Virus record (IMG/VR): IMGVR_UViG_3300028610_001146
Coordinates: 1 to 43,665 of that record
Direction: 5' to 3' (one strand)
Origin: a virus
DNA length: 43,665 bases
The position numbers were made by a program, and so were the translations under genes. Under the pieces are notes generated by a model. The model did no database searches. It was not told the origin of the DNA and saw only the letters and a program-made list of their open reading frames with translations. How positions within the stretch are numbered: position 1 is the first letter of the stretch; every line of letters starts with the position of its first letter. Shown in pieces: positions 1-43,665 of the stretch.

Positions 1-144
1 ATTTCAAAACTCGAAGCAGCCGAAAAAATCATTACTCAATCCGGTGGAATTTTGCCTGATAATAGCGAAAAGCGTGACGAAAAAGTCAAAAACTGTGATA
101 AATTCACCCCAGAGTGTCCTATAAAAGACGAAAACCGTGCAATC
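1..144. repeat. Terminal direct repeat, left copy
   Basis: These 144 bases are identical to the last 144 bases of the window (43522-43665). The primase reading frame runs through the repeat in phase, so the repeat is the overlap of a circular assembly. It could come from a circularly permuted, headful-packaged genome or from a circular DNA form. A physical short terminal repeat is less likely because it would fall inside a gene. Unique genome length is 43,521 bp. Confidence 0.97.
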
Positions 145-2394
145 GGCATATTAAAAAATCGACTTAAAGAACAATGGTCAATTGATAAATGGGGAAAAGC
201 TATCCAGAATTGGGCATGGCGTAATGCTGCCGGAGATCTTCTATGGGCTGTCATTCGTCACGAGACCGAAAATGGAAAAGACGATATACCATATTTTTTC
301 GCCACTGATAATACATGGCACCAAGGATACCCAGTAAAAACCAATCGTCCTCTTTATGGACTGGATAAATTCAAAGGACAAAAATATGGTATTATTGTTG
401 AGGGCCAGAAATGCGCCGAAATTAAGGTTAAAAAATTTATATCTCTCACTTGGCCCGGTGGTACAAATGCTGTAAAAAAAACTGACTGGAAGGCAATTAT
501 ATCCCTAGAATTGGATAAAATCGTTATATGGCCGGATAATGATGATCCCGGGAAAAAAGCAGCTCTGACAATCAAAGAGCAATTATCATTATGGGTAGAT
601 ATCCCTATAGATATCCTTGATATTCAGGATAAACCGAAAAAATGGGATATCGCAGACGCAAAAGACGATAAAATTAATATTGAGAAATTCATAAAAGATT
701 GTCCGAGAATAGAAAATTTGCAAGAAATTGTCCCGGATAAAACTCACGATAAAAACGGATTGCCGCCACCGCCTTTTAAAATTTTAGGTTTCACTGATAA
801 ATTTCATTGGTTTCTGCCGGATTCCGCGCCGGTCCCGTTAAGCTTTTCGCGGGGATCTATATCCACAGGAGCGATGCTGGAATTGGCCCGCTTTTCGTGG
901 TGGGGAATAAATTTCCCAGCAAAAACCAGTTTTGACCGTGAACCGGCCCTCGACTGGCTAATACAGGAATCACATACAAAAGGGTATTATGATAGCGATA
1001 TTATACGGGGTGCCGGTGTCTGGCGTGACAATGGCCGAATAGTTGTAAATGAGGGTAAGCGAATTATAACCCATGATGGTCAAAAATATGATTTTAAAAA
1101 TTTTGACTCAAAATATATTTATATATTATCCGGTAAAAGTTTTGGCGATTTAACGGGCGATATTTCAACTTCGGAGGAAGGATATGATTTAATAAATTTA
1201 TTTTTTGCACAAAAATTCATGACGCAATTAGAGGCTGTCTGTATAATGGGTTTTGCTTTAATCGCGCCATTTTCGTCTTTTTTAAAATGGCGTCCTCATA
1301 TTTGGTTGACCGGTCGTAAGGAAATTGGTAAATCATATCTTCTGGACGATATAATTACCCCTCTTGTAGGTCCCATTGCTCATATCGGCTCTGGAAAAGA
1401 CACCGAGGCAGGAATACGCCGATCTGTCCGGCAAGATGGCTGTCCGGTTATCCTGGACGAAACAGAGCCCAAAAGCCAGGAAGCTAGAAAAAAACTTGAC
1501 GGGCAATTAGAGCTTGCCAGAAATGCCAGCTCTGACGGGGCCGGAGAGATTACAATAGCCGCCGCAAATGGCGGAGTGGATAAATTTAAAATGCGTCAAA
1601 GCTTTTTATTTACCTCCATTGTACCGCATATGGAAGGGGCGGCGATTGCAAGCCGTTTTATAATATGCAGATTAAATGGCAATATTGATTTTAATACAAA
1701 AAAAATAGCTACTTTGAAAATTCTTGACAAGGGAATAATGGAAGATCCAGGACGTTTCCGACGTAGAATTTTTAAATTATTGCCAGTTATCGAAAAAAAT
1801 ATACCACTAATTAAAGACATTATTTTTAGGGCGCTCGGCTCTCAGCGTATGGCCGATAATTTAGCCCCTCTTTTTGCCGCTGTTTATAATTGTGTTAAGG
1901 ATGGTCTAATAACAGAGGATCAGAAATTCCAAGATTTTATTATGCAATGGATTAATGAATATGAGGAAAATTCTGAATCTGACGAAGATATGGTAATCCG
2001 CGAATTATTGGATTCGAATATTCGCCTGGAGGGTGGCAATAAATCTCTTGGAGAATTAATTTATTTAGGCGCAAAATTTAAAGGGGAAGAATCTTATCAC
2101 AAAGAATTAGGCCGTTACGGTATAAAATATATCGAGAAAAAACAGGAATTAGCTATACAATATGAACATAAAATGTTGCGGGATCTATTAAAAGAATCGC
2201 CGTATGTATCCCGATATGGGGAAATTTTAAAACGCCATAAATACGCCGAAAAAAAATTAAGATCCGTCAGGATAGGCGAAAAAAATTCAAAAGCTGTGAT
2301 AATTGATTATACGAAACTTGCAAAAGAATATTTTGATATTGAAGATGATCAGATTAAAATGGACTTGACTACGCCGGATGAGGTACCGTTTTGA
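1..2394 (+). CDS. Phage primase-helicase (C-terminal 797 of 873 residues; continues from 43294)
   Basis: This is the main part of a gene that starts at TTG 43294 and crosses the assembly join, giving 873 residues in total. After an N-terminal CHC2-like region there is a TOPRIM-like primase segment: KYGIIVEGQK near residue 204, with the acidic glutamate, and WPDNDDPGKK near residue 253 with the DxD-type aspartates. A DUF927/VirE-like ATPase follows, with the P-loop-like WLTGRKEIGKS near residue 510 and ILDETEP as a likely Walker B. The role is priming and unwinding DNA at the phage fork. The stop codon overlaps the TTG start of the methyltransferase gene. The apparent start at base 52 is internal and should be ignored. 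The fold assignment is by motif only. Confidence 0.85.
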   Translation: MSKLEAAEKIITQSGGILPDNSEKRDEKVKNCDKFTPECPIKDENRAIGILKNRLKEQWSIDKWGKAIQNWAWRNAAGDLLWAVIRHETENGKDDIPYFFATDNTWHQGYPVKTNRPLYGLDKFKGQKYGIIVEGQKCAEIKVKKFISLTWPGGTNAVKKTDWKAIISLELDKIVIWPDNDDPGKKAALTIKEQLSLWVDIPIDILDIQDKPKKWDIADAKDDKINIEKFIKDCPRIENLQEIVPDKTHDKNGLPPPPFKILGFTDKFHWFLPDSAPVPLSFSRGSISTGAMLELARFSWWGINFPAKTSFDREPALDWLIQESHTKGYYDSDIIRGAGVWRDNGRIVVNEGKRIITHDGQKYDFKNFDSKYIYILSGKSFGDLTGDISTSEEGYDLINLFFAQKFMTQLEAVCIMGFALIAPFSSFLKWRPHIWLTGRKEIGKSYLLDDIITPLVGPIAHIGSGKDTEAGIRRSVRQDGCPVILDETEPKSQEARKKLDGQLELARNASSDGAGEITIAAANGGVDKFKMRQSFLFTSIVPHMEGAAIASRFIICRLNGNIDFNTKKIATLKILDKGIMEDPGRFRRRIFKLLPVIEKNIPLIKDIIFRALGSQRMADNLAPLFAAVYNCVKDGLITEDQKFQDFIMQWINEYEENSESDEDMVIRELLDSNIRLEGGNKSLGELIYLGAKFKGEESYHKELGRYGIKYIEKKQELAIQYEHKMLRDLLKESPYVSRYGEILKRHKYAEKKLRSVRIGEKNSKAVIIDYTKLAKEYFDIEDDQIKMDLTTPDEVPF

Positions 2395-2577
2395 ATTATC
2401 TTGATTTATTTTCTGGTATAGGGGGGTTTGCGCTTGGAGCCCATTGGGCAGGAATGAAATTTGAAAATCATTATTTTAGCGAGATTGAGAAATATCCAAT
2501 AGAATTATATCAGGAGCGTTTCCCGGATAGTATTCAGTTAGGGGACATAACAAAAATAAACTGTGATATGTTAATAC

Positions 2578-2606
2578 TTGACACTGTGTCAAGACAATAT
2601 TATAAT
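2578..2606 (+). promoter_or_regulatory. Consensus sigma70 promoter of the HNH cassette, with a dyad
   Basis: TTGACA (2578-2583), a 17-bp spacer and TATAAT (2601-2606) lie inside the methyltransferase gene, 28 bp before the HNH start codon. The -35 box sits in the perfect dyad TTGACAC-T-GTGTCAA (2578-2592), which could be an operator. This promoter marks the left part of the inserted cassette. Confidence 0.8.
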
Positions 2607-2633
2607 AAGCCATACTTAATCCAGGGGGATGAT

Positions 2634-3110
2634 ATGGCAGGAAAATTAAAAAAACTTCGTGAGTGTGATGTTGAAGAGGCTATTAAAATGTATCAAGGGG
2701 GTTATTCACTTGGTGATTTAGGTAAAAGATATAGCGTATCAAGACAATCAATGTGGGATTTATTAAGGAGAAGAATTGATTTAAGATCTAAACTAAGATT
2801 TGGAGAAGACAATAATTTTTATCGCGGAGGTATTTTTTCAGATAAAAAAGTTCACCATATAACAGAAAAAGCAATTTTAAAAGGAAAATTAACACCTGAG
2901 CCGTGTGAGGAATGCGGAGAATATAACTTCATGAAAGATGGCCGGGTATCTGTTCAGGCTCATCATAATGATTATAATAAGCCTTTAACAATTAAGTGGC
3001 TTTGTCAAAAATGTCACCACAAATGGCATAAGAATAATAAACCTATAAAAAGAAAGGAGGATACGGCGGAAGTTGCTGGTGATTGGATTATCACTGGCGG
3101 CTTCCCGTAA
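2634..3110 (+). CDS. HNH homing endonuclease inserted in the methyltransferase gene
   Basis: ATG 2634 is preceded by a strong CCAGGGGG ribosome binding site and by its own promoter. The N-terminal third resembles a small helix-turn-helix (GGYSLGDLGKRYSVSRQS), as in other DNA-targeting HNH enzymes. The nuclease part has CEECGEY, QAHHNDYNKP and CQKCHHKWH, i.e. paired zinc-binding CxxC motifs around an HH...N...H catalytic core. The reading frame runs on into methyltransferase codons (GDWIITGGFP) before TAA, so its native end was probably near 3060. It is too compact (about 500 bp) to contain a group I intron core, and no intein splice residues were seen. It therefore looks like a free-standing homing cassette. 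Confidence 0.85.
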   Translation: MAGKLKKLRECDVEEAIKMYQGGYSLGDLGKRYSVSRQSMWDLLRRRIDLRSKLRFGEDNNFYRGGIFSDKKVHHITEKAILKGKLTPEPCEECGEYNFMKDGRVSVQAHHNDYNKPLTIKWLCQKCHHKWHKNNKPIKRKEDTAEVAGDWIITGGFP

Positions 3111-3150
3111 CTGTGTCAAGATATATCAATAGCAGGAAAAGGAGTAGGAA

Positions 3151-3552
3151 TTGAAGGAGAAAGGTCTGGTCTTTGGTTTGCCTATGCGCGGATTATTAGC
3201 GAGTTACGACCGAAATTCGCAATTATGGAAAACGTTGGAGCTCTCACTATTCGGGGGCTTGATGCCGTACTCGGGAGCCTTGCCGAAATCGGGTATGATG
3301 CGGAATGGCAAGATATACGGGCAGAGGACATGGGTGCACCGCACAGGAGAGAAAGGATCTGGATTATGGCATACCCCCAGAGCATTTCATGCGAGGGGTC
3401 ATTTTCGAACAAACAAAAAAAGCAAAAGATATCGACAAATGGATTTGACAGAAATACCGAACCTAAACATAGCATGGATCGAATGGATGATGGGATACCC
3501 CATAGAGTGGACCGCCTTAAAGGACTCGGAAATGCAATTGTCCCTCAAATAG
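3151..3552 (+). CDS. Overprinted ORF in the methyltransferase 3' half, phage 'SGMMRNG...EWMMGYPIEWT' type
   Basis: This ORF is one frame off the methyltransferase C-terminal half. It has a near-ideal ribosome binding site, AAGGAG at 3139-3144, six bases before TTG 3151. Its 133 residues contain SYDRNSQLWKT, LPKSGMMRNGKIY, HRTGEKGSGLWHTP and LNIAWIEWMMGYPIEWTAL. From memory these match a common phage protein type, often annotated as a methyltransferase C-terminus, with motifs such as SGMMRNG, GSGLWPTP and WVEWLMGFP.GWT. The same bases read MGAPHRRERIWI and MDDGIPHRVDRLKGLGN in the methyltransferase frame. Function is unknown. Translation is inferred, not proven. Confidence 0.5.
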   Translation: MKEKGLVFGLPMRGLLASYDRNSQLWKTLELSLFGGLMPYSGALPKSGMMRNGKIYGQRTWVHRTGEKGSGLWHTPRAFHARGHFRTNKKSKRYRQMDLTEIPNLNIAWIEWMMGYPIEWTALKDSEMQLSLK

Positions 3553-3586
3553 CTGAATTATTATTTAGGCAAATAAAGGATTTAAT

Positions 3587-3961
3587 TTGAAAAATAAAGT
3601 CTATTTATCCAAAGAATTAAATCAACATTTCCGATTTACAAAAGACGGAATAATTTTTGAAGACAAAGTGTCCTACACAAACGAAGAAATTGAACTCATA
3701 AAAAAAAGCGATCTCAATATCGAAACAATCCATACAGCAAAATTGAAATTTGACGCTACAATTTTATCAGAAGACGAACTCGACAAACTGACAATTGAGT
3801 ATAACAAAGGACCATCAAATTTTCAACAGGCAGTCGACCAGGCAAGTAAATTAATAAAAGAAGGCATGAAAGGTAATGAAGCCGTTCATAGAGCATCCAA
3901 TAATTATAATGTTTCATCGTCTGCAATCGGCCAGGAATTGGGGAAACGGAGGAAAAAATGA
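3587..3961 (+). CDS. Hypothetical protein with a possible C-terminal HTH
   Basis: TTG 3587 overlaps the TGA of the methyltransferase frame (TTTGA), suggesting translational coupling. The 124 residues are soluble and charged. The last 40 (GNEAVHRASNNYNVSSSAIGQ) have the spacing of a small helix-turn-helix, then a basic tail. No family was recognised. The stop overlaps the next ATG. Confidence 0.65.
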   Translation: MKNKVYLSKELNQHFRFTKDGIIFEDKVSYTNEEIELIKKSDLNIETIHTAKLKFDATILSEDELDKLTIEYNKGPSNFQQAVDQASKLIKEGMKGNEAVHRASNNYNVSSSAIGQELGKRRKK

Positions 3962-4455
3962 AACCAATAAATTTTAAATACACAAATTGTAAAATAGCAG
4001 AGAAGCAACCAGAATACCAAACATTGCCAGCATATAGACAAGAAAATGATAAATACGGAAGAATAACCAGTTGCTGGAAGCTGTCTTTTTCGGAAAAATT
4101 GAAAGTAATTTTTACTGGAAAAATATTTTTCCAACAAATGACATTTAATGATCCACTACAGCCACAACTTCCGGCAGCATCATTTAGAGATTTATATATA
4201 TTAAATATATCATCGATTGGTAGTGCTCTTGGTATTTTTCATTATTACCGAAATGAAAAAAAAATAACCATTAGATTGACATGGTTTAGTATATCTTTTT
4301 ATATTTCACCTTTTCCAAATTTTAGATTTTTATCAATGCGAAAATTTAGTCAATGGAGTCATAATATAAGATTTAAAATTCAGCGCAAATATACACGTAA
4401 AGAATTTAATAAAATACAAGACAATAACAGGGAAAAAAATGAAAAAAAACATTGA
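3958..4455 (+). CDS. Phage 'LPAY...CWKL...LFTGKI' family protein, long form
   Basis: ATG 3958 overlaps the upstream TGA (AATGA). The first 75 residues (NCKIAEKQPEYQTLPAY, SCWKLSFSEKLKVIFTGKI, FNDPLQPQLPA) match, position by position, the shorter protein at 6774-7040. Both belong to a widespread small-phage-protein type of unknown function. This copy has an extra 85 residues rich in aromatic and basic residues that the paralogue lacks. Confidence 0.75.
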   Translation: MKPINFKYTNCKIAEKQPEYQTLPAYRQENDKYGRITSCWKLSFSEKLKVIFTGKIFFQQMTFNDPLQPQLPAASFRDLYILNISSIGSALGIFHYYRNEKKITIRLTWFSISFYISPFPNFRFLSMRKFSQWSHNIRFKIQRKYTRKEFNKIQDNNREKNEKKH

Positions 4456-4627
4456 AATTTTCATATTCGATTATAAAGGTCTCTCTATCAAAGCAATAAT
4501 TATCAATGCTGAATTAAAAGAATTTTTACTTGAAAAAGAAAATTTAAAAATTAAGAAAAAAATCCCACTTATTGAAGCTTTTATCAATGCTTACAGAAAT
4601 GTACATGGAGATCAAAAATGGGGATAG
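4439..4627 (+). CDS. Hypothetical 62-residue protein
   Basis: ATG 4439 has AGGG about seven bases upstream and overlaps the end of the preceding gene by 17 bp. The product is lysine/isoleucine rich with a predicted beta-alpha start (IEIFIFDYKGLSIKAIII). No family was recognised. Its stop overlaps the next start. Confidence 0.55.
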   Translation: MKKNIEIFIFDYKGLSIKAIIINAELKEFLLEKENLKIKKKIPLIEAFINAYRNVHGDQKWG

Positions 4628-4818
4628 GAATTGATAATAATAAATATATTAATCATTTTATAAATAATTATGCTATATTTGCTTTATGTTTTGGTTTTGG
4701 TAATTATCTTAGAATTGGTTTTTCAATAAATAAATTTCCAAATAATGATATTGATAAAGTCAAGGGCCATATATCTGTTGAAATAATGTTTTTTTATTGG
4801 AGGATTTTTATATCATGA
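4618..4818 (+). CDS. Hypothetical 66-residue protein
   Basis: ATG 4618 lies inside the end of the previous ORF, with GGAG about nine bases upstream. The sequence is aromatic and glycine rich (YAIFALCFGFGNYLRIGF). It looks like the same kind of fold as the extra C-terminal part of the 3958 gene (TWFSISFYISPFPNF). Unknown function, modest coding support. Confidence 0.45.
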   Translation: MGIGIDNNKYINHFINNYAIFALCFGFGNYLRIGFSINKFPNNDIDKVKGHISVEIMFFYWRIFIS

Positions 4819-5225
4819 ATAAACCAAAACCCGAAAAAATTAACCGCACAAATTCAATCACTTCCCAGGTGATGATAAACGAATCCAAAAACGGTATAAA
4901 ATTATTTCGTAATCATCGCGGAAAAGCCTGGCAAGGAAAATCATCCTATAGCAAAGAACGGAAAATTGTTATAATCGAAAATCCCCGCTTCTTTGAATTT
5001 GGTCTATATCCCGGAGCCGGGGATCTCATTGGCTGGAAAGAGGTTATAATCACACCCGAAATGATTGGCAAAAAAATGGCTATTTTTACCAGTGAAGAAA
5101 TAAAATCCGTCAATGACGTGATATCAAAGGACCAGCAAAAATGGCATGATATCGTCAGGATGTCTGGCGGGATATCGAAAATAGCCAAAGAGCAAAAAAA
5201 TGGGGGTGTGCAATATTTATGTTGA
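4815..5225 (+). CDS. VRR-NUC domain nuclease
   Basis: ATG 4815 has GGAGG at 4799-4803. A TTG at 4797 in the same frame is less likely as the start. The 136-residue protein has the single-domain VRR-NUC pattern: ESKNGIKLFRNHRGKAWQG, PGAGDLIGWKEV, a strand with E and K (FTSEEIKSV), and QQKWHDIVRMSGG. This PD-(D/E)XK-like fold is common beside phage helicases, where it is thought to act as a structure-specific or Holliday-junction nuclease. It is directly upstream of the SF2 helicase gene, which fits joint action in replication or recombination. Confidence 0.85.
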   Translation: MNKPKPEKINRTNSITSQVMINESKNGIKLFRNHRGKAWQGKSSYSKERKIVIIENPRFFEFGLYPGAGDLIGWKEVIITPEMIGKKMAIFTSEEIKSVNDVISKDQQKWHDIVRMSGGISKIAKEQKNGGVQYLC

Positions 5226-5320
5226 ATATAGCTATCATATTGTTATGTATTGCAATAATTTTATTAAGTAATAGCTGTAAAAAATTATCCAAAAGAATCG
5301 AAAAATTAGAAAAAAAATAA
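5219..5320 (+). CDS. 33-residue single-pass membrane mini-protein
   Basis: ATG 5219 overlaps the end of the VRR-NUC gene, and the stop overlaps the helicase start (TAATG), so it is translationally coupled on both sides. One hydrophobic segment (IAIILLCIAIILLS) is followed by a basic, coiled-coil-like tail (KKLSKRIEKLEKK). Function unknown. Confidence 0.6.
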   Translation: MLNIAIILLCIAIILLSNSCKKLSKRIEKLEKK

Positions 5321-6771
5321 TGTTTAAACCCTACGATTTCCAGCAAAAAATTATAACCGATGCCCGCAGCGCATTGTCAAACGGTTTCATGGCCCCGTTG
5401 GTCCAGTCTCCGACCGGCAGCGGAAAGACAATTATGTTTTCGTGGATCTGCAATGCTGTATTTCAAAAAGGAAAACGGGTTTTAATTCTTACCCATCGCC
5501 GGGAAATTTTAGAACAAACTATAAAAAAGCTTTTTGGCTTCGGTCTCACATGTGGCCAGGTTGCCAGCGGTTCGCCAATGACACGGGATTTGATACAAGT
5601 CGCCATGGTTGGAACTCTGATAAACAGACTGCAATCAATTCCAAAACCAGATTTATTAATAATAGATGAATGCCATCATTCTTGTAGTCCAACTTGGAGT
5701 AAAATTTTAAATTATTTTTATGATGTCCCTCGCGTTGGCTTCTCAGCCACACCCGAACGTCTGGACGGGCAAGGATTAGGAAATCTCTTTGATATTATGA
5801 TACACGGCCCCCAAGTAGCTGAATTGGTACAAAAAGGCTTTTTATCAGAGCCGCATATTTTCAGCAGCGAAAAAGCCTCTAATAAAAAATATCACATGAC
5901 GCGCGGGGATTTTGACAAAGAAGAACAAACAATTGAAATGTCAAAACGGGTAATTGTCGGCGATGTTATAGAACACAAACGTAAATTTTTAGATCATATG
6001 CCTACGGTAACGTTTTGCCCTTCAATTAAACATTGCCAAACGATGAATGATAGTTTTAACGATGCTGAAATTAAATCAATGACTATTCACGGCAAATTAG
6101 GCCGGATAGAACGGGAAAATATGATAAAAGCTCTCAGTGATGGCACTATTGAAAATATAAATTCCTGTGAAGTCATTTCCGAGGGTGTTGATATTCCCGT
6201 AATAGCCGGTTGTATAATGTTACGCAGGACTATGAGTTTAGCTGTATACCTTCAGCAAGCAGGAAGAGCCTTACGGATATACCCAGGCAAAACAGGCGCT
6301 TTTATCCTTGACCATTGCGGAAACGTCTTTATACACGGTCACGTGCTCGATGATAGGACATGGAGCCTTAACCAAGAAAAACGCAAAGCGAAAAAAGAAA
6401 AACCGCCGGAGATCACACGTTGTCCATCCTGCCTACTAGTTCTCCCAGGAAAACCGTTAAAATGTATCGTTTGCGGCCATGATTTTGAGTACGCAGCATC
6501 CCAGGCCCGAGAAGATAATATTGAACAAATCGAAGGCGAATTATCAAAAGTACTCCCTTCTGAAATGATCCAGGGAGAAACCCGCAATTTAGCAGAATTT
6601 GTGGCAAAAATCCAAGGAATGGAAAAAGGGAAACGCCACAAAGCTATGTGGGCTATGGCGCATCAATTAGGCGATAAGGATAAGATCCGGGCATTGTCAA
6701 AAATGGTTGGTTATCATCGTAACTGGGTAGAGCATGTATGGCCAACGATATCAAAAACAATAAGGATATAA
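5320..6771 (+). CDS. Superfamily 2 DEAD/DEAH helicase
   Basis: This 483-residue helicase has motif I SPTGSGKT near residue 28, motif II DECHH near 115, motif III SATP near 140 and motif VI QQAGRALR near 315. The C-terminus carries a four-cysteine zinc ribbon (CPSC...CIVCGHDF) and a helical tail. Proteins of this build (ResIII plus helicase C plus zinc ribbon) are common phage replication/recombination helicases. It starts at the TAATG junction with the small membrane ORF. Confidence 0.92.
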   Translation: MFKPYDFQQKIITDARSALSNGFMAPLVQSPTGSGKTIMFSWICNAVFQKGKRVLILTHRREILEQTIKKLFGFGLTCGQVASGSPMTRDLIQVAMVGTLINRLQSIPKPDLLIIDECHHSCSPTWSKILNYFYDVPRVGFSATPERLDGQGLGNLFDIMIHGPQVAELVQKGFLSEPHIFSSEKASNKKYHMTRGDFDKEEQTIEMSKRVIVGDVIEHKRKFLDHMPTVTFCPSIKHCQTMNDSFNDAEIKSMTIHGKLGRIERENMIKALSDGTIENINSCEVISEGVDIPVIAGCIMLRRTMSLAVYLQQAGRALRIYPGKTGAFILDHCGNVFIHGHVLDDRTWSLNQEKRKAKKEKPPEITRCPSCLLVLPGKPLKCIVCGHDFEYAASQAREDNIEQIEGELSKVLPSEMIQGETRNLAEFVAKIQGMEKGKRHKAMWAMAHQLGDKDKIRALSKMVGYHRNWVEHVWPTISKTIRI

Positions 6772-6773
6772 TT

Positions 6774-7040
6774 ATGAAATTAAAATATAATAAACCGATA
6801 AAATTTAAAGAAATGACAAACCAAATCGCTGAAAAACAAGATGAGTATATGACTTTGCCAGCATGGATATCAAAAGACGAAAAAGGAGAAATAATTAGTT
6901 GTTGGAAAATTGGTATTTTAAATAGAATAAAATTACTTTTTACTGGAAAAATTTGGTTACGACAATGGACTTTTAATACTCCATTACAGCCACAATTAAT
7001 TGAAACTGATAAACCATTTATCAATCCTGATAAAAAATAA
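6774..7040 (+). CDS. Phage 'LPAW...CWKI...LFTGKI' family protein, short form
   Basis: ATG 6774 is chosen because AAGGATAT lies just upstream. An in-frame TTG/ATG at 6738 would read from inside the helicase gene. The 88 residues hold NQIAEKQDEYMTLPAW, SCWKIGILNRIKLLFTGKIW and FNTPLQPQL, paralogous to the first half of the 3958 gene. Conserved phage family, function unknown. Confidence 0.8.
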   Translation: MKLKYNKPIKFKEMTNQIAEKQDEYMTLPAWISKDEKGEIISCWKIGILNRIKLLFTGKIWLRQWTFNTPLQPQLIETDKPFINPDKK

Positions 7041-7053
7041 TAAGGATATAATC

Positions 7054-7257
7054 ATGTCAAAACAAAAACCAACTACAGAAAGCATTGATAAATTATTTCT
7101 AGAACTATCACAATTCACATCGGTAATTACCGATAACGAATCAAAGCTTATCGATGAAAAAAGAAAATTACTAGATTACGTCGAACATAAAGAAAATTGT
7201 GAAAAAGCATTTTCAGAAATTTGCACTTGCGGTCTTGATGATTTATTGGAGAAATAA
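7054..7257 (+). CDS. Hypothetical 67-residue protein
   Basis: ATG 7054 follows the same AAGGATATAATC leader as the gene before it. The product is charged and helical, with a C-terminal CTCGLDDLL. Family not recognised. An earlier in-frame TTG at 7000 lies in the previous gene and lacks an SD. Confidence 0.6.
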   Translation: MSKQKPTTESIDKLFLELSQFTSVITDNESKLIDEKRKLLDYVEHKENCEKAFSEICTCGLDDLLEK

Positions 7258-7259
7258 AT

Positions 7260-7352
7260 ATGACTTGTAAAATTTGCGGACTACCCAGCAACAATAAACC
7301 CGATATCTGTACTGAATGCAAATGTCATTTAAAAATATTGGAAAACAAATGA
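7260..7352 (+). CDS. 30-residue zinc-ribbon mini-protein
   Basis: ATG 7260 starts two bases after the previous stop, with GGAG upstream at the gene end. The peptide has two cysteine pairs, CKICG and CTECKC, spaced as a minimal zinc knuckle. The stop overlaps the next ATG (AATGA). Function unknown. Confidence 0.55.
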   Translation: MTCKICGLPSNNKPDICTECKCHLKILENK

Positions 7353-7597
7353 TAAAAAAATATACACTAGCCCAAAAACCTAAACATTTAATAAAATTAT
7401 CTAGAGATCATACTAAAAATATAAGAAAAATATTAGATTCATTCGAGGGTGCAATTTGGTTAGCTTTTTTAAGAGGGAAAGCAACCCAGAGAACAGAATT
7501 TCGAAATGAACTTAATAAAATTAAAAAAACTATTGAAAAATCAAAAGATAAAAAGATTGCTAATAAAATATTAAAAATCTTGGAGAAAAAATGTTAA
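7349..7597 (+). CDS. Hypothetical basic protein
   Basis: ATG 7349 overlaps the TGA of the zinc-ribbon ORF. The 82 residues are lysine rich and mostly helical (ELNKIKKTIEKSKDKKIANK), so nucleic-acid binding is possible. The longer in-frame ORF from 7316 is less likely because it is inside the preceding gene. Family unknown. Confidence 0.55.
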   Translation: MIKKYTLAQKPKHLIKLSRDHTKNIRKILDSFEGAIWLAFLRGKATQRTEFRNELNKIKKTIEKSKDKKIANKILKILEKKC

Positions 7598-7701
7598 TAC
7601 TAAAAATAATCATAACTGCAATAGTACTTATTGCAATAATAAAATTATCTCTTTTGATAATGCTTGTAAAAAAAATTGCTAAATTGTTTCCTCACCGATA
7701 A
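7591..7701 (+). CDS. 36-residue membrane mini-protein
   Basis: ATG 7591 has GGAG about five bases upstream and overlaps the previous stop. Nearly the whole peptide is one hydrophobic helix (IIITAIVLIAIIKLSLLIM) with a basic end. Similar in style to the ORF at 5219. Function unknown. Confidence 0.5.
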   Translation: MLILKIIITAIVLIAIIKLSLLIMLVKKIAKLFPHR

Positions 7702-7710
7702 GGTATCATT

Positions 7711-7923
7711 TTGAATAATTATAATATCCCAAAAGATTTGCATATCATAAAATTTTCTCAAAAATTACCACCAGGATATCATGTTGTATGGGATCAATAC
7801 GTGGAACTTTATAGATGGTGGATGAATGAGGATCTATATAGTGAGTTATTATGTTGCCGTTGGATGGCATATCGTGGAGCCTGGAATCATTACAAAGAAT
7901 CAATAAAAAATAAAGTCTATTAA
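7711..7923 (+). CDS. Hypothetical 70-residue protein
   Basis: TTG 7711 has AAGG at about 7700-7703. The protein is tryptophan/tyrosine rich (WDQYVELYRWWMNEDLY, CCRWMAYRGAWNHYK). No family recognised. The start codon is uncertain because no in-frame ATG exists nearby. Confidence 0.5.
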   Translation: MNNYNIPKDLHIIKFSQKLPPGYHVVWDQYVELYRWWMNEDLYSELLCCRWMAYRGAWNHYKESIKNKVY

Positions 7924-7939
7924 TCAAAAGGAAATAATA

Positions 7940-8704
7940 ATGTATAAAGGAAAAATTATTTATAATCCAAAACCAAAAGCGGCAGAATATTCCAAATGGG
8001 CCGCAAATTTTTATAATGGATGCTCCGGTAATTGTACTTATTGTTATCTAAAAGATCCTCCATTAAATCAATTTTGGTCCACTACTCCAAAATTAAAAAA
8101 AAGTTTAATTAATGAATGGACTGCTTATGAAATTTTCATAAAAGAAATTAAAAAAAATAAAAAAGAATTACAAAAAGATGGATTGTTTTTTAATTTCAAT
8201 AGTGATCCTTTTTTAAAAAGTACATATTATCTGAATCATAAAGCAATTATATATTGCCAAAAAAATGATATACCGGTTAAAATTTCAACTAAACAAACAT
8301 GGTGGCTTGATAAAATTGTTTTACGAAATAAAAATATATCAGTTGGTTTTACGTTAACCGGTCACGACGAACTTGAACCAGGATGCGCTACCAATGCCGA
8401 ACGAATCCAGGCAATAAAAACACTCAAAGAACGAGGTTATAAAACCTGGGCAAGTATCGAGCCGATTATAAAATTAGAAAATTCTAGAGAAATGATAATG
8501 CAGTGTTATGGATTTTGCGATCATTTTAAAATAGGCTTAAAAAGTAAAACAAAATATAATATTCCATTATTACAAAATTTCATTAAAATAATCAATAATA
8601 CTTTATATGATAAAAAAATTTATTGGAAAGATTCCCTACTTAAACAAGCTGGAATCAATCGCCAGGATTTACCATCAAATTGTGTAGATAGAGATTTTTT
8701 CTGA
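7940..8704 (+). CDS. Radical SAM protein
   Basis: ATG 7940 follows AAAGGAAA. NGCSGNCTYCYL near residue 27 is the CxxxCxxC cluster motif that binds the [4Fe-4S]-SAM centre. Further features are FNFNSDPF, VKISTKQTWW and WASIEPII, which look like the substrate-side strands of the partial TIM barrel seen in SplB-like and related phage radical SAM enzymes. The 254 residues are normal length for a single-domain member. The substrate is unknown; DNA or nucleotide modification would fit the replication-module context, but that is inference. Confidence 0.88.
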   Translation: MYKGKIIYNPKPKAAEYSKWAANFYNGCSGNCTYCYLKDPPLNQFWSTTPKLKKSLINEWTAYEIFIKEIKKNKKELQKDGLFFNFNSDPFLKSTYYLNHKAIIYCQKNDIPVKISTKQTWWLDKIVLRNKNISVGFTLTGHDELEPGCATNAERIQAIKTLKERGYKTWASIEPIIKLENSREMIMQCYGFCDHFKIGLKSKTKYNIPLLQNFIKIINNTLYDKKIYWKDSLLKQAGINRQDLPSNCVDRDFF

Positions 8705-8727
8705 CAATAATTAAAAAAAATAAAATC

Positions 8728-8756
8728 TTGACAAAATATGATTTATAATATATAAT
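8728..8756 (+). promoter_or_regulatory. Consensus sigma70 promoter
   Basis: TTGACA (8728-8733), 17-bp spacer, TATAAT (8751-8756), just after the radical SAM stop and 20 bp before the next start codon. It restarts transcription for the RHH gene and the recombination genes behind it. Confidence 0.88.
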
Positions 8757-8775
8757 TACTTCCAGGAGCTAACAA

Positions 8776-8946
8776 ATGACAGGGAAAAAAGGTCAAAAAT
8801 GGACAGAGAAAAAAAACAGATATCCAGTGAAATTAAATACCGTTGTTACGCAAAAAGTCGGTGATGCGATTGAGGAAGAGGCTGAAAAAAAAGAGCGTTC
8901 AATTTCGGATATCATACGAAGAGCATTAGAAAAGATTTTTGGGTGA
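8776..8946 (+). CDS. Ribbon-helix-helix (CopG/Arc-like) regulator
   Basis: ATG 8776 follows CCAGGAG. The 56 residues have a basic start, a beta strand (YPVKLNTVVTQKV) and two helices ending ERSISDIIRRALEKIFG, the standard RHH pattern. It is the first gene behind its own promoter, so it may autoregulate. A second RHH gene lies at 36079. A DNA-binding role is expected from the family; the target is unknown. Confidence 0.82.
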   Translation: MTGKKGQKWTEKKNRYPVKLNTVVTQKVGDAIEEEAEKKERSISDIIRRALEKIFG

Positions 8947-8968
8947 TATTTAAATTTAGGGGGATTTT

Positions 8969-9190
8969 GTGATTAGATATATACCAGTAACAAGTGAAGA
9001 TGAATGGGAAATTGGAAAAGATACACATATTTTTATTGAAGATAAAGAACCGGATATACCTTATATAAAAATTAAAATTAAAATTTTAGAAAAATGTAAA
9101 TTATATGATACTGAACGTGATGAGCCAATAAAAAATATTTTTAGGCGTTTTATCCATTTTATAATATCGAAGTTAGAAAAATATAGTTAA
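8969..9190 (+). CDS. Hypothetical 73-residue protein
   Basis: GTG 8969 has AGGGGG about six bases upstream. The first half is acidic with a short YIPVTSEDEWEIGKDTHIFI strand set, and the C-terminus is basic. No family recognised. Confidence 0.55.
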   Translation: MIRYIPVTSEDEWEIGKDTHIFIEDKEPDIPYIKIKIKILEKCKLYDTERDEPIKNIFRRFIHFIISKLEKYS

Positions 9191-9203
9191 AGGGGTTTCG
9201 ATT

Positions 9204-9392
9204 ATGGAATATTTTATTTCGTTTGCGGTGCATCGTTGCGGATCTTCGCAATATCTGGATAGTCTAATCCTTAAAACCAATAAAGTGATTAATAGTGAAA
9301 AAGATCTTGATAATCTTAGAATTATGATAGGTAATGAAACCGATAATTTACCAAACCATATTACTATTATCTTTTTTAAGGAACTATCATGA
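9204..9392 (+). CDS. Hypothetical 62-residue protein
   Basis: ATG 9204 has AAGGGG upstream. The product is small and globular-looking (YFISFAVHRCGSSQY) and its stop overlaps the YqaJ start (ATGA), so the two are translationally coupled. Family unknown; possibly an accessory of the exonuclease. Confidence 0.6.
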   Translation: MEYFISFAVHRCGSSQYLDSLILKTNKVINSEKDLDNLRIMIGNETDNLPNHITIIFFKELS

Positions 9393-10549
9393 ATCCATTT
9401 ATTTACATCGAAAATCAAGAGCATTTCCACGCACAACGGGCCAAAGGGATCGGATCATCTGATATTCCGGTCCTAGCCGGATTATATAAACACTGGAATA
9501 AATCGCCGGTCACGCTATGGATGGAAAAAACCGGTCGCGCGGAATCTTTCCAGGGGAATAATAAAACGAAATGGGGTAATCATCTAGAACCGCTAGTTCT
9601 CCGCGAATTCCTTTACAATCGCAAAAAAGAAAAAACCGGTGATATTATGGCAGAGCATCACGCCCGGAATAATCCGTACGGAAAAAACGGGATCGAAATA
9701 CTCACAAGTTGCCAGCATCCAGAATATGAATTTGCAGTTGCCCATGCTGATATGATTAACACGCGCGGGGATTATTTTATCAATTGCCCAAAATGCGGAA
9801 CTCTCAATGAAATTGAACCCGGACACTCCGCGCCTTGTATTGGAGAAGATTGCCAGGAAATTATTGAAACACCGGCAGAAGCGATCCCTTATATCGTAGA
9901 GGCTAAAACTACCGGATACTATGCCGGGAAACGTCGGGATTCATCGGATTTTGGATGGTCCAAAGAAATAAAGGGAGAGGGAGGCATCCCGGCTGCTACA
10001 TATCTGCAAATGCAATATCAGATGTTTGTTTATGATATTCCTGCGACTTGGGCAGCAGTTTTAATTGATACATCTGATTATAACGAATATGGCTTAATTT
10101 ACGCCAATAAACGCATTCAGGAAAAAATTCTTGCAATGGTTGCGAATTTTTGGGATTGCATTCAAAAGGATTGCCCTCCGAAACCGATCACATTTAAAGA
10201 TCTCGGACTGTTATTTCCTAATCAGAAAAAAACTACCAAGATTATTTCCGGGGGCCAGCTCGACGATGTGCTATTAATGAAAGATGAAAAAAAACGTTTA
10301 GAGGGTATTAATAAAAAAAATGATGCTAAAATCGATGAAATAAAAACGGCTGTAGGCGCTATCATCGGGGAAGATTCCGTACTTGGTACGCCAGATGGTA
10401 AGACGATTGCTAAAATATCGACTATCGACGGTCGTAAGACGATATCAGCATCAAAAGAAAATCAAAAAAAATTTCCCGATATCTATAAATCTTTGGAAGA
10501 AAATAATCTCATAAAACAGGGAGAAGGCTATAAAAAGCTGAGTTTTTAA
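9389..10549 (+). CDS. YqaJ-family exonuclease (lambda-type)
   Basis: The N-terminus GIGSSDIPVLAGL and the WGNHLEPLVLREFL stretch are the YqaJ-type signature, and EAKTTGYY with QMQYQM supply the acidic/Lys and Gln residues of the PD-(D/E)XK active site. A four-cysteine insert (CPKCGTLNE...CIGEDC) sits mid-domain near residues 131-154. This enzyme resects 5' ends of double-stranded DNA and works with the RecT annealase encoded at 11341, forming a phage single-strand annealing recombination system. Confidence 0.92.
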   Translation: MNPFIYIENQEHFHAQRAKGIGSSDIPVLAGLYKHWNKSPVTLWMEKTGRAESFQGNNKTKWGNHLEPLVLREFLYNRKKEKTGDIMAEHHARNNPYGKNGIEILTSCQHPEYEFAVAHADMINTRGDYFINCPKCGTLNEIEPGHSAPCIGEDCQEIIETPAEAIPYIVEAKTTGYYAGKRRDSSDFGWSKEIKGEGGIPAATYLQMQYQMFVYDIPATWAAVLIDTSDYNEYGLIYANKRIQEKILAMVANFWDCIQKDCPPKPITFKDLGLLFPNQKKTTKIISGGQLDDVLLMKDEKKRLEGINKKNDAKIDEIKTAVGAIIGEDSVLGTPDGKTIAKISTIDGRKTISASKENQKKFPDIYKSLEENNLIKQGEGYKKLSF

Positions 10550-10550
10550 T

Positions 10551-10763
10551 ATGAATACAATAGCCACATTCAGAAAATGCACTTTAACAGATAGCGATTT
10601 ATTAAAAAAAATCGATAAACTGACAGACAATATTTATCAAACTTACTCAATCCCATGCAGAAATTCACCCGCCAGACCAAATGAAGATTTTGATTTATTG
10701 ATTGGTGAATTAATAATACGATTTCAAGAATTAATTGCTAACAAAAAATCCAATAATTTTTAA
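10551..10763 (+). CDS. Conserved small phage protein
   Basis: ATG 10551 lies one base after the exonuclease stop. The 70 residues (IATFRKCTLTDSDLL, then RPNEDFDLLIGELIIRF) match a small protein type I recall from many phages, of unknown role. Confidence 0.7.
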   Translation: MNTIATFRKCTLTDSDLLKKIDKLTDNIYQTYSIPCRNSPARPNEDFDLLIGELIIRFQELIANKKSNNF

Positions 10764-10771
10764 TTTTTTTC

Positions 10772-10800
10772 TTGACAAAATATGTTTTTAGGTGTATAAT
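10772..10800 (+). promoter_or_regulatory. Consensus sigma70 promoter
   Basis: TTGACA (10772-10777), 17-bp spacer, TATAAT (10795-10800). It precedes the genes 10830-12330 and its spacer starts with the same AAATATG as the promoter at 8728. Confidence 0.88.
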
Positions 10801-10829
10801 TAATTATCAATTTACAAGGGGTTTTAATT

Positions 10830-11060
10830 ATGAATGAAGACGACAAAAAAGAATTAGAGCAATTACGAGCTGATAAAAAAGCCAGAGAAAACAGAGAATT
10901 AACTCTGAAAGTTTCTGAAAAAGGCGCCGTTTCTCTTTATGGCCTAGGACGATTTCCGGTAACTCTCTACAAAAAACAATGGCAAAAAGTTTTTCCATTT
11001 ATCGATAAAATTAAAACTTTTATTGCAGAAAATGACAGTCGCTTAAAAAGCAAAAATTAA
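10830..11060 (+). CDS. Conserved small phage protein
   Basis: ATG 10830 follows AAGGGG. A charged helical start leads into LKVSEKGAVSLYGLGRFPVTLY, a motif I recall in phage proteins located near recombination genes. Function unknown. First gene of the promoter at 10772. Confidence 0.7.
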   Translation: MNEDDKKELEQLRADKKARENRELTLKVSEKGAVSLYGLGRFPVTLYKKQWQKVFPFIDKIKTFIAENDSRLKSKN

Positions 11061-11080
11061 CTATAAACAGGGGATCAATT

Positions 11081-11326
11081 ATGAATAGTGAAGGAAATAT
11101 AAAACAATTTGCAAGTATAGCAGAGGCCGAAAATGAGGGCTATGCTATTCCGGTAAAAGTCGAAGAAATGACCTCAAAACAAATTGATAAATTAAAAAAA
11201 GATATCCAGCCGGTAGTAAGTAAAAAGGATCATCATAGTATTTTAGGTAAAAAATTAACAGCGCATAATTCTGGCAATAAAAATGCCGAAAAAAGATTTC
11301 GCCATAAAATGCGCGGCAAAAAATAA
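11081..11326 (+). CDS. Hypothetical 81-residue protein
   Basis: ATG 11081 follows CAGGGGATCAATT, the same leader that precedes RecT. The middle (AIPVKVEEMTSKQIDKLK) is predicted helical and the tail is strongly basic (KRFRHKMRGKK), suggesting nucleic-acid contact. Family unknown. Confidence 0.6.
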   Translation: MNSEGNIKQFASIAEAENEGYAIPVKVEEMTSKQIDKLKKDIQPVVSKKDHHSILGKKLTAHNSGNKNAEKRFRHKMRGKK

Positions 11327-11340
11327 CAAGGGGATCAATT

Positions 11341-12330
11341 ATGATTAAAAAACAAGAAACTTTACCAGCAAAAGAAACTCAGTTTTTTGCTATCGAAACA
11401 AAAGGCCGTACCGGTATCCGGGATATGGTCCATCATTATCAAGATCAAATGTGGATCGCGCGGCCTTCTTATATGTCCATTAAGAAAAAAGAAATATATT
11501 TTCAAAAAGCAATTATGAATCTCTCCAATCAGGAAAGTTTAAAACCATTAATGGCCTCCAGGGAAGGGCTATTTCAAATTTATATGGCGCTTTGTAAAGC
11601 GGTCCAACTTGGCATGAATGTCGGCGGTATCCGACCCCATGCTTATATCGTGCCCCGGAAAAAATATGTAGACAGAAAATTTACCGGGGAATATATCGCT
11701 ACATTTGTACCCACTCAGGATGGTTATAGATATGTTGTAACTACCGGAGCTACTGCAATCTTTAAGGATGTGATTTGGGGTGTCGTCCGGGAAGGATACG
11801 AACGATTGCTTGTAAAAGAATCCACCGGGGAAATTATCCACGATAGTGATCCAATTAAAACAGCTAATACCCAAATTCTTGGAGTATGGGTAAAATGCGT
11901 CCGGATTAACTCCGAGGATATTGACATTGTGAAATTTGTTGCAATTGACAAAATTCATAATACCAGGGACCGCTATTCTGATTCCTACAAATACGCTATA
12001 AAAAATAATTCTAAAGATGGATCCCCCTGGCAGACAGATTATGAAGAGCAAGTAATAAAAACGGCCCTCAAATCCGTCCTAAAGCATTATATCGGAAAAT
12101 GCGAGGGGATAGCACAACTCGACGAAATAGAGGCACAGGAGGCCGAACAGTACAATAATATGGATATTGCAGACCGGGCAGAGAGCCGGCTTGATAATGT
12201 TATCGAAAATCAGAATACTGATAATGTCCCTGCCGAAAAAGTCATAGAGAATAAACCTGCGCCAGATCCGGGACCATCAAAAGAAGATCCTCCCAAAGAA
12301 GATCAGGAAAAAGACGGTCAATTATTTTAA
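11341..12330 (+). CDS. recT: RecT-family single-strand annealing protein
   Basis: ATG 11341 follows AAGGGGATCAATT. The 329 residues show the RecT pattern: the helical REGLFQIYMALCKAVQLGMN, then GGIRPHAYIVPR, FVPTQDGYRYVV, and a C-terminal TALKSVLKHYIG. The last 60 residues are an acidic, proline-rich tail (PAPDPGPSKEDPPKED), which often binds host replication proteins. It pairs with the YqaJ exonuclease. The plus-strand operon ends here, converging within 5 bp on the late minus-strand genes. Confidence 0.93.
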   Translation: MIKKQETLPAKETQFFAIETKGRTGIRDMVHHYQDQMWIARPSYMSIKKKEIYFQKAIMNLSNQESLKPLMASREGLFQIYMALCKAVQLGMNVGGIRPHAYIVPRKKYVDRKFTGEYIATFVPTQDGYRYVVTTGATAIFKDVIWGVVREGYERLLVKESTGEIIHDSDPIKTANTQILGVWVKCVRINSEDIDIVKFVAIDKIHNTRDRYSDSYKYAIKNNSKDGSPWQTDYEEQVIKTALKSVLKHYIGKCEGIAQLDEIEAQEAEQYNNMDIADRAESRLDNVIENQNTDNVPAEKVIENKPAPDPGPSKEDPPKEDQEKDGQLF

Positions 12331-12334
12331 ATTT

Positions 12335-13282
12335 TTAAATATAATAATCCATTTTAATTTTATATGCTTTTGATTGTACATTCGCCCCAACTCCATCCAT
12401 ACTAATATTAGTTGCATTGTAATAAACCTGAAAAGATATATTAGCGGATATACCTGCATATAATTCAGCTACTCTATATAATGTTCCATCATAAATATTA
12501 GCTATTACATTTAAAATATTAGCAGCCACTACACCATGCGCAACATCAGTTTTTGAATCTGCATCTGTAGTTCCAAGAAAATATTTAGTATAAATCATTT
12601 CAAGTACACTATTAATTGAGCTTAATTCGGCACCAATAATTTTTGTAACTTCCCATCCTGCCGATGTTGCTTTACAGGAAAATCCACTACCCTGCAATTC
12701 GATATCAATAGTATTTTGCGTTATACCCAAATGAGAGATATTTTCTGATCCTTCTCCTTTGATTTGTAATTCATAAGTAGAATCCAAATTAATAAATAAA
12801 AGTTCTTTGTCTAAATTATCTGCTAATGTTGGAAGAGTAAATATTTTATTAGCAGCTGCCCCAGATAAATAAAACGCTCGGGCTGCGTCTGTATCCAAAA
12901 TAGTATAATTATCTGATTTTGTGGAAGATATTGCATCACCACTAGCCAGTAAATCAGTTAATAAAATTGATTTTTTAGCCCATGACGCGGCGCTGTCTTC
13001 GATTATTAGCTTATCAGCGGCAATAGGTGTACCCTTAGAAGTGATAGCGTTTATTTCGCCAGCAACATTATCATGTATTGCGTCCGCGTCTGTGCCAGCG
13101 ATATCCATATTTTGCTTTTCGATCTTGCTATCAACGCCCGATTTTTGGATATGTGCGTAATCAGTATCGGCCCATGATGTTTCTTCCGGGAGGGCATTTA
13201 TATCGACATCTGCCGGAGCTGCGTTTATTAATTGAGCTATTTCCGATGCATTGTCGATAACATCTTGTTGTGTGACTGTCAT
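12335..13282 (-). CDS. Tail fibre / receptor-binding protein (putative)
   Basis: The last gene of the late operon. ATG 13282 follows AAGGAAAAATA. The 315-residue protein starts with a short helix and has alternating strand-rich, Ala/Thr/Ser-rich sequence (NYTILDTDAARAFYLSG, FTLPTLADN) as in phage fibre and head-fibre proteins. Position after tail hub and baseplate-like proteins supports a distal fibre. No enzymatic motif seen. Confidence 0.6.
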   Translation of the reverse strand: MTVTQQDVIDNASEIAQLINAAPADVDINALPEETSWADTDYAHIQKSGVDSKIEKQNMDIAGTDADAIHDNVAGEINAITSKGTPIAADKLIIEDSAASWAKKSILLTDLLASGDAISSTKSDNYTILDTDAARAFYLSGAAANKIFTLPTLADNLDKELLFINLDSTYELQIKGEGSENISHLGITQNTIDIELQGSGFSCKATSAGWEVTKIIGAELSSINSVLEMIYTKYFLGTTDADSKTDVAHGVVAANILNVIANIYDGTLYRVAELYAGISANISFQVYYNATNISMDGVGANVQSKAYKIKMDYYI

Positions 13283-13485
13283 TATTTTTCCTTATAATAT
13301 TTTATGCTAGAGCCTATTATATACGCCTGTATTGATCCACCAATAATAAATAAAAAAACTTTTCCTATTTTCTTTTTCTTATTTTCTTTTTTGATAATTA
13401 TTTTCCATTCCTCATGTTTTGACCAATTTGTATTAATTGAAAAGCAAAAAGATAATAATAATAAGATTATAATTATTTTTTTCAT
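13282..13485 (-). CDS. Small membrane or exported protein
   Basis: ATG 13485 starts just two bases from the lipoprotein gene stop. The 67 residues have an N-terminal hydrophobic signal/anchor (KKIIIILLLLSFCFS) and a second hydrophobic stretch (VFLFIIGGSIQAYIIGSS). Family unknown. It may assist the neighbouring lipoprotein or act at the host envelope. Confidence 0.6.
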   Translation of the reverse strand: MKKIIIILLLLSFCFSINTNWSKHEEWKIIIKKENKKKKIGKVFLFIIGGSIQAYIIGSSIKYYKEK

Positions 13486-13486
13486 T

Positions 13487-13927
13487 TTATTTATCTTTTT
13501 TAAATTCTGTGAACCATTCGAAAGATCTATAAATTGCAGTATATGAAGAACACATTATAGATTTTTCATCCTCACAGCTATCTACTCTACCTAATAAATG
13601 AGCAAATTCATGGGCTATAACTATATCATTTATTTTTCTGACATGAATATAAACTGGTTTAATTAATCTACCAAATCTTGTAAATCTATGTGTTTCCATT
13701 GCATAATAATTTTTCGGTAAATAATTAGTTTTAAGAATTTTTACATCGGGTTTTTCGTTTGAACCAACCCAAATAATTTGTTTATCCCAAATCTTAATAC
13801 CTGTTTTCGGGATATCATCTTCAATATATATCCTGATTGGTTCTTCTAAAGTAATAACTTGTTGAGGCTGACAATTCATTAAAAAAGTCGCTACTATTAT
13901 AAAAATCATTATTGTTATTTTTTTCAT
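13487..13927 (-). CDS. Predicted lipoprotein metzincin-type zinc protease
   Basis: ATG 13927 follows AAGGAGTATGTAA. A lipoprotein signal (hydrophobic core ending FLMNC) is followed by 128 residues. HEFAHLLGRVD near residue 111 fits the metzincin zinc motif HExxHxxGxxD exactly, and EDEKSIMCSS about 12 residues on supplies the Met-turn. The domain is short for a matrixin but complete in these elements. It would be anchored to the outer face of a membrane after export. It lies among tail genes, so it could act on the host envelope, on a virion protein, or as a cargo gene. A weak -10 (TATAAT, 13964-13969) without a good -35 lies upstream. Confidence 0.75.
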   Translation of the reverse strand: MKKITIMIFIIVATFLMNCQPQQVITLEEPIRIYIEDDIPKTGIKIWDKQIIWVGSNEKPDVKILKTNYLPKNYYAMETHRFTRFGRLIKPVYIHVRKINDIVIAHEFAHLLGRVDSCEDEKSIMCSSYTAIYRSFEWFTEFKKDK

Positions 13928-13999
13928 TTACATACTCCTTGTTGTAATAATATTATCGACATAATTATAATAAATAATAATATTTTTAATAATTATTTT

Positions 14000-14872
14000 T
14001 TATACTGGACCAAGTGTCAAAACTCTTAAATAAATAGTTCCAGAAAATGCCGAAATTAATGTAGCTGTAACTCTTATATCAGTAACTGGTGATGCACCCA
14101 CACTAAAAGCGGTAATGGCACCCCCTTTTTTATCAGTTCCTAATTGATCATAAGTAGCAAAAGCACTAAGATTAAAACCTTTAAAAAGCCCAGAATGTAA
14201 AGCAGTCTTTGATGTATCGCCTCCATAAATTTTTACCTGTACAAAATAATTTTCAGATGCTGTTCCACCTAAATTAGGTAAACTAAAATCATGCGAAACA
14301 TTTGTTGTACCAGAAAAATCATATGTTTGTTGTATTGTATAAATTTCTTTAGCTTCGACAACTTCATCTTTTAGTATTACACCATCTATAGTAACACCTG
14401 CATTCGCTGTTTTTTCATTTATAGTATCAGTCGATATTAATGACGCTAAAAAACTATCAGCTGCCCCATAAAAGCCCTCTAATATTTTATTAAATATTTG
14501 ATTTTGGACTATAGCCCCCATACCATAATAAGCAAATTCCATAGTTTTGCCAGCATCTGCAGAATTAAATTCTATAGTTCCTTGACCTACAATAGAAATC
14601 GGTTTTGTTTCATCACCGCCATATACTGCCCTAAATTGACCAGCAGCCGGAGAAGTTGAAAAACTTACCTCTGTCCAGGATGATCCCCCCTGTTCATTTA
14701 CAAGTAATGTGCTTGGAGAATCATCACGGGGTATTTCGTTTAAATAAACATAATATGGAGCACTTGATGGAATAACATGCACCTCTTTTGGATTTCCCAA
14801 ATAACCATGTCCAAAGGAAGAAAATGTTTGATCGAATGGATTATATCTATAATCGGGAGCTGATATTGTCAT
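14000..14872 (-). CDS. Tail / baseplate structural protein (putative)
   Basis: A 290-residue, beta-rich protein (SAPYYVYLNEIPRDD, STSPAAGQFRAVYGG, EFNSADAGKTMEFAYYG), typical of phage baseplate or fibre adaptors. It follows the tail hub gene by 11 bp. The GTIEFNSADAGKTM segment resembles the attachment part of many phage fibre proteins. Function from context. Confidence 0.6.
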   Translation of the reverse strand: MTISAPDYRYNPFDQTFSSFGHGYLGNPKEVHVIPSSAPYYVYLNEIPRDDSPSTLLVNEQGGSSWTEVSFSTSPAAGQFRAVYGGDETKPISIVGQGTIEFNSADAGKTMEFAYYGMGAIVQNQIFNKILEGFYGAADSFLASLISTDTINEKTANAGVTIDGVILKDEVVEAKEIYTIQQTYDFSGTTNVSHDFSLPNLGGTASENYFVQVKIYGGDTSKTALHSGLFKGFNLSAFATYDQLGTDKKGGAITAFSVGASPVTDIRVTATLISAFSGTIYLRVLTLGPV

Positions 14873-14883
14873 AATATAAATTC

Positions 14884-16587
14884 CTATTGTTTGCTAAATA
14901 TATCATAAGCTATTGTATTTTTTTTATCAATTTTGTTCAATTTTTCGGTTAATGTGATTTTATCCTGGCCAAAGGTCGCATCTATAGCCTTAACGGATGA
15001 ACTACCGAATTTATAAGTAATTTCTTGAAGTGATAAATTCCGTCTAACATACGATTCTGTATATATCTCCATACGATCAATCAATATTTCTACAGCATCC
15101 GTTTCGGTAATTTCAATTTTCACACTATCAACTTTAAAAAATCCGGTTAAATCAATATTTACAGCTATCCATTCATTGGCAGTCGGTACACCGATTGTCT
15201 GTATTCCGGTCGGCGTTGTTTGCAAAGTGACAACTTTTATATTTTTAGGGACATTAGTAACAAAGTTTTTAGGGACATTAGTTACCATATTGGTTAAAAT
15301 ATTACCTATAATTCCATTTATCGTAATTTGTAAATATTCGCCGGCAGTATCTTGCCTTAAATAAAGCCTCAAAAACTGAGGCTGAAAATACCCGATATCT
15401 TTTTGAATAAAATCACCGACTGAGTTATCAATATCCCATTGATAACATTGCCTACCGCTAAAAACAGTAGTACTTCGTAGAGCAATTGTAGACGTTGTAA
15501 GCGTCTGATCCCAGTCTGTCAATGCCACAAACTCAGAAATAATATTTTTTTGCTCTTGAAGCTTATTATTAAGGACATAAAAATCAAAATCAAGAAATTC
15601 TTCTATCAATAAATCTTCTATTGAAACTCTAGTTTTAGGGTTTTTATTATCTTGGATAATTCCTTCTGCAATTTTTTGGGCCGTTGTGGTATCAACAAAA
15701 TCGGATATTGTTAATTTTCGCTCATAGATACCATTATTATCAATACTATCAGAATCTTCGTAAGTAGCTACAAATTCTGTAGTTTTGGGGTCTGCCGATG
15801 TTGCCCGGTAAACCTCTACCCGATTTACAATATTTTGTGAATTTTCTTCTGTTTTGGCTTTTTGATATTTAAATCCTTCTCCAAATGCTTTTTTGGGCGA
15901 ATTGCTTTCAATCCCGTTAAAATAAAAACTCCCTACGGAATCAATGCCATAAATATACTCTACAGTTTCAAAATCTTCATTACTGACAGATATAAGATCC
16001 TCGATTATTTTTTCAATGCTTTTATTTTTCCAGTTTGCAGATGCTATGTTTGTACTCGGTGCCTGATTTTTTGTGGCAGAATAATTAATACCCAGGTCCG
16101 AAAAATATGTGGTCCCGATAGTCTCAATTATTTCGTTTACTGTATCGTTTGTCACAGATAAGGTTATTTTTTTGTCTTTTAGTTTTTTTGCATATCCTGA
16201 ACCGGTTATTCTAACCGTGCCGCCATTTTGGTCCGATGCCGGCACATCTTCGACATACCCAAATGCAAACTTTTTATTTTTATAAATAAATTGGACATCC
16301 ATACCGGTAAAAATTGGCAATTTATTAGCCCGTGCAATCTCAATACTGAAATTATCAAGGTTTCCATATTTTCTAAACGATAATTCAGATTCTAATTTCG
16401 CGCCCTGGCCTCTACCTGTCTGCAGATAAGCCACCTGTTCGCCAGAGGGTGAAATAAAAAACGCGACTAAACCGGGCGTATCTTCATTAAGATTTGATAT
16501 TTCTTGTTCTTGAATATCGAGCCCACCTAGGCGTAAACCATATCCGGCGCCCAAATTGGCAAAAGAACCAAGACCATTAGATATCAT
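14884..16587 (-). CDS. Tail hub / tail-associated protein (Tal-like)
   Basis: A 567-residue protein encoded directly after Dit, with a 4-bp ATGA-type overlap. The first 240 residues (FRKYGNLDNFSIEIARANK, FTGMDVQFIYKNKKFAFGYVEDV, TVRITGSGYAKKLKDKKI) look like the beta-barrel hub fold of gp27/Tal proteins. The C-terminal part (about residues 370-500) looks like a carbohydrate-binding-like jelly roll (GRQCYQWDIDNSVGDFIQ), suggesting host contact. No lysozyme or peptidase motif seen. Confidence 0.7.
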   Translation of the reverse strand: MISNGLGSFANLGAGYGLRLGGLDIQEQEISNLNEDTPGLVAFFISPSGEQVAYLQTGRGQGAKLESELSFRKYGNLDNFSIEIARANKLPIFTGMDVQFIYKNKKFAFGYVEDVPASDQNGGTVRITGSGYAKKLKDKKITLSVTNDTVNEIIETIGTTYFSDLGINYSATKNQAPSTNIASANWKNKSIEKIIEDLISVSNEDFETVEYIYGIDSVGSFYFNGIESNSPKKAFGEGFKYQKAKTEENSQNIVNRVEVYRATSADPKTTEFVATYEDSDSIDNNGIYERKLTISDFVDTTTAQKIAEGIIQDNKNPKTRVSIEDLLIEEFLDFDFYVLNNKLQEQKNIISEFVALTDWDQTLTTSTIALRSTTVFSGRQCYQWDIDNSVGDFIQKDIGYFQPQFLRLYLRQDTAGEYLQITINGIIGNILTNMVTNVPKNFVTNVPKNIKVVTLQTTPTGIQTIGVPTANEWIAVNIDLTGFFKVDSVKIEITETDAVEILIDRMEIYTESYVRRNLSLQEITYKFGSSSVKAIDATFGQDKITLTEKLNKIDKKNTIAYDIFSKQ

Positions 16588-17363
16588 ATATAATAACGTC
16601 TCCGGTATTTAATCGCGACATTCACGGAAACGGAAAATTTGAAATTAAGCGTAAAATTTCCAATCGGGAAATCAAAAAAGCCGGATCCATTACTTATGCG
16701 ACTTGTACGATCAATCTCATCGTCTCCGAGTAATGCTTCACCGGTTTCGTTATTGATAATATAATCGTCCAGCGTAGAATCGCTACCAAATGCAAGATCC
16801 TGAATTTCGATACCACGAACCGGATCCGTTATAAAAATCTGGATTAAATCACATAGGGAAGTTGTGGCAATCTCAAATTTTGCCGGAGTTTCGGCAGCGC
16901 CGCTATTATTGATAGCGGTTGTAAATTCAGTCCCGGAAACATTATTTGTGATTTCGGTTAAATCTTCCCAGAAGGGAGTTAGGATTTTAAACGATAATTC
17001 TACTCTGCCGGTACCTAAAATAGTGCCGGTTTCACTTGTTGGCCTATCGATATGAGATAAGAATTCTACTTTTATCCTGATATCATGGTCCATGTCTTCT
17101 ATATATTCAGCTCTGGAAGCGTAATTTACATAATCGTTATATTCTTGTCTATACTCCGCTTCCGTTTTTTTGCCGATTAAAAAAGAAAATCCAATATTTT
17201 TAGATTGCGCTCTCCTGTCACCTGAGAATAGAGCTCCAGGGGTAAACGACTTCTCAATAATATCAAGATCAATATCCCCGGTCTCTCTTATCACCTGAAT
17301 GCTTTTAGTCCGGGCTTTAAAGTTAAAAACTGTATTATCTCGTGTTCTTATTTGTAAATTCAT
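16584..17363 (-). CDS. Distal tail protein (Dit)
   Basis: A 259-residue protein that follows the tape measure gene, where Dit is usually found. Features of the siphovirus tail family are LDIIEKSFTPGALFSGDRRAQSK near residue 35, a long first beta domain to about residue 135 (VELSFKILTPFWED), and a second galectin-like domain after it. Its start overlaps the tape measure stop and its end overlaps the hub start by 4 bp each. Confidence 0.8.
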   Translation of the reverse strand: MNLQIRTRDNTVFNFKARTKSIQVIRETGDIDLDIIEKSFTPGALFSGDRRAQSKNIGFSFLIGKKTEAEYRQEYNDYVNYASRAEYIEDMDHDIRIKVEFLSHIDRPTSETGTILGTGRVELSFKILTPFWEDLTEITNNVSGTEFTTAINNSGAAETPAKFEIATTSLCDLIQIFITDPVRGIEIQDLAFGSDSTLDDYIINNETGEALLGDDEIDRTSRISNGSGFFDFPIGNFTLNFKFSVSVNVAIKYRRRYYI

Positions 17364-19972
17364 GCAAATTTCAATTCCCTTGCTAATACTCTTGATACGG
17401 CTTGAGCTATTTTTGGTATATCCTGGTCCTCGCGCACGACTGGATTATTAATATTAATCTCCGTTTTTCCACGCTCACCGGCATCGGACAATAAGCCCTC
17501 TGTCACGTTATTTGGCAATACTTGTGCGCCTCGGGCTAATTCCATTAAATTAGAATTTCGATCACCTACAAGCTCAATTCCTTTTTCGCCTACATTTGCG
17601 AATCCACCGGGGGCAGATCTGGTACCATCCGCAAATGAAGGTACAAATTGTTGTTTTGCTATTACGGCTGTTTTAGCGGTTGCCATTCCTACGGTAGCGG
17701 CTGTCATTATTCCTGCTACAGTCCACCCAGGAGGCCCAAGAGGGGCAGCCCAGGACCAAAAACCAAGGGCTGCCCTTGCCGCATCCATCCAGGTTTGACC
17801 AATTTGAAAAGCTTTTTGTGCTTGAAATTGTTTTTTTGCTATATCATTAGTTTTTTTTGCTGCTTCTTTTTCAATAGCTTCTCTTGCTAAAGCATGTTTT
17901 TTTTCATTAGCCTCTGATTGTGTGTTAAATTCGGCCTCTGTTATAAGCCCAGCATCTAATTTTGCCAATAATGCAGCTTGTTCGGCAGCGGATTGCTCAT
18001 TGATAGCGGTTAATTGCTCTTGATTCGCAAGTGTAATTTTATCTTTTTCGTTTTGATAATGAATTCCGGAAATTTCGCTGATACCGGAAAACATATTACC
18101 CATAAACTCCAAAACTCTATCAGCCCAAAACATAAATTTATCAAGAGTTGTTTTTAAATTTTCCTCTACAAATTCAGTCCATCCATTATAAAATCCTTTT
18201 CGTTTTTCTATTTCTTGACCAGTGGCAATTGTTGTCTTTTTTTCATTATCAATTACTTTTTTTGTAGTTTCATCACTTGTATCTGTAATTTCTTTGCTAC
18301 CTTTGTTTACTCCAGAAACCATCGAGACAAATTTATTTTTGACCATATCACTTGCGGCTTTGCTTCCCTCTTCCCAGGATTTAGCAAAAACAGCGGCATT
18401 CATTTCCTGATCGTCTGTTAAGCTGGCCCATTGTTCTTTTGCCTCTTCCACAACGCCAATAGCATTATCAACTAGATTTTTTCCTAAATTTTTGGCTGCT
18501 TCACCTACCGCCAGAAAAGCGTCTTTTGTTTCCGCAAGTGTTTTTTTACCGGTAATTACATCCCATAAATTACCGATAACAGTAGCTACCTTGGCAGCTA
18601 TTTTGATGAGATCAATATAAACAATTATATATCCCTTAACTATAGCAATCCCAATATTAAAAGCGGCTCCTAAAATATCAACAGCCCTGGCCAAAAAATT
18701 AAATACATCCGCTGTACTCAATGATTCTTCAAACAATTCACCAAATTCTGTTTTTATATCGTCAATCGCTTTAAATAAATCATCTTTAAATAAATTAAAA
18801 ACCTCCTGTCCAAAAGTCTTTATTACACCAAATGCCCCCCCTACTTTGGCCGCTATCTCACTAAAAACGCGCATTCCTTCACCGGATACCAAAAATTGAT
18901 TTACGGACTCGAGGGCTTCTTGTGCTCCAACGGCTATATCATCTATAAATGATTTTCCGATATTACCAACGATAATAGAGGTTTTTCCAAGTTCGTTTTT
19001 AAATGTGGCGAATGTCTTTTCTTGCTTCCTAAATGCCGTGTCAACGGCCCCGGAGGAATCTTCCATAGCTTTTAATGCGTCCGCGTATTCTATTGCTCCC
19101 TGACCACTGAGGGCTAAAACGCCTTTCATAGCTCTTTGATTTGGTAATAATTGTGCTATTTCCTTGCCATTTTCCGTAGTGGCTTTATTGAGCAATTCCA
19201 GGGCACCTGTTAAACCATTCGCCTCTATAAAACTCTGACCAGAAGCAAAACCTTGGGCTTTAAGCTCTTCTGTCAAAGCTTCTGACGGTTTTAAAAAACC
19301 GGAAACAATAGCATTTAATTGTGTTGTGGCAGTTGCCGCGCCTACACCCATTTTTGTCATAGCAGACATGCCGCCAGCCAATTGGTCAAGAGGAATTTTC
19401 ATTGAAGCAAAAAGAGGTACTGAATTACCAATATTCGCCGCTAATTCTTCCCCGGTAATAACACCTTTTTTTATTGTAGTAAAAAATATATCGGCGGCTT
19501 TTTCCGAGGAAAGATTTTCCCGTCCATAGGCATTGGTCGCGGCTGATAATAATTTAACACTTGCTGCATTATCTGCTAATCCAGCTTTAGCAAATTTTGC
19601 CGCATTGGTTATAGTCTCCAGAGCTTCCGCGCCAGGTTTTGCACCGGCAGAAATCGCATCATACATTGATTTTGTTAATTCCCGTGTACTGCCTAACTCA
19701 GAATCGAGGGACAATAGTCCCAGACTCATTTTTTGAAGAGCCTCAGTATTCTGATTTGTCAGAGTTGATACATTAGCGAATTCTTTTTGATATTTATTTG
19801 CTTGGATAATAGAGGCAGTCATACCAGCAGTGACAGCCGCAAAGCCTATTTTTGCTATTTTGGCAGCCGCACCGATTACAGTTTTAGCGGTTTTCTTGAT
19901 TACACCTACACCGCTAGTCCATTTACCGGTTTTTAGTATCGCTTCACCTACGACAGCGCCCGCATCAAACAT
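17360..19972 (-). CDS. Tail tape measure protein
   Basis: An 870-residue protein, the longest late gene product. Residues about 55-270 match the TP901-type tape measure core (LTKSMYDAISAGAKPGAEAL, GELAANIGN, LAGGMSAMTKMGVGAATATT). Hydrophobic segments lie mid-protein (AFNIGIAIVKGYIIVYIDLI) and near 760 (FWSWAAPLGPPGWTVAGIM). A coiled coil rich in Ala/Glu/Lys lies near 690-740. Its length suggests a tail of roughly 130 nm by the usual 0.15 nm per residue. The start is four bases after the chaperone stop. Confidence 0.9.
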   Translation of the reverse strand: MFDAGAVVGEAILKTGKWTSGVGVIKKTAKTVIGAAAKIAKIGFAAVTAGMTASIIQANKYQKEFANVSTLTNQNTEALQKMSLGLLSLDSELGSTRELTKSMYDAISAGAKPGAEALETITNAAKFAKAGLADNAASVKLLSAATNAYGRENLSSEKAADIFFTTIKKGVITGEELAANIGNSVPLFASMKIPLDQLAGGMSAMTKMGVGAATATTQLNAIVSGFLKPSEALTEELKAQGFASGQSFIEANGLTGALELLNKATTENGKEIAQLLPNQRAMKGVLALSGQGAIEYADALKAMEDSSGAVDTAFRKQEKTFATFKNELGKTSIIVGNIGKSFIDDIAVGAQEALESVNQFLVSGEGMRVFSEIAAKVGGAFGVIKTFGQEVFNLFKDDLFKAIDDIKTEFGELFEESLSTADVFNFLARAVDILGAAFNIGIAIVKGYIIVYIDLIKIAAKVATVIGNLWDVITGKKTLAETKDAFLAVGEAAKNLGKNLVDNAIGVVEEAKEQWASLTDDQEMNAAVFAKSWEEGSKAASDMVKNKFVSMVSGVNKGSKEITDTSDETTKKVIDNEKKTTIATGQEIEKRKGFYNGWTEFVEENLKTTLDKFMFWADRVLEFMGNMFSGISEISGIHYQNEKDKITLANQEQLTAINEQSAAEQAALLAKLDAGLITEAEFNTQSEANEKKHALAREAIEKEAAKKTNDIAKKQFQAQKAFQIGQTWMDAARAALGFWSWAAPLGPPGWTVAGIMTAATVGMATAKTAVIAKQQFVPSFADGTRSAPGGFANVGEKGIELVGDRNSNLMELARGAQVLPNNVTEGLLSDAGERGKTEININNPVVREDQDIPKIAQAVSRVLARELKFA

Positions 19973-19975
19973 TTT

Positions 19976-20646
19976 TTATTTTTTACTCCTCAATCTATCC
20001 CAAACAGTAGGACTTTTTTTTGTAATTTCTTCCATTCCAATATTATGGAGAATATGTTTTAACCGACCTTGGAATTTTTTAAATGCCCCATGGCCTTTTT
20101 TATTTTGGACAGCGGAAAATGATGTACTCATAACAGTGCTATCATTTAACATTTTTATATATCCATCCTTCGTTTTATCATTCTGCAATTCTTTTTGCAG
20201 GATATTATAATATTGAGGATCGTCTTTAAATTCATCATTTATTCTGTCAATTTCGTCAAGGGTAAAACCATGAGATTTAAAAAATAAAATCTCATGTACC
20301 CTTGCTACTTTTTTTCTGTCTTATCAACCTCCTTTTGAATATATGATATTATATCCGTCAATAAAGAAAACGGTATTGCTTTCCAATAGGAATTTCCTTT
20401 TTCATATAAATAATCTATCTGACTAATTAAATGATCACGCGCCTTATCAAGTTTCTGATTATCTGTTTTCTTTTTATCCTTCTGTAAAATTGTGGCTTCT
20501 TCCCCAATCTTCGTACAGTGTTTCATCCAATTAAATAAATCTTCTGGCGATGTTTTAACCGGATTAATTACGCCCGCCTCTCCGGGGATGTATACAGTTA
20601 AATCCAGTTCTAGGTCTAATTTTAATTTTTTAAGTTTAAATCCCAT
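19976..20646 (-). CDS. Tail assembly chaperone, long form by -1 frameshift (gpGT-like)
   Basis: A -1 shift on A AAA AAG (20314-20308) skips the TAG and opens 110 further codons, beginning VARVHEILFFKSHGFTLDEI and ending VWDRLRSKK. The product is 223 residues. The T part is basic and helical, as in other GT proteins that coat the tape measure during tail assembly. A reading frame from an internal TTG at 20188 covers only the last 70 residues and is not a separate gene. Confidence 0.88.
20257..20314 (-). promoter_or_regulatory. Programmed -1 frameshift signal: slippery heptamer plus hairpin
   Basis: On the minus strand the order is A AAA AAG (20314-20308), the zero-frame stop TAG, then a hairpin that starts three bases after the heptamer. 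The hairpin has CAAGGGTA (20304-20297) and CATGAGATTT (20296-20287) pairing with AAATCTCATG (20278-20269) and TACCCTTG (20264-20257), closed by an 8-base loop, with one 4-base bulge. That is 18 base pairs, all Watson-Crick. A AAA AAG is the dnaX-type heptamer. Confidence 0.88.
20305..20646 (-). CDS. Tail assembly chaperone, short form (gpG-like)
   Basis: A 113-residue soluble protein between the tail tube and the tape measure, the standard place for a G chaperone. It begins KLKKLKLDLELDLTVYIPG and ends DKTEKK-TAG. The last codons are the frameshift heptamer, so a fraction of ribosomes continue into the long form. Start ATG 20646 follows GGAGAATAATT. Confidence 0.85.
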   Translation of the reverse strand: MGFKLKKLKLDLELDLTVYIPGEAGVINPVKTSPEDLFNWMKHCTKIGEEATILQKDKKKTDNQKLDKARDHLISQIDYLYEKGNSYWKAIPFSLLTDIISYIQKEVDKTEKK

Positions 20647-20674
20647 AATAATTATTCTCCATAATTTTATTTTT

Positions 20675-20699
20675 AAAAAGGGAGGGTTTCAGCCCTCCC
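20675..20699 (-). terminator. Intrinsic terminator after the tail tube gene
   Basis: On the minus strand GGGAGGG (20699-20693), a six-base loop and CCCTCCC (20686-20680) are followed directly by TTTTT. It lies between the tail tube gene and the chaperone gene and probably lowers transcription of the downstream tail genes relative to capsid and tube. Confidence 0.85.
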
Positions 20700-20714
20700 C
20701 GTATTAATTACTTA

Positions 20715-21644
20715 CTAAGGTACGGAATTGGTAACAACTAGGTTGTTAACCTCTTCCATAATATTTGGTGTGCTCTCTGTATCTTCATAAACATTATCAG
20801 AGATCGAAATCTCGACAATATCACCGGAAGAAATTGAAGCTGCCGGCAGCGTTATAGTAGACGTATTAGTAGCTACAATAACAGTAGTCGGCGCTACCCA
20901 ATCATCATTGACTTTGACAATTATACCGGCTGTATAACTGCCACCTACAAGAGCTACAGTCTCATTAAAAATGAGATCAATTTGTGTAGCACTTGATGCA
21001 ATAGCCGATGTAATCTGTGGACCTTCGAGATCCGGCCAATCAGTCGCGGGGACCAATTCCACCGAAGGATCACCGTAATAACCAAATGCAGCGGCAGGAC
21101 CGCCACCAACTTGATCATCACCGAATTCCTTAAGGTAGATGTAAAATGACACTGGTATGTTTCTTTGAGTATCAACACTCCAATTGATAAGATTTTCATC
21201 TACCATTGCCAGAACGTCATAATAATTAAGGATATCTTCGAGATCCGTTAATTCCTGCCCGTCACAATCGAGTGGGGCAATCCTTATCGGTCCTGCATGA
21301 TTATCCCGTAAAGAACAAAATTGATCCACGCCAAAAGTTCCGGAATCGTCACCACTCCCATCTTCGGACGCTTGCGAATTAAAAGAATAAATCAGCTGCT
21401 TTAACAGCTGTGTGCTTATTTCTCCAAATGTAGCGGCTAAAAGATAATTGGTCCCGGTCGATACATGATCCGCCGGTTTTGATCCGTTTTGCTGGTATAG
21501 CACATCAAGGCGATCTTCCTCTTTTGATAAGATGGTCTCTTCGGTTGTTTTTCCGAGATCCCATCCTTTAAAACCGATTTTACACTGACCTAGGGGGCCG
21601 AGTAGTAAACCAGTTCCATTTGATATAATATTTTTTCCAGGCAT
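20715..21644 (-). CDS. Major tail (tube) protein with a C-terminal Ig-like domain
   Basis: ATG 21644 follows AGGAGGCTCAA, the strongest type of RBS in the operon. Residues 1-205 are the tube part (GPLGQCKIGFKGWDLGKTTE, YFEFGDD-type core VSFYIYLKEFGDDQVG). After residue about 208 (DLEGPQITSAIASSATQ) a bacterial Ig-like/SwmB-type domain follows, with the repeated IDLIFNETVAL and VEISISDNVYEDTE motifs. Such tail-tube Ig domains project from the tail and are thought to bind carbohydrate weakly. A terminator follows. Confidence 0.8.
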   Translation of the reverse strand: MPGKNIISNGTGLLLGPLGQCKIGFKGWDLGKTTEETILSKEEDRLDVLYQQNGSKPADHVSTGTNYLLAATFGEISTQLLKQLIYSFNSQASEDGSGDDSGTFGVDQFCSLRDNHAGPIRIAPLDCDGQELTDLEDILNYYDVLAMVDENLINWSVDTQRNIPVSFYIYLKEFGDDQVGGGPAAAFGYYGDPSVELVPATDWPDLEGPQITSAIASSATQIDLIFNETVALVGGSYTAGIIVKVNDDWVAPTTVIVATNTSTITLPAASISSGDIVEISISDNVYEDTESTPNIMEEVNNLVVTNSVP

Positions 21645-21653
21645 TTGAGCCTC

Positions 21654-22061
21654 CTATTGTAAATTTGTCATTGTCGTTGTTATATCGACCGAAAACGAAA
21701 ATAGATGATTTCCGTTATCAGTATCCCCGATATACTGGGGTTTATTTACGGGACGGATCGCCCAGGCGGTAACTTCGGGATAATCAACGCTATCCACTGT
21801 TACCGCCGGAAATACACATCCCCCGTAGCGCTTCCGCATATAATTATACAAATCCATAGCATTTGCACGGGCCTTTGGTTTTGTCGGAGCCCTGCTAACA
21901 AATTGTATAACAGAATCTTGACGGTCAAAAAAAGGTCGATCGTCTCCCGCGCCCTCATTTATATCTACCGCTTCGTCGGCTGTTCCCGTCTGAAATCCAT
22001 TACTAGGTATTTCAAGACTCGGGAATTGAGCTTTAAGCCATGCTCTAAAGTTGTAAACCAT
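21654..22061 (-). CDS. Tail terminator-like protein
   Basis: A 135-residue protein in the tail-terminator slot, just before the tube. It has the expected short alpha/beta layout (FRAWLKAQFPS, AMDLYNYMRKRYGG, and a C-terminal NHLFSFSVDITTTMTNL strand). The start overlaps the previous stop (TAATG). Family by position and fold-like pattern. Confidence 0.65.
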   Translation of the reverse strand: MVYNFRAWLKAQFPSLEIPSNGFQTGTADEAVDINEGAGDDRPFFDRQDSVIQFVSRAPTKPKARANAMDLYNYMRKRYGGCVFPAVTVDSVDYPEVTAWAIRPVNKPQYIGDTDNGNHLFSFSVDITTTMTNLQ

Positions 22062-22549
22062 TAAAATTTTTTCCTGTAAATTTTGGAAGCTACTTTCATT
22101 AAATCTTGACCGTCTTTTTTCAGATGTTCAGTCACCCATTGATTTCCAGGATTAGAATTGCCAGATTGAACCGAAATAGGACCAGGGCTAAATTCTGCAA
22201 CTCTTTTATTTTTACCCTCATGCATACTACTTGCATACGGGGTATTAAAGCCGACTGTAATCCGTGTTCTTTTTCCGTTATACTCTTTATTTGGAGTGGC
22301 TTTTCCTTCGGACGGTAAATTAGGGGATAATGCTATTAATTTATTACCAACAAAAACAGAAGCCGAGGCTCTCAATACACCCCATCTTATCGGAGCGGTG
22401 GCAGACGATTTTGGAGAACCACTAACCATAAAATCAAGCATCGCCAAAGCTATTTTTTCACGCGATTTTATGGCGGTTTCACGTGAAACTTTATTTAGAG
22501 CCTTTAGGCGTAATTTATCTTTAATTAAAAACCCTGTCCGTTTAGCCAT
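22061..22549 (-). CDS. Neck / tail-completion protein (HK97 gp10-like)
   Basis: ATG 22549 is preferred over an earlier start at 22567 because it forms TAATG with the upstream stop. The 162 residues include ATAPIRWGVLRASASVF and TPYASSMHEGKN, the 'tgrLr.s....ya...e.Gt' pattern of gp10-like neck proteins. It is in the usual order between the stopper and the tail terminator. Confidence 0.75.
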   Translation of the reverse strand: MAKRTGFLIKDKLRLKALNKVSRETAIKSREKIALAMLDFMVSGSPKSSATAPIRWGVLRASASVFVGNKLIALSPNLPSEGKATPNKEYNGKRTRITVGFNTPYASSMHEGKNKRVAEFSPGPISVQSGNSNPGNQWVTEHLKKDGQDLMKVASKIYRKKF

Positions 22550-22866
22550 TAGATATAAAACTCCCATTCGCCAACGCCAAAACCCTCATTACTCATAATC
22601 TGCCGGATCTGATATTCTTTTGTTGTATCTGCAGGTGTACGTCCTCGGATAGCCAATATTTTTACAGTATCTCCTTTTTTGATATCATTGGATACACTGA
22701 CAAAAATTAACGAATTGGCTTTGATACTTTTTCCGTCTGGACCGCTTAAAACTTTATTGGTATCTTCAATCCTGCATGCAATAGTAACGGGTGTCCCGGA
22801 TTCTTCTCCATTCTCTGTTTGGGTAAGTGATGTCCAGGAAATAGAATCAGTATAATATACGCTCAT
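22549..22866 (-). CDS. Head closure / stopper protein
   Basis: A 105-residue beta-rich protein (VTIACRIEDTNKVLSG, SLIFVSVSNDIKKGD, YQIRQIMSNEGF) in the stopper position after the minor capsid protein. It overlaps both neighbours by a few bases. Assigned by context and the small-barrel pattern, like SPP1 gp16. Confidence 0.65.
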   Translation of the reverse strand: MSVYYTDSISWTSLTQTENGEESGTPVTIACRIEDTNKVLSGPDGKSIKANSLIFVSVSNDIKKGDTVKILAIRGRTPADTTKEYQIRQIMSNEGFGVGEWEFYI

Positions 22867-23840
22867 GCCGCCGCCCTCTCCGTAACAGGTACGAACGTAT
22901 CCGGAAACGGCGGTTTACTTGTTTGACCTTTGCCAAATTCTATAAATCCTTTTTCGGTCCCGGTCGCTTTAAGCGTCTCTTCAAAAACGACAGTAATAAA
23001 ATGAATACAATTTACGTGATACGGAGGAACCTGATCCGCAACCGGAAATTCTTTACTCTTCCCAGATAAACTCATAACCATGCCCTCATATTGCTGGCAA
23101 ATTTCCGTTGTGGTATTATGCGCGGAAACCCGAATTAAATCTGTATTATAATTTGCAGCTACACCCCGGACCGCTGCGGACTGTGCTTCATGCCATTTAA
23201 CACGCTGGACCATTTCGGCATAATAGCGATTAGTATAATTGCGGGGATTGCCATTTTTATCGATAACCTGGAAATACTGAGAATTAAGCATATTTTTGAT
23301 AAGTTTTTTATTGGCTGGATTTGCCTTCATTGCGTTAATCATATTTGAGCCGGTTATATCTTCACCGGCCAGCCATAAATTATTGGTTGTTTTCCGAGCC
23401 TCTGATAAATAACGATTGACATTTTTTTCTCCCAGGGTAGAGGCTCGGGTAAAATCTCTTATGGAATCATCGACTAAAGCGCTAGTAACTCCACGACTAT
23501 ATTGACCTTTTATAAATTCGGTTGCTGTTTTTTTTGCTGTTTTGTTGTAAGCCTTGACAGTCCGGCGGATCTTGCGCTCTTCTAAATAAATAGATTTTTG
23601 ATAAGCCGTTGGTAAGTTGTTGATAGTCCATTGATTATAAACTTTTTCCATATCGTTATAAATAGACCGTACTTCTCTCTTAACACCCCTCCAATATGAG
23701 GCCGTTCTATTTGGTGCCAAGACAGTAGACTGTAAAACTTTGTCAAGCTGTTTTTCAAGTTTGAAAAGTTTAGAATTTAACGTTCTACTTTTTTTGAAAA
23801 GATCCCTATCGATAGGGGATGCTTTTTTACCTCTGGCCAT
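22863..23840 (-). CDS. Minor capsid / head morphogenesis protein
   Basis: A 325-residue protein. The N-terminal 200 residues are helical. Residues about 225-300 (WHEAQSAAVRGVAANYNTDLI, VSAHNTTTEICQQYEGMV, YHVNCIHFITVV) carry the histidine/cysteine motif of phage minor capsid protein 2 / SPP1 gp7-like domains (H...C...G...PPyH.nC.H). It is injected with or attached to the portal in related phages. Start overlaps the previous stop (TAATG). Confidence 0.8.
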   Translation of the reverse strand: MARGKKASPIDRDLFKKSRTLNSKLFKLEKQLDKVLQSTVLAPNRTASYWRGVKREVRSIYNDMEKVYNQWTINNLPTAYQKSIYLEERKIRRTVKAYNKTAKKTATEFIKGQYSRGVTSALVDDSIRDFTRASTLGEKNVNRYLSEARKTTNNLWLAGEDITGSNMINAMKANPANKKLIKNMLNSQYFQVIDKNGNPRNYTNRYYAEMVQRVKWHEAQSAAVRGVAANYNTDLIRVSAHNTTTEICQQYEGMVMSLSGKSKEFPVADQVPPYHVNCIHFITVVFEETLKATGTEKGFIEFGKGQTSKPPFPDTFVPVTERAAA

Positions 23841-24271
23841 TAATAACAGTCGTTATCATCGGATACCGTGACCATGGCAGCTTCGCCACCGTCAAAATAA
23901 CCGACATTTTCAAAATAATTAACAATGGTTTCGGGTAATGTTTGTTGTTCAAGGGTTTCTTTCCATTTCGATTTCGTGAAATCTCTAACACCGGACGAAT
24001 AGAGAGCGTCCCTATTATTTCTCTCATCATAAAACGAGATCAAAAATAGGGCCGCCTCTGCTTGTCCGTATTTTACAGCGTCTTCGTCGGCACTAGCTGG
24101 GGCAGTAATCCCCGTATAGTAGAACAGCCAGCGATAGGCCGAAATTAAATATTTTTCTTTGGTAGCATCATCCGGGAGATCATCCCAGGGATCGGCTTCT
24201 ATCCTTTCAGAAAAATATGTTTCCGCCTCCGCTAAAGAGATCCAACTATTAGTGCCAACGACTAACGCCAT
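23840..24271 (-). CDS. Head-tail connector (gp6/DnaT-like adaptor)
   Basis: ATG 24271 (MALVVGTNSWISLAEAETYFSER) is chosen; an in-frame start at 24346 would lie inside the capsid gene. The 143 residues match the common 'sWvsl.eAe.Yf..r' head-tail adaptor, annotated in databases as a DnaT-like ssDNA-binding family but a connector in phages. Helical, with YLISAYRWLFYY and ALFLISFYDERNN. Confidence 0.75.
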   Translation of the reverse strand: MALVVGTNSWISLAEAETYFSERIEADPWDDLPDDATKEKYLISAYRWLFYYTGITAPASADEDAVKYGQAEAALFLISFYDERNNRDALYSSGVRDFTKSKWKETLEQQTLPETIVNYFENVGYFDGGEAAMVTVSDDNDCY

Positions 24272-24282
24272 AATAGCAAACC

Positions 24283-25338
24283 TTATGAAAACGCCAATTC
24301 GAAAACTTGATCGGTGTCCGCAACGGTTGCGCCAAAAGCAGTCCATACCGCTTTCAGTTGGTTCAGTGACTCTTGCTCTTCACGGGTCATAATCCGTTCC
24401 TGCATATAGGCTGCATTCTGGATCTTGTTTTTAGGCAATACCAGAAGAGCTTTTTCAGTTGACGGAATATTTGAATTATAGGTATATTTGGGTTCAATAT
24501 TGTAATCAACAATACCCGCGGCTGATTTTGTTCCAGATGCGCCCGCTTCACGGCCCATGTTAATCTCGGCAGATGTCACACGTAAAGCCGCATTTATTCG
24601 CCCTTTGATTTTAGGGTTACAATAAATGAGCAATTGCGCGTTTGCTGTATCCCCATAACCTTTGTCTTTTGTACCGTCCGTTAATTCGAAGGCACCCTGA
24701 TTTAAGGTCGCAACGTCCCGGCTAAGAACGGTATCGGTAACAATCCCCTGCCACGTAACCTGATTCAGTAGACCTGCAGCGGCCAATAGACCATAATGGA
24801 TATTAGCCCAAAGATTATATAGTTTCGAACGAGCATCTTCCATCTGTTCGACGAAACGATATAATTTTTTCCCTTCAATGGTTTCCCAGGTAATACCTAG
24901 ACCGGCTCCGTATTTCACAACTTCAACGGTTACTTTTTCTCCACCGATTCCGGCATATTCGATTTTGCCACCCTCGGGTATTTCCTTGAAAGTTAAACCA
25001 CTGTCAACGGTTGCGATTTCCCATGCAAGTTCGCCTTGCTGGAGTTCAACTCCGCGAAAAGCATCTTGCCAAAGAAGATCGTAGTTAGCCACTTGCATGG
25101 TAACGTTAAAAACATTCTTTGTCAGAGTTGCCAGATCAGATGAACCGGAGAAAGCTTGTATTTTAGTTTGACCTACTTTTTGAGCGGCCCGATACATGAA
25201 TGCCTGAATACTGCGATTCAATGCCATTGCACGGCTTTTACCGTCCAGAATGATATCTTCACCGTTTTTTTGTTTAATGCTATAAGGATCATCCCTATAA
25301 GCTGCAGTTGCTAATTGAAATAATTTTTTATTGTCCAT
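24283..25338 (-). CDS. Major capsid protein
   Basis: A 351-residue protein with GAGGAAAA upstream of ATG 25338. It has the E-loop-like middle (WQDAFRGVELQQGELAWEIAT), a long spine-helix stretch (YRFVEQMEDARSKLYNLWANI) and a late-domain YCNPKIKGRINAALRVT, as in DUF2184/HK97-fold capsids. Position, length and strong RBS agree. The exact family cannot be fixed by eye. Confidence 0.8.
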   Translation of the reverse strand: MDNKKLFQLATAAYRDDPYSIKQKNGEDIILDGKSRAMALNRSIQAFMYRAAQKVGQTKIQAFSGSSDLATLTKNVFNVTMQVANYDLLWQDAFRGVELQQGELAWEIATVDSGLTFKEIPEGGKIEYAGIGGEKVTVEVVKYGAGLGITWETIEGKKLYRFVEQMEDARSKLYNLWANIHYGLLAAAGLLNQVTWQGIVTDTVLSRDVATLNQGAFELTDGTKDKGYGDTANAQLLIYCNPKIKGRINAALRVTSAEINMGREAGASGTKSAAGIVDYNIEPKYTYNSNIPSTEKALLVLPKNKIQNAAYMQERIMTREEQESLNQLKAVWTAFGATVADTDQVFELAFS

Positions 25339-25356
25339 AGTTATTTTCCTCTTCGA

Positions 25357-25731
25357 TTATACTAACGTTTTGGAGCGACCGTCAAATGTCATTAAGACAT
25401 CATCATCGCCAAGTGCTGCATCTTCCAAACAGGAACCCAAAAGAACATTATCGGTTGCTACTTTCGTGAAGAGTTCTGCGGACAGATCATAATAGACATC
25501 ATCGCCCGCGTCGATAGCTTCGGCAACTTTTAATGCTCTTACCTGGTCGGCCTTAATAATTAAAGAATATTTGGCACCGCTCGCAACGTCGGTTAAAACG
25601 AATCCGGCTGCTTCCTCTTCCTGCACCATGTCGCCCGCGTCATAAGCGGCTGCGGCGGCGGTAATAATGGCAGGGATATACTCAGCAGATCTAAGATCTA
25701 CAATTTTTGTTTGATTTGATACTAAAGGCAT
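25357..25731 (-). CDS. Capsid decoration / stabilising protein (DUF2190-like)
   Basis: A 124-residue acidic, beta-rich protein directly before the capsid gene, with a GGGGGG ribosome site. ALKVAEAIDAGDDVYYD and MVQEEEAAGFVLTD resemble the short DUF2190/Mu-gp-type decoration proteins ('aGd.Vy'). Function from context. Confidence 0.65.
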   Translation of the reverse strand: MPLVSNQTKIVDLRSAEYIPAIITAAAAAYDAGDMVQEEEAAGFVLTDVASGAKYSLIIKADQVRALKVAEAIDAGDDVYYDLSAELFTKVATDNVLLGSCLEDAALGDDDVLMTFDGRSKTLV

Positions 25732-25751
25732 ATTTTTGCCCCCCTTTAAAT

Positions 25752-26870
25752 TTATTTTTCTTCTTCTGTAATGTCGTTTACAACTTTATCAACATCACTA
25801 ATATTCTCATCCTCAGTTTTTGCGGGGTCGTCATTTTTTTTCTTGACGGGATCAACTTTTTTAGGATCACCAAAAATAGAAGCCATTTCCTTAAACTCTT
25901 CCAGTCTAGAATCTACAATTTTTTTCAGACCATCGTCTGACAGGTCCTCGATTTTTTCAGGATTAAATCTTTTTTCGAGAAATTCTTTTTGTTTATCTGT
26001 AGTACCTTCGGGAAATAATTTTTTAAATCGTGCTTCTGCGCCAGTCTTAAGGGCGTCTTTTTGTATTTTTTCTCCATCTTCTTTAAGTTGTTTATTTGTT
26101 TTTTCCAATTCCGTAAACTGATTTTTTATAGCATCGCGCTCTGTATACACTTTGCCTAAAACCCGATCATTTATAATTACGTCTTCGGTAAATAATTGAT
26201 TGGGCCATACATTATGCTCAATAATATATTTTTTTACTTCTTCAAATGTCATGGGAATCTCCTTCCTTTGTTTTGATTTTTTCTTGCCTTCTGGATTGTC
26301 CGGATCATCTGGATCTTCAAAAGCTTGAAGTTTTCCAAGCCTGATCGCTCCAGGGAATCCCGGCGTCTCATCCTTTGAATTTGCAAGTGCTATACCAGTT
26401 AATTTGGTAATAGCCTGAGCAATAAGATTATTACTATCATCACTCTGTAAAACTGCGTCCGCCTCTATTGAGCAAACGTCACAATCGATGGTATCATTTT
26501 CATTGGGAAAATATCCCACAACGATTTGATGTAACTTGCCACCGATTTCTTTTGTTATCTTTCCGACAACTTCCCCCAAAGAGGGACGGTTTTGGGTCGA
26601 ATTATCCGCGTTATGTTTTTTGAAAAATTGTAAACCGCGATTAATTACTTGACCGGCTAATTCAACTATTTTTCGGGGCCACTGGATCAGAGTCGCTTGT
26701 TTCTCCCCTACCATCCGGGGCCGACTTATCCCTTCCTGGACTATGGAATATGCCTGTAACAGCGGAGCCGAATCCTTTTTTTTTAGTTCCGTCATTACTT
26801 TCGCTGGAACCGCTTGTTTTATTTCGTCCGATGTTAGTACTGCCGCCGTTGCCTGGATTCTCACAATCAT
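25752..26870 (-). CDS. Scaffold protein, possibly with a prohead-protease part
   Basis: ATG 26870 has GGAGG six bases upstream, fixing this start even though it overlaps the preceding ORF by 209 bp. The first 190 residues include VVGYFPNENDTIDCDVCSIE, a strand set seen in protease-scaffold fusions. Residues 230-372 are a highly charged coiled coil (QFTELEKTNKQLKEDGEKIQ) ending in an acidic tail, as in scaffolds. It sits between portal and decoration/capsid, the usual place. No confident Ser/His protease triad was seen. Confidence 0.65.
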   Translation of the reverse strand: MIVRIQATAAVLTSDEIKQAVPAKVMTELKKKDSAPLLQAYSIVQEGISRPRMVGEKQATLIQWPRKIVELAGQVINRGLQFFKKHNADNSTQNRPSLGEVVGKITKEIGGKLHQIVVGYFPNENDTIDCDVCSIEADAVLQSDDSNNLIAQAITKLTGIALANSKDETPGFPGAIRLGKLQAFEDPDDPDNPEGKKKSKQRKEIPMTFEEVKKYIIEHNVWPNQLFTEDVIINDRVLGKVYTERDAIKNQFTELEKTNKQLKEDGEKIQKDALKTGAEARFKKLFPEGTTDKQKEFLEKRFNPEKIEDLSDDGLKKIVDSRLEEFKEMASIFGDPKKVDPVKKKNDDPAKTEDENISDVDKVVNDITEEEK

Positions 26871-27084
26871 TCTTGACCTCCGTCAAAAGTTCGCCGAATT
26901 TTTCTTTTACTTTTTTATATTTAGCGTAATCAGTAGTAACGGAAATTTTCCCGTCTTTTCTTAGCTTTGCCTTAATTTTATTTTTAGGACATTTTTTAAA
27001 ACGGTTAACACTGGTTAAAGTGATCGTTTTCGGGCTCTGGCTAATCTTAACCCGAAAACGATTTAATGTATCAAAATAGCTCAT
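26662..27084 (-). CDS. Hypothetical basic protein overlapping the scaffold gene
   Basis: 140 residues. The first 80 (NRFRVKISQSPKTITLTSV, KNKIKAKLRKDGKISVTTD) look like a genuine basic beta domain. The last 69 are Gly/Ser/Asp rich and lie in a different frame over the scaffold N-terminus. The start lacks a clear SD but sits four bases after the previous stop. The overlap is unusually long. Real start or end may differ. Confidence 0.55.
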   Translation of the reverse strand: MSYFDTLNRFRVKISQSPKTITLTSVNRFKKCPKNKIKAKLRKDGKISVTTDYAKYKKVKEKFGELLTEVKNDCENPGNGGSTNIGRNKTSGSSESNDGTKKKGFGSAVTGIFHSPGRDKSAPDGRGETSDSDPVAPKNS

Positions 27085-27086
27085 GA

Positions 27087-27287
27087 TTAGTTACCGTTAT
27101 TTTTTTTAGCTTTAGGCACAATTGCTTTACCTTTGGTTGCTTTTTGATAAGCTCCAAGTTGTTTTGAAGTAATAGTCTTGGTTCTTTTTACTTCGTCAAC
27201 GACAGATACGGACTTTTTTTTATTAAGTTCTTTATTGTCGTTTTTATTTTCAGCCTTAGGTTTTTTATTGTCGTTTTTATTTTCCAT
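27087..27287 (-). CDS. Hypothetical Lys/Asn-rich protein
   Basis: 66 residues starting inside the portal 3' end. The N-terminus repeats the motif NKNDNKKPKAENKNDNKE (a short internal duplication), then a basic tail (AKKNNGN). Unstructured appearance. May bind DNA or capsid; no family known. Confidence 0.5.
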   Translation of the reverse strand: MENKNDNKKPKAENKNDNKELNKKKSVSVVDEVKRTKTITSKQLGAYQKATKGKAIVPKAKKNNGN

Positions 27288-28605
27288 CGTCTTTGTCCTC
27301 CTCAGGATTTTGTAATTTAGTTTTATTAATTAATGTCTCAGTTGCTTTGGCCTCTGCGGCGGCTTCCTCTTCTTTATTTTGCTTAACTCGGAAGGGATCA
27401 ACTCCTGGCAACATATTTGTATAATCCGCCAATGATATGGCGCCGTCATTAAACGCCAATGACAATGCTTGTACATATTGTAACATGCGAGTAAAAGGGA
27501 CCAAGGGAATCGTAACTTCAAAATCTGCGTTTACTGTTTTTGGCGCGTCCTTGAATCCGGCGTTAATTGCGATCTCTTGTGCTTTTAAAATAATCTCATA
27601 AAAAGACTCGCTCCAGATAGATCGCTCGTTTACTGTGCCATTATTGATAGTCTCATAAAGCGTTTCGGCTGTGGATCTATTCGACATAGCATCGACATGG
27701 CCCAACCAATGGACAGGAATACCGGTTAAAAAACTAATAGCTTTAGCAAGCGTTAATTGTTCGGCTTTGATATTGTCCATAGCGCCAAGTTCCGGCACTA
27801 CCATAAACATTTTAGCTTTGGCTGCTATAGCATTACCAATCTGCCAACCATTTTTAATGATTTTGGCAATCTTGGCAACAGTTGCATCATCTTGGCATTC
27901 AAAAAACGGAGTAATTTTTCCAAAAAGATGATTATTTTTACGCATGGCGTTCATACCACGATCATAATTATCACAGTGATTTAATGCTAATCCGATTTTT
28001 GTAGTGGTTTCATTATATTCACAAGGCAAGCCGGCTAGTTTCACATATTCAAAGTTCTTTTCATCGAGATCTTTGTCATCAAGTTTTATGTCTACGCGGG
28101 TATTGGGATCTGATATATCATAGGGAGAGGCGACCATTTTTTTACCGCCCTCGTATTCAGTAGGGATTCGTTTAATAATTACTTGCTGTTTTTCTTTGAC
28201 AGGTGTCAGGACAAAAAGCCCTTTTCCAGTCATTTCTCCGGCTTTGACGAAATCAAAAAATCGAGAGCCTTTTAGCTTATTGAATAATAGAAATTTTTCA
28301 ATCCAGACAGATAATTTATTGTCGCTTGCATGTACGCTCAATCCTTCTCCAGAAATAAAAGCGGTCCTGGTATCAACTAAAGCTCGTGTCTGCCAATTAC
28401 CGAGACTTGCTTTACCCTGATATTTTTGGAAAATTGCAGTTGTTTGGGTGCCATAAGTTTTATATTTATTATCACATCCATCGTCTTTTCCATTGACAGC
28501 GGTACCGGTTAAGAAACTATCCATTTCAAGTTCAGATTTCTGCCCTTCTGTGGCTTGGATTTTGACAATAGCTTTTAATTTTTTATCGGTTACAAAAAAT
28601 TTCAA
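27277..28605 (-). CDS. Portal protein
   Basis: A 442-residue protein downstream of the terminase block and upstream of the scaffold and capsid. The N-terminal RALVDTRTAFISGEGLSV and the later LAKAISFLTGIPVHWLGHVDAMSNRSTAE are typical of portal proteins (wing start, then the 'ipp.llg..d' stem region). Length and position agree. The C-terminal 40 residues are Lys/Glu rich. Start ATG 28605 overlaps the previous stop (ATGA). Confidence 0.78.
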   Translation of the reverse strand: MKFFVTDKKLKAIVKIQATEGQKSELEMDSFLTGTAVNGKDDGCDNKYKTYGTQTTAIFQKYQGKASLGNWQTRALVDTRTAFISGEGLSVHASDNKLSVWIEKFLLFNKLKGSRFFDFVKAGEMTGKGLFVLTPVKEKQQVIIKRIPTEYEGGKKMVASPYDISDPNTRVDIKLDDKDLDEKNFEYVKLAGLPCEYNETTTKIGLALNHCDNYDRGMNAMRKNNHLFGKITPFFECQDDATVAKIAKIIKNGWQIGNAIAAKAKMFMVVPELGAMDNIKAEQLTLAKAISFLTGIPVHWLGHVDAMSNRSTAETLYETINNGTVNERSIWSESFYEIILKAQEIAINAGFKDAPKTVNADFEVTIPLVPFTRMLQYVQALSLAFNDGAISLADYTNMLPGVDPFRVKQNKEEEAAAEAKATETLINKTKLQNPEEDKDDGK

Positions 28606-29435
28606 AGTAATGATTCCCGCCCTTCTGCTGTAATTTCAAGTTTTAAGATTGCGGTTAAATCGTCCTGAACTAAGAATTCCACATCTTCGCCAAGTGGCAA
28701 TTCAAAAATAGTTCCCATCTTTTCATCACCGCCAAACGTAATCCGAGCGCCAAAACCATTAATCCCTTGTATTGGGTTTGTTGCTTGATATGGATCATAA
28801 TCAAAACCAGTTCCTACAATTTCTCCATTGGTTTTGACATTAAAAACATTTTTCCATGTATCATTTCGTTTACGCATTTGAAGGCCATTCGTTAAAACGG
28901 CAATATCTCCAAATTCTGATAGATCGCCGACACCGGTAGTTTGACACATCATTATAATTCTGGTAATCTCTACGGTTTTTTGTATACCAGTTGGTATGCC
29001 TGTACCCCTCAATCCAAAAATGACAGGAGTTGACAATCCATTAACATTCATGTTAGTTATTGCAATATCAACATTAGAACCGGAGGGGTAATCACTATCA
29101 AGAGGACGATCCAATGTTATATTAAGAGTATCAATTGATACTACAGAGGCTGTCATAAATTGATTATTAGCCGTAGAAAATAAAATTATATGACTACCGA
29201 CTGACACACCGGTAACGCTGACTAAAGATAAAACTTTAGTATCTCTGGCGGCGGATGCTGTTAAAGTGGTAGTATTTGTGACGTTATTAAAACGCTCAAT
29301 AATAGGATTGGTATGCTGATAAATTTCTCTAGTTGGTTGTATGAATTTAGCGTCGTCGGTTGACTCTCCCACTATTTCCCCCAAAAAAATAACTAGGTTT
29401 TGAATGTTCTCCACATTCGAGAAGCTTAAAATCAA
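28602..29435 (-). CDS. Structural protein, possible head appendage
   Basis: 277 residues from TTG 29435, with GGAG upstream. It has strongly beta-rich sequence (TTTLTASAARDTKVLSLVSV, SHIILFSTANNQFM, ITLDRPLDSDYPSGSNVDIA), a pattern seen in phage upper-neck and head-decoration proteins. Located between the terminase block and the portal. Family not identified. Start codon could be later. Confidence 0.55.
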   Translation of the reverse strand: MILSFSNVENIQNLVIFLGEIVGESTDDAKFIQPTREIYQHTNPIIERFNNVTNTTTLTASAARDTKVLSLVSVTGVSVGSHIILFSTANNQFMTASVVSIDTLNITLDRPLDSDYPSGSNVDIAITNMNVNGLSTPVIFGLRGTGIPTGIQKTVEITRIIMMCQTTGVGDLSEFGDIAVLTNGLQMRKRNDTWKNVFNVKTNGEIVGTGFDYDPYQATNPIQGINGFGARITFGGDEKMGTIFELPLGEDVEFLVQDDLTAILKLEITAEGRESLL

Positions 29436-29460
29436 CGTTCTCCACGCCGTAAATAAATCA

Positions 29461-29499
29461 TTGAAGGGATTTTATAGCCTTAACTATTGATCCCTTCAA
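29461..29499 (-). terminator. Hairpin downstream of the 29516 gene
   Basis: TTGAAGGGAT (29461-29470) pairs perfectly with ATCCCTTCAA (29490-29499), and an inner ATAG/CTAT extends the stem. There is no U-tract, so it may be a weak terminator or an RNA-processing/stability hairpin. Confidence 0.55.
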
Positions 29500-29515
29500 G
29501 CTCATAATCTATAGA

Positions 29516-29794
29516 TCAAGCAAAACCGTAAATGTGCAACGGTGTTATGCTTTTATCATCTATGCTATCAGAAATCACTTTAATCGAATTACCCAGACAA
29601 TGAAAACTAGTTTCATAATGAAAAAGCTCAACAATTAAACAATCGAAATTATTATCATTACTGCCCAAAATCATTTCTGACTGGATGCTTTGATAATTGT
29701 CATCGGTTGTTTTTAGATTCTGATTCTGATTAAGAGAGTAAACAATAGTTGACAACATAAGAATTGCCATAAAAATAAAAATTAATTTTTTCAT
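29516..29794 (-). CDS. Small secreted protein (possible moron)
   Basis: 92 residues with a clear signal peptide (KKLIFIFMAILMLSTIVYS). The mature part has two cysteines (NNFDCLIVELF, SFHCLGNS) that could form a disulphide. It has its own promoter and a hairpin behind it, which makes it a self-contained unit inside the structural operon, the arrangement of a moron gene. Family not recognised. Exported proteins of this kind often exclude other phages or change the host surface; that is inference here. Confidence 0.7.
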   Translation of the reverse strand: MKKLIFIFMAILMLSTIVYSLNQNQNLKTTDDNYQSIQSEMILGSNDNNFDCLIVELFHYETSFHCLGNSIKVISDSIDDKSITPLHIYGFA

Positions 29795-29818
29795 AGTTAC
29801 TCCTAATCTATAAGTTCA

Positions 29819-29847
29819 ATTATAGCCGAAATAAGGATAAAAGTCAA
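29819..29847 (-). promoter_or_regulatory. Sigma70 promoter of the secreted-protein gene
   Basis: On the minus strand TTGACT (29847-29842), a 17-bp spacer and TATAAT (29824-29819), 25 bp before ATG 29794. One mismatch in the -35 box. Confidence 0.82.
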
Positions 29848-29868
29848 TATTGAGAGCTTTTCATCATC

Positions 29869-31188
29869 CTAAACAATTGTAACGTTTGTCAGGGTACCCG
29901 TAAAATTATTATTCCCATTTACTGTTAAATTAACAGGGGTGGGGCTCGTTATAGTTCCGTCTCCATCAAGATCGCCTTCTACAACGATAGTTCCGATACT
30001 ATTTATATCCAGCGTCCCAGATACTAACATACTTGCGGTTGTGAAATCGTCTATAACTGTTTTTGTAGAGCCGATAACTATAAGTCTTTCTATTGTTTGA
30101 CTATCAGGATCAAAGTTAGCGGTTCCACCAGACAATGTTATGGTACCTGTCCCTCTAGTCCAAACAGTTGTTAAAGTTCCTGGACCATTGTTTAAATTTA
30201 TGCTACCAGAAAATTCAAAAGATGGATTATTGGTACTATTGAGCATTGTAGCAGTTACACCTGAGTTATCAGAAGTAATTTCAAAGTCAATATATTTATG
30301 AGTTCCTGCTTCTGGTATAGTTATAAAAGTAGTTGAATCAACTAGATTCTCTACTTTTAAATTGCCGTTTGATATATCCATAGCAGGTAATAATCTAGTA
30401 TCAGCACCGCCCCTAATTTCTACGTCTCCAGTAAATAAAAAAGCTCCCACTTTATTATTAGTGATTGTAGTTCCTGATGCAATAGCTATTTTTAGATTAC
30501 CGGCACCACTAAATTCTGAATTAACTCCTAAGGTAAATATATTATTACCTCCTATATAGGCACTATATACACCAGTATTGATCTCTCCATTAATAATTGT
30601 TTTATCACACGAGCCGTCACAACCTCTACAATTTCCTGTCAATGTTGCTGTCACACCTGCATTAATAATAAAACTATAAAAAAAGTTTTGTGAATCGGGA
30701 TTATCTAGATTACCATTTCCTATTTGAGTATATATTGCACTTCTTTTTGTCGTAAATATATTTGCATTCGCTATAGATAAATTACCACTATTATTGATTT
30801 TGCTATCTATTTGAAAATCCCCGGTTGAGCCCGCAACAAAAAATATTCCGTTAGCGTAAAGCCCTAAATCGGCAGAAGTAGCAATTTCTAAAATTCCTGA
30901 TATATTAAGAAAATCAGTAATTATATTATTAAATGTAGCTATATCCAGTTTACCGGTTGCATTAATTGTAATATTTCTACAGGCTTCATTTATGATTTGT
31001 GTTATAATATGAGTCGCTAATATTGTAACGGTATCGCCATGCTCCGGAAATCCATCTTCTACCCATGTTGTATTTCCAGCTGAATTCCAATTACCAGACG
31101 CTTTACTGGTAAATGGCGAATAAGAAATAAGCGAACTAAAAATAGATTTAAAATTACTTTGAAAAATACTACGAAAAAAATTCATCAA
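29869..31188 (-). CDS. Beta-helix-like structural or surface protein
   Basis: 439 residues. After a 35-residue start, the sequence is regular, strand-turn rich and Gly/Asn/Thr rich (GNWNSAGNTTWVEDGFPEHG, NITINATGKLDIAT, NNSGNLSIANANIFTT). This is the look of a right-handed beta-helix or a G8-like domain with 20-25 residue rungs. A short CRGCDGSC segment lies near residue 188. Likely a virion appendage. It overlaps the previous gene by 4 bp. No catalytic motif seen. Confidence 0.55.
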   Translation of the reverse strand: MMNFFRSIFQSNFKSIFSSLISYSPFTSKASGNWNSAGNTTWVEDGFPEHGDTVTILATHIITQIINEACRNITINATGKLDIATFNNIITDFLNISGILEIATSADLGLYANGIFFVAGSTGDFQIDSKINNSGNLSIANANIFTTKRSAIYTQIGNGNLDNPDSQNFFYSFIINAGVTATLTGNCRGCDGSCDKTIINGEINTGVYSAYIGGNNIFTLGVNSEFSGAGNLKIAIASGTTITNNKVGAFLFTGDVEIRGGADTRLLPAMDISNGNLKVENLVDSTTFITIPEAGTHKYIDFEITSDNSGVTATMLNSTNNPSFEFSGSINLNNGPGTLTTVWTRGTGTITLSGGTANFDPDSQTIERLIVIGSTKTVIDDFTTASMLVSGTLDINSIGTIVVEGDLDGDGTITSPTPVNLTVNGNNNFTGTLTNVTIV

Positions 31189-31526
31189 TTTGTAATTTTA
31201 GTAGCATATCCATAAAGTTCAGAATCACCGGAAATACTAACAAGCCGATAAGCTGAACAAACTTCGATCACAGCCTGTCCGGATACTACAGCGCCATTAT
31301 CCCAATCGATTATTGAATTAGCGGGGACCGTATCGGCTTGAACATTAGATAATTTTGTATTAGTTATTTGGACCTTTGCGGTACCTGTAGAAAATATCAG
31401 TACGGATAATTTACTATTGCGAGGAAATTCTATCCAGGTTCCATTCGCTGCCCCTGTTTCCGTTTCTTCCGCATAAACATTTAGAACGCCTTTGGAATCT
31501 GGTTCTCGTGTCATTTCTTTGGACAT
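31185..31526 (-). CDS. Hypothetical structural protein, first gene after a promoter
   Basis: 113 residues; ATG 31526 follows TTGGAGTAATT. It is beta rich (WIEFPRNSKLSVLIFSTGTAK, SAYRLVSISGDSELYGYATK), similar in style to small phage decoration or head-fibre adaptor proteins. It is coupled to the beta-helix gene by ATGA overlap, so both may form one appendage. Confidence 0.55.
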   Translation of the reverse strand: MSKEMTREPDSKGVLNVYAEETETGAANGTWIEFPRNSKLSVLIFSTGTAKVQITNTKLSNVQADTVPANSIIDWDNGAVVSGQAVIEVCSAYRLVSISGDSELYGYATKITN

Positions 31527-31562
31527 AATTACTCCAAAAAATTTATCATTATTTTAAAATTA

Positions 31563-31591
31563 ATTATAACCCAAAATAATCATAATGTCAA
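31563..31591 (-). promoter_or_regulatory. Consensus sigma70 promoter for the virion genes
   Basis: On the minus strand TTGACA (31591-31586), 17-bp spacer, TATAAT (31568-31563). It is 37 bp upstream of ATG 31526 and just after the large terminase stop, so it re-initiates transcription for the structural operon. Confidence 0.88.
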
Positions 31592-31602
31592 TATAAAAAT
31601 TT

Positions 31603-33048
31603 TTATGTGATATTGCCAAGATTCTCTGCCGCGCCGCCTTCATCCAGGTCATGGAATGCGAGCATAAAAGCGTCCATATCATCACAGGAGCGTCCCAAGC
31701 GCTTTTTGAAATCCTTTTTACCTTCTGCCGCCCGTTTATTTTTTTTTGTAAGATACCAGGTCCGCATGGTTAGCTCTTCTGTCAATTCTGGGATATCGAG
31801 CATGTCAATTTCGTCGATTTTATCCTTGATATTGAAAATCATCTCCGCGATAATGCTATCGTATTTTTCGTGATTGCCGGCATTTGAGGCAAAGTTTATG
31901 CCGTTAACGCGCCAGCCGTTAGCATCCAGTTGATCAGTAACGCCTCCTCCTACGCCGGTATCGTCAACATTAAATTGGACCTCTTTGTCAAAGTCAGCGA
32001 ATTCTATAGATTTTTGATATATTTCTACGGTTGAAAGCTTTTTAAATACAAGCCGTTCAAGGACCTTATTTCCCCGACGCTTGTACATAACCGTGCTATC
32101 ATCGCCATACCTGGCAACGTCGATACCGATAAATGTCCTGCCATAAAGCCCGATATCAATTGACCGGTTAATAGCGTCCCGGATAACCTGGCGGGAAAAT
32201 ATAGCAAATGCTGCCTGTCCTATCGGTTCACCGCCCCAGATATGCGCGGCCTCTTCGGGATTGTCGGCATAATCCTTGATTCTTTGTTTTTCGAGTACTG
32301 CCGGGAAATGCTGGTTTCCCTCTGCATTGATAAATAGCCCCTCCGCATCCGGACCGGTAAACTCGGTCCATTCAAGAGGCTGTTTTTTCTTGTTTAATTT
32401 GTATTCGCGTTTTTTGCTTGATTTTAGCTCTCGACGGGCATAGATATGGATTGGATCGCTCTCCATATACCGGTTATATGTAAAGATAAAATGCGATGGT
32501 TGTTTTATGACAATATCGCCAGGTTCGAATCTATGTTTTTGTGGATCGTATGTTATCTTTTTGCCAGTTTTTTTCTTTAAAATAACCGCATCTTTTCGGA
32601 TTGTTGGCAATAGAATTGATAGCGAATGCTTGGTAAACGCATGCGCTTCCTCTCCCCAAAAAATATCGATTCCCTGATATGATTTTATGCTATCAACAGT
32701 ATGGTCTTGGAGACCGATAAAATAGCATTCAGATCCCCCGCTATGTTTAATCTCGGTTGCTGTTATTTTGAATTCTCTTGATAAGTCCAGATCATAGATA
32801 CGATCTTTGATTAATGCTTGTACCGACTGTTTTATTGATTTCTGAATTTCACGCCCGCATAGTACCCGGATAACACCGCGTCGCATTTCGGATATAATAT
32901 AATCCGCTACCTGATATGATTTTCCTGACCCCCGGCCTCCCCAGAAAAAATAATATCGTTTTTTGAGTGGCTTAAAAAGAGGATGTATCGGCTGCGCTAC
33001 ATGCAGATATAGCGCAAAAAATGCGGGGACTATGATATTATGGATCAC
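31603..33048 (-). CDS. terL: Terminase large subunit (PBSX/Terminase_3-like)
   Basis: 481 residues from GTG 33048. The ATPase has Walker A GGRGSGKS near residue 37 and Walker B with coupling glutamate IDIFWGEEAHA near 125. The nuclease part has GIDVARYGDDST near 310, VDDTGVGGGV near 360 and a final DDMDAFMLAF aspartate near 465, which are the RNase H-like metal ligands. It cuts and translocates DNA into the prohead with the small subunit at 34504. No strong SD is visible before the GTG. Confidence 0.93.
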   Translation of the reverse strand: MIHNIIVPAFFALYLHVAQPIHPLFKPLKKRYYFFWGGRGSGKSYQVADYIISEMRRGVIRVLCGREIQKSIKQSVQALIKDRIYDLDLSREFKITATEIKHSGGSECYFIGLQDHTVDSIKSYQGIDIFWGEEAHAFTKHSLSILLPTIRKDAVILKKKTGKKITYDPQKHRFEPGDIVIKQPSHFIFTYNRYMESDPIHIYARRELKSSKKREYKLNKKKQPLEWTEFTGPDAEGLFINAEGNQHFPAVLEKQRIKDYADNPEEAAHIWGGEPIGQAAFAIFSRQVIRDAINRSIDIGLYGRTFIGIDVARYGDDSTVMYKRRGNKVLERLVFKKLSTVEIYQKSIEFADFDKEVQFNVDDTGVGGGVTDQLDANGWRVNGINFASNAGNHEKYDSIIAEMIFNIKDKIDEIDMLDIPELTEELTMRTWYLTKKNKRAAEGKKDFKKRLGRSCDDMDAFMLAFHDLDEGGAAENLGNIT

Positions 33049-33061
33049 AAATCAAATACCA

Positions 33062-33277
33062 TCATCCGCCCGTATATTCGCCATAATAAAGGTCATTCAT
33101 AAATATTTCAGCAGCTTCTTTGGTTGGTAATTCAAATTCAAATAATTTGGCACCGGTTTCATACTCGCAATCAAGAGCGCTAATTTCCTTCCCAATTGAA
33201 TATACTGTAATAAATTTATCCCTTTGGATATAAATACGCTCAGGGACGAATTCTCTATTTGGTATTACTTTTCTCAT
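33062..33277 (-). CDS. Hypothetical 71-residue protein
   Basis: Start overlaps the preceding gene by 4 bp. A compact beta-beta-alpha look (RIYIQRDKFITVYSIGKE, then TKEAAEIFMNDLYYG). Family unknown. One of five small genes between the two terminase genes. Confidence 0.6.
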   Translation of the reverse strand: MRKVIPNREFVPERIYIQRDKFITVYSIGKEISALDCEYETGAKLFEFELPTKEAAEIFMNDLYYGEYTGG

Positions 33278-33540
33278 TTCTTAAATGTCTTCTCCGCCGT
33301 CTCCTGGATAATGTTAGCAGCCCGGTCATACGCCAGAAGAAAAATCAGCTTCATTTCCTCGTCGGTGAATTCTTGTGTATTCATAATGTGTTTAACAATA
33401 CGGGATTTTTGGTCTATGCCTTTAGCGGCTGTCATAAATTTTGTGAATAGTTCGGTATGAATATCGTTATTAATACCGATGGATTCCAGAACGTTTTCGC
33501 CGTCGGAATCGGGGAATGTTATGTCTTTGAAGTTATGCAT
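33274..33540 (-). CDS. Hypothetical 88-residue helical protein
   Basis: Predicted mostly helical (TELFTKFMTAAKGIDQK, EMKLIFLLAYDRAANIIQE). Overlaps both neighbours by 4-8 bp, so it is translationally coupled. Family unknown; could assist packaging by context only. Confidence 0.6.
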   Translation of the reverse strand: MHNFKDITFPDSDGENVLESIGINNDIHTELFTKFMTAAKGIDQKSRIVKHIMNTQEFTDEEMKLIFLLAYDRAANIIQETAEKTFKK

Positions 33541-33790
33541 TATTGATCCTCTTTGCTATTTTATAATTACAATTTTCAGCTAATGATTCCGCACTGGCAC
33601 GATTGCTATAGATGTTTTCTTCAAATTTTGATGCTGCGATCATAGTAGATCGTCCGAGCATAATACCAAAATTAATCATGGCTTCTCTTGCTATTTTTGT
33701 CATCCTGATAAGACACCCATAAAAAGAATGATATTCTACCAAATATCTGGGTATTGTACCGTCTGGATTAAGGGGTACGAGATTAGTCAT
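33533..33790 (-). CDS. Hypothetical 85-residue protein
   Basis: Begins TNLVPLNPDGTIPRYLVEYHS and then a helix-rich middle (KIAREAMINFGIMLGRSTM) with a basic end. Overlapping neighbours on both sides. Family unknown. Confidence 0.55.
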   Translation of the reverse strand: MTNLVPLNPDGTIPRYLVEYHSFYGCLIRMTKIAREAMINFGIMLGRSTMIAASKFEENIYSNRASAESLAENCNYKIAKRINNA

Positions 33791-33968
33791 TATCAGAATA
33801 CCCAGAATTTAATACGCTCATTTTTTTGGTATATTCAGCGCAATATTTAATAAACTCACCTTGTAGTTTCTTCTCACTGATAAATTGGAAAAATATTATT
33901 TTTTCGCTTGCGTATGAATCGATGATTTCTTTTAAAATATTTGATGTTTTTTCTTGCTTATTGTCCAT
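33783..33968 (-). CDS. Hypothetical 61-residue protein
   Basis: Charged helical protein (NILKEIIDSYASEKIIFFQF). It overlaps the zinc-binding gene upstream by 11 bp and the next gene by 8 bp. Family unknown. Confidence 0.5.
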   Translation of the reverse strand: MDNKQEKTSNILKEIIDSYASEKIIFFQFISEKKLQGEFIKYCAEYTKKMSVLNSGYSDND

Positions 33969-34317
33969 GCTGATCCTCCACTAAAAAATCATGCCAGGTT
34001 TTCCGGTCGGCGGTCCATTGGCCACCTTTATCAATACATTCTGATATTTTAACCTTACCTTGATCATGAAAAACAATGGCTTCGTTTTTAATCGAAAACA
34101 CCGTTATTATATAAAATCCTTCGTTTGGTCCCTTGACAAACAACGCCCCGGCCTCAAAAAGCTCCTGTACCGTGATCGGGCGTTTTGGTCTGGACTGCAT
34201 ATAAGTATTACATTTCTTGATTTTTTGGCCTAAATCGAGGCCACAATTGAGGGGCCATTTTTCGGTATAATTCGGACACTCAACATTCACACAGGGGGCT
34301 ATTTTTTCTTCTGACAT
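33958..34317 (-). CDS. Small zinc-binding phage protein
   Basis: ATG 34317 follows CGAGGAGATCGT. The first 40 residues have a cysteine pattern CVNVECPNY...NCGL...KKCNTY, a likely zinc knuckle. The rest (ELFEAGALFVKGPNEGFYIIT) is a small beta domain. It is the first gene behind the structured leader RNA at 34344-34453, so that leader may control it. Function unknown. Confidence 0.65.
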   Translation of the reverse strand: MSEEKIAPCVNVECPNYTEKWPLNCGLDLGQKIKKCNTYMQSRPKRPITVQELFEAGALFVKGPNEGFYIITVFSIKNEAIVFHDQGKVKISECIDKGGQWTADRKTWHDFLVEDQHGQ

Positions 34318-34343
34318 ACGATCTCCTCGATATGTTTAATAAA

Positions 34344-34453
34344 ATTGAGGCATCCACCCATTTAACTTGTGTTGGAATTTCCGCCTAGTCAAACTCCCTG
34401 GGAAATGCTGCCACTACGGGCAATGGATGCTTTTTTCATGCCAGGGCCTCAAT
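34344..34453 (-). ncRNA. Candidate structured leader RNA
   Basis: The transcript from the promoter at 34460-34488 would begin at about 34453 with ATTGAG. This pairs with CTCAAT at 34349-34344, and next to it GCATCCA (34430-34424) pairs with TGGATGC (34356-34350), so both ends of the leader close on each other. Inside, TGCC/GGCA (hairpin) and ATTTCC/GGAAAT (closing an 18-base loop) form further helices. The layout is tRNA-like in outline (7-bp closing helix), but no TPsiC arm or standard anticodon arm exists. No known riboswitch was recognised. The fold was done by eye. Confidence 0.55.
34389..34439 (-). CDS. Possible 16-residue leader peptide inside the structured RNA
   Basis: ATG 34439 lies seven bases after GAGG and reads MKKASIARSGSISQGV, then TGA. 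Its codons cover the internal helices of the leader RNA, so translation would unfold them. This is the geometry of an attenuator. It may also be chance within a structured RNA. Confidence 0.35.
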   Translation of the reverse strand: MKKASIARSGSISQGV

Positions 34454-34459
34454 AAATAA

Positions 34460-34488
34460 ATTATAACTTAAAATCTATTTTTTGTCAA
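34460..34488 (-). promoter_or_regulatory. Consensus sigma70 promoter of the leader RNA
   Basis: On the minus strand TTGACA (34488-34483), 17-bp spacer, TATAAT (34465-34460). The expected start near 34453 coincides with the first base of the closing helix of the leader RNA. Confidence 0.88.
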
Positions 34489-34503
34489 GAAAAAAATTAA
34501 AGT

Positions 34504-35019
34504 TTATTTTTTGAAATGACCTGCCGGCAACGCGATCATCACTCCCGGAAGCGGCTCCCCGTCTTTGCCTGTGACCTCCAGGCGGTCCGAAAACATTGAC
34601 AAGTACTTTCCCAGGAGTTCTTTATTTTTTTCCTTGTCTGCTAATTTATAAATAATTTTATTACCGTATCTTGTAGGCGTCTTTTCTATGCCGTCGATCA
34701 CTTGGGTTAGATCTCCGAGTTCGGCCAGAGGTTTTACCAAAAGACCGTCTTTGTTAAGGATATCGTCAATATCGTAAAATGCTCTTATTTGGCAGGACTT
34801 GATTATTGACGCGATCTTATCGTCTGACTTTTTTACAAAGCCATCGATGGTACTTTTGACAGCCTCTTTGATGTGAGGTTTAAGGAGGTTTTCATATCCT
34901 GATTTTTCCGAACAACTATACCCGGCTTTCCTGGCTGCATCGGCAGCATTGAAAAAATTGCCAAGATATATTTTGACGAAAAGAGTTTCTTTAATAGTGA
35001 GTTTTTTTTTCTTAGCCAA
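34504..35019 (-). CDS. terS: Terminase small subunit (Terminase_2-like)
   Basis: TTG 35019 is chosen because GGTGGAGAAC precedes it. A longer frame to 35076 would start inside the promoter. The 171 residues begin AKKKKLTIKETLFVKIYLGN and continue FNAADAARKAGYS, the helix-turn-helix DNA-recognition motif of this family. A central oligomerisation helix and the C-terminal SDRLEVTGKDGEPLPG segment follow, the latter typical of Terminase_2. It recognises the packaging site, and TerL cuts. Confidence 0.9.
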   Translation of the reverse strand: MAKKKKLTIKETLFVKIYLGNFFNAADAARKAGYSCSEKSGYENLLKPHIKEAVKSTIDGFVKKSDDKIASIIKSCQIRAFYDIDDILNKDGLLVKPLAELGDLTQVIDGIEKTPTRYGNKIIYKLADKEKNKELLGKYLSMFSDRLEVTGKDGEPLPGVMIALPAGHFKK

Positions 35020-35047
35020 GTTCTCCACCTGATAAGTTGATAGTTGT

Positions 35048-35076
35048 ATTATAATCCCAAGGAGGTGTTTTGTCAA
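35048..35076 (-). promoter_or_regulatory. Consensus sigma70 promoter of the small terminase gene
   Basis: On the minus strand TTGACA (35076-35071), 17-bp spacer, TATAAT (35053-35048), 29 bp before TTG 35019. It shows that the apparent start at 35076 is a promoter base rather than a codon. Confidence 0.88.
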
Positions 35077-35478
35077 GATAATGATTTGTGACCGAAAAAC
35101 ACCGAATCCACCGTAATATATACCCCCCCCATAGAGAACGTATTTTTAAAGAAAAATATGCCCCTCTATGTGTGATCTCAATGAAAAGTCTATATACGTA
35201 TCCACAAGTATATATGCGGTTATTAGGACTACACAGTCACAAGCCCTCTCTCTATAATAAATAAATTTTATTTTATTTTATTATTTATTATATAGGGGTG
35301 TTTCTACTATATTATAGTTTAGGTTTTGATATAGATTTTGGGGGATAATTTTTATTAAATTTGTCGTCCCATTTGTGTAAATTTTGTAACCGCCGGTCAC
35401 GAAATTAGATACAGAAATGATAAACGGATTATTTGTGACTCTATGTATCGTCTGTGACTGAGGTTTTTAAAGAAGCGG
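35077..35478. other. 402-bp non-coding region with TGTGAC repeats and an AT-rich stretch
   Basis: No supported gene. It contains copies of TGTGAC(C/T) in both orientations near 35085, 35196 (inverted), 35396 (inverted), 35433 and 35453. Two of the copies, with a TTGTAACCG variant at about 35385, form a near-palindrome around 35385-35402. A near-pure A/T block (35260-35310) includes CTATAATAAATAA and its near inverse TTATTTATTATATAG. A run of eight C's lies near 35125. The mix of repeats and an easily melted block beside terS would suit an origin, a packaging site or a regulatory region. Confidence 0.5.
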
Positions 35479-35976
35479 TTATTTAATAAGGTTTGATTTA
35501 TCGATTAATAAATGAACGGTTCCAACGGTAGTTTCAATTGTTTTCGCCAGTTGGTAATCTGTTTCATTAGAACTATTTTTAACGGGTAATGTCTTGCCAT
35601 TAATCCAGTTTGTTATCGTATCGCCTGATACTTGAAGTATTCTACCTAATTCGGTTTTTTTATAGGATTTTTCGATTATGATTTTCTGAATATGTAATGA
35701 GAGAATGTTTTTATATTCTTTAACGTCTCCATATTTAATAACATCGTGATATTTTGCATTTACCTTGTGACGTAAATTTTTGATTTTTGCTATACCTTCG
35801 TAAAAATCACAAAGGGCTACTAATTCTGTTTTTTCTATTTCGTCGCCAGCCTCGTATCCGACCATTTTTCTTGCGAAATTATCACCAAATCTCTTTTCAG
35901 TATCCAATAGTGATAAAGTCAAAATCTCTCTTATAATTTGTAATCTTTCGCCAATAGCTTTATAATTTGTTTTCAT
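35479..35976 (-). CDS. Double-HTH (XRE-like) regulator
   Basis: 165 residues from ATG 35976. The C-terminal part KKTELGRILQVSGDTITNWINGK (near residues 103-125) is a good XRE helix-turn-helix. The N-terminal GERLQIIREILTLSLLDTEKRF looks like a second, degenerate XRE domain. No LexA-like protease part is present. It is divergent from the RHH gene at 36079, so the pair resembles a lysis-lysogeny type switch. A minus-strand promoter lies just upstream. Confidence 0.75.
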   Translation of the reverse strand: MKTNYKAIGERLQIIREILTLSLLDTEKRFGDNFARKMVGYEAGDEIEKTELVALCDFYEGIAKIKNLRHKVNAKYHDVIKYGDVKEYKNILSLHIQKIIIEKSYKKTELGRILQVSGDTITNWINGKTLPVKNSSNETDYQLAKTIETTVGTVHLLIDKSNLIK

Positions 35977-35982
35977 ACCTTA

Positions 35983-36011
35983 ATTATAATAGATAAAATA
36001 AAATAAATCAA
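35983..36011 (-). promoter_or_regulatory. Promoter of the double-HTH regulator
   Basis: On the minus strand TTGATT (36011-36006), 17-bp spacer, TATAAT (35988-35983), seven bases before ATG 35976. The transcript would be nearly leaderless. The -35 has two mismatches, so it is weaker than the opposite promoter at 36027-36055. Confidence 0.7.
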
Positions 36012-36026
36012 GTTAACTAATTTTAC

Positions 36027-36055
36027 TTGACAAATTAAAATCAATGGATTATAAT
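36027..36055 (+). promoter_or_regulatory. Consensus sigma70 promoter, divergent partner
   Basis: TTGACA (36027-36032), 17-bp spacer, TATAAT (36050-36055). It lies 15 bp from the opposite -35 box and drives the RHH gene and those behind it. Regulators from either gene could act on this shared 100-bp region. Confidence 0.88.
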
Positions 36056-36078
36056 TAATAAAAACTTAAGGATATATC

Positions 36079-36243
36079 ATGAACATAACAATTGCCGCTG
36101 TAATTTCCCCGAAACTTAATGAATGGCTTGATAAAAAAGCCACAGAACAGGATAGGAAAAAATCTCATATCATCCGTCGCCTTCTCAAAAAAGCCATGGA
36201 TAACGAAAAAGAGCCGGAATCGATTGAATTGGAGCAAAATTAA
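36079..36243 (+). CDS. Ribbon-helix-helix regulator
   Basis: ATG 36079 follows AAGGATATATC. The 54 residues (NITIAAVISPKLNEWLDKKA, then KSHIIRRLLKKAM) fit the RHH fold, with a strand, two helices and an acidic tail. It sits opposite the double-HTH gene in the switch region, so it is a candidate antirepressor or Cro-like regulator. Family-level inference. Confidence 0.8.
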   Translation: MNITIAAVISPKLNEWLDKKATEQDRKKSHIIRRLLKKAMDNEKEPESIELEQN

Positions 36244-36245
36244 TT

Positions 36246-36530
36246 ATGGGCGCAAAATTAACACAAGTCATTGAGACTGATCTTACCAGGTATGGAAACG
36301 GTAAAGATTCCCCAATTCGTCTAATAAAACAAATATGGTCAACTGAGGGCGAATTAATTGCAGAGATTGATCCCAGTGCCATTGTATCCCCAGCGGATAT
36401 ACAACATATTGTAGATAAATTTCTAACTATAAATAGCTGTAAAAAAAAAGAAATCGAACCAGCTGTAAGTAATTTCCTTGATTATTTACATACTAATAAA
36501 ATTAACTTAAGCTGGGAACCGGGAATATAG
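36246..36530 (+). CDS. Conserved small phage protein
   Basis: ATG 36246 is two bases after the RHH stop. The first half, NGKDSPIRLIKQIWSTEGELIAEIDP, is a motif I recall in many phage proteins ('rg.G...p.R.v.qyws.dG.llae.DP'). The C-terminal half is helical. Function unknown. Confidence 0.7.
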   Translation: MGAKLTQVIETDLTRYGNGKDSPIRLIKQIWSTEGELIAEIDPSAIVSPADIQHIVDKFLTINSCKKKEIEPAVSNFLDYLHTNKINLSWEPGI

Positions 36531-36579
36531 CTATTTTTTCACAAAAAAGCACTTTTTTCTAATTTTTTTAATTTTTTTC

Positions 36580-36608
36580 TTGACAAATGGCCGATAATGG
36601 AGTATAAT
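36580..36608 (+). promoter_or_regulatory. Consensus sigma70 promoter
   Basis: TTGACA (36580-36585), 17-bp spacer, TATAAT (36603-36608), behind a T-rich tract. Drives the small-gene operon 36636-37064. Confidence 0.88.
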
Positions 36609-36635
36609 TAGTATATCAAACATTAAGGATACATT

Positions 36636-36836
36636 ATGTCAACATTAACTATCAAACAAATTAAACAAGAAATTAAAGACAAGTATGCGGCTATCCCTGA
36701 AGCGCAAATCGCACCTGGGATGTTTTTGGATACAATTGGATATAAGTATATTACTATACTAGATATCCACGAGACCACAACAAAAACAAAAGTTGAGATT
36801 GTTGATTTTTATGATCAATATTGCGTGTGTAATTAA
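36636..36836 (+). CDS. Hypothetical 66-residue protein
   Basis: ATG 36636 follows AAGGATACATT. It has a helix then beta strands (YKYITILDIHETTTKTKVEI) and ends YDQYCVCN. The same AAGGATACATT leader recurs before the next gene. Family unknown. Confidence 0.65.
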   Translation: MSTLTIKQIKQEIKDKYAAIPEAQIAPGMFLDTIGYKYITILDIHETTTKTKVEIVDFYDQYCVCN

Positions 36837-36845
36837 GGATACATT

Positions 36846-37064
36846 ATGATTACAGATTGTAAAGATAAAAAAATAACACCAAAACAAAAAGCACAAGATT
36901 TAATTATGGATCAAATTGCAATTTGTAGAGGCTATTGGTGTGACGATGAATATAAGATTGAAGGAATGACAAAAAAAGAAATTGAAAAAGTTGATATACA
37001 GCTTAAAAAATTAGCTGATAGAATAGCCAAAAAAATGGGATATGAAGAAAGCTGGAAAGGCTGA
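36846..37064 (+). CDS. Hypothetical 72-residue protein
   Basis: ATG 36846 follows AAGGATACATT. Mostly helical, with ICRGYWCDDEYKIEGMTKKE. A terminator-like hairpin follows 11 bp after the stop. Family unknown. Confidence 0.65.
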   Translation: MITDCKDKKITPKQKAQDLIMDQIAICRGYWCDDEYKIEGMTKKEIEKVDIQLKKLADRIAKKMGYEESWKG

Positions 37065-37074
37065 CTAACAACAA

Positions 37075-37097
37075 AGCCGGGGCCAAAAACCCCGGCT
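37075..37097 (+). terminator. GC-rich hairpin, probable terminator
   Basis: AGCCGGGG (37075-37082), seven-base loop, CCCCGGCT (37090-37097), then GATTTAAAAT. Strong 8-bp stem in AT-rich DNA but only a short U-tract, so it may be partly leaky; more genes follow on the same strand. Confidence 0.7.
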
Positions 37098-37124
37098 GAT
37101 TTAAAATAATATCAAGGAGTTAAC

Positions 37125-37280
37125 ATGTGGAAAATTAACCCAGTAACATTAAGCGACGGATCAATTGTTTACGATATAACAGACGGCAAGAGTGCTATTG
37201 CCTGCATTGATTTGGAAAGTGCAAAAGAGTTATTAAGCAAAATGGAAGATTGCACGTTAGAAGTAATTGATTTAGATTAA
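37125..37280 (+). CDS. 51-residue hypothetical protein
   Basis: ATG 37125 follows CAAGGAGTTAAC. MWKINPVTLSDGSIVYDI then a helix (ESAKELLSKMED), a compact small-domain look. Family unknown. Confidence 0.65.
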   Translation: MWKINPVTLSDGSIVYDITDGKSAIACIDLESAKELLSKMEDCTLEVIDLD

Positions 37281-37302
37281 ACTAATAACCAGGAGCAAAA
37301 CA

Positions 37303-37473
37303 ATGAAACAAAATAAAATTACACTTAAAGAATTGGAAAAAGACGGCTGTCTTATAGCCGAAACTCACTGCCAGCTATACCGTTATCAAAACACTGAGTA
37401 TGTCGTAGTCCGCGACCAGGTTATGACCCGTGAGGAAGATAACGAGAGCGATAAAGTAATTTTTCCATATTAA
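37303..37473 (+). CDS. 56-residue hypothetical protein
   Basis: ATG 37303 follows CCAGGAGCAAAACA. A beta-rich core (CQLYRYQNTEYVVVRDQVM) and acidic tail. Family unknown. Confidence 0.65.
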   Translation: MKQNKITLKELEKDGCLIAETHCQLYRYQNTEYVVVRDQVMTREEDNESDKVIFPY

Positions 37474-37490
37474 ATATTTCAAGAGTTTTT

Positions 37491-37652
37491 ATGAAAATAT
37501 TTTTAATTAGAAAAAATGCTTTTAAATATGAGCAAAAATTATTATATTTATTTGGCGTGTGTCATGTTATTGATTTGAGAATTTTCAAATTTAGCATTTG
37601 GTTGATACCGCATCCAAATACTATTATAAGACATACTAGATTTATTCCTTAA
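37491..37652 (+). CDS. 53-residue basic hypothetical protein
   Basis: ATG 37491 has a weak AAGAG site. Basic, aromatic sequence (MKIFLIRKNAFKYEQK, FKFSIWLIPHPNTIIRH). The stop overlaps the next ATG (TAATG). Uncertain. Confidence 0.45.
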   Translation: MKIFLIRKNAFKYEQKLLYLFGVCHVIDLRIFKFSIWLIPHPNTIIRHTRFIP

Positions 37653-37732
37653 TGTTTGATAGCAAGGGTAAATATTGCGATCTGGTTCCTCCCGAGTTCT
37701 GCGAATCAGAGTTTCCAGATCGCTTTTTTTAA
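37652..37732 (+). CDS. 26-residue peptide ORF overlapping a terminator
   Basis: ATG 37652 overlaps the previous stop. The peptide reads YCDLVPPEFCESEFPDRFF near its end, and its final codons form the T-run of the terminator at 37678-37730. The coupled start suggests translation, but the ORF may be just the terminator read as codons. Confidence 0.3.
   Translation: MFDSKGKYCDLVPPEFCESEFPDRFF
37678..37730 (+). terminator. Intrinsic terminator
   Basis: GCGATCTGG (37678-37686) pairs perfectly with CCAGATCGC (37715-37723), followed directly by TTTTTTT. The 28-base loop contains a small inner stem, TCTG/CAGA. Ends the 37125-37652 operon. Confidence 0.85.
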
Positions 37733-37774
37733 AAGCTATCTTCGTAAATACTTAGAGAGTGACAGGAGCGGAGA

Positions 37775-37978
37775 ATGAAAATTAAAACTAAAAATAAAAA
37801 GAAAATTAAATATCCCGCAATTATGCGGGCTCATTGGGCTACTGGTCCAGTAGATGTGTGCATGGACCATGCTGTTCAAATTAAAAAATTGGGTGCTATA
37901 ATGGGGTGTCATGTCCATGTAGAGAAAATTGGCCCAGGTTTCGAATGCATTAATTGTGTAAATGAAAATAAAGAGTAA
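37775..37978 (+). CDS. Small conserved zinc-binding phage protein
   Basis: ATG 37775 follows GGAGCGGAGA. After a basic start comes MRAHWATGPVDVCMDHAVQI, then GCHVHVEKI and ECINCVNE. The C, H, C, H and CxxC set fits a treble-clef-like zinc site. I recall similar small proteins (HWATGPV.cC..HA) in other phages. Function unknown. Coupled to the next gene (TAAATG). Confidence 0.7.
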   Translation: MKIKTKNKKKIKYPAIMRAHWATGPVDVCMDHAVQIKKLGAIMGCHVHVEKIGPGFECINCVNENKE

Positions 37979-38350
37979 ATGACTAAAAAATATGGCGGCA
38001 GATGTCCGGACTGTGATAACCTTCCGGATGAGTGTAATTGTGAAATAAAGTCGGAAGATTTTATGAGATGGGCTTGTGACTTATCAGATATTGCTTTTGA
38101 TGGGATATATCCTAAAGAAAAGGGAAATGATAATTTTAGTTTAGTAATACTTCTTAAGGCTATGTGGGAAATAAATGATAAAAAAAATTTTATAATTTAT
38201 CCTTTATATCCAGATAACTGTTATTGTGTAATTAATCAAAAAACTTATAAAACAGAATTTTTTTATTTTAAAAAAGGTTCAGAATCAAAACAAAAAGCCC
38301 TCACAGCAGCGCTAAAATATATATTTGACCAGAAGAAAAATGATCTATAA
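37979..38350 (+). CDS. Hypothetical protein with an N-terminal zinc knuckle
   Basis: 123 residues. RCPDCDNLPDECNCEI at the start is a likely zinc knuckle. The rest is helical or mixed (DFMRWACDLSDIAFDGIY). Overlaps the next gene. Family unknown. Confidence 0.65.
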   Translation: MTKKYGGRCPDCDNLPDECNCEIKSEDFMRWACDLSDIAFDGIYPKEKGNDNFSLVILLKAMWEINDKKNFIIYPLYPDNCYCVINQKTYKTEFFYFKKGSESKQKALTAALKYIFDQKKNDL

Positions 38351-38567
38351 AACCGAAACAGACTACCCAATGCGAATCGAATATACGATTGCCAATGGTA
38401 AACCAGATATTGATAAAATACAGGTCCAGTTTTATGAATACTGGCTAGATGTTCCCCAGAAATATTTTGAAAAATATAAAAAAGATTTTGAAAAAGAGAT
38501 AGCGGAAGAATTATACGAACAGGATTATTACGAAAATTCGGATTATGTTTTAGAACGGAGTCGTTAA
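38340..38567 (+). CDS. Hypothetical acidic protein
   Basis: ATG 38340 (overlapping the upstream stop) is preferred to the in-frame TTG 38325. 75 residues, very acidic and aromatic (KDFEKEIAEELYEQDYYEN). Family unknown; acidic DNA-mimic roles are possible but unsupported. Confidence 0.6.
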   Translation: MIYKTETDYPMRIEYTIANGKPDIDKIQVQFYEYWLDVPQKYFEKYKKDFEKEIAEELYEQDYYENSDYVLERSR

Positions 38568-38634
38568 AAATAGGTTTAAAATATCAACGGGGATTTCCCG
38601 TAAAAGCTGAAAGGCAAAATAAAAACTTGTGATG

Positions 38635-38675
38635 AACGGAGCGAGTCATAGTCAAATTTACTCGTTCCGTTTTTT
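38635..38675 (+). terminator. Intrinsic terminator
   Basis: AACGGAGCGAGT (38635-38646), 13-base loop, ACTCGTTCCGTT (38660-38671) with one G-U pair, then TTTTTT. Closes the small-gene operon. The 118-bp gap 38568-38685 otherwise holds only a small ACGGG/CCCGT hairpin near 38587-38601. Confidence 0.85.
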
Positions 38676-38685
38676 AAGGAAAATT

Positions 38686-38865
38686 ATGAGTGAACTCTGT
38701 CTTCATATCTGCGAAATGCGAAAAGAGATGAAAAATCTTTGCATTAATCGCGAATTTAAAAAATGTCCGCATTATCAACGATTAAAAGAAATTGATAAAA
38801 TGCGAGATGAATTACAAGAATCAATCAATAGAAAGTATTGCGAAAGTAAACTTGTAAAAACCTGA
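38686..38865 (+). CDS. Small cysteine-rich hypothetical protein
   Basis: ATG 38686 follows AAGGAAAATT; an in-frame GTG at 38629 would lie inside the terminator. 59 residues with spaced cysteines and histidines (CLHICEMRKEMKNLC, KKCPHY), likely a zinc-binding knuckle. Family unknown. Confidence 0.6.
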   Translation: MSELCLHICEMRKEMKNLCINREFKKCPHYQRLKEIDKMRDELQESINRKYCESKLVKT

Positions 38866-38880
38866 AAAAAATACTATAAT
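38852..38880 (+). promoter_or_regulatory. Promoter of the lysis genes
   Basis: TTGTAA (38852-38857), 17-bp spacer, TATAAT (38875-38880). The ATG at 38888 lies eight bases after the -10 box, so the mRNA would be leaderless or nearly so. Confidence 0.75.
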
Positions 38881-38887
38881 TTAGTAT

Positions 38888-39280
38888 ATGCCTCCCAGCG
38901 AAATGGAAGTTTTTAAAGAGCTTCTTTTATCATTTAAGCTTGAAATACACGACGATTTGAAACAGATAACTAATCAAATAGAAAAATTAAATAATAAAAT
39001 TGAAGATTTTCAGAAGGATAACGGAAAAATTAATATTGAATTAGGTATTATTACTGAAAGGCAAAATAATATAAAATCAAATCTTAAAAATAATTTCCAA
39101 CAGCACGAAGATTTTTATAAAAGATTAGGGGAACTTGAAAAACTCCCAGACGTTTCCCAAAAAACAGAAGACAACGAAAATGAAATAATTAAAATCCGGA
39201 CAACCGCTAGGACTTTTAATATTATCCTAGGTATAATTATTGCTATTATCGGTGCGCTTTCTGCATTGAAAATAATTTAG
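38888..39280 (+). CDS. Coiled-coil protein with a C-terminal membrane anchor (lysis accessory)
   Basis: 130 residues: coiled coil from about 12 to 95 (LKQITNQIEKLNNKIEDFQK) and one C-terminal membrane segment (IILGIIIAIIGALSALKII). This is the XhlA/hemolysin-like layout found beside holins, and it precedes the holin-endolysin gene by 9 bp. No SD is seen; an in-frame ATG at 38903 is an alternative start. Likely a lysis accessory at the inner membrane. Confidence 0.65.
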   Translation: MPPSEMEVFKELLLSFKLEIHDDLKQITNQIEKLNNKIEDFQKDNGKINIELGIITERQNNIKSNLKNNFQQHEDFYKRLGELEKLPDVSQKTEDNENEIIKIRTTARTFNIILGIIIAIIGALSALKII

Positions 39281-39288
39281 GATTATCT

Positions 39289-40218
39289 ATGATAGGAAAT
39301 ATTTTAAAAGGAATTACCGGAATAGCCGGAAAATTCACCGATACAATAAAACATAAAAACGAAATAAAATTAAAAGTCCAGGAATCGCAACACAATTATT
39401 TAAAAGAAAAAGTTTCTATAGGTCTTTTTACATTTGTCGCTATTACCGTTGTGCTACCATATTTTTTCTATGTGCTATCCCCTATTTTAAAATACATTCC
39501 TCTTATGACGGAGGTTTTAAATGATTACGAAAAAATCCTTTCTACTATTACCATTGATCGCATTTTCCATGTCATTTTTACACTCTTGGGATTGGGGGGA
39601 TTATCTGCAGGAGCCTTTACGATTGGTAAAATAAAAATGGCCGCAAAAAAAGCCGATAATGATGCGGCCATAAAAAAAGAAGAAATAAAACGGGGCATTA
39701 TCGGTGATAGTTTTGTCAAGATTACAACTAAGTCAAAATTAAAAAAAGTCCAAGAATTTGTTAAAAAATTCGGGCCAATGGCTGAAAAAGTAGAGGAAAA
39801 ATATGATCTTCCAGCGTCCGGAGTATTGGCCCATGCTGCCCTGGAAAGTGGATGGGGAAAAAGTATTTTAAAAGGTTATAAAATTCCCGGCGATGAAAAA
39901 ATTGAAACAAATAATATATTTAATATTAAAAAATCTTCTACCTGGACCGGTGATATAGCTACCCGGAAAGTATGGGAAGTTAAAAACGGTGAAGATGTTA
40001 ACGAAACACACGCTTTTAAAGTCTATAGAAGCATCCAGTCCGCTTTTAATGATTATGCTGAGTTATTAACTACAAAAGAACGATATAAGCCCGTTATGGG
40101 CACCCTGAATGCGGAAGAGTATGGGAAAGCACTTTCTGAATGCGGTTATGCTACTGATCCTAAATTTCCAGAAAAAATTGAGAAAATAGCTGATAAATAT
40201 TTTATCTATGAAACTTAA
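39289..40218 (+). CDS. Holin-like membrane domain fused to a glucosaminidase endolysin
   Basis: 309 residues. The N-terminal 120 residues have a charged start and two to three hydrophobic segments (ISIGLFTFVAITVVLPYFFY-type near 45-65 and FHVIFTLLGLGGLSAGAFTI near 95-115), like the 3TM GTA-type holins. A basic linker leads to a FlgJ-like glucosaminidase (about residues 150-309): ASGVLAHAALESGWGKS with the catalytic Glu, NIFNIK, SIQSAFNDYAELL. It probably cuts peptidoglycan from a membrane-bound position. No other endolysin was seen. Confidence 0.85.
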   Translation: MIGNILKGITGIAGKFTDTIKHKNEIKLKVQESQHNYLKEKVSIGLFTFVAITVVLPYFFYVLSPILKYIPLMTEVLNDYEKILSTITIDRIFHVIFTLLGLGGLSAGAFTIGKIKMAAKKADNDAAIKKEEIKRGIIGDSFVKITTKSKLKKVQEFVKKFGPMAEKVEEKYDLPASGVLAHAALESGWGKSILKGYKIPGDEKIETNNIFNIKKSSTWTGDIATRKVWEVKNGEDVNETHAFKVYRSIQSAFNDYAELLTTKERYKPVMGTLNAEEYGKALSECGYATDPKFPEKIEKIADKYFIYET

Positions 40219-40305
40219 ATACCGAAAATTAACGCCAATAAAATATAAATAATAAAAAGTATTAATATAATATACCAAAAATCTTTTTTAAAAGGAAAAT
40301 TCATA

Positions 40306-40572
40306 TTATCCCCAGAAAGTTAATTGTTCATTTTTTATTTCCGGATTTTTTTTAATATTGGTATCCGGTATTGATTGTTTTGATTTTTTCATATCACCAA
40401 TAATTTCAATTTTGTGTAAAGCTTTGCCAATAAAATAATATCTTGCTATTGTTTCTATTGGTTTATCGCTTTTATAAATATACCTTATATCTCTATCGCT
40501 GTCAATTTCTTGACAATGTTTTTTTAATCCCTCATCACTGAAGAGATTGTCAAGATCTTCTTTACTCTTCAA
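40306..40572 (-). CDS. Hypothetical protein, last gene of the accessory operon
   Basis: TTG 40572 overlaps the end of the zinc-ribbon ORF and is a likely coupled start. The in-frame ATG at 40614 would lie within that ORF. About 88 residues (LFSDEGLKKHCQEIDSDRD, IARYYFIGKALHKIEIIG) with mixed alpha/beta look. Family unknown; start uncertain. The 87-bp gap 40219-40305, between this stop and the endolysin stop, holds nothing recognised. Confidence 0.55.
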   Translation of the reverse strand: MKSKEDLDNLFSDEGLKKHCQEIDSDRDIRYIYKSDKPIETIARYYFIGKALHKIEIIGDMKKSKQSIPDTNIKKNPEIKNEQLTFWG

Positions 40573-40660
40573 TTCCACAAACAACACAACGAAAAACGCC
40601 AGACGCATTATCAAACGTCTGATATTTTTTACATTTTTTACAATATAATATAACTTTCAT
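40562..40660 (-). CDS. 32-residue zinc-ribbon mini-protein
   Basis: ATG 40660 overlaps the previous stop (ATGA). The peptide has CKKCKK and CVVCG pairs separated by 17 residues, a minimal zinc ribbon. Similar in style to the ORF at 7260. Function unknown. Confidence 0.6.
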   Translation of the reverse strand: MKVILYCKKCKKYQTFDNASGVFRCVVCGIEE

Positions 40661-40800
40661 TTTATCTCTACTGGATTTTCATTAAGAAATTTTTTTATTT
40701 TTAAATATAATTCACTGTTATAACCAGATGATATATTACTACTAATTTCTTTTATCAGTAGAATTGCTTTTATTAATAGATCTTTTTGTGAAAGTTTCAT
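40657..40800 (-). CDS. 47-residue hypothetical protein
   Basis: ATG 40800 overlaps the upstream TGA, and its own TGA overlaps the zinc-ribbon start. Short helical sequence (DLLIKAILLIKEISSNISSG). Supported mainly by tight coupling on both sides. Confidence 0.55.
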   Translation of the reverse strand: MKLSQKDLLIKAILLIKEISSNISSGYNSELYLKIKKFLNENPVEIK

Positions 40801-40976
40801 TTACTTAGCCATCCTATTGCATTGTTATGGAATTTTTTGAATTCAGGTCCGGTCATATTTTTAATATCTTTTATGGACATTGCTAGAATATTATCATCAT
40901 TTTTATTGATATAGATATGCCCTAAATTTGTGCTTTTGTAAAATCCCATGTTAAATAATATACTTAATTTATTCAT
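40797..40976 (-). CDS. 59-residue hypothetical protein
   Basis: ATG 40976 has GGAGG upstream (GGAGGCATAGC) and starts within 2 bp of the methyltransferase stop. GFYKSTNLGHIYINKND then a helix. Family unknown. Coupled to the next gene by ATGA. Confidence 0.6.
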   Translation of the reverse strand: MNKLSILFNMGFYKSTNLGHIYINKNDDNILAMSIKDIKNMTGPEFKKFHNNAIGWLSK

Positions 40977-40977
40977 G

Positions 40978-41649
40978 CTATGCCTCCAAATCTTGCATCA
41001 TAATTTGATCTACTTCAATGGGTACGCCCATTTGATCATTGTTATGTAACCATTTTAGTTCAGGCGGTTTTATTAAGCCATGTTCCCATTGGTATCTATG
41101 CTGAAAATGAAACCATGCAAATGAAGTTGCACCGGTTGGCATTGGCCCATCTGGTCTATATCGAGCATCGAATAATGGACGGCGTACAAATGGATAACAA
41201 GTTTTTAAATAAAATCCATTGCAACCATTTTCATACATTACATCGTATCTCTCAACACCGTGAAGATAATCAAGGGGCCAAATAAAACAAATATTATTTT
41301 TAGCTATTTCACAACTTCTTTTAAAAAATTCTACTGATAATTTGAATGGTGGATTTGTGATGATATTGTCAAAATTTAATAAACTAATTTTAAAAAAATC
41401 ATCCTGTAAAATGCCTTTTATTCTAGGGTTAATATCAATACCAGTCAAATTATTATACCCATATTCAAGTAATATTTTCATTATATCACCGGCCCCCGCG
41501 CAAGGCTCCAAAAAAGAATCATTTTTATCAAATTCCAAATTATCAAGTAATAATCTTGTAAGCGCGTGATATGTTGGGAAAAAATCATCATGATCGTTTT
41601 TATTTCTGGCTCGGTAATTTTTGCCTTTCTCTTTATATTTTGTACTCAT
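40978..41649 (-). CDS. Adenine-type DNA methyltransferase
   Basis: 223 residues. FLEPCAGAGDIM near residue 45 is the SAM-binding motif I (ExxAGxGD style), GIDINP near 70 is motif II, and ITNPPF near 97 is the catalytic NPPF of N6-adenine/N4-cytosine enzymes. The C-terminal YQWEHGLIKPPEL segment is unique. No restriction enzyme gene is adjacent, so it is an orphan, probably protective or regulatory. Starts via ATGA overlap with the small membrane ORF. Confidence 0.85.
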   Translation of the reverse strand: MSTKYKEKGKNYRARNKNDHDDFFPTYHALTRLLLDNLEFDKNDSFLEPCAGAGDIMKILLEYGYNNLTGIDINPRIKGILQDDFFKISLLNFDNIITNPPFKLSVEFFKRSCEIAKNNICFIWPLDYLHGVERYDVMYENGCNGFYLKTCYPFVRRPLFDARYRPDGPMPTGATSFAWFHFQHRYQWEHGLIKPPELKWLHNNDQMGVPIEVDQIMMQDLEA

Positions 41650-41771
41650 CCTGTAAATTTCCTAAAAGCTAATATAATTAAATTTACCAATCCATACCAG
41701 CATCCAAAAATAAAAATTAAAATAATGGTTATCGCAAGGAATCTTATTGTTATTTTTTTTTTATTTATCAT
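41646..41771 (-). CDS. 41-residue membrane mini-protein
   Basis: GGGGGATG is upstream; starts at 41771 or two codons earlier at 41777 are both possible. Basic N-terminus, then a single hydrophobic helix (FLAITIILIFIFGCWYGLV), ending on the methyltransferase start. Function unknown. Confidence 0.5.
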   Translation of the reverse strand: MINKKKITIRFLAITIILIFIFGCWYGLVNLIILAFRKFTG

Positions 41772-41786
41772 TTTCATCCCCCAAAT

Positions 41787-42134
41787 TCAATCACCTAAAC
41801 AAAAATAATCCCGAACAGCTTTCCAGCCAGTCCAACCAATTGACCGATCATCTATATATATATCGGCTGCAATTTTACGGGGATCTGATTCCCATTTTTC
41901 AATATGTTTTGGTAAATTTTTATTTATTTCAGAAAAAAAATCATCTATGCCACGTTGATACATCCATATTGTGGCTATTTCTAAATTTTCTTTTTCTCTC
42001 AATGTCCACAAAATCAAATCATGTCCATCATCGTATAAATCTTTTATTGTTCGAATTGCTCCTGGAATGGGTTCAATTATTTTGGGATATTCAGTTTTAG
42101 CAATCGTTCCGTCAAAATCTATGGCTATTATCAT
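41787..42134 (-). CDS. HAD-superfamily phosphatase
   Basis: 115 residues. IAIDFDGTIAKTEYP gives the nucleophile motif DxDGT, ILWTLRE is motif II (T/S), and DIYIDDRSIG is motif IV with the acidic pair. No large cap domain, so a small hydrolase acting on a nucleotide or phosphorylated end is possible. It overlaps the ASCH-like gene by 4 bp. Confidence 0.82.
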   Translation of the reverse strand: MIIAIDFDGTIAKTEYPKIIEPIPGAIRTIKDLYDDGHDLILWTLREKENLEIATIWMYQRGIDDFFSEINKNLPKHIEKWESDPRKIAADIYIDDRSIGWTGWKAVRDYFCLGD

Positions 42135-42829
42135 TTCTCAATCCTTTTAAATTGATATACCCACACGAAAGCATTTGGGTAGCAATAATGCGGTTTGCCA
42201 TTAATCACTTTTTTTCGGTCTGCTACGTCTTCGAACCAAGGGTATGATTCATAATGAAGTATTTTCCCCTTATAAATTTTGGGCTTTGGTTTGGCATTTA
42301 TGGAATCCCATAATGTGATCCATTTTTGGTATAGCATATATTCGCCTGTTAAACTTTCTTTTAATATATCGTCTTTTGTTATATCCTGTAAACGTTCGGC
42401 CCGGACGCTGACAATTTCTATCCATTTATAAGCCAGCGATTTGAACATAAATAGCTTTGATTTTTTGGCGTAGGGCTGTTTCCATTTTTTGAATTTTGCC
42501 CATTCATCATTTGTTAATTTTATAATAAAATGAGAACCATCTTCACGACTTCCAGTAACAAATTTATCACAGAATTTTGTTATCTGGAAATTCTGCTTAA
42601 TCCAAAGGTGATCGCCGGGTTGGTAGGGGCATTTTATTATTTGAGATAAATATTGTTTTCCTTCTTTTGTCCACCAATTCCATTGTGGGCCATTATTATA
42701 TTTATCAAAATAAGCATCTTTTGTGGGACTGATTGGTTGTGGCTTAATAATCCTTCGTGTATGAGTTTTTCGTCCTTCGTCAATCGCTTTGACCATATCG
42801 GCTATGTATAGTATTGGTAATTCTCTCAT
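42131..42829 (-). CDS. ASCH-like phage protein
   Basis: 232 residues. LPILYIADMVKAIDEGRKTHTRRII at the start is the known phage ASCH-like pattern ('PIlfs..mv.all.G.KTqTRR'), followed by PYQPGDHLWIKQNF, IVSVRAERLQDITKDDI and a C-terminal AFVWVYQFKRIEK. ASCH folds bind RNA or modified bases; the substrate here is unknown. Confidence 0.8.
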   Translation of the reverse strand: MRELPILYIADMVKAIDEGRKTHTRRIIKPQPISPTKDAYFDKYNNGPQWNWWTKEGKQYLSQIIKCPYQPGDHLWIKQNFQITKFCDKFVTGSREDGSHFIIKLTNDEWAKFKKWKQPYAKKSKLFMFKSLAYKWIEIVSVRAERLQDITKDDILKESLTGEYMLYQKWITLWDSINAKPKPKIYKGKILHYESYPWFEDVADRKKVINGKPHYCYPNAFVWVYQFKRIEK

Positions 42830-42831
42830 GA

Positions 42832-43077
42832 TTAAATAGTCCTAAATTGAATTTGTGGAGGCTCACAATAAAAGATAATTTTTTTCACTTTTTTAAATTT
42901 AATTTCATTGCCTGGGAAATTTTTTGAAAATTCCGCTAAAAGTGAAACTCTATATTGATCGATAGGTATCCCTCTTTCGTTTTCTAAAGATGGAAATAGT
43001 ATTTTTTCTGAAAGATTATTTATAAAATCAACATCTAAAGGTGTTAGATTAATTTTTCTATTAAATTTTATTTTCAA
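42832..43077 (-). CDS. Hypothetical 81-residue protein, first gene of the accessory operon
   Basis: ATG 43077 follows GATGAGGGTTTTAATT. Mixed charged sequence (KINLTPLDVDFINNLSEKIL, then KKVKKIIFYCEPPQIQF). Family unknown. Preceded by the long leader hairpin. Confidence 0.6.
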   Translation of the reverse strand: MKIKFNRKINLTPLDVDFINNLSEKILFPSLENERGIPIDQYRVSLLAEFSKNFPGNEIKFKKVKKIIFYCEPPQIQFRTI

Positions 43078-43113
43078 ATTAAAACCCTCATCAACTTATC
43101 AAAACCCTGGGAG

Positions 43114-43161
43114 CCCCGAAGAATCAATCAGAAGGGAGTGAACTGACTTGACTCTCCGGGG
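43114..43161 (-). other. Long leader hairpin
   Basis: CCCCGAAGAATCAATCAG (43114-43131) pairs with CTGACTTGACTCTCCGGGG (43143-43161): 18 pairs including two G-U, one bulged base, 11-base loop. It lies in the 5' leader between the promoter at 43191 and ATG 43077. A flanking AAACCC/GGGTTT pair could close it into a larger structure. There is no U-tract on the minus strand, so it is not a standard terminator; control of translation or mRNA stability is possible. Confidence 0.65.
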
Positions 43162-43190
43162 GGGGTTTCAATTATTCAATTGATAATAAC

Positions 43191-43219
43191 ATTATAAATT
43201 ATTTTTCACTTTATGTCAA
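43191..43219 (-). promoter_or_regulatory. Consensus sigma70 promoter of the accessory operon
   Basis: On the minus strand TTGACA (43219-43214), 17-bp spacer, TATAAT (43196-43191). Divergent from the primase promoter, with the two -35 boxes 16 bp apart. The palindrome ATTCAATTGAAT (43174-43185) covers the expected start site. Confidence 0.88.
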
Positions 43220-43241
43220 GATAAAAATTAAAATCTTGACA
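43214..43241. promoter_or_regulatory. Operator-like dyad over both divergent -35 boxes
   Basis: TGTCAAGAT (43214-43222) and ATCTTGACA (43233-43241) are a perfect 9-bp inverted repeat with a 10-bp A/T spacer. Each arm contains one complete -35 box plus three more bases, so the symmetry goes beyond that required by two promoters. Confidence 0.6.
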
Positions 43242-43264
43242 ATTGTTATTCTATGCTGTATAAT
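43236..43264 (+). promoter_or_regulatory. Consensus sigma70 promoter of the early operon
   Basis: TTGACA (43236-43241), 17-bp spacer, TATAAT (43259-43264), 29 bp before TTG 43294. Drives the primase-helicase and the genes behind it. Confidence 0.88.
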
Positions 43265-43293
43265 TCATTTATCAATTTAGAGGGTTTCAATAG

Positions 43294-43665
43294 TTGAATA
43301 AATTCGAAATTGCGGAAAAGTATCTATCAGCTACTTTAATAAAAAATTTATTTCCAGATCCCGAGGGATATGAAGAAAAAAACGAGTGGTGGATAAAATC
43401 ACCTATTCGTATTGATAATAATATCGGCTCTTTTTCTATAAACTTAAGCACTGGATTATATAAAGATCTTGCTACTGATGACAAAGGCAATCTGATCGGT
43501 CTCCTCTCGGAATCACAGGGAATTTCAAAACTCGAAGCAGCCGAAAAAATCATTACTCAATCCGGTGGAATTTTGCCTGATAATAGCGAAAAGCGTGACG
43601 AAAAAGTCAAAAACTGTGATAAATTCACCCCAGAGTGTCCTATAAAAGACGAAAACCGTGCAATC
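43294..43665 (+). CDS. Phage primase-helicase, N-terminal part (joins to base 1)
   Basis: TTG at 43294 follows the GAGGG at about 43279-43283 and a consensus promoter at 43236-43264. The first 124 codons are in phase with base 1. Residues about 30-60 read WWIKSPIRIDNNIGSFSI and then a GLYKDLATDD stretch. This is the pattern of the N-terminal zinc-binding/primase region (W..PFR.D..PSF.i...G.w.DF), although no clear zinc cysteines are present. It is the first gene of the leftward-crossing early operon. Confidence 0.85.
   Translation, partial: MNKFEIAEKYLSATLIKNLFPDPEGYEEKNEWWIKSPIRIDNNIGSFSINLSTGLYKDLATDDKGNLIGLLSESQGISKLEAAEKIITQSGGILPDNSEKRDEKVKNCDKFTPECPIKDENRAI
43522..43665. repeat. Terminal direct repeat, right copy
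   Basis: Exact second copy of bases 1-144. It carries codons 77-124 of the primase-helicase gene, which continue at base 1. See the left copy for interpretation. Confidence 0.97.

Follow-up and report, generated by a model that had tools for sequence, protein, structure and literature searches.

The methyltransferase locus of a viral DNA of 43,665 nucleotides (the window: IMG/VR record IMGVR_UViG_3300028610_001146, positions 1 to 43,665) belongs to a family that probably encodes a two-subunit C5-cytosine methyltransferase, dual-coded and similar in kind to M.EcoHK31I, with subunit functions that we infer from motifs and relatives. From its sequence beta, the short +1 frame nested in the long methyltransferase frame alpha, appears to be the recognition subunit that alpha itself lacks. 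Hundreds of loci, most of them in phages and prophages, share the conserved alpha-beta pairing, and selection acts on the two frames alike. The features of the locus in the window are collected in Table 1.

Table 1. Features of the alpha-beta locus, with positions given on the window
Feature	Position	Strand	Evidence
Alpha 5' part: C5-methyltransferase motifs I-III, TTG start, LDLFSGIGGF ... GDITKI	2391..2561	+	PF00145 and phrog_363 in P0003; PF00145 match 2394-2567; DNA alignment with intact relatives
Insertion with HNH endonuclease frame (ATG 2634), reading in the alpha frame to stop 3108-3110	~2562..3033 (boundaries approximate)	+	phrog_2340 E 2.7e-18; phrog_8446 E 6.3e-8; gap in 4/4 relatives
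Perfect sigma-70 consensus promoter-like site TTGACA-17-TATAAT, upstream of the HNH frame	2578..2606	+	Consensus match only
TAACTG, missing from relatives: in-frame stop immediately before the catalytic Cys codon (GGFP*LCQDIS)	3108..3113	+	DNA alignment
Alpha 3' part: motifs IV (CQDIS), VI (MENVGAL), VIII (GAPHRRERIWI), X (GLGNAIVP)	3114..3590	+	PF00145, phrog_363
Shine-Dalgarno-like AAGGAG, within codons of the alpha AGKGVG motif	3139..3144	+	Sequence; 6 bases before TTG 3151
Beta: nested ORF, +1 to alpha, TTG start, 133 aa, stop TAG 3550-3552	3151..3552	+	phrog_1008 E 6e-19; shuffles; substitution pattern
Best-conserved dual-coded stretch in the overlap: beta GMMRNGKIY over alpha GYDAEWQDI	3292..3318	+	Protein and DNA alignments
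Beta GLWHTP (family consensus GLWPTP), directly 3' of alpha motif VIII	3361..3378	+	Alignment
Beta motif IX (predicted) EWMMGYPIEWT over alpha DDGIPHRVDRL, shortly before alpha motif X	3481..3513	+	hhalign of beta profile against canonical methyltransferases, E 3.2e-4

Two reading frames and the selection on them

An earlier note on this DNA had described two family-level proteins read in different frames of 3111-3590, and its motifs and coordinates proved correct. In frame A (alpha, 3114-3590) MENVGAL, GAPHRRERIWI (3333-3365) and RLKGLGNAIVP read as given there, and frame B (beta) contains SYDRNSQLWKT, LPKSGMMRNGKIY, GSGLWHTP and EWMMGYPIEWT. The profile search of both translations, which the same note had proposed, assigned frame A to PF00145 (E 2.5e-25) and phrog_363 (E 2.8e-46) and frame B to phrog_1008, the PHROG_1008 profile being significant for the beta of the window and for 20/20 beta proteins tested (set A1). 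No model for beta was found in Pfam or NCBIfam, and a sequence search of the PDB returned nothing convincing; its best hit, a glycolipid transfer protein at E 0.44, was set aside as chance. The AAGGAG reported before a TTG was located at the spacing described, and the beta frame is limited upstream by an in-frame TAG at 3145-3147, so that in the window beta cannot start much further upstream.

As a conserved alpha obliges its +1 translation to look somewhat similar among relatives, we took as null model synonymous codon shuffles within alpha, in which the alpha protein and its codon usage are preserved. The beta frame of the window scored 146.8 bits against a shuffle mean of 61.9 and maximum of 98.8 (500 shuffles, 0/500 reaching the real score), and its longest +1 open stretch, at 134 codons, was longer than any seen in 2000 shuffles (maximum 124). 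The real beta score exceeded all 100 shuffles of each locus in 71/71 non-redundant loci picked by the alpha motif alone (median 127.8 bits against a null mean of 40.4), and across these loci the +1 frame held fewer stops than expected (4.9 against 8.5), which was not so for the +2 frame (16.3 against 15.1). Shuffle-tested loci and the window were left out of the training set of the beta model, with the exception of L115 and L119, which stem from the same contigs as the training locus L013 and its near-copy L014.

The substitution pattern was read from the geometry of the overlap, where alpha third codon positions are beta second positions and alpha first positions are silent sites of beta. Conserved 4-fold alpha sites, compared within pairs of 80-97% alpha identity, differed at 33.7% in the single-coded N-terminal part and at 17.3% inside the overlap, a halving of silent alpha changes that bears out the synonymous-site suppression for which the earlier note had suggested looking, while alpha first-position differences rose from 8.0% to 17.9%. 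When pairs were sorted into three identity bins, the third-position share of alpha changes dropped inside the overlap in 14/14, 52/55 and 89/92 of them; pairs are independent within a bin, and one locus may recur across bins. Beta was whole in 77/80 alpha-selected loci, two of the three exceptions running off the contig end. The widespread stop codons and absence of selection on the second frame that would have undone the earlier proposal were thus not what we found, as beta is intact in nearly all of these loci and under purifying selection.

One could suppose that the beta frame is untranslated and that its likeness among relatives follows from methyltransferase conservation and codon usage. 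The shuffles lend this some ground, since their mean lies well above zero (close to 40 bits over the loci and 62 for the window), so that frame A accounts for part of the resemblance but not for the excess. Against it, the real scores beat every shuffle in the 71 loci and the window, stops are depleted in +1 alone, and the substitution data contradict it, with silent alpha sites constrained in the overlap only and alpha first positions freer there, so that we hold this reading to be extremely improbable. Because beta is the +1 frame of alpha in all relatives (199/199 loci of the first set, of which beta similarity gave 32, the alpha motif 80 and the beta motif 80, the rest being 6 phage records and the window), shuffles never reproduce beta and silent alpha changes are halved, selection acts on both frames.

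Motif IX and the probable recognition part of the enzyme

When the beta profile was aligned by hhalign with canonical methyltransferases, it matched solely at motif IX (E 3.2e-4, probability 39%), over a short alignment of 23 columns in which beta LnPxWVEWLMGFPiGWTDL faces canonical RRLTPxECxRLQGFPDxWT. The identity of this short segment is supported by the complementarity of beta with an in-frame motif IX, by natural rearrangements within the family and by the structure of alpha. Among loci chosen by alpha N-terminal motifs alone, motif IX was missing from the own frame of 60/62 beta-bearing alphas (52/62 have motif X and lack IX), and it was in frame in 83/87 alphas without beta (79 by pattern and 4 by eye, the other 4 being truncated or frameshifted); the Fisher value is 4e-30 on pattern counts, and the canonical motif IX count takes in the TPREWARLQGFP form. 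As for rearrangements, three Streptomyces loci (L228, L229 and L233) have an alpha that stops after motif VIII and an overlapping beta frame that encodes recognition region, IX and X consecutively, and in L211, L277 and L311 the EW(L/M)MG segment of motif IX stands in the alpha frame, immediately ahead of X.

In the AlphaFold model of alpha from the intact relative L008 the catalytic domain is complete, with residues 1-161 at pLDDT ~95 and a confident motif-X end; no target-recognition domain is seen, and residues 162-222, where the small domain would be expected, fall mostly below 63. M.HhaI was the best solved structural match of alpha, over 164 columns only, and the alpha profile matched M.HhaI across motifs I-VIII with X as a weak sub-threshold second hit. 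The alpha 3' part of the window (3114-3590) is likewise without motif IX and without a recognisable target-recognition domain in its own frame. The AlphaFold model of beta was poor (pLDDT 65, pTM 0.31) and a fold search with this low-confidence model gave no structural match; so weak a model might be expected for a subunit without its partner and says little.

Alpha resembles M.HhaI and the other single-chain C5-methyltransferases of PF00145 in its catalytic domain and motifs, but the single chain of M.HhaI also includes the target-recognition domain and motif IX, which the beta-bearing alphas do not. The small gene of M.EcoHK31I, a two-polypeptide C5-methyltransferase (YGGCCR), is said to have been described by Lee, Kam and Shaw in 1995 as lying within the large gene in another frame, and beta is similarly nested at +1 in alpha (199/199 loci) with selection on both frames. 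The likeness extends to the division of motifs, as M.EcoHK31I is made of two chains, one with I-VIII and X and the other with IX (PMC3404938). Alpha has I-VIII and X and lacks IX, all these elements being present in the interrupted gene of the window, and motif IX is predicted on the separate small polypeptide beta. Unlike these pairs, which occur mostly in phages and prophages, EcoHK31I is a restriction-modification system, and its large subunit is predicted to hold a target-recognition domain that is not visible in alpha. M.AquI (CYCGRG) is also split, with catalytic motifs I-VIII and the recognition region, IX and X on two polypeptides, a division that the three Streptomyces loci reproduce with overlapping frames; most other members, including the window, differ from it in having motif X on alpha and beta nested, whereas M.AquI has both IX and X on the small subunit.

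Beta could also be an independent phage protein with a role of its own, for example in anti-restriction or regulation, overprinted on the methyltransferase by chance. That it forms a family of its own (phrog_1008) under purifying selection accords with this, but in the loci fetched beta never occurs outside a methyltransferase gene, it has motif IX, its presence tracks the absence of that motif from alpha, and in some members the same segment lies in the methyltransferase frame. We regard such independence as unlikely. The earlier view of beta as a recognised phage protein type in its own right likewise found no support, as beta is found only inside methyltransferase genes, appears when motif IX is missing from their own frame, and has methyltransferase motif IX as its sole distant match.

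In the two-subunit enzyme that we favour, alpha would be the catalytic, SAM-binding half, bearing motifs I-VIII and X with a disordered linker separating VIII from X, and beta would be made by internal initiation, in the window at TTG 3151 behind AAGGAG, as a separate small protein with the target-recognition region and motif IX. The two would associate, beta supplying the recognition domain absent from alpha and completing the small domain, and the pair would methylate phage DNA, probably as protection against host restriction. Beta would accordingly be translated, bind alpha and be needed for activity. Beta starts with a Shine-Dalgarno are enriched in relatives (53 against 29.5 expected), though not present in every locus, and starts at +37 from the Cys codon number 82 against 53. 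In 86/232 loci the beta frame stays open upstream as far as roughly the alpha start, and a different start may therefore be used there.

Programmed ribosomal frameshifting would instead join the alpha N-terminus and the beta C-terminus into one full-length methyltransferase chain, to which beta would add the missing recognition region, as the Streptomyces loci with beta continuing beyond the end of alpha would allow. However, the conserved part of beta already overlaps motifs VI-VIII, and these would be lost if the shift came early enough to take in that part, and the beta frame of the window has a stop only 4 bases before TTG 3151; for these reasons internal initiation is favoured. Motif X, moreover, lies in the alpha frame and not the beta frame in most members, and we judge frameshifting highly unlikely.

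The interrupted alpha copy of the window

The earlier note missed that frame A is not an intact gene in the window, where it is broken by the HNH insertion and by TAACTG. A 12-bp repeat, ACTGTGTCAAGA, lies at 2583-2594 and at 3110-3121 in the motif IV region, and TAACTG belongs to its second copy. The palindrome CTTGACAC-T-GTGTCAAG (2577-2593, 8-bp arms) covers the -35 box of the promoter-like site; ten exact TTGACA-N17-TATAAT sites occur in the window (e.g. 2578, 8728, 10772, 31563, 36027, 43236) against 0.02 expected from shuffles, an exceptionally high number of perfect consensus promoter-like sites. A group I or other catalogued intron was considered as cause of the interruption and rejected, as 2350-3300 gave no Rfam match at E up to 1.

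The C5-methyltransferase motif set (I, IV PCQ, VI ENV, VIII and X) stands in one uninterrupted frame in the intact relatives; in the window all of these motifs are present but the gene is interrupted, and no second PF00145 gene was found elsewhere in the record. Given the insertion and the stop, the methyltransferase of the window phage is probably now inactive, and its beta frame, which is intact, may be an undecayed remnant beside the broken alpha. Our claims on function therefore rest on the relatives. In another locus, the prophage of E. coli PCP07014 (L362), a stop falls at about the same place in both frames and the methyltransferase is marked as a pseudogene in the record.

Occurrence, origin and annotation

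Stand-alone beta genes were not found by a beta-motif search or among phages and plasmids, every locus fetched having alpha beneath. A search by alpha N-terminal motifs only, which lie outside the overlap, recovered beta in viral contigs and in bacterial and archaeal records, and the beta-bearing phyla number at least seven (Spirochaetota, Thermodesulfobacteriota, Actinomycetota, Pseudomonadota, Bacillota, Bacteroidota and Methanobacteriota). On the catalytic-domain tree the presence of beta takes 2 changes against 30.4 with shuffled labels, and a tree with the beta-bearing rows constrained to one clade had the higher likelihood (p-AU 0.82), so that one origin of beta is not rejected.

The placement of motifs IX and X in one frame or the other among relatives suggests repeated frame swaps. 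Most likely the recognition part started out in the methyltransferase frame, the arrangement of ordinary methyltransferases. A shift of frame downstream of motif VIII together with a new upstream start would have given the Streptomyces form, and a second frame change, between IX and X, would have returned X to alpha. If this was the route, the C-terminal half of beta descends from the original methyltransferase, and overprinting concerns the N-terminal half of beta and the alpha linker, not the whole of beta. The 'ancient overprint' of the earlier note stands accordingly in part: the overlap appears old, given its spread over seven phyla and a single origin that is not rejected, and some of beta may be ancestral methyltransferase sequence. 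We consider it moderately probable that a single ancient event moved the recognition half into the +1 frame of the catalytic half, and that phages and prophages across many phyla retained the dual-coded enzyme with later swaps that put IX and X in beta or returned X, or IX, to alpha.

Beta length varies in L200, L022, L209 and L211 by repeated (L/W)PTPxAxD segments in the middle of the protein, where alpha has ADxN/ADSK-type repeats, and this repeat region may be a site of target-specificity change. In L355 a single open frame runs from alpha into beta sequence and back without alpha motifs VI-VIII, which makes it either a frameshift chimera or the product of a sequencing error.

PHROG_1008 owes its existence to gene callers that in some cases picked the beta frame over the alpha frame; its label, 'DNA methyltransferase', hides that the family is the +1 frame and not the catalytic frame (phrog_363). 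In L035, L037, L039 and L365, from phages and plasmids, the CDS on record, named as a hypothetical protein or a DNA-cytosine methyltransferase, corresponds to beta, and the alpha frame beneath it has no annotation; the CDSs called hypothetical proteins in L037, L039 and L365 are this beta frame, alpha being intact. In the Paenibacillus larvae phages Leyra and Redbud (L363 and L364) both frames are annotated, at 798-1850 and 982-1686, the inner one in Redbud as 'g50 internal gene'. A paper on these phages lists two DNA-cytosine methyltransferase entries, and a term search of it found no discussion of the overlap. A limited search of the literature likewise found no report of the alpha-beta arrangement as a phage-wide family; the two-polypeptide split is known from M.EcoHK31I, and the phage-wide dual-coded family appears, on this limited evidence, to be new.

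The other frame of a methyltransferase thus explains PHROG_1008. The alpha-beta pairing is in most cases only half annotated; many phage methyltransferases are annotated with one subunit only, and a recoded clone of the annotated gene could as a result be inactive. If the single-event reading is true, the annotation of most genomes would be without one of the two subunits, and every change of specificity in beta must pass through the codons of the catalytic subunit. Outside small viruses, genes seldom overlap over long stretches on the same strand, and the cases known are mostly young or doubtful. The overlap of alpha and beta, about 130 codons or longer and present in hundreds of loci, likely joins two halves of one enzyme, which would offer a testable reason for its persistence.
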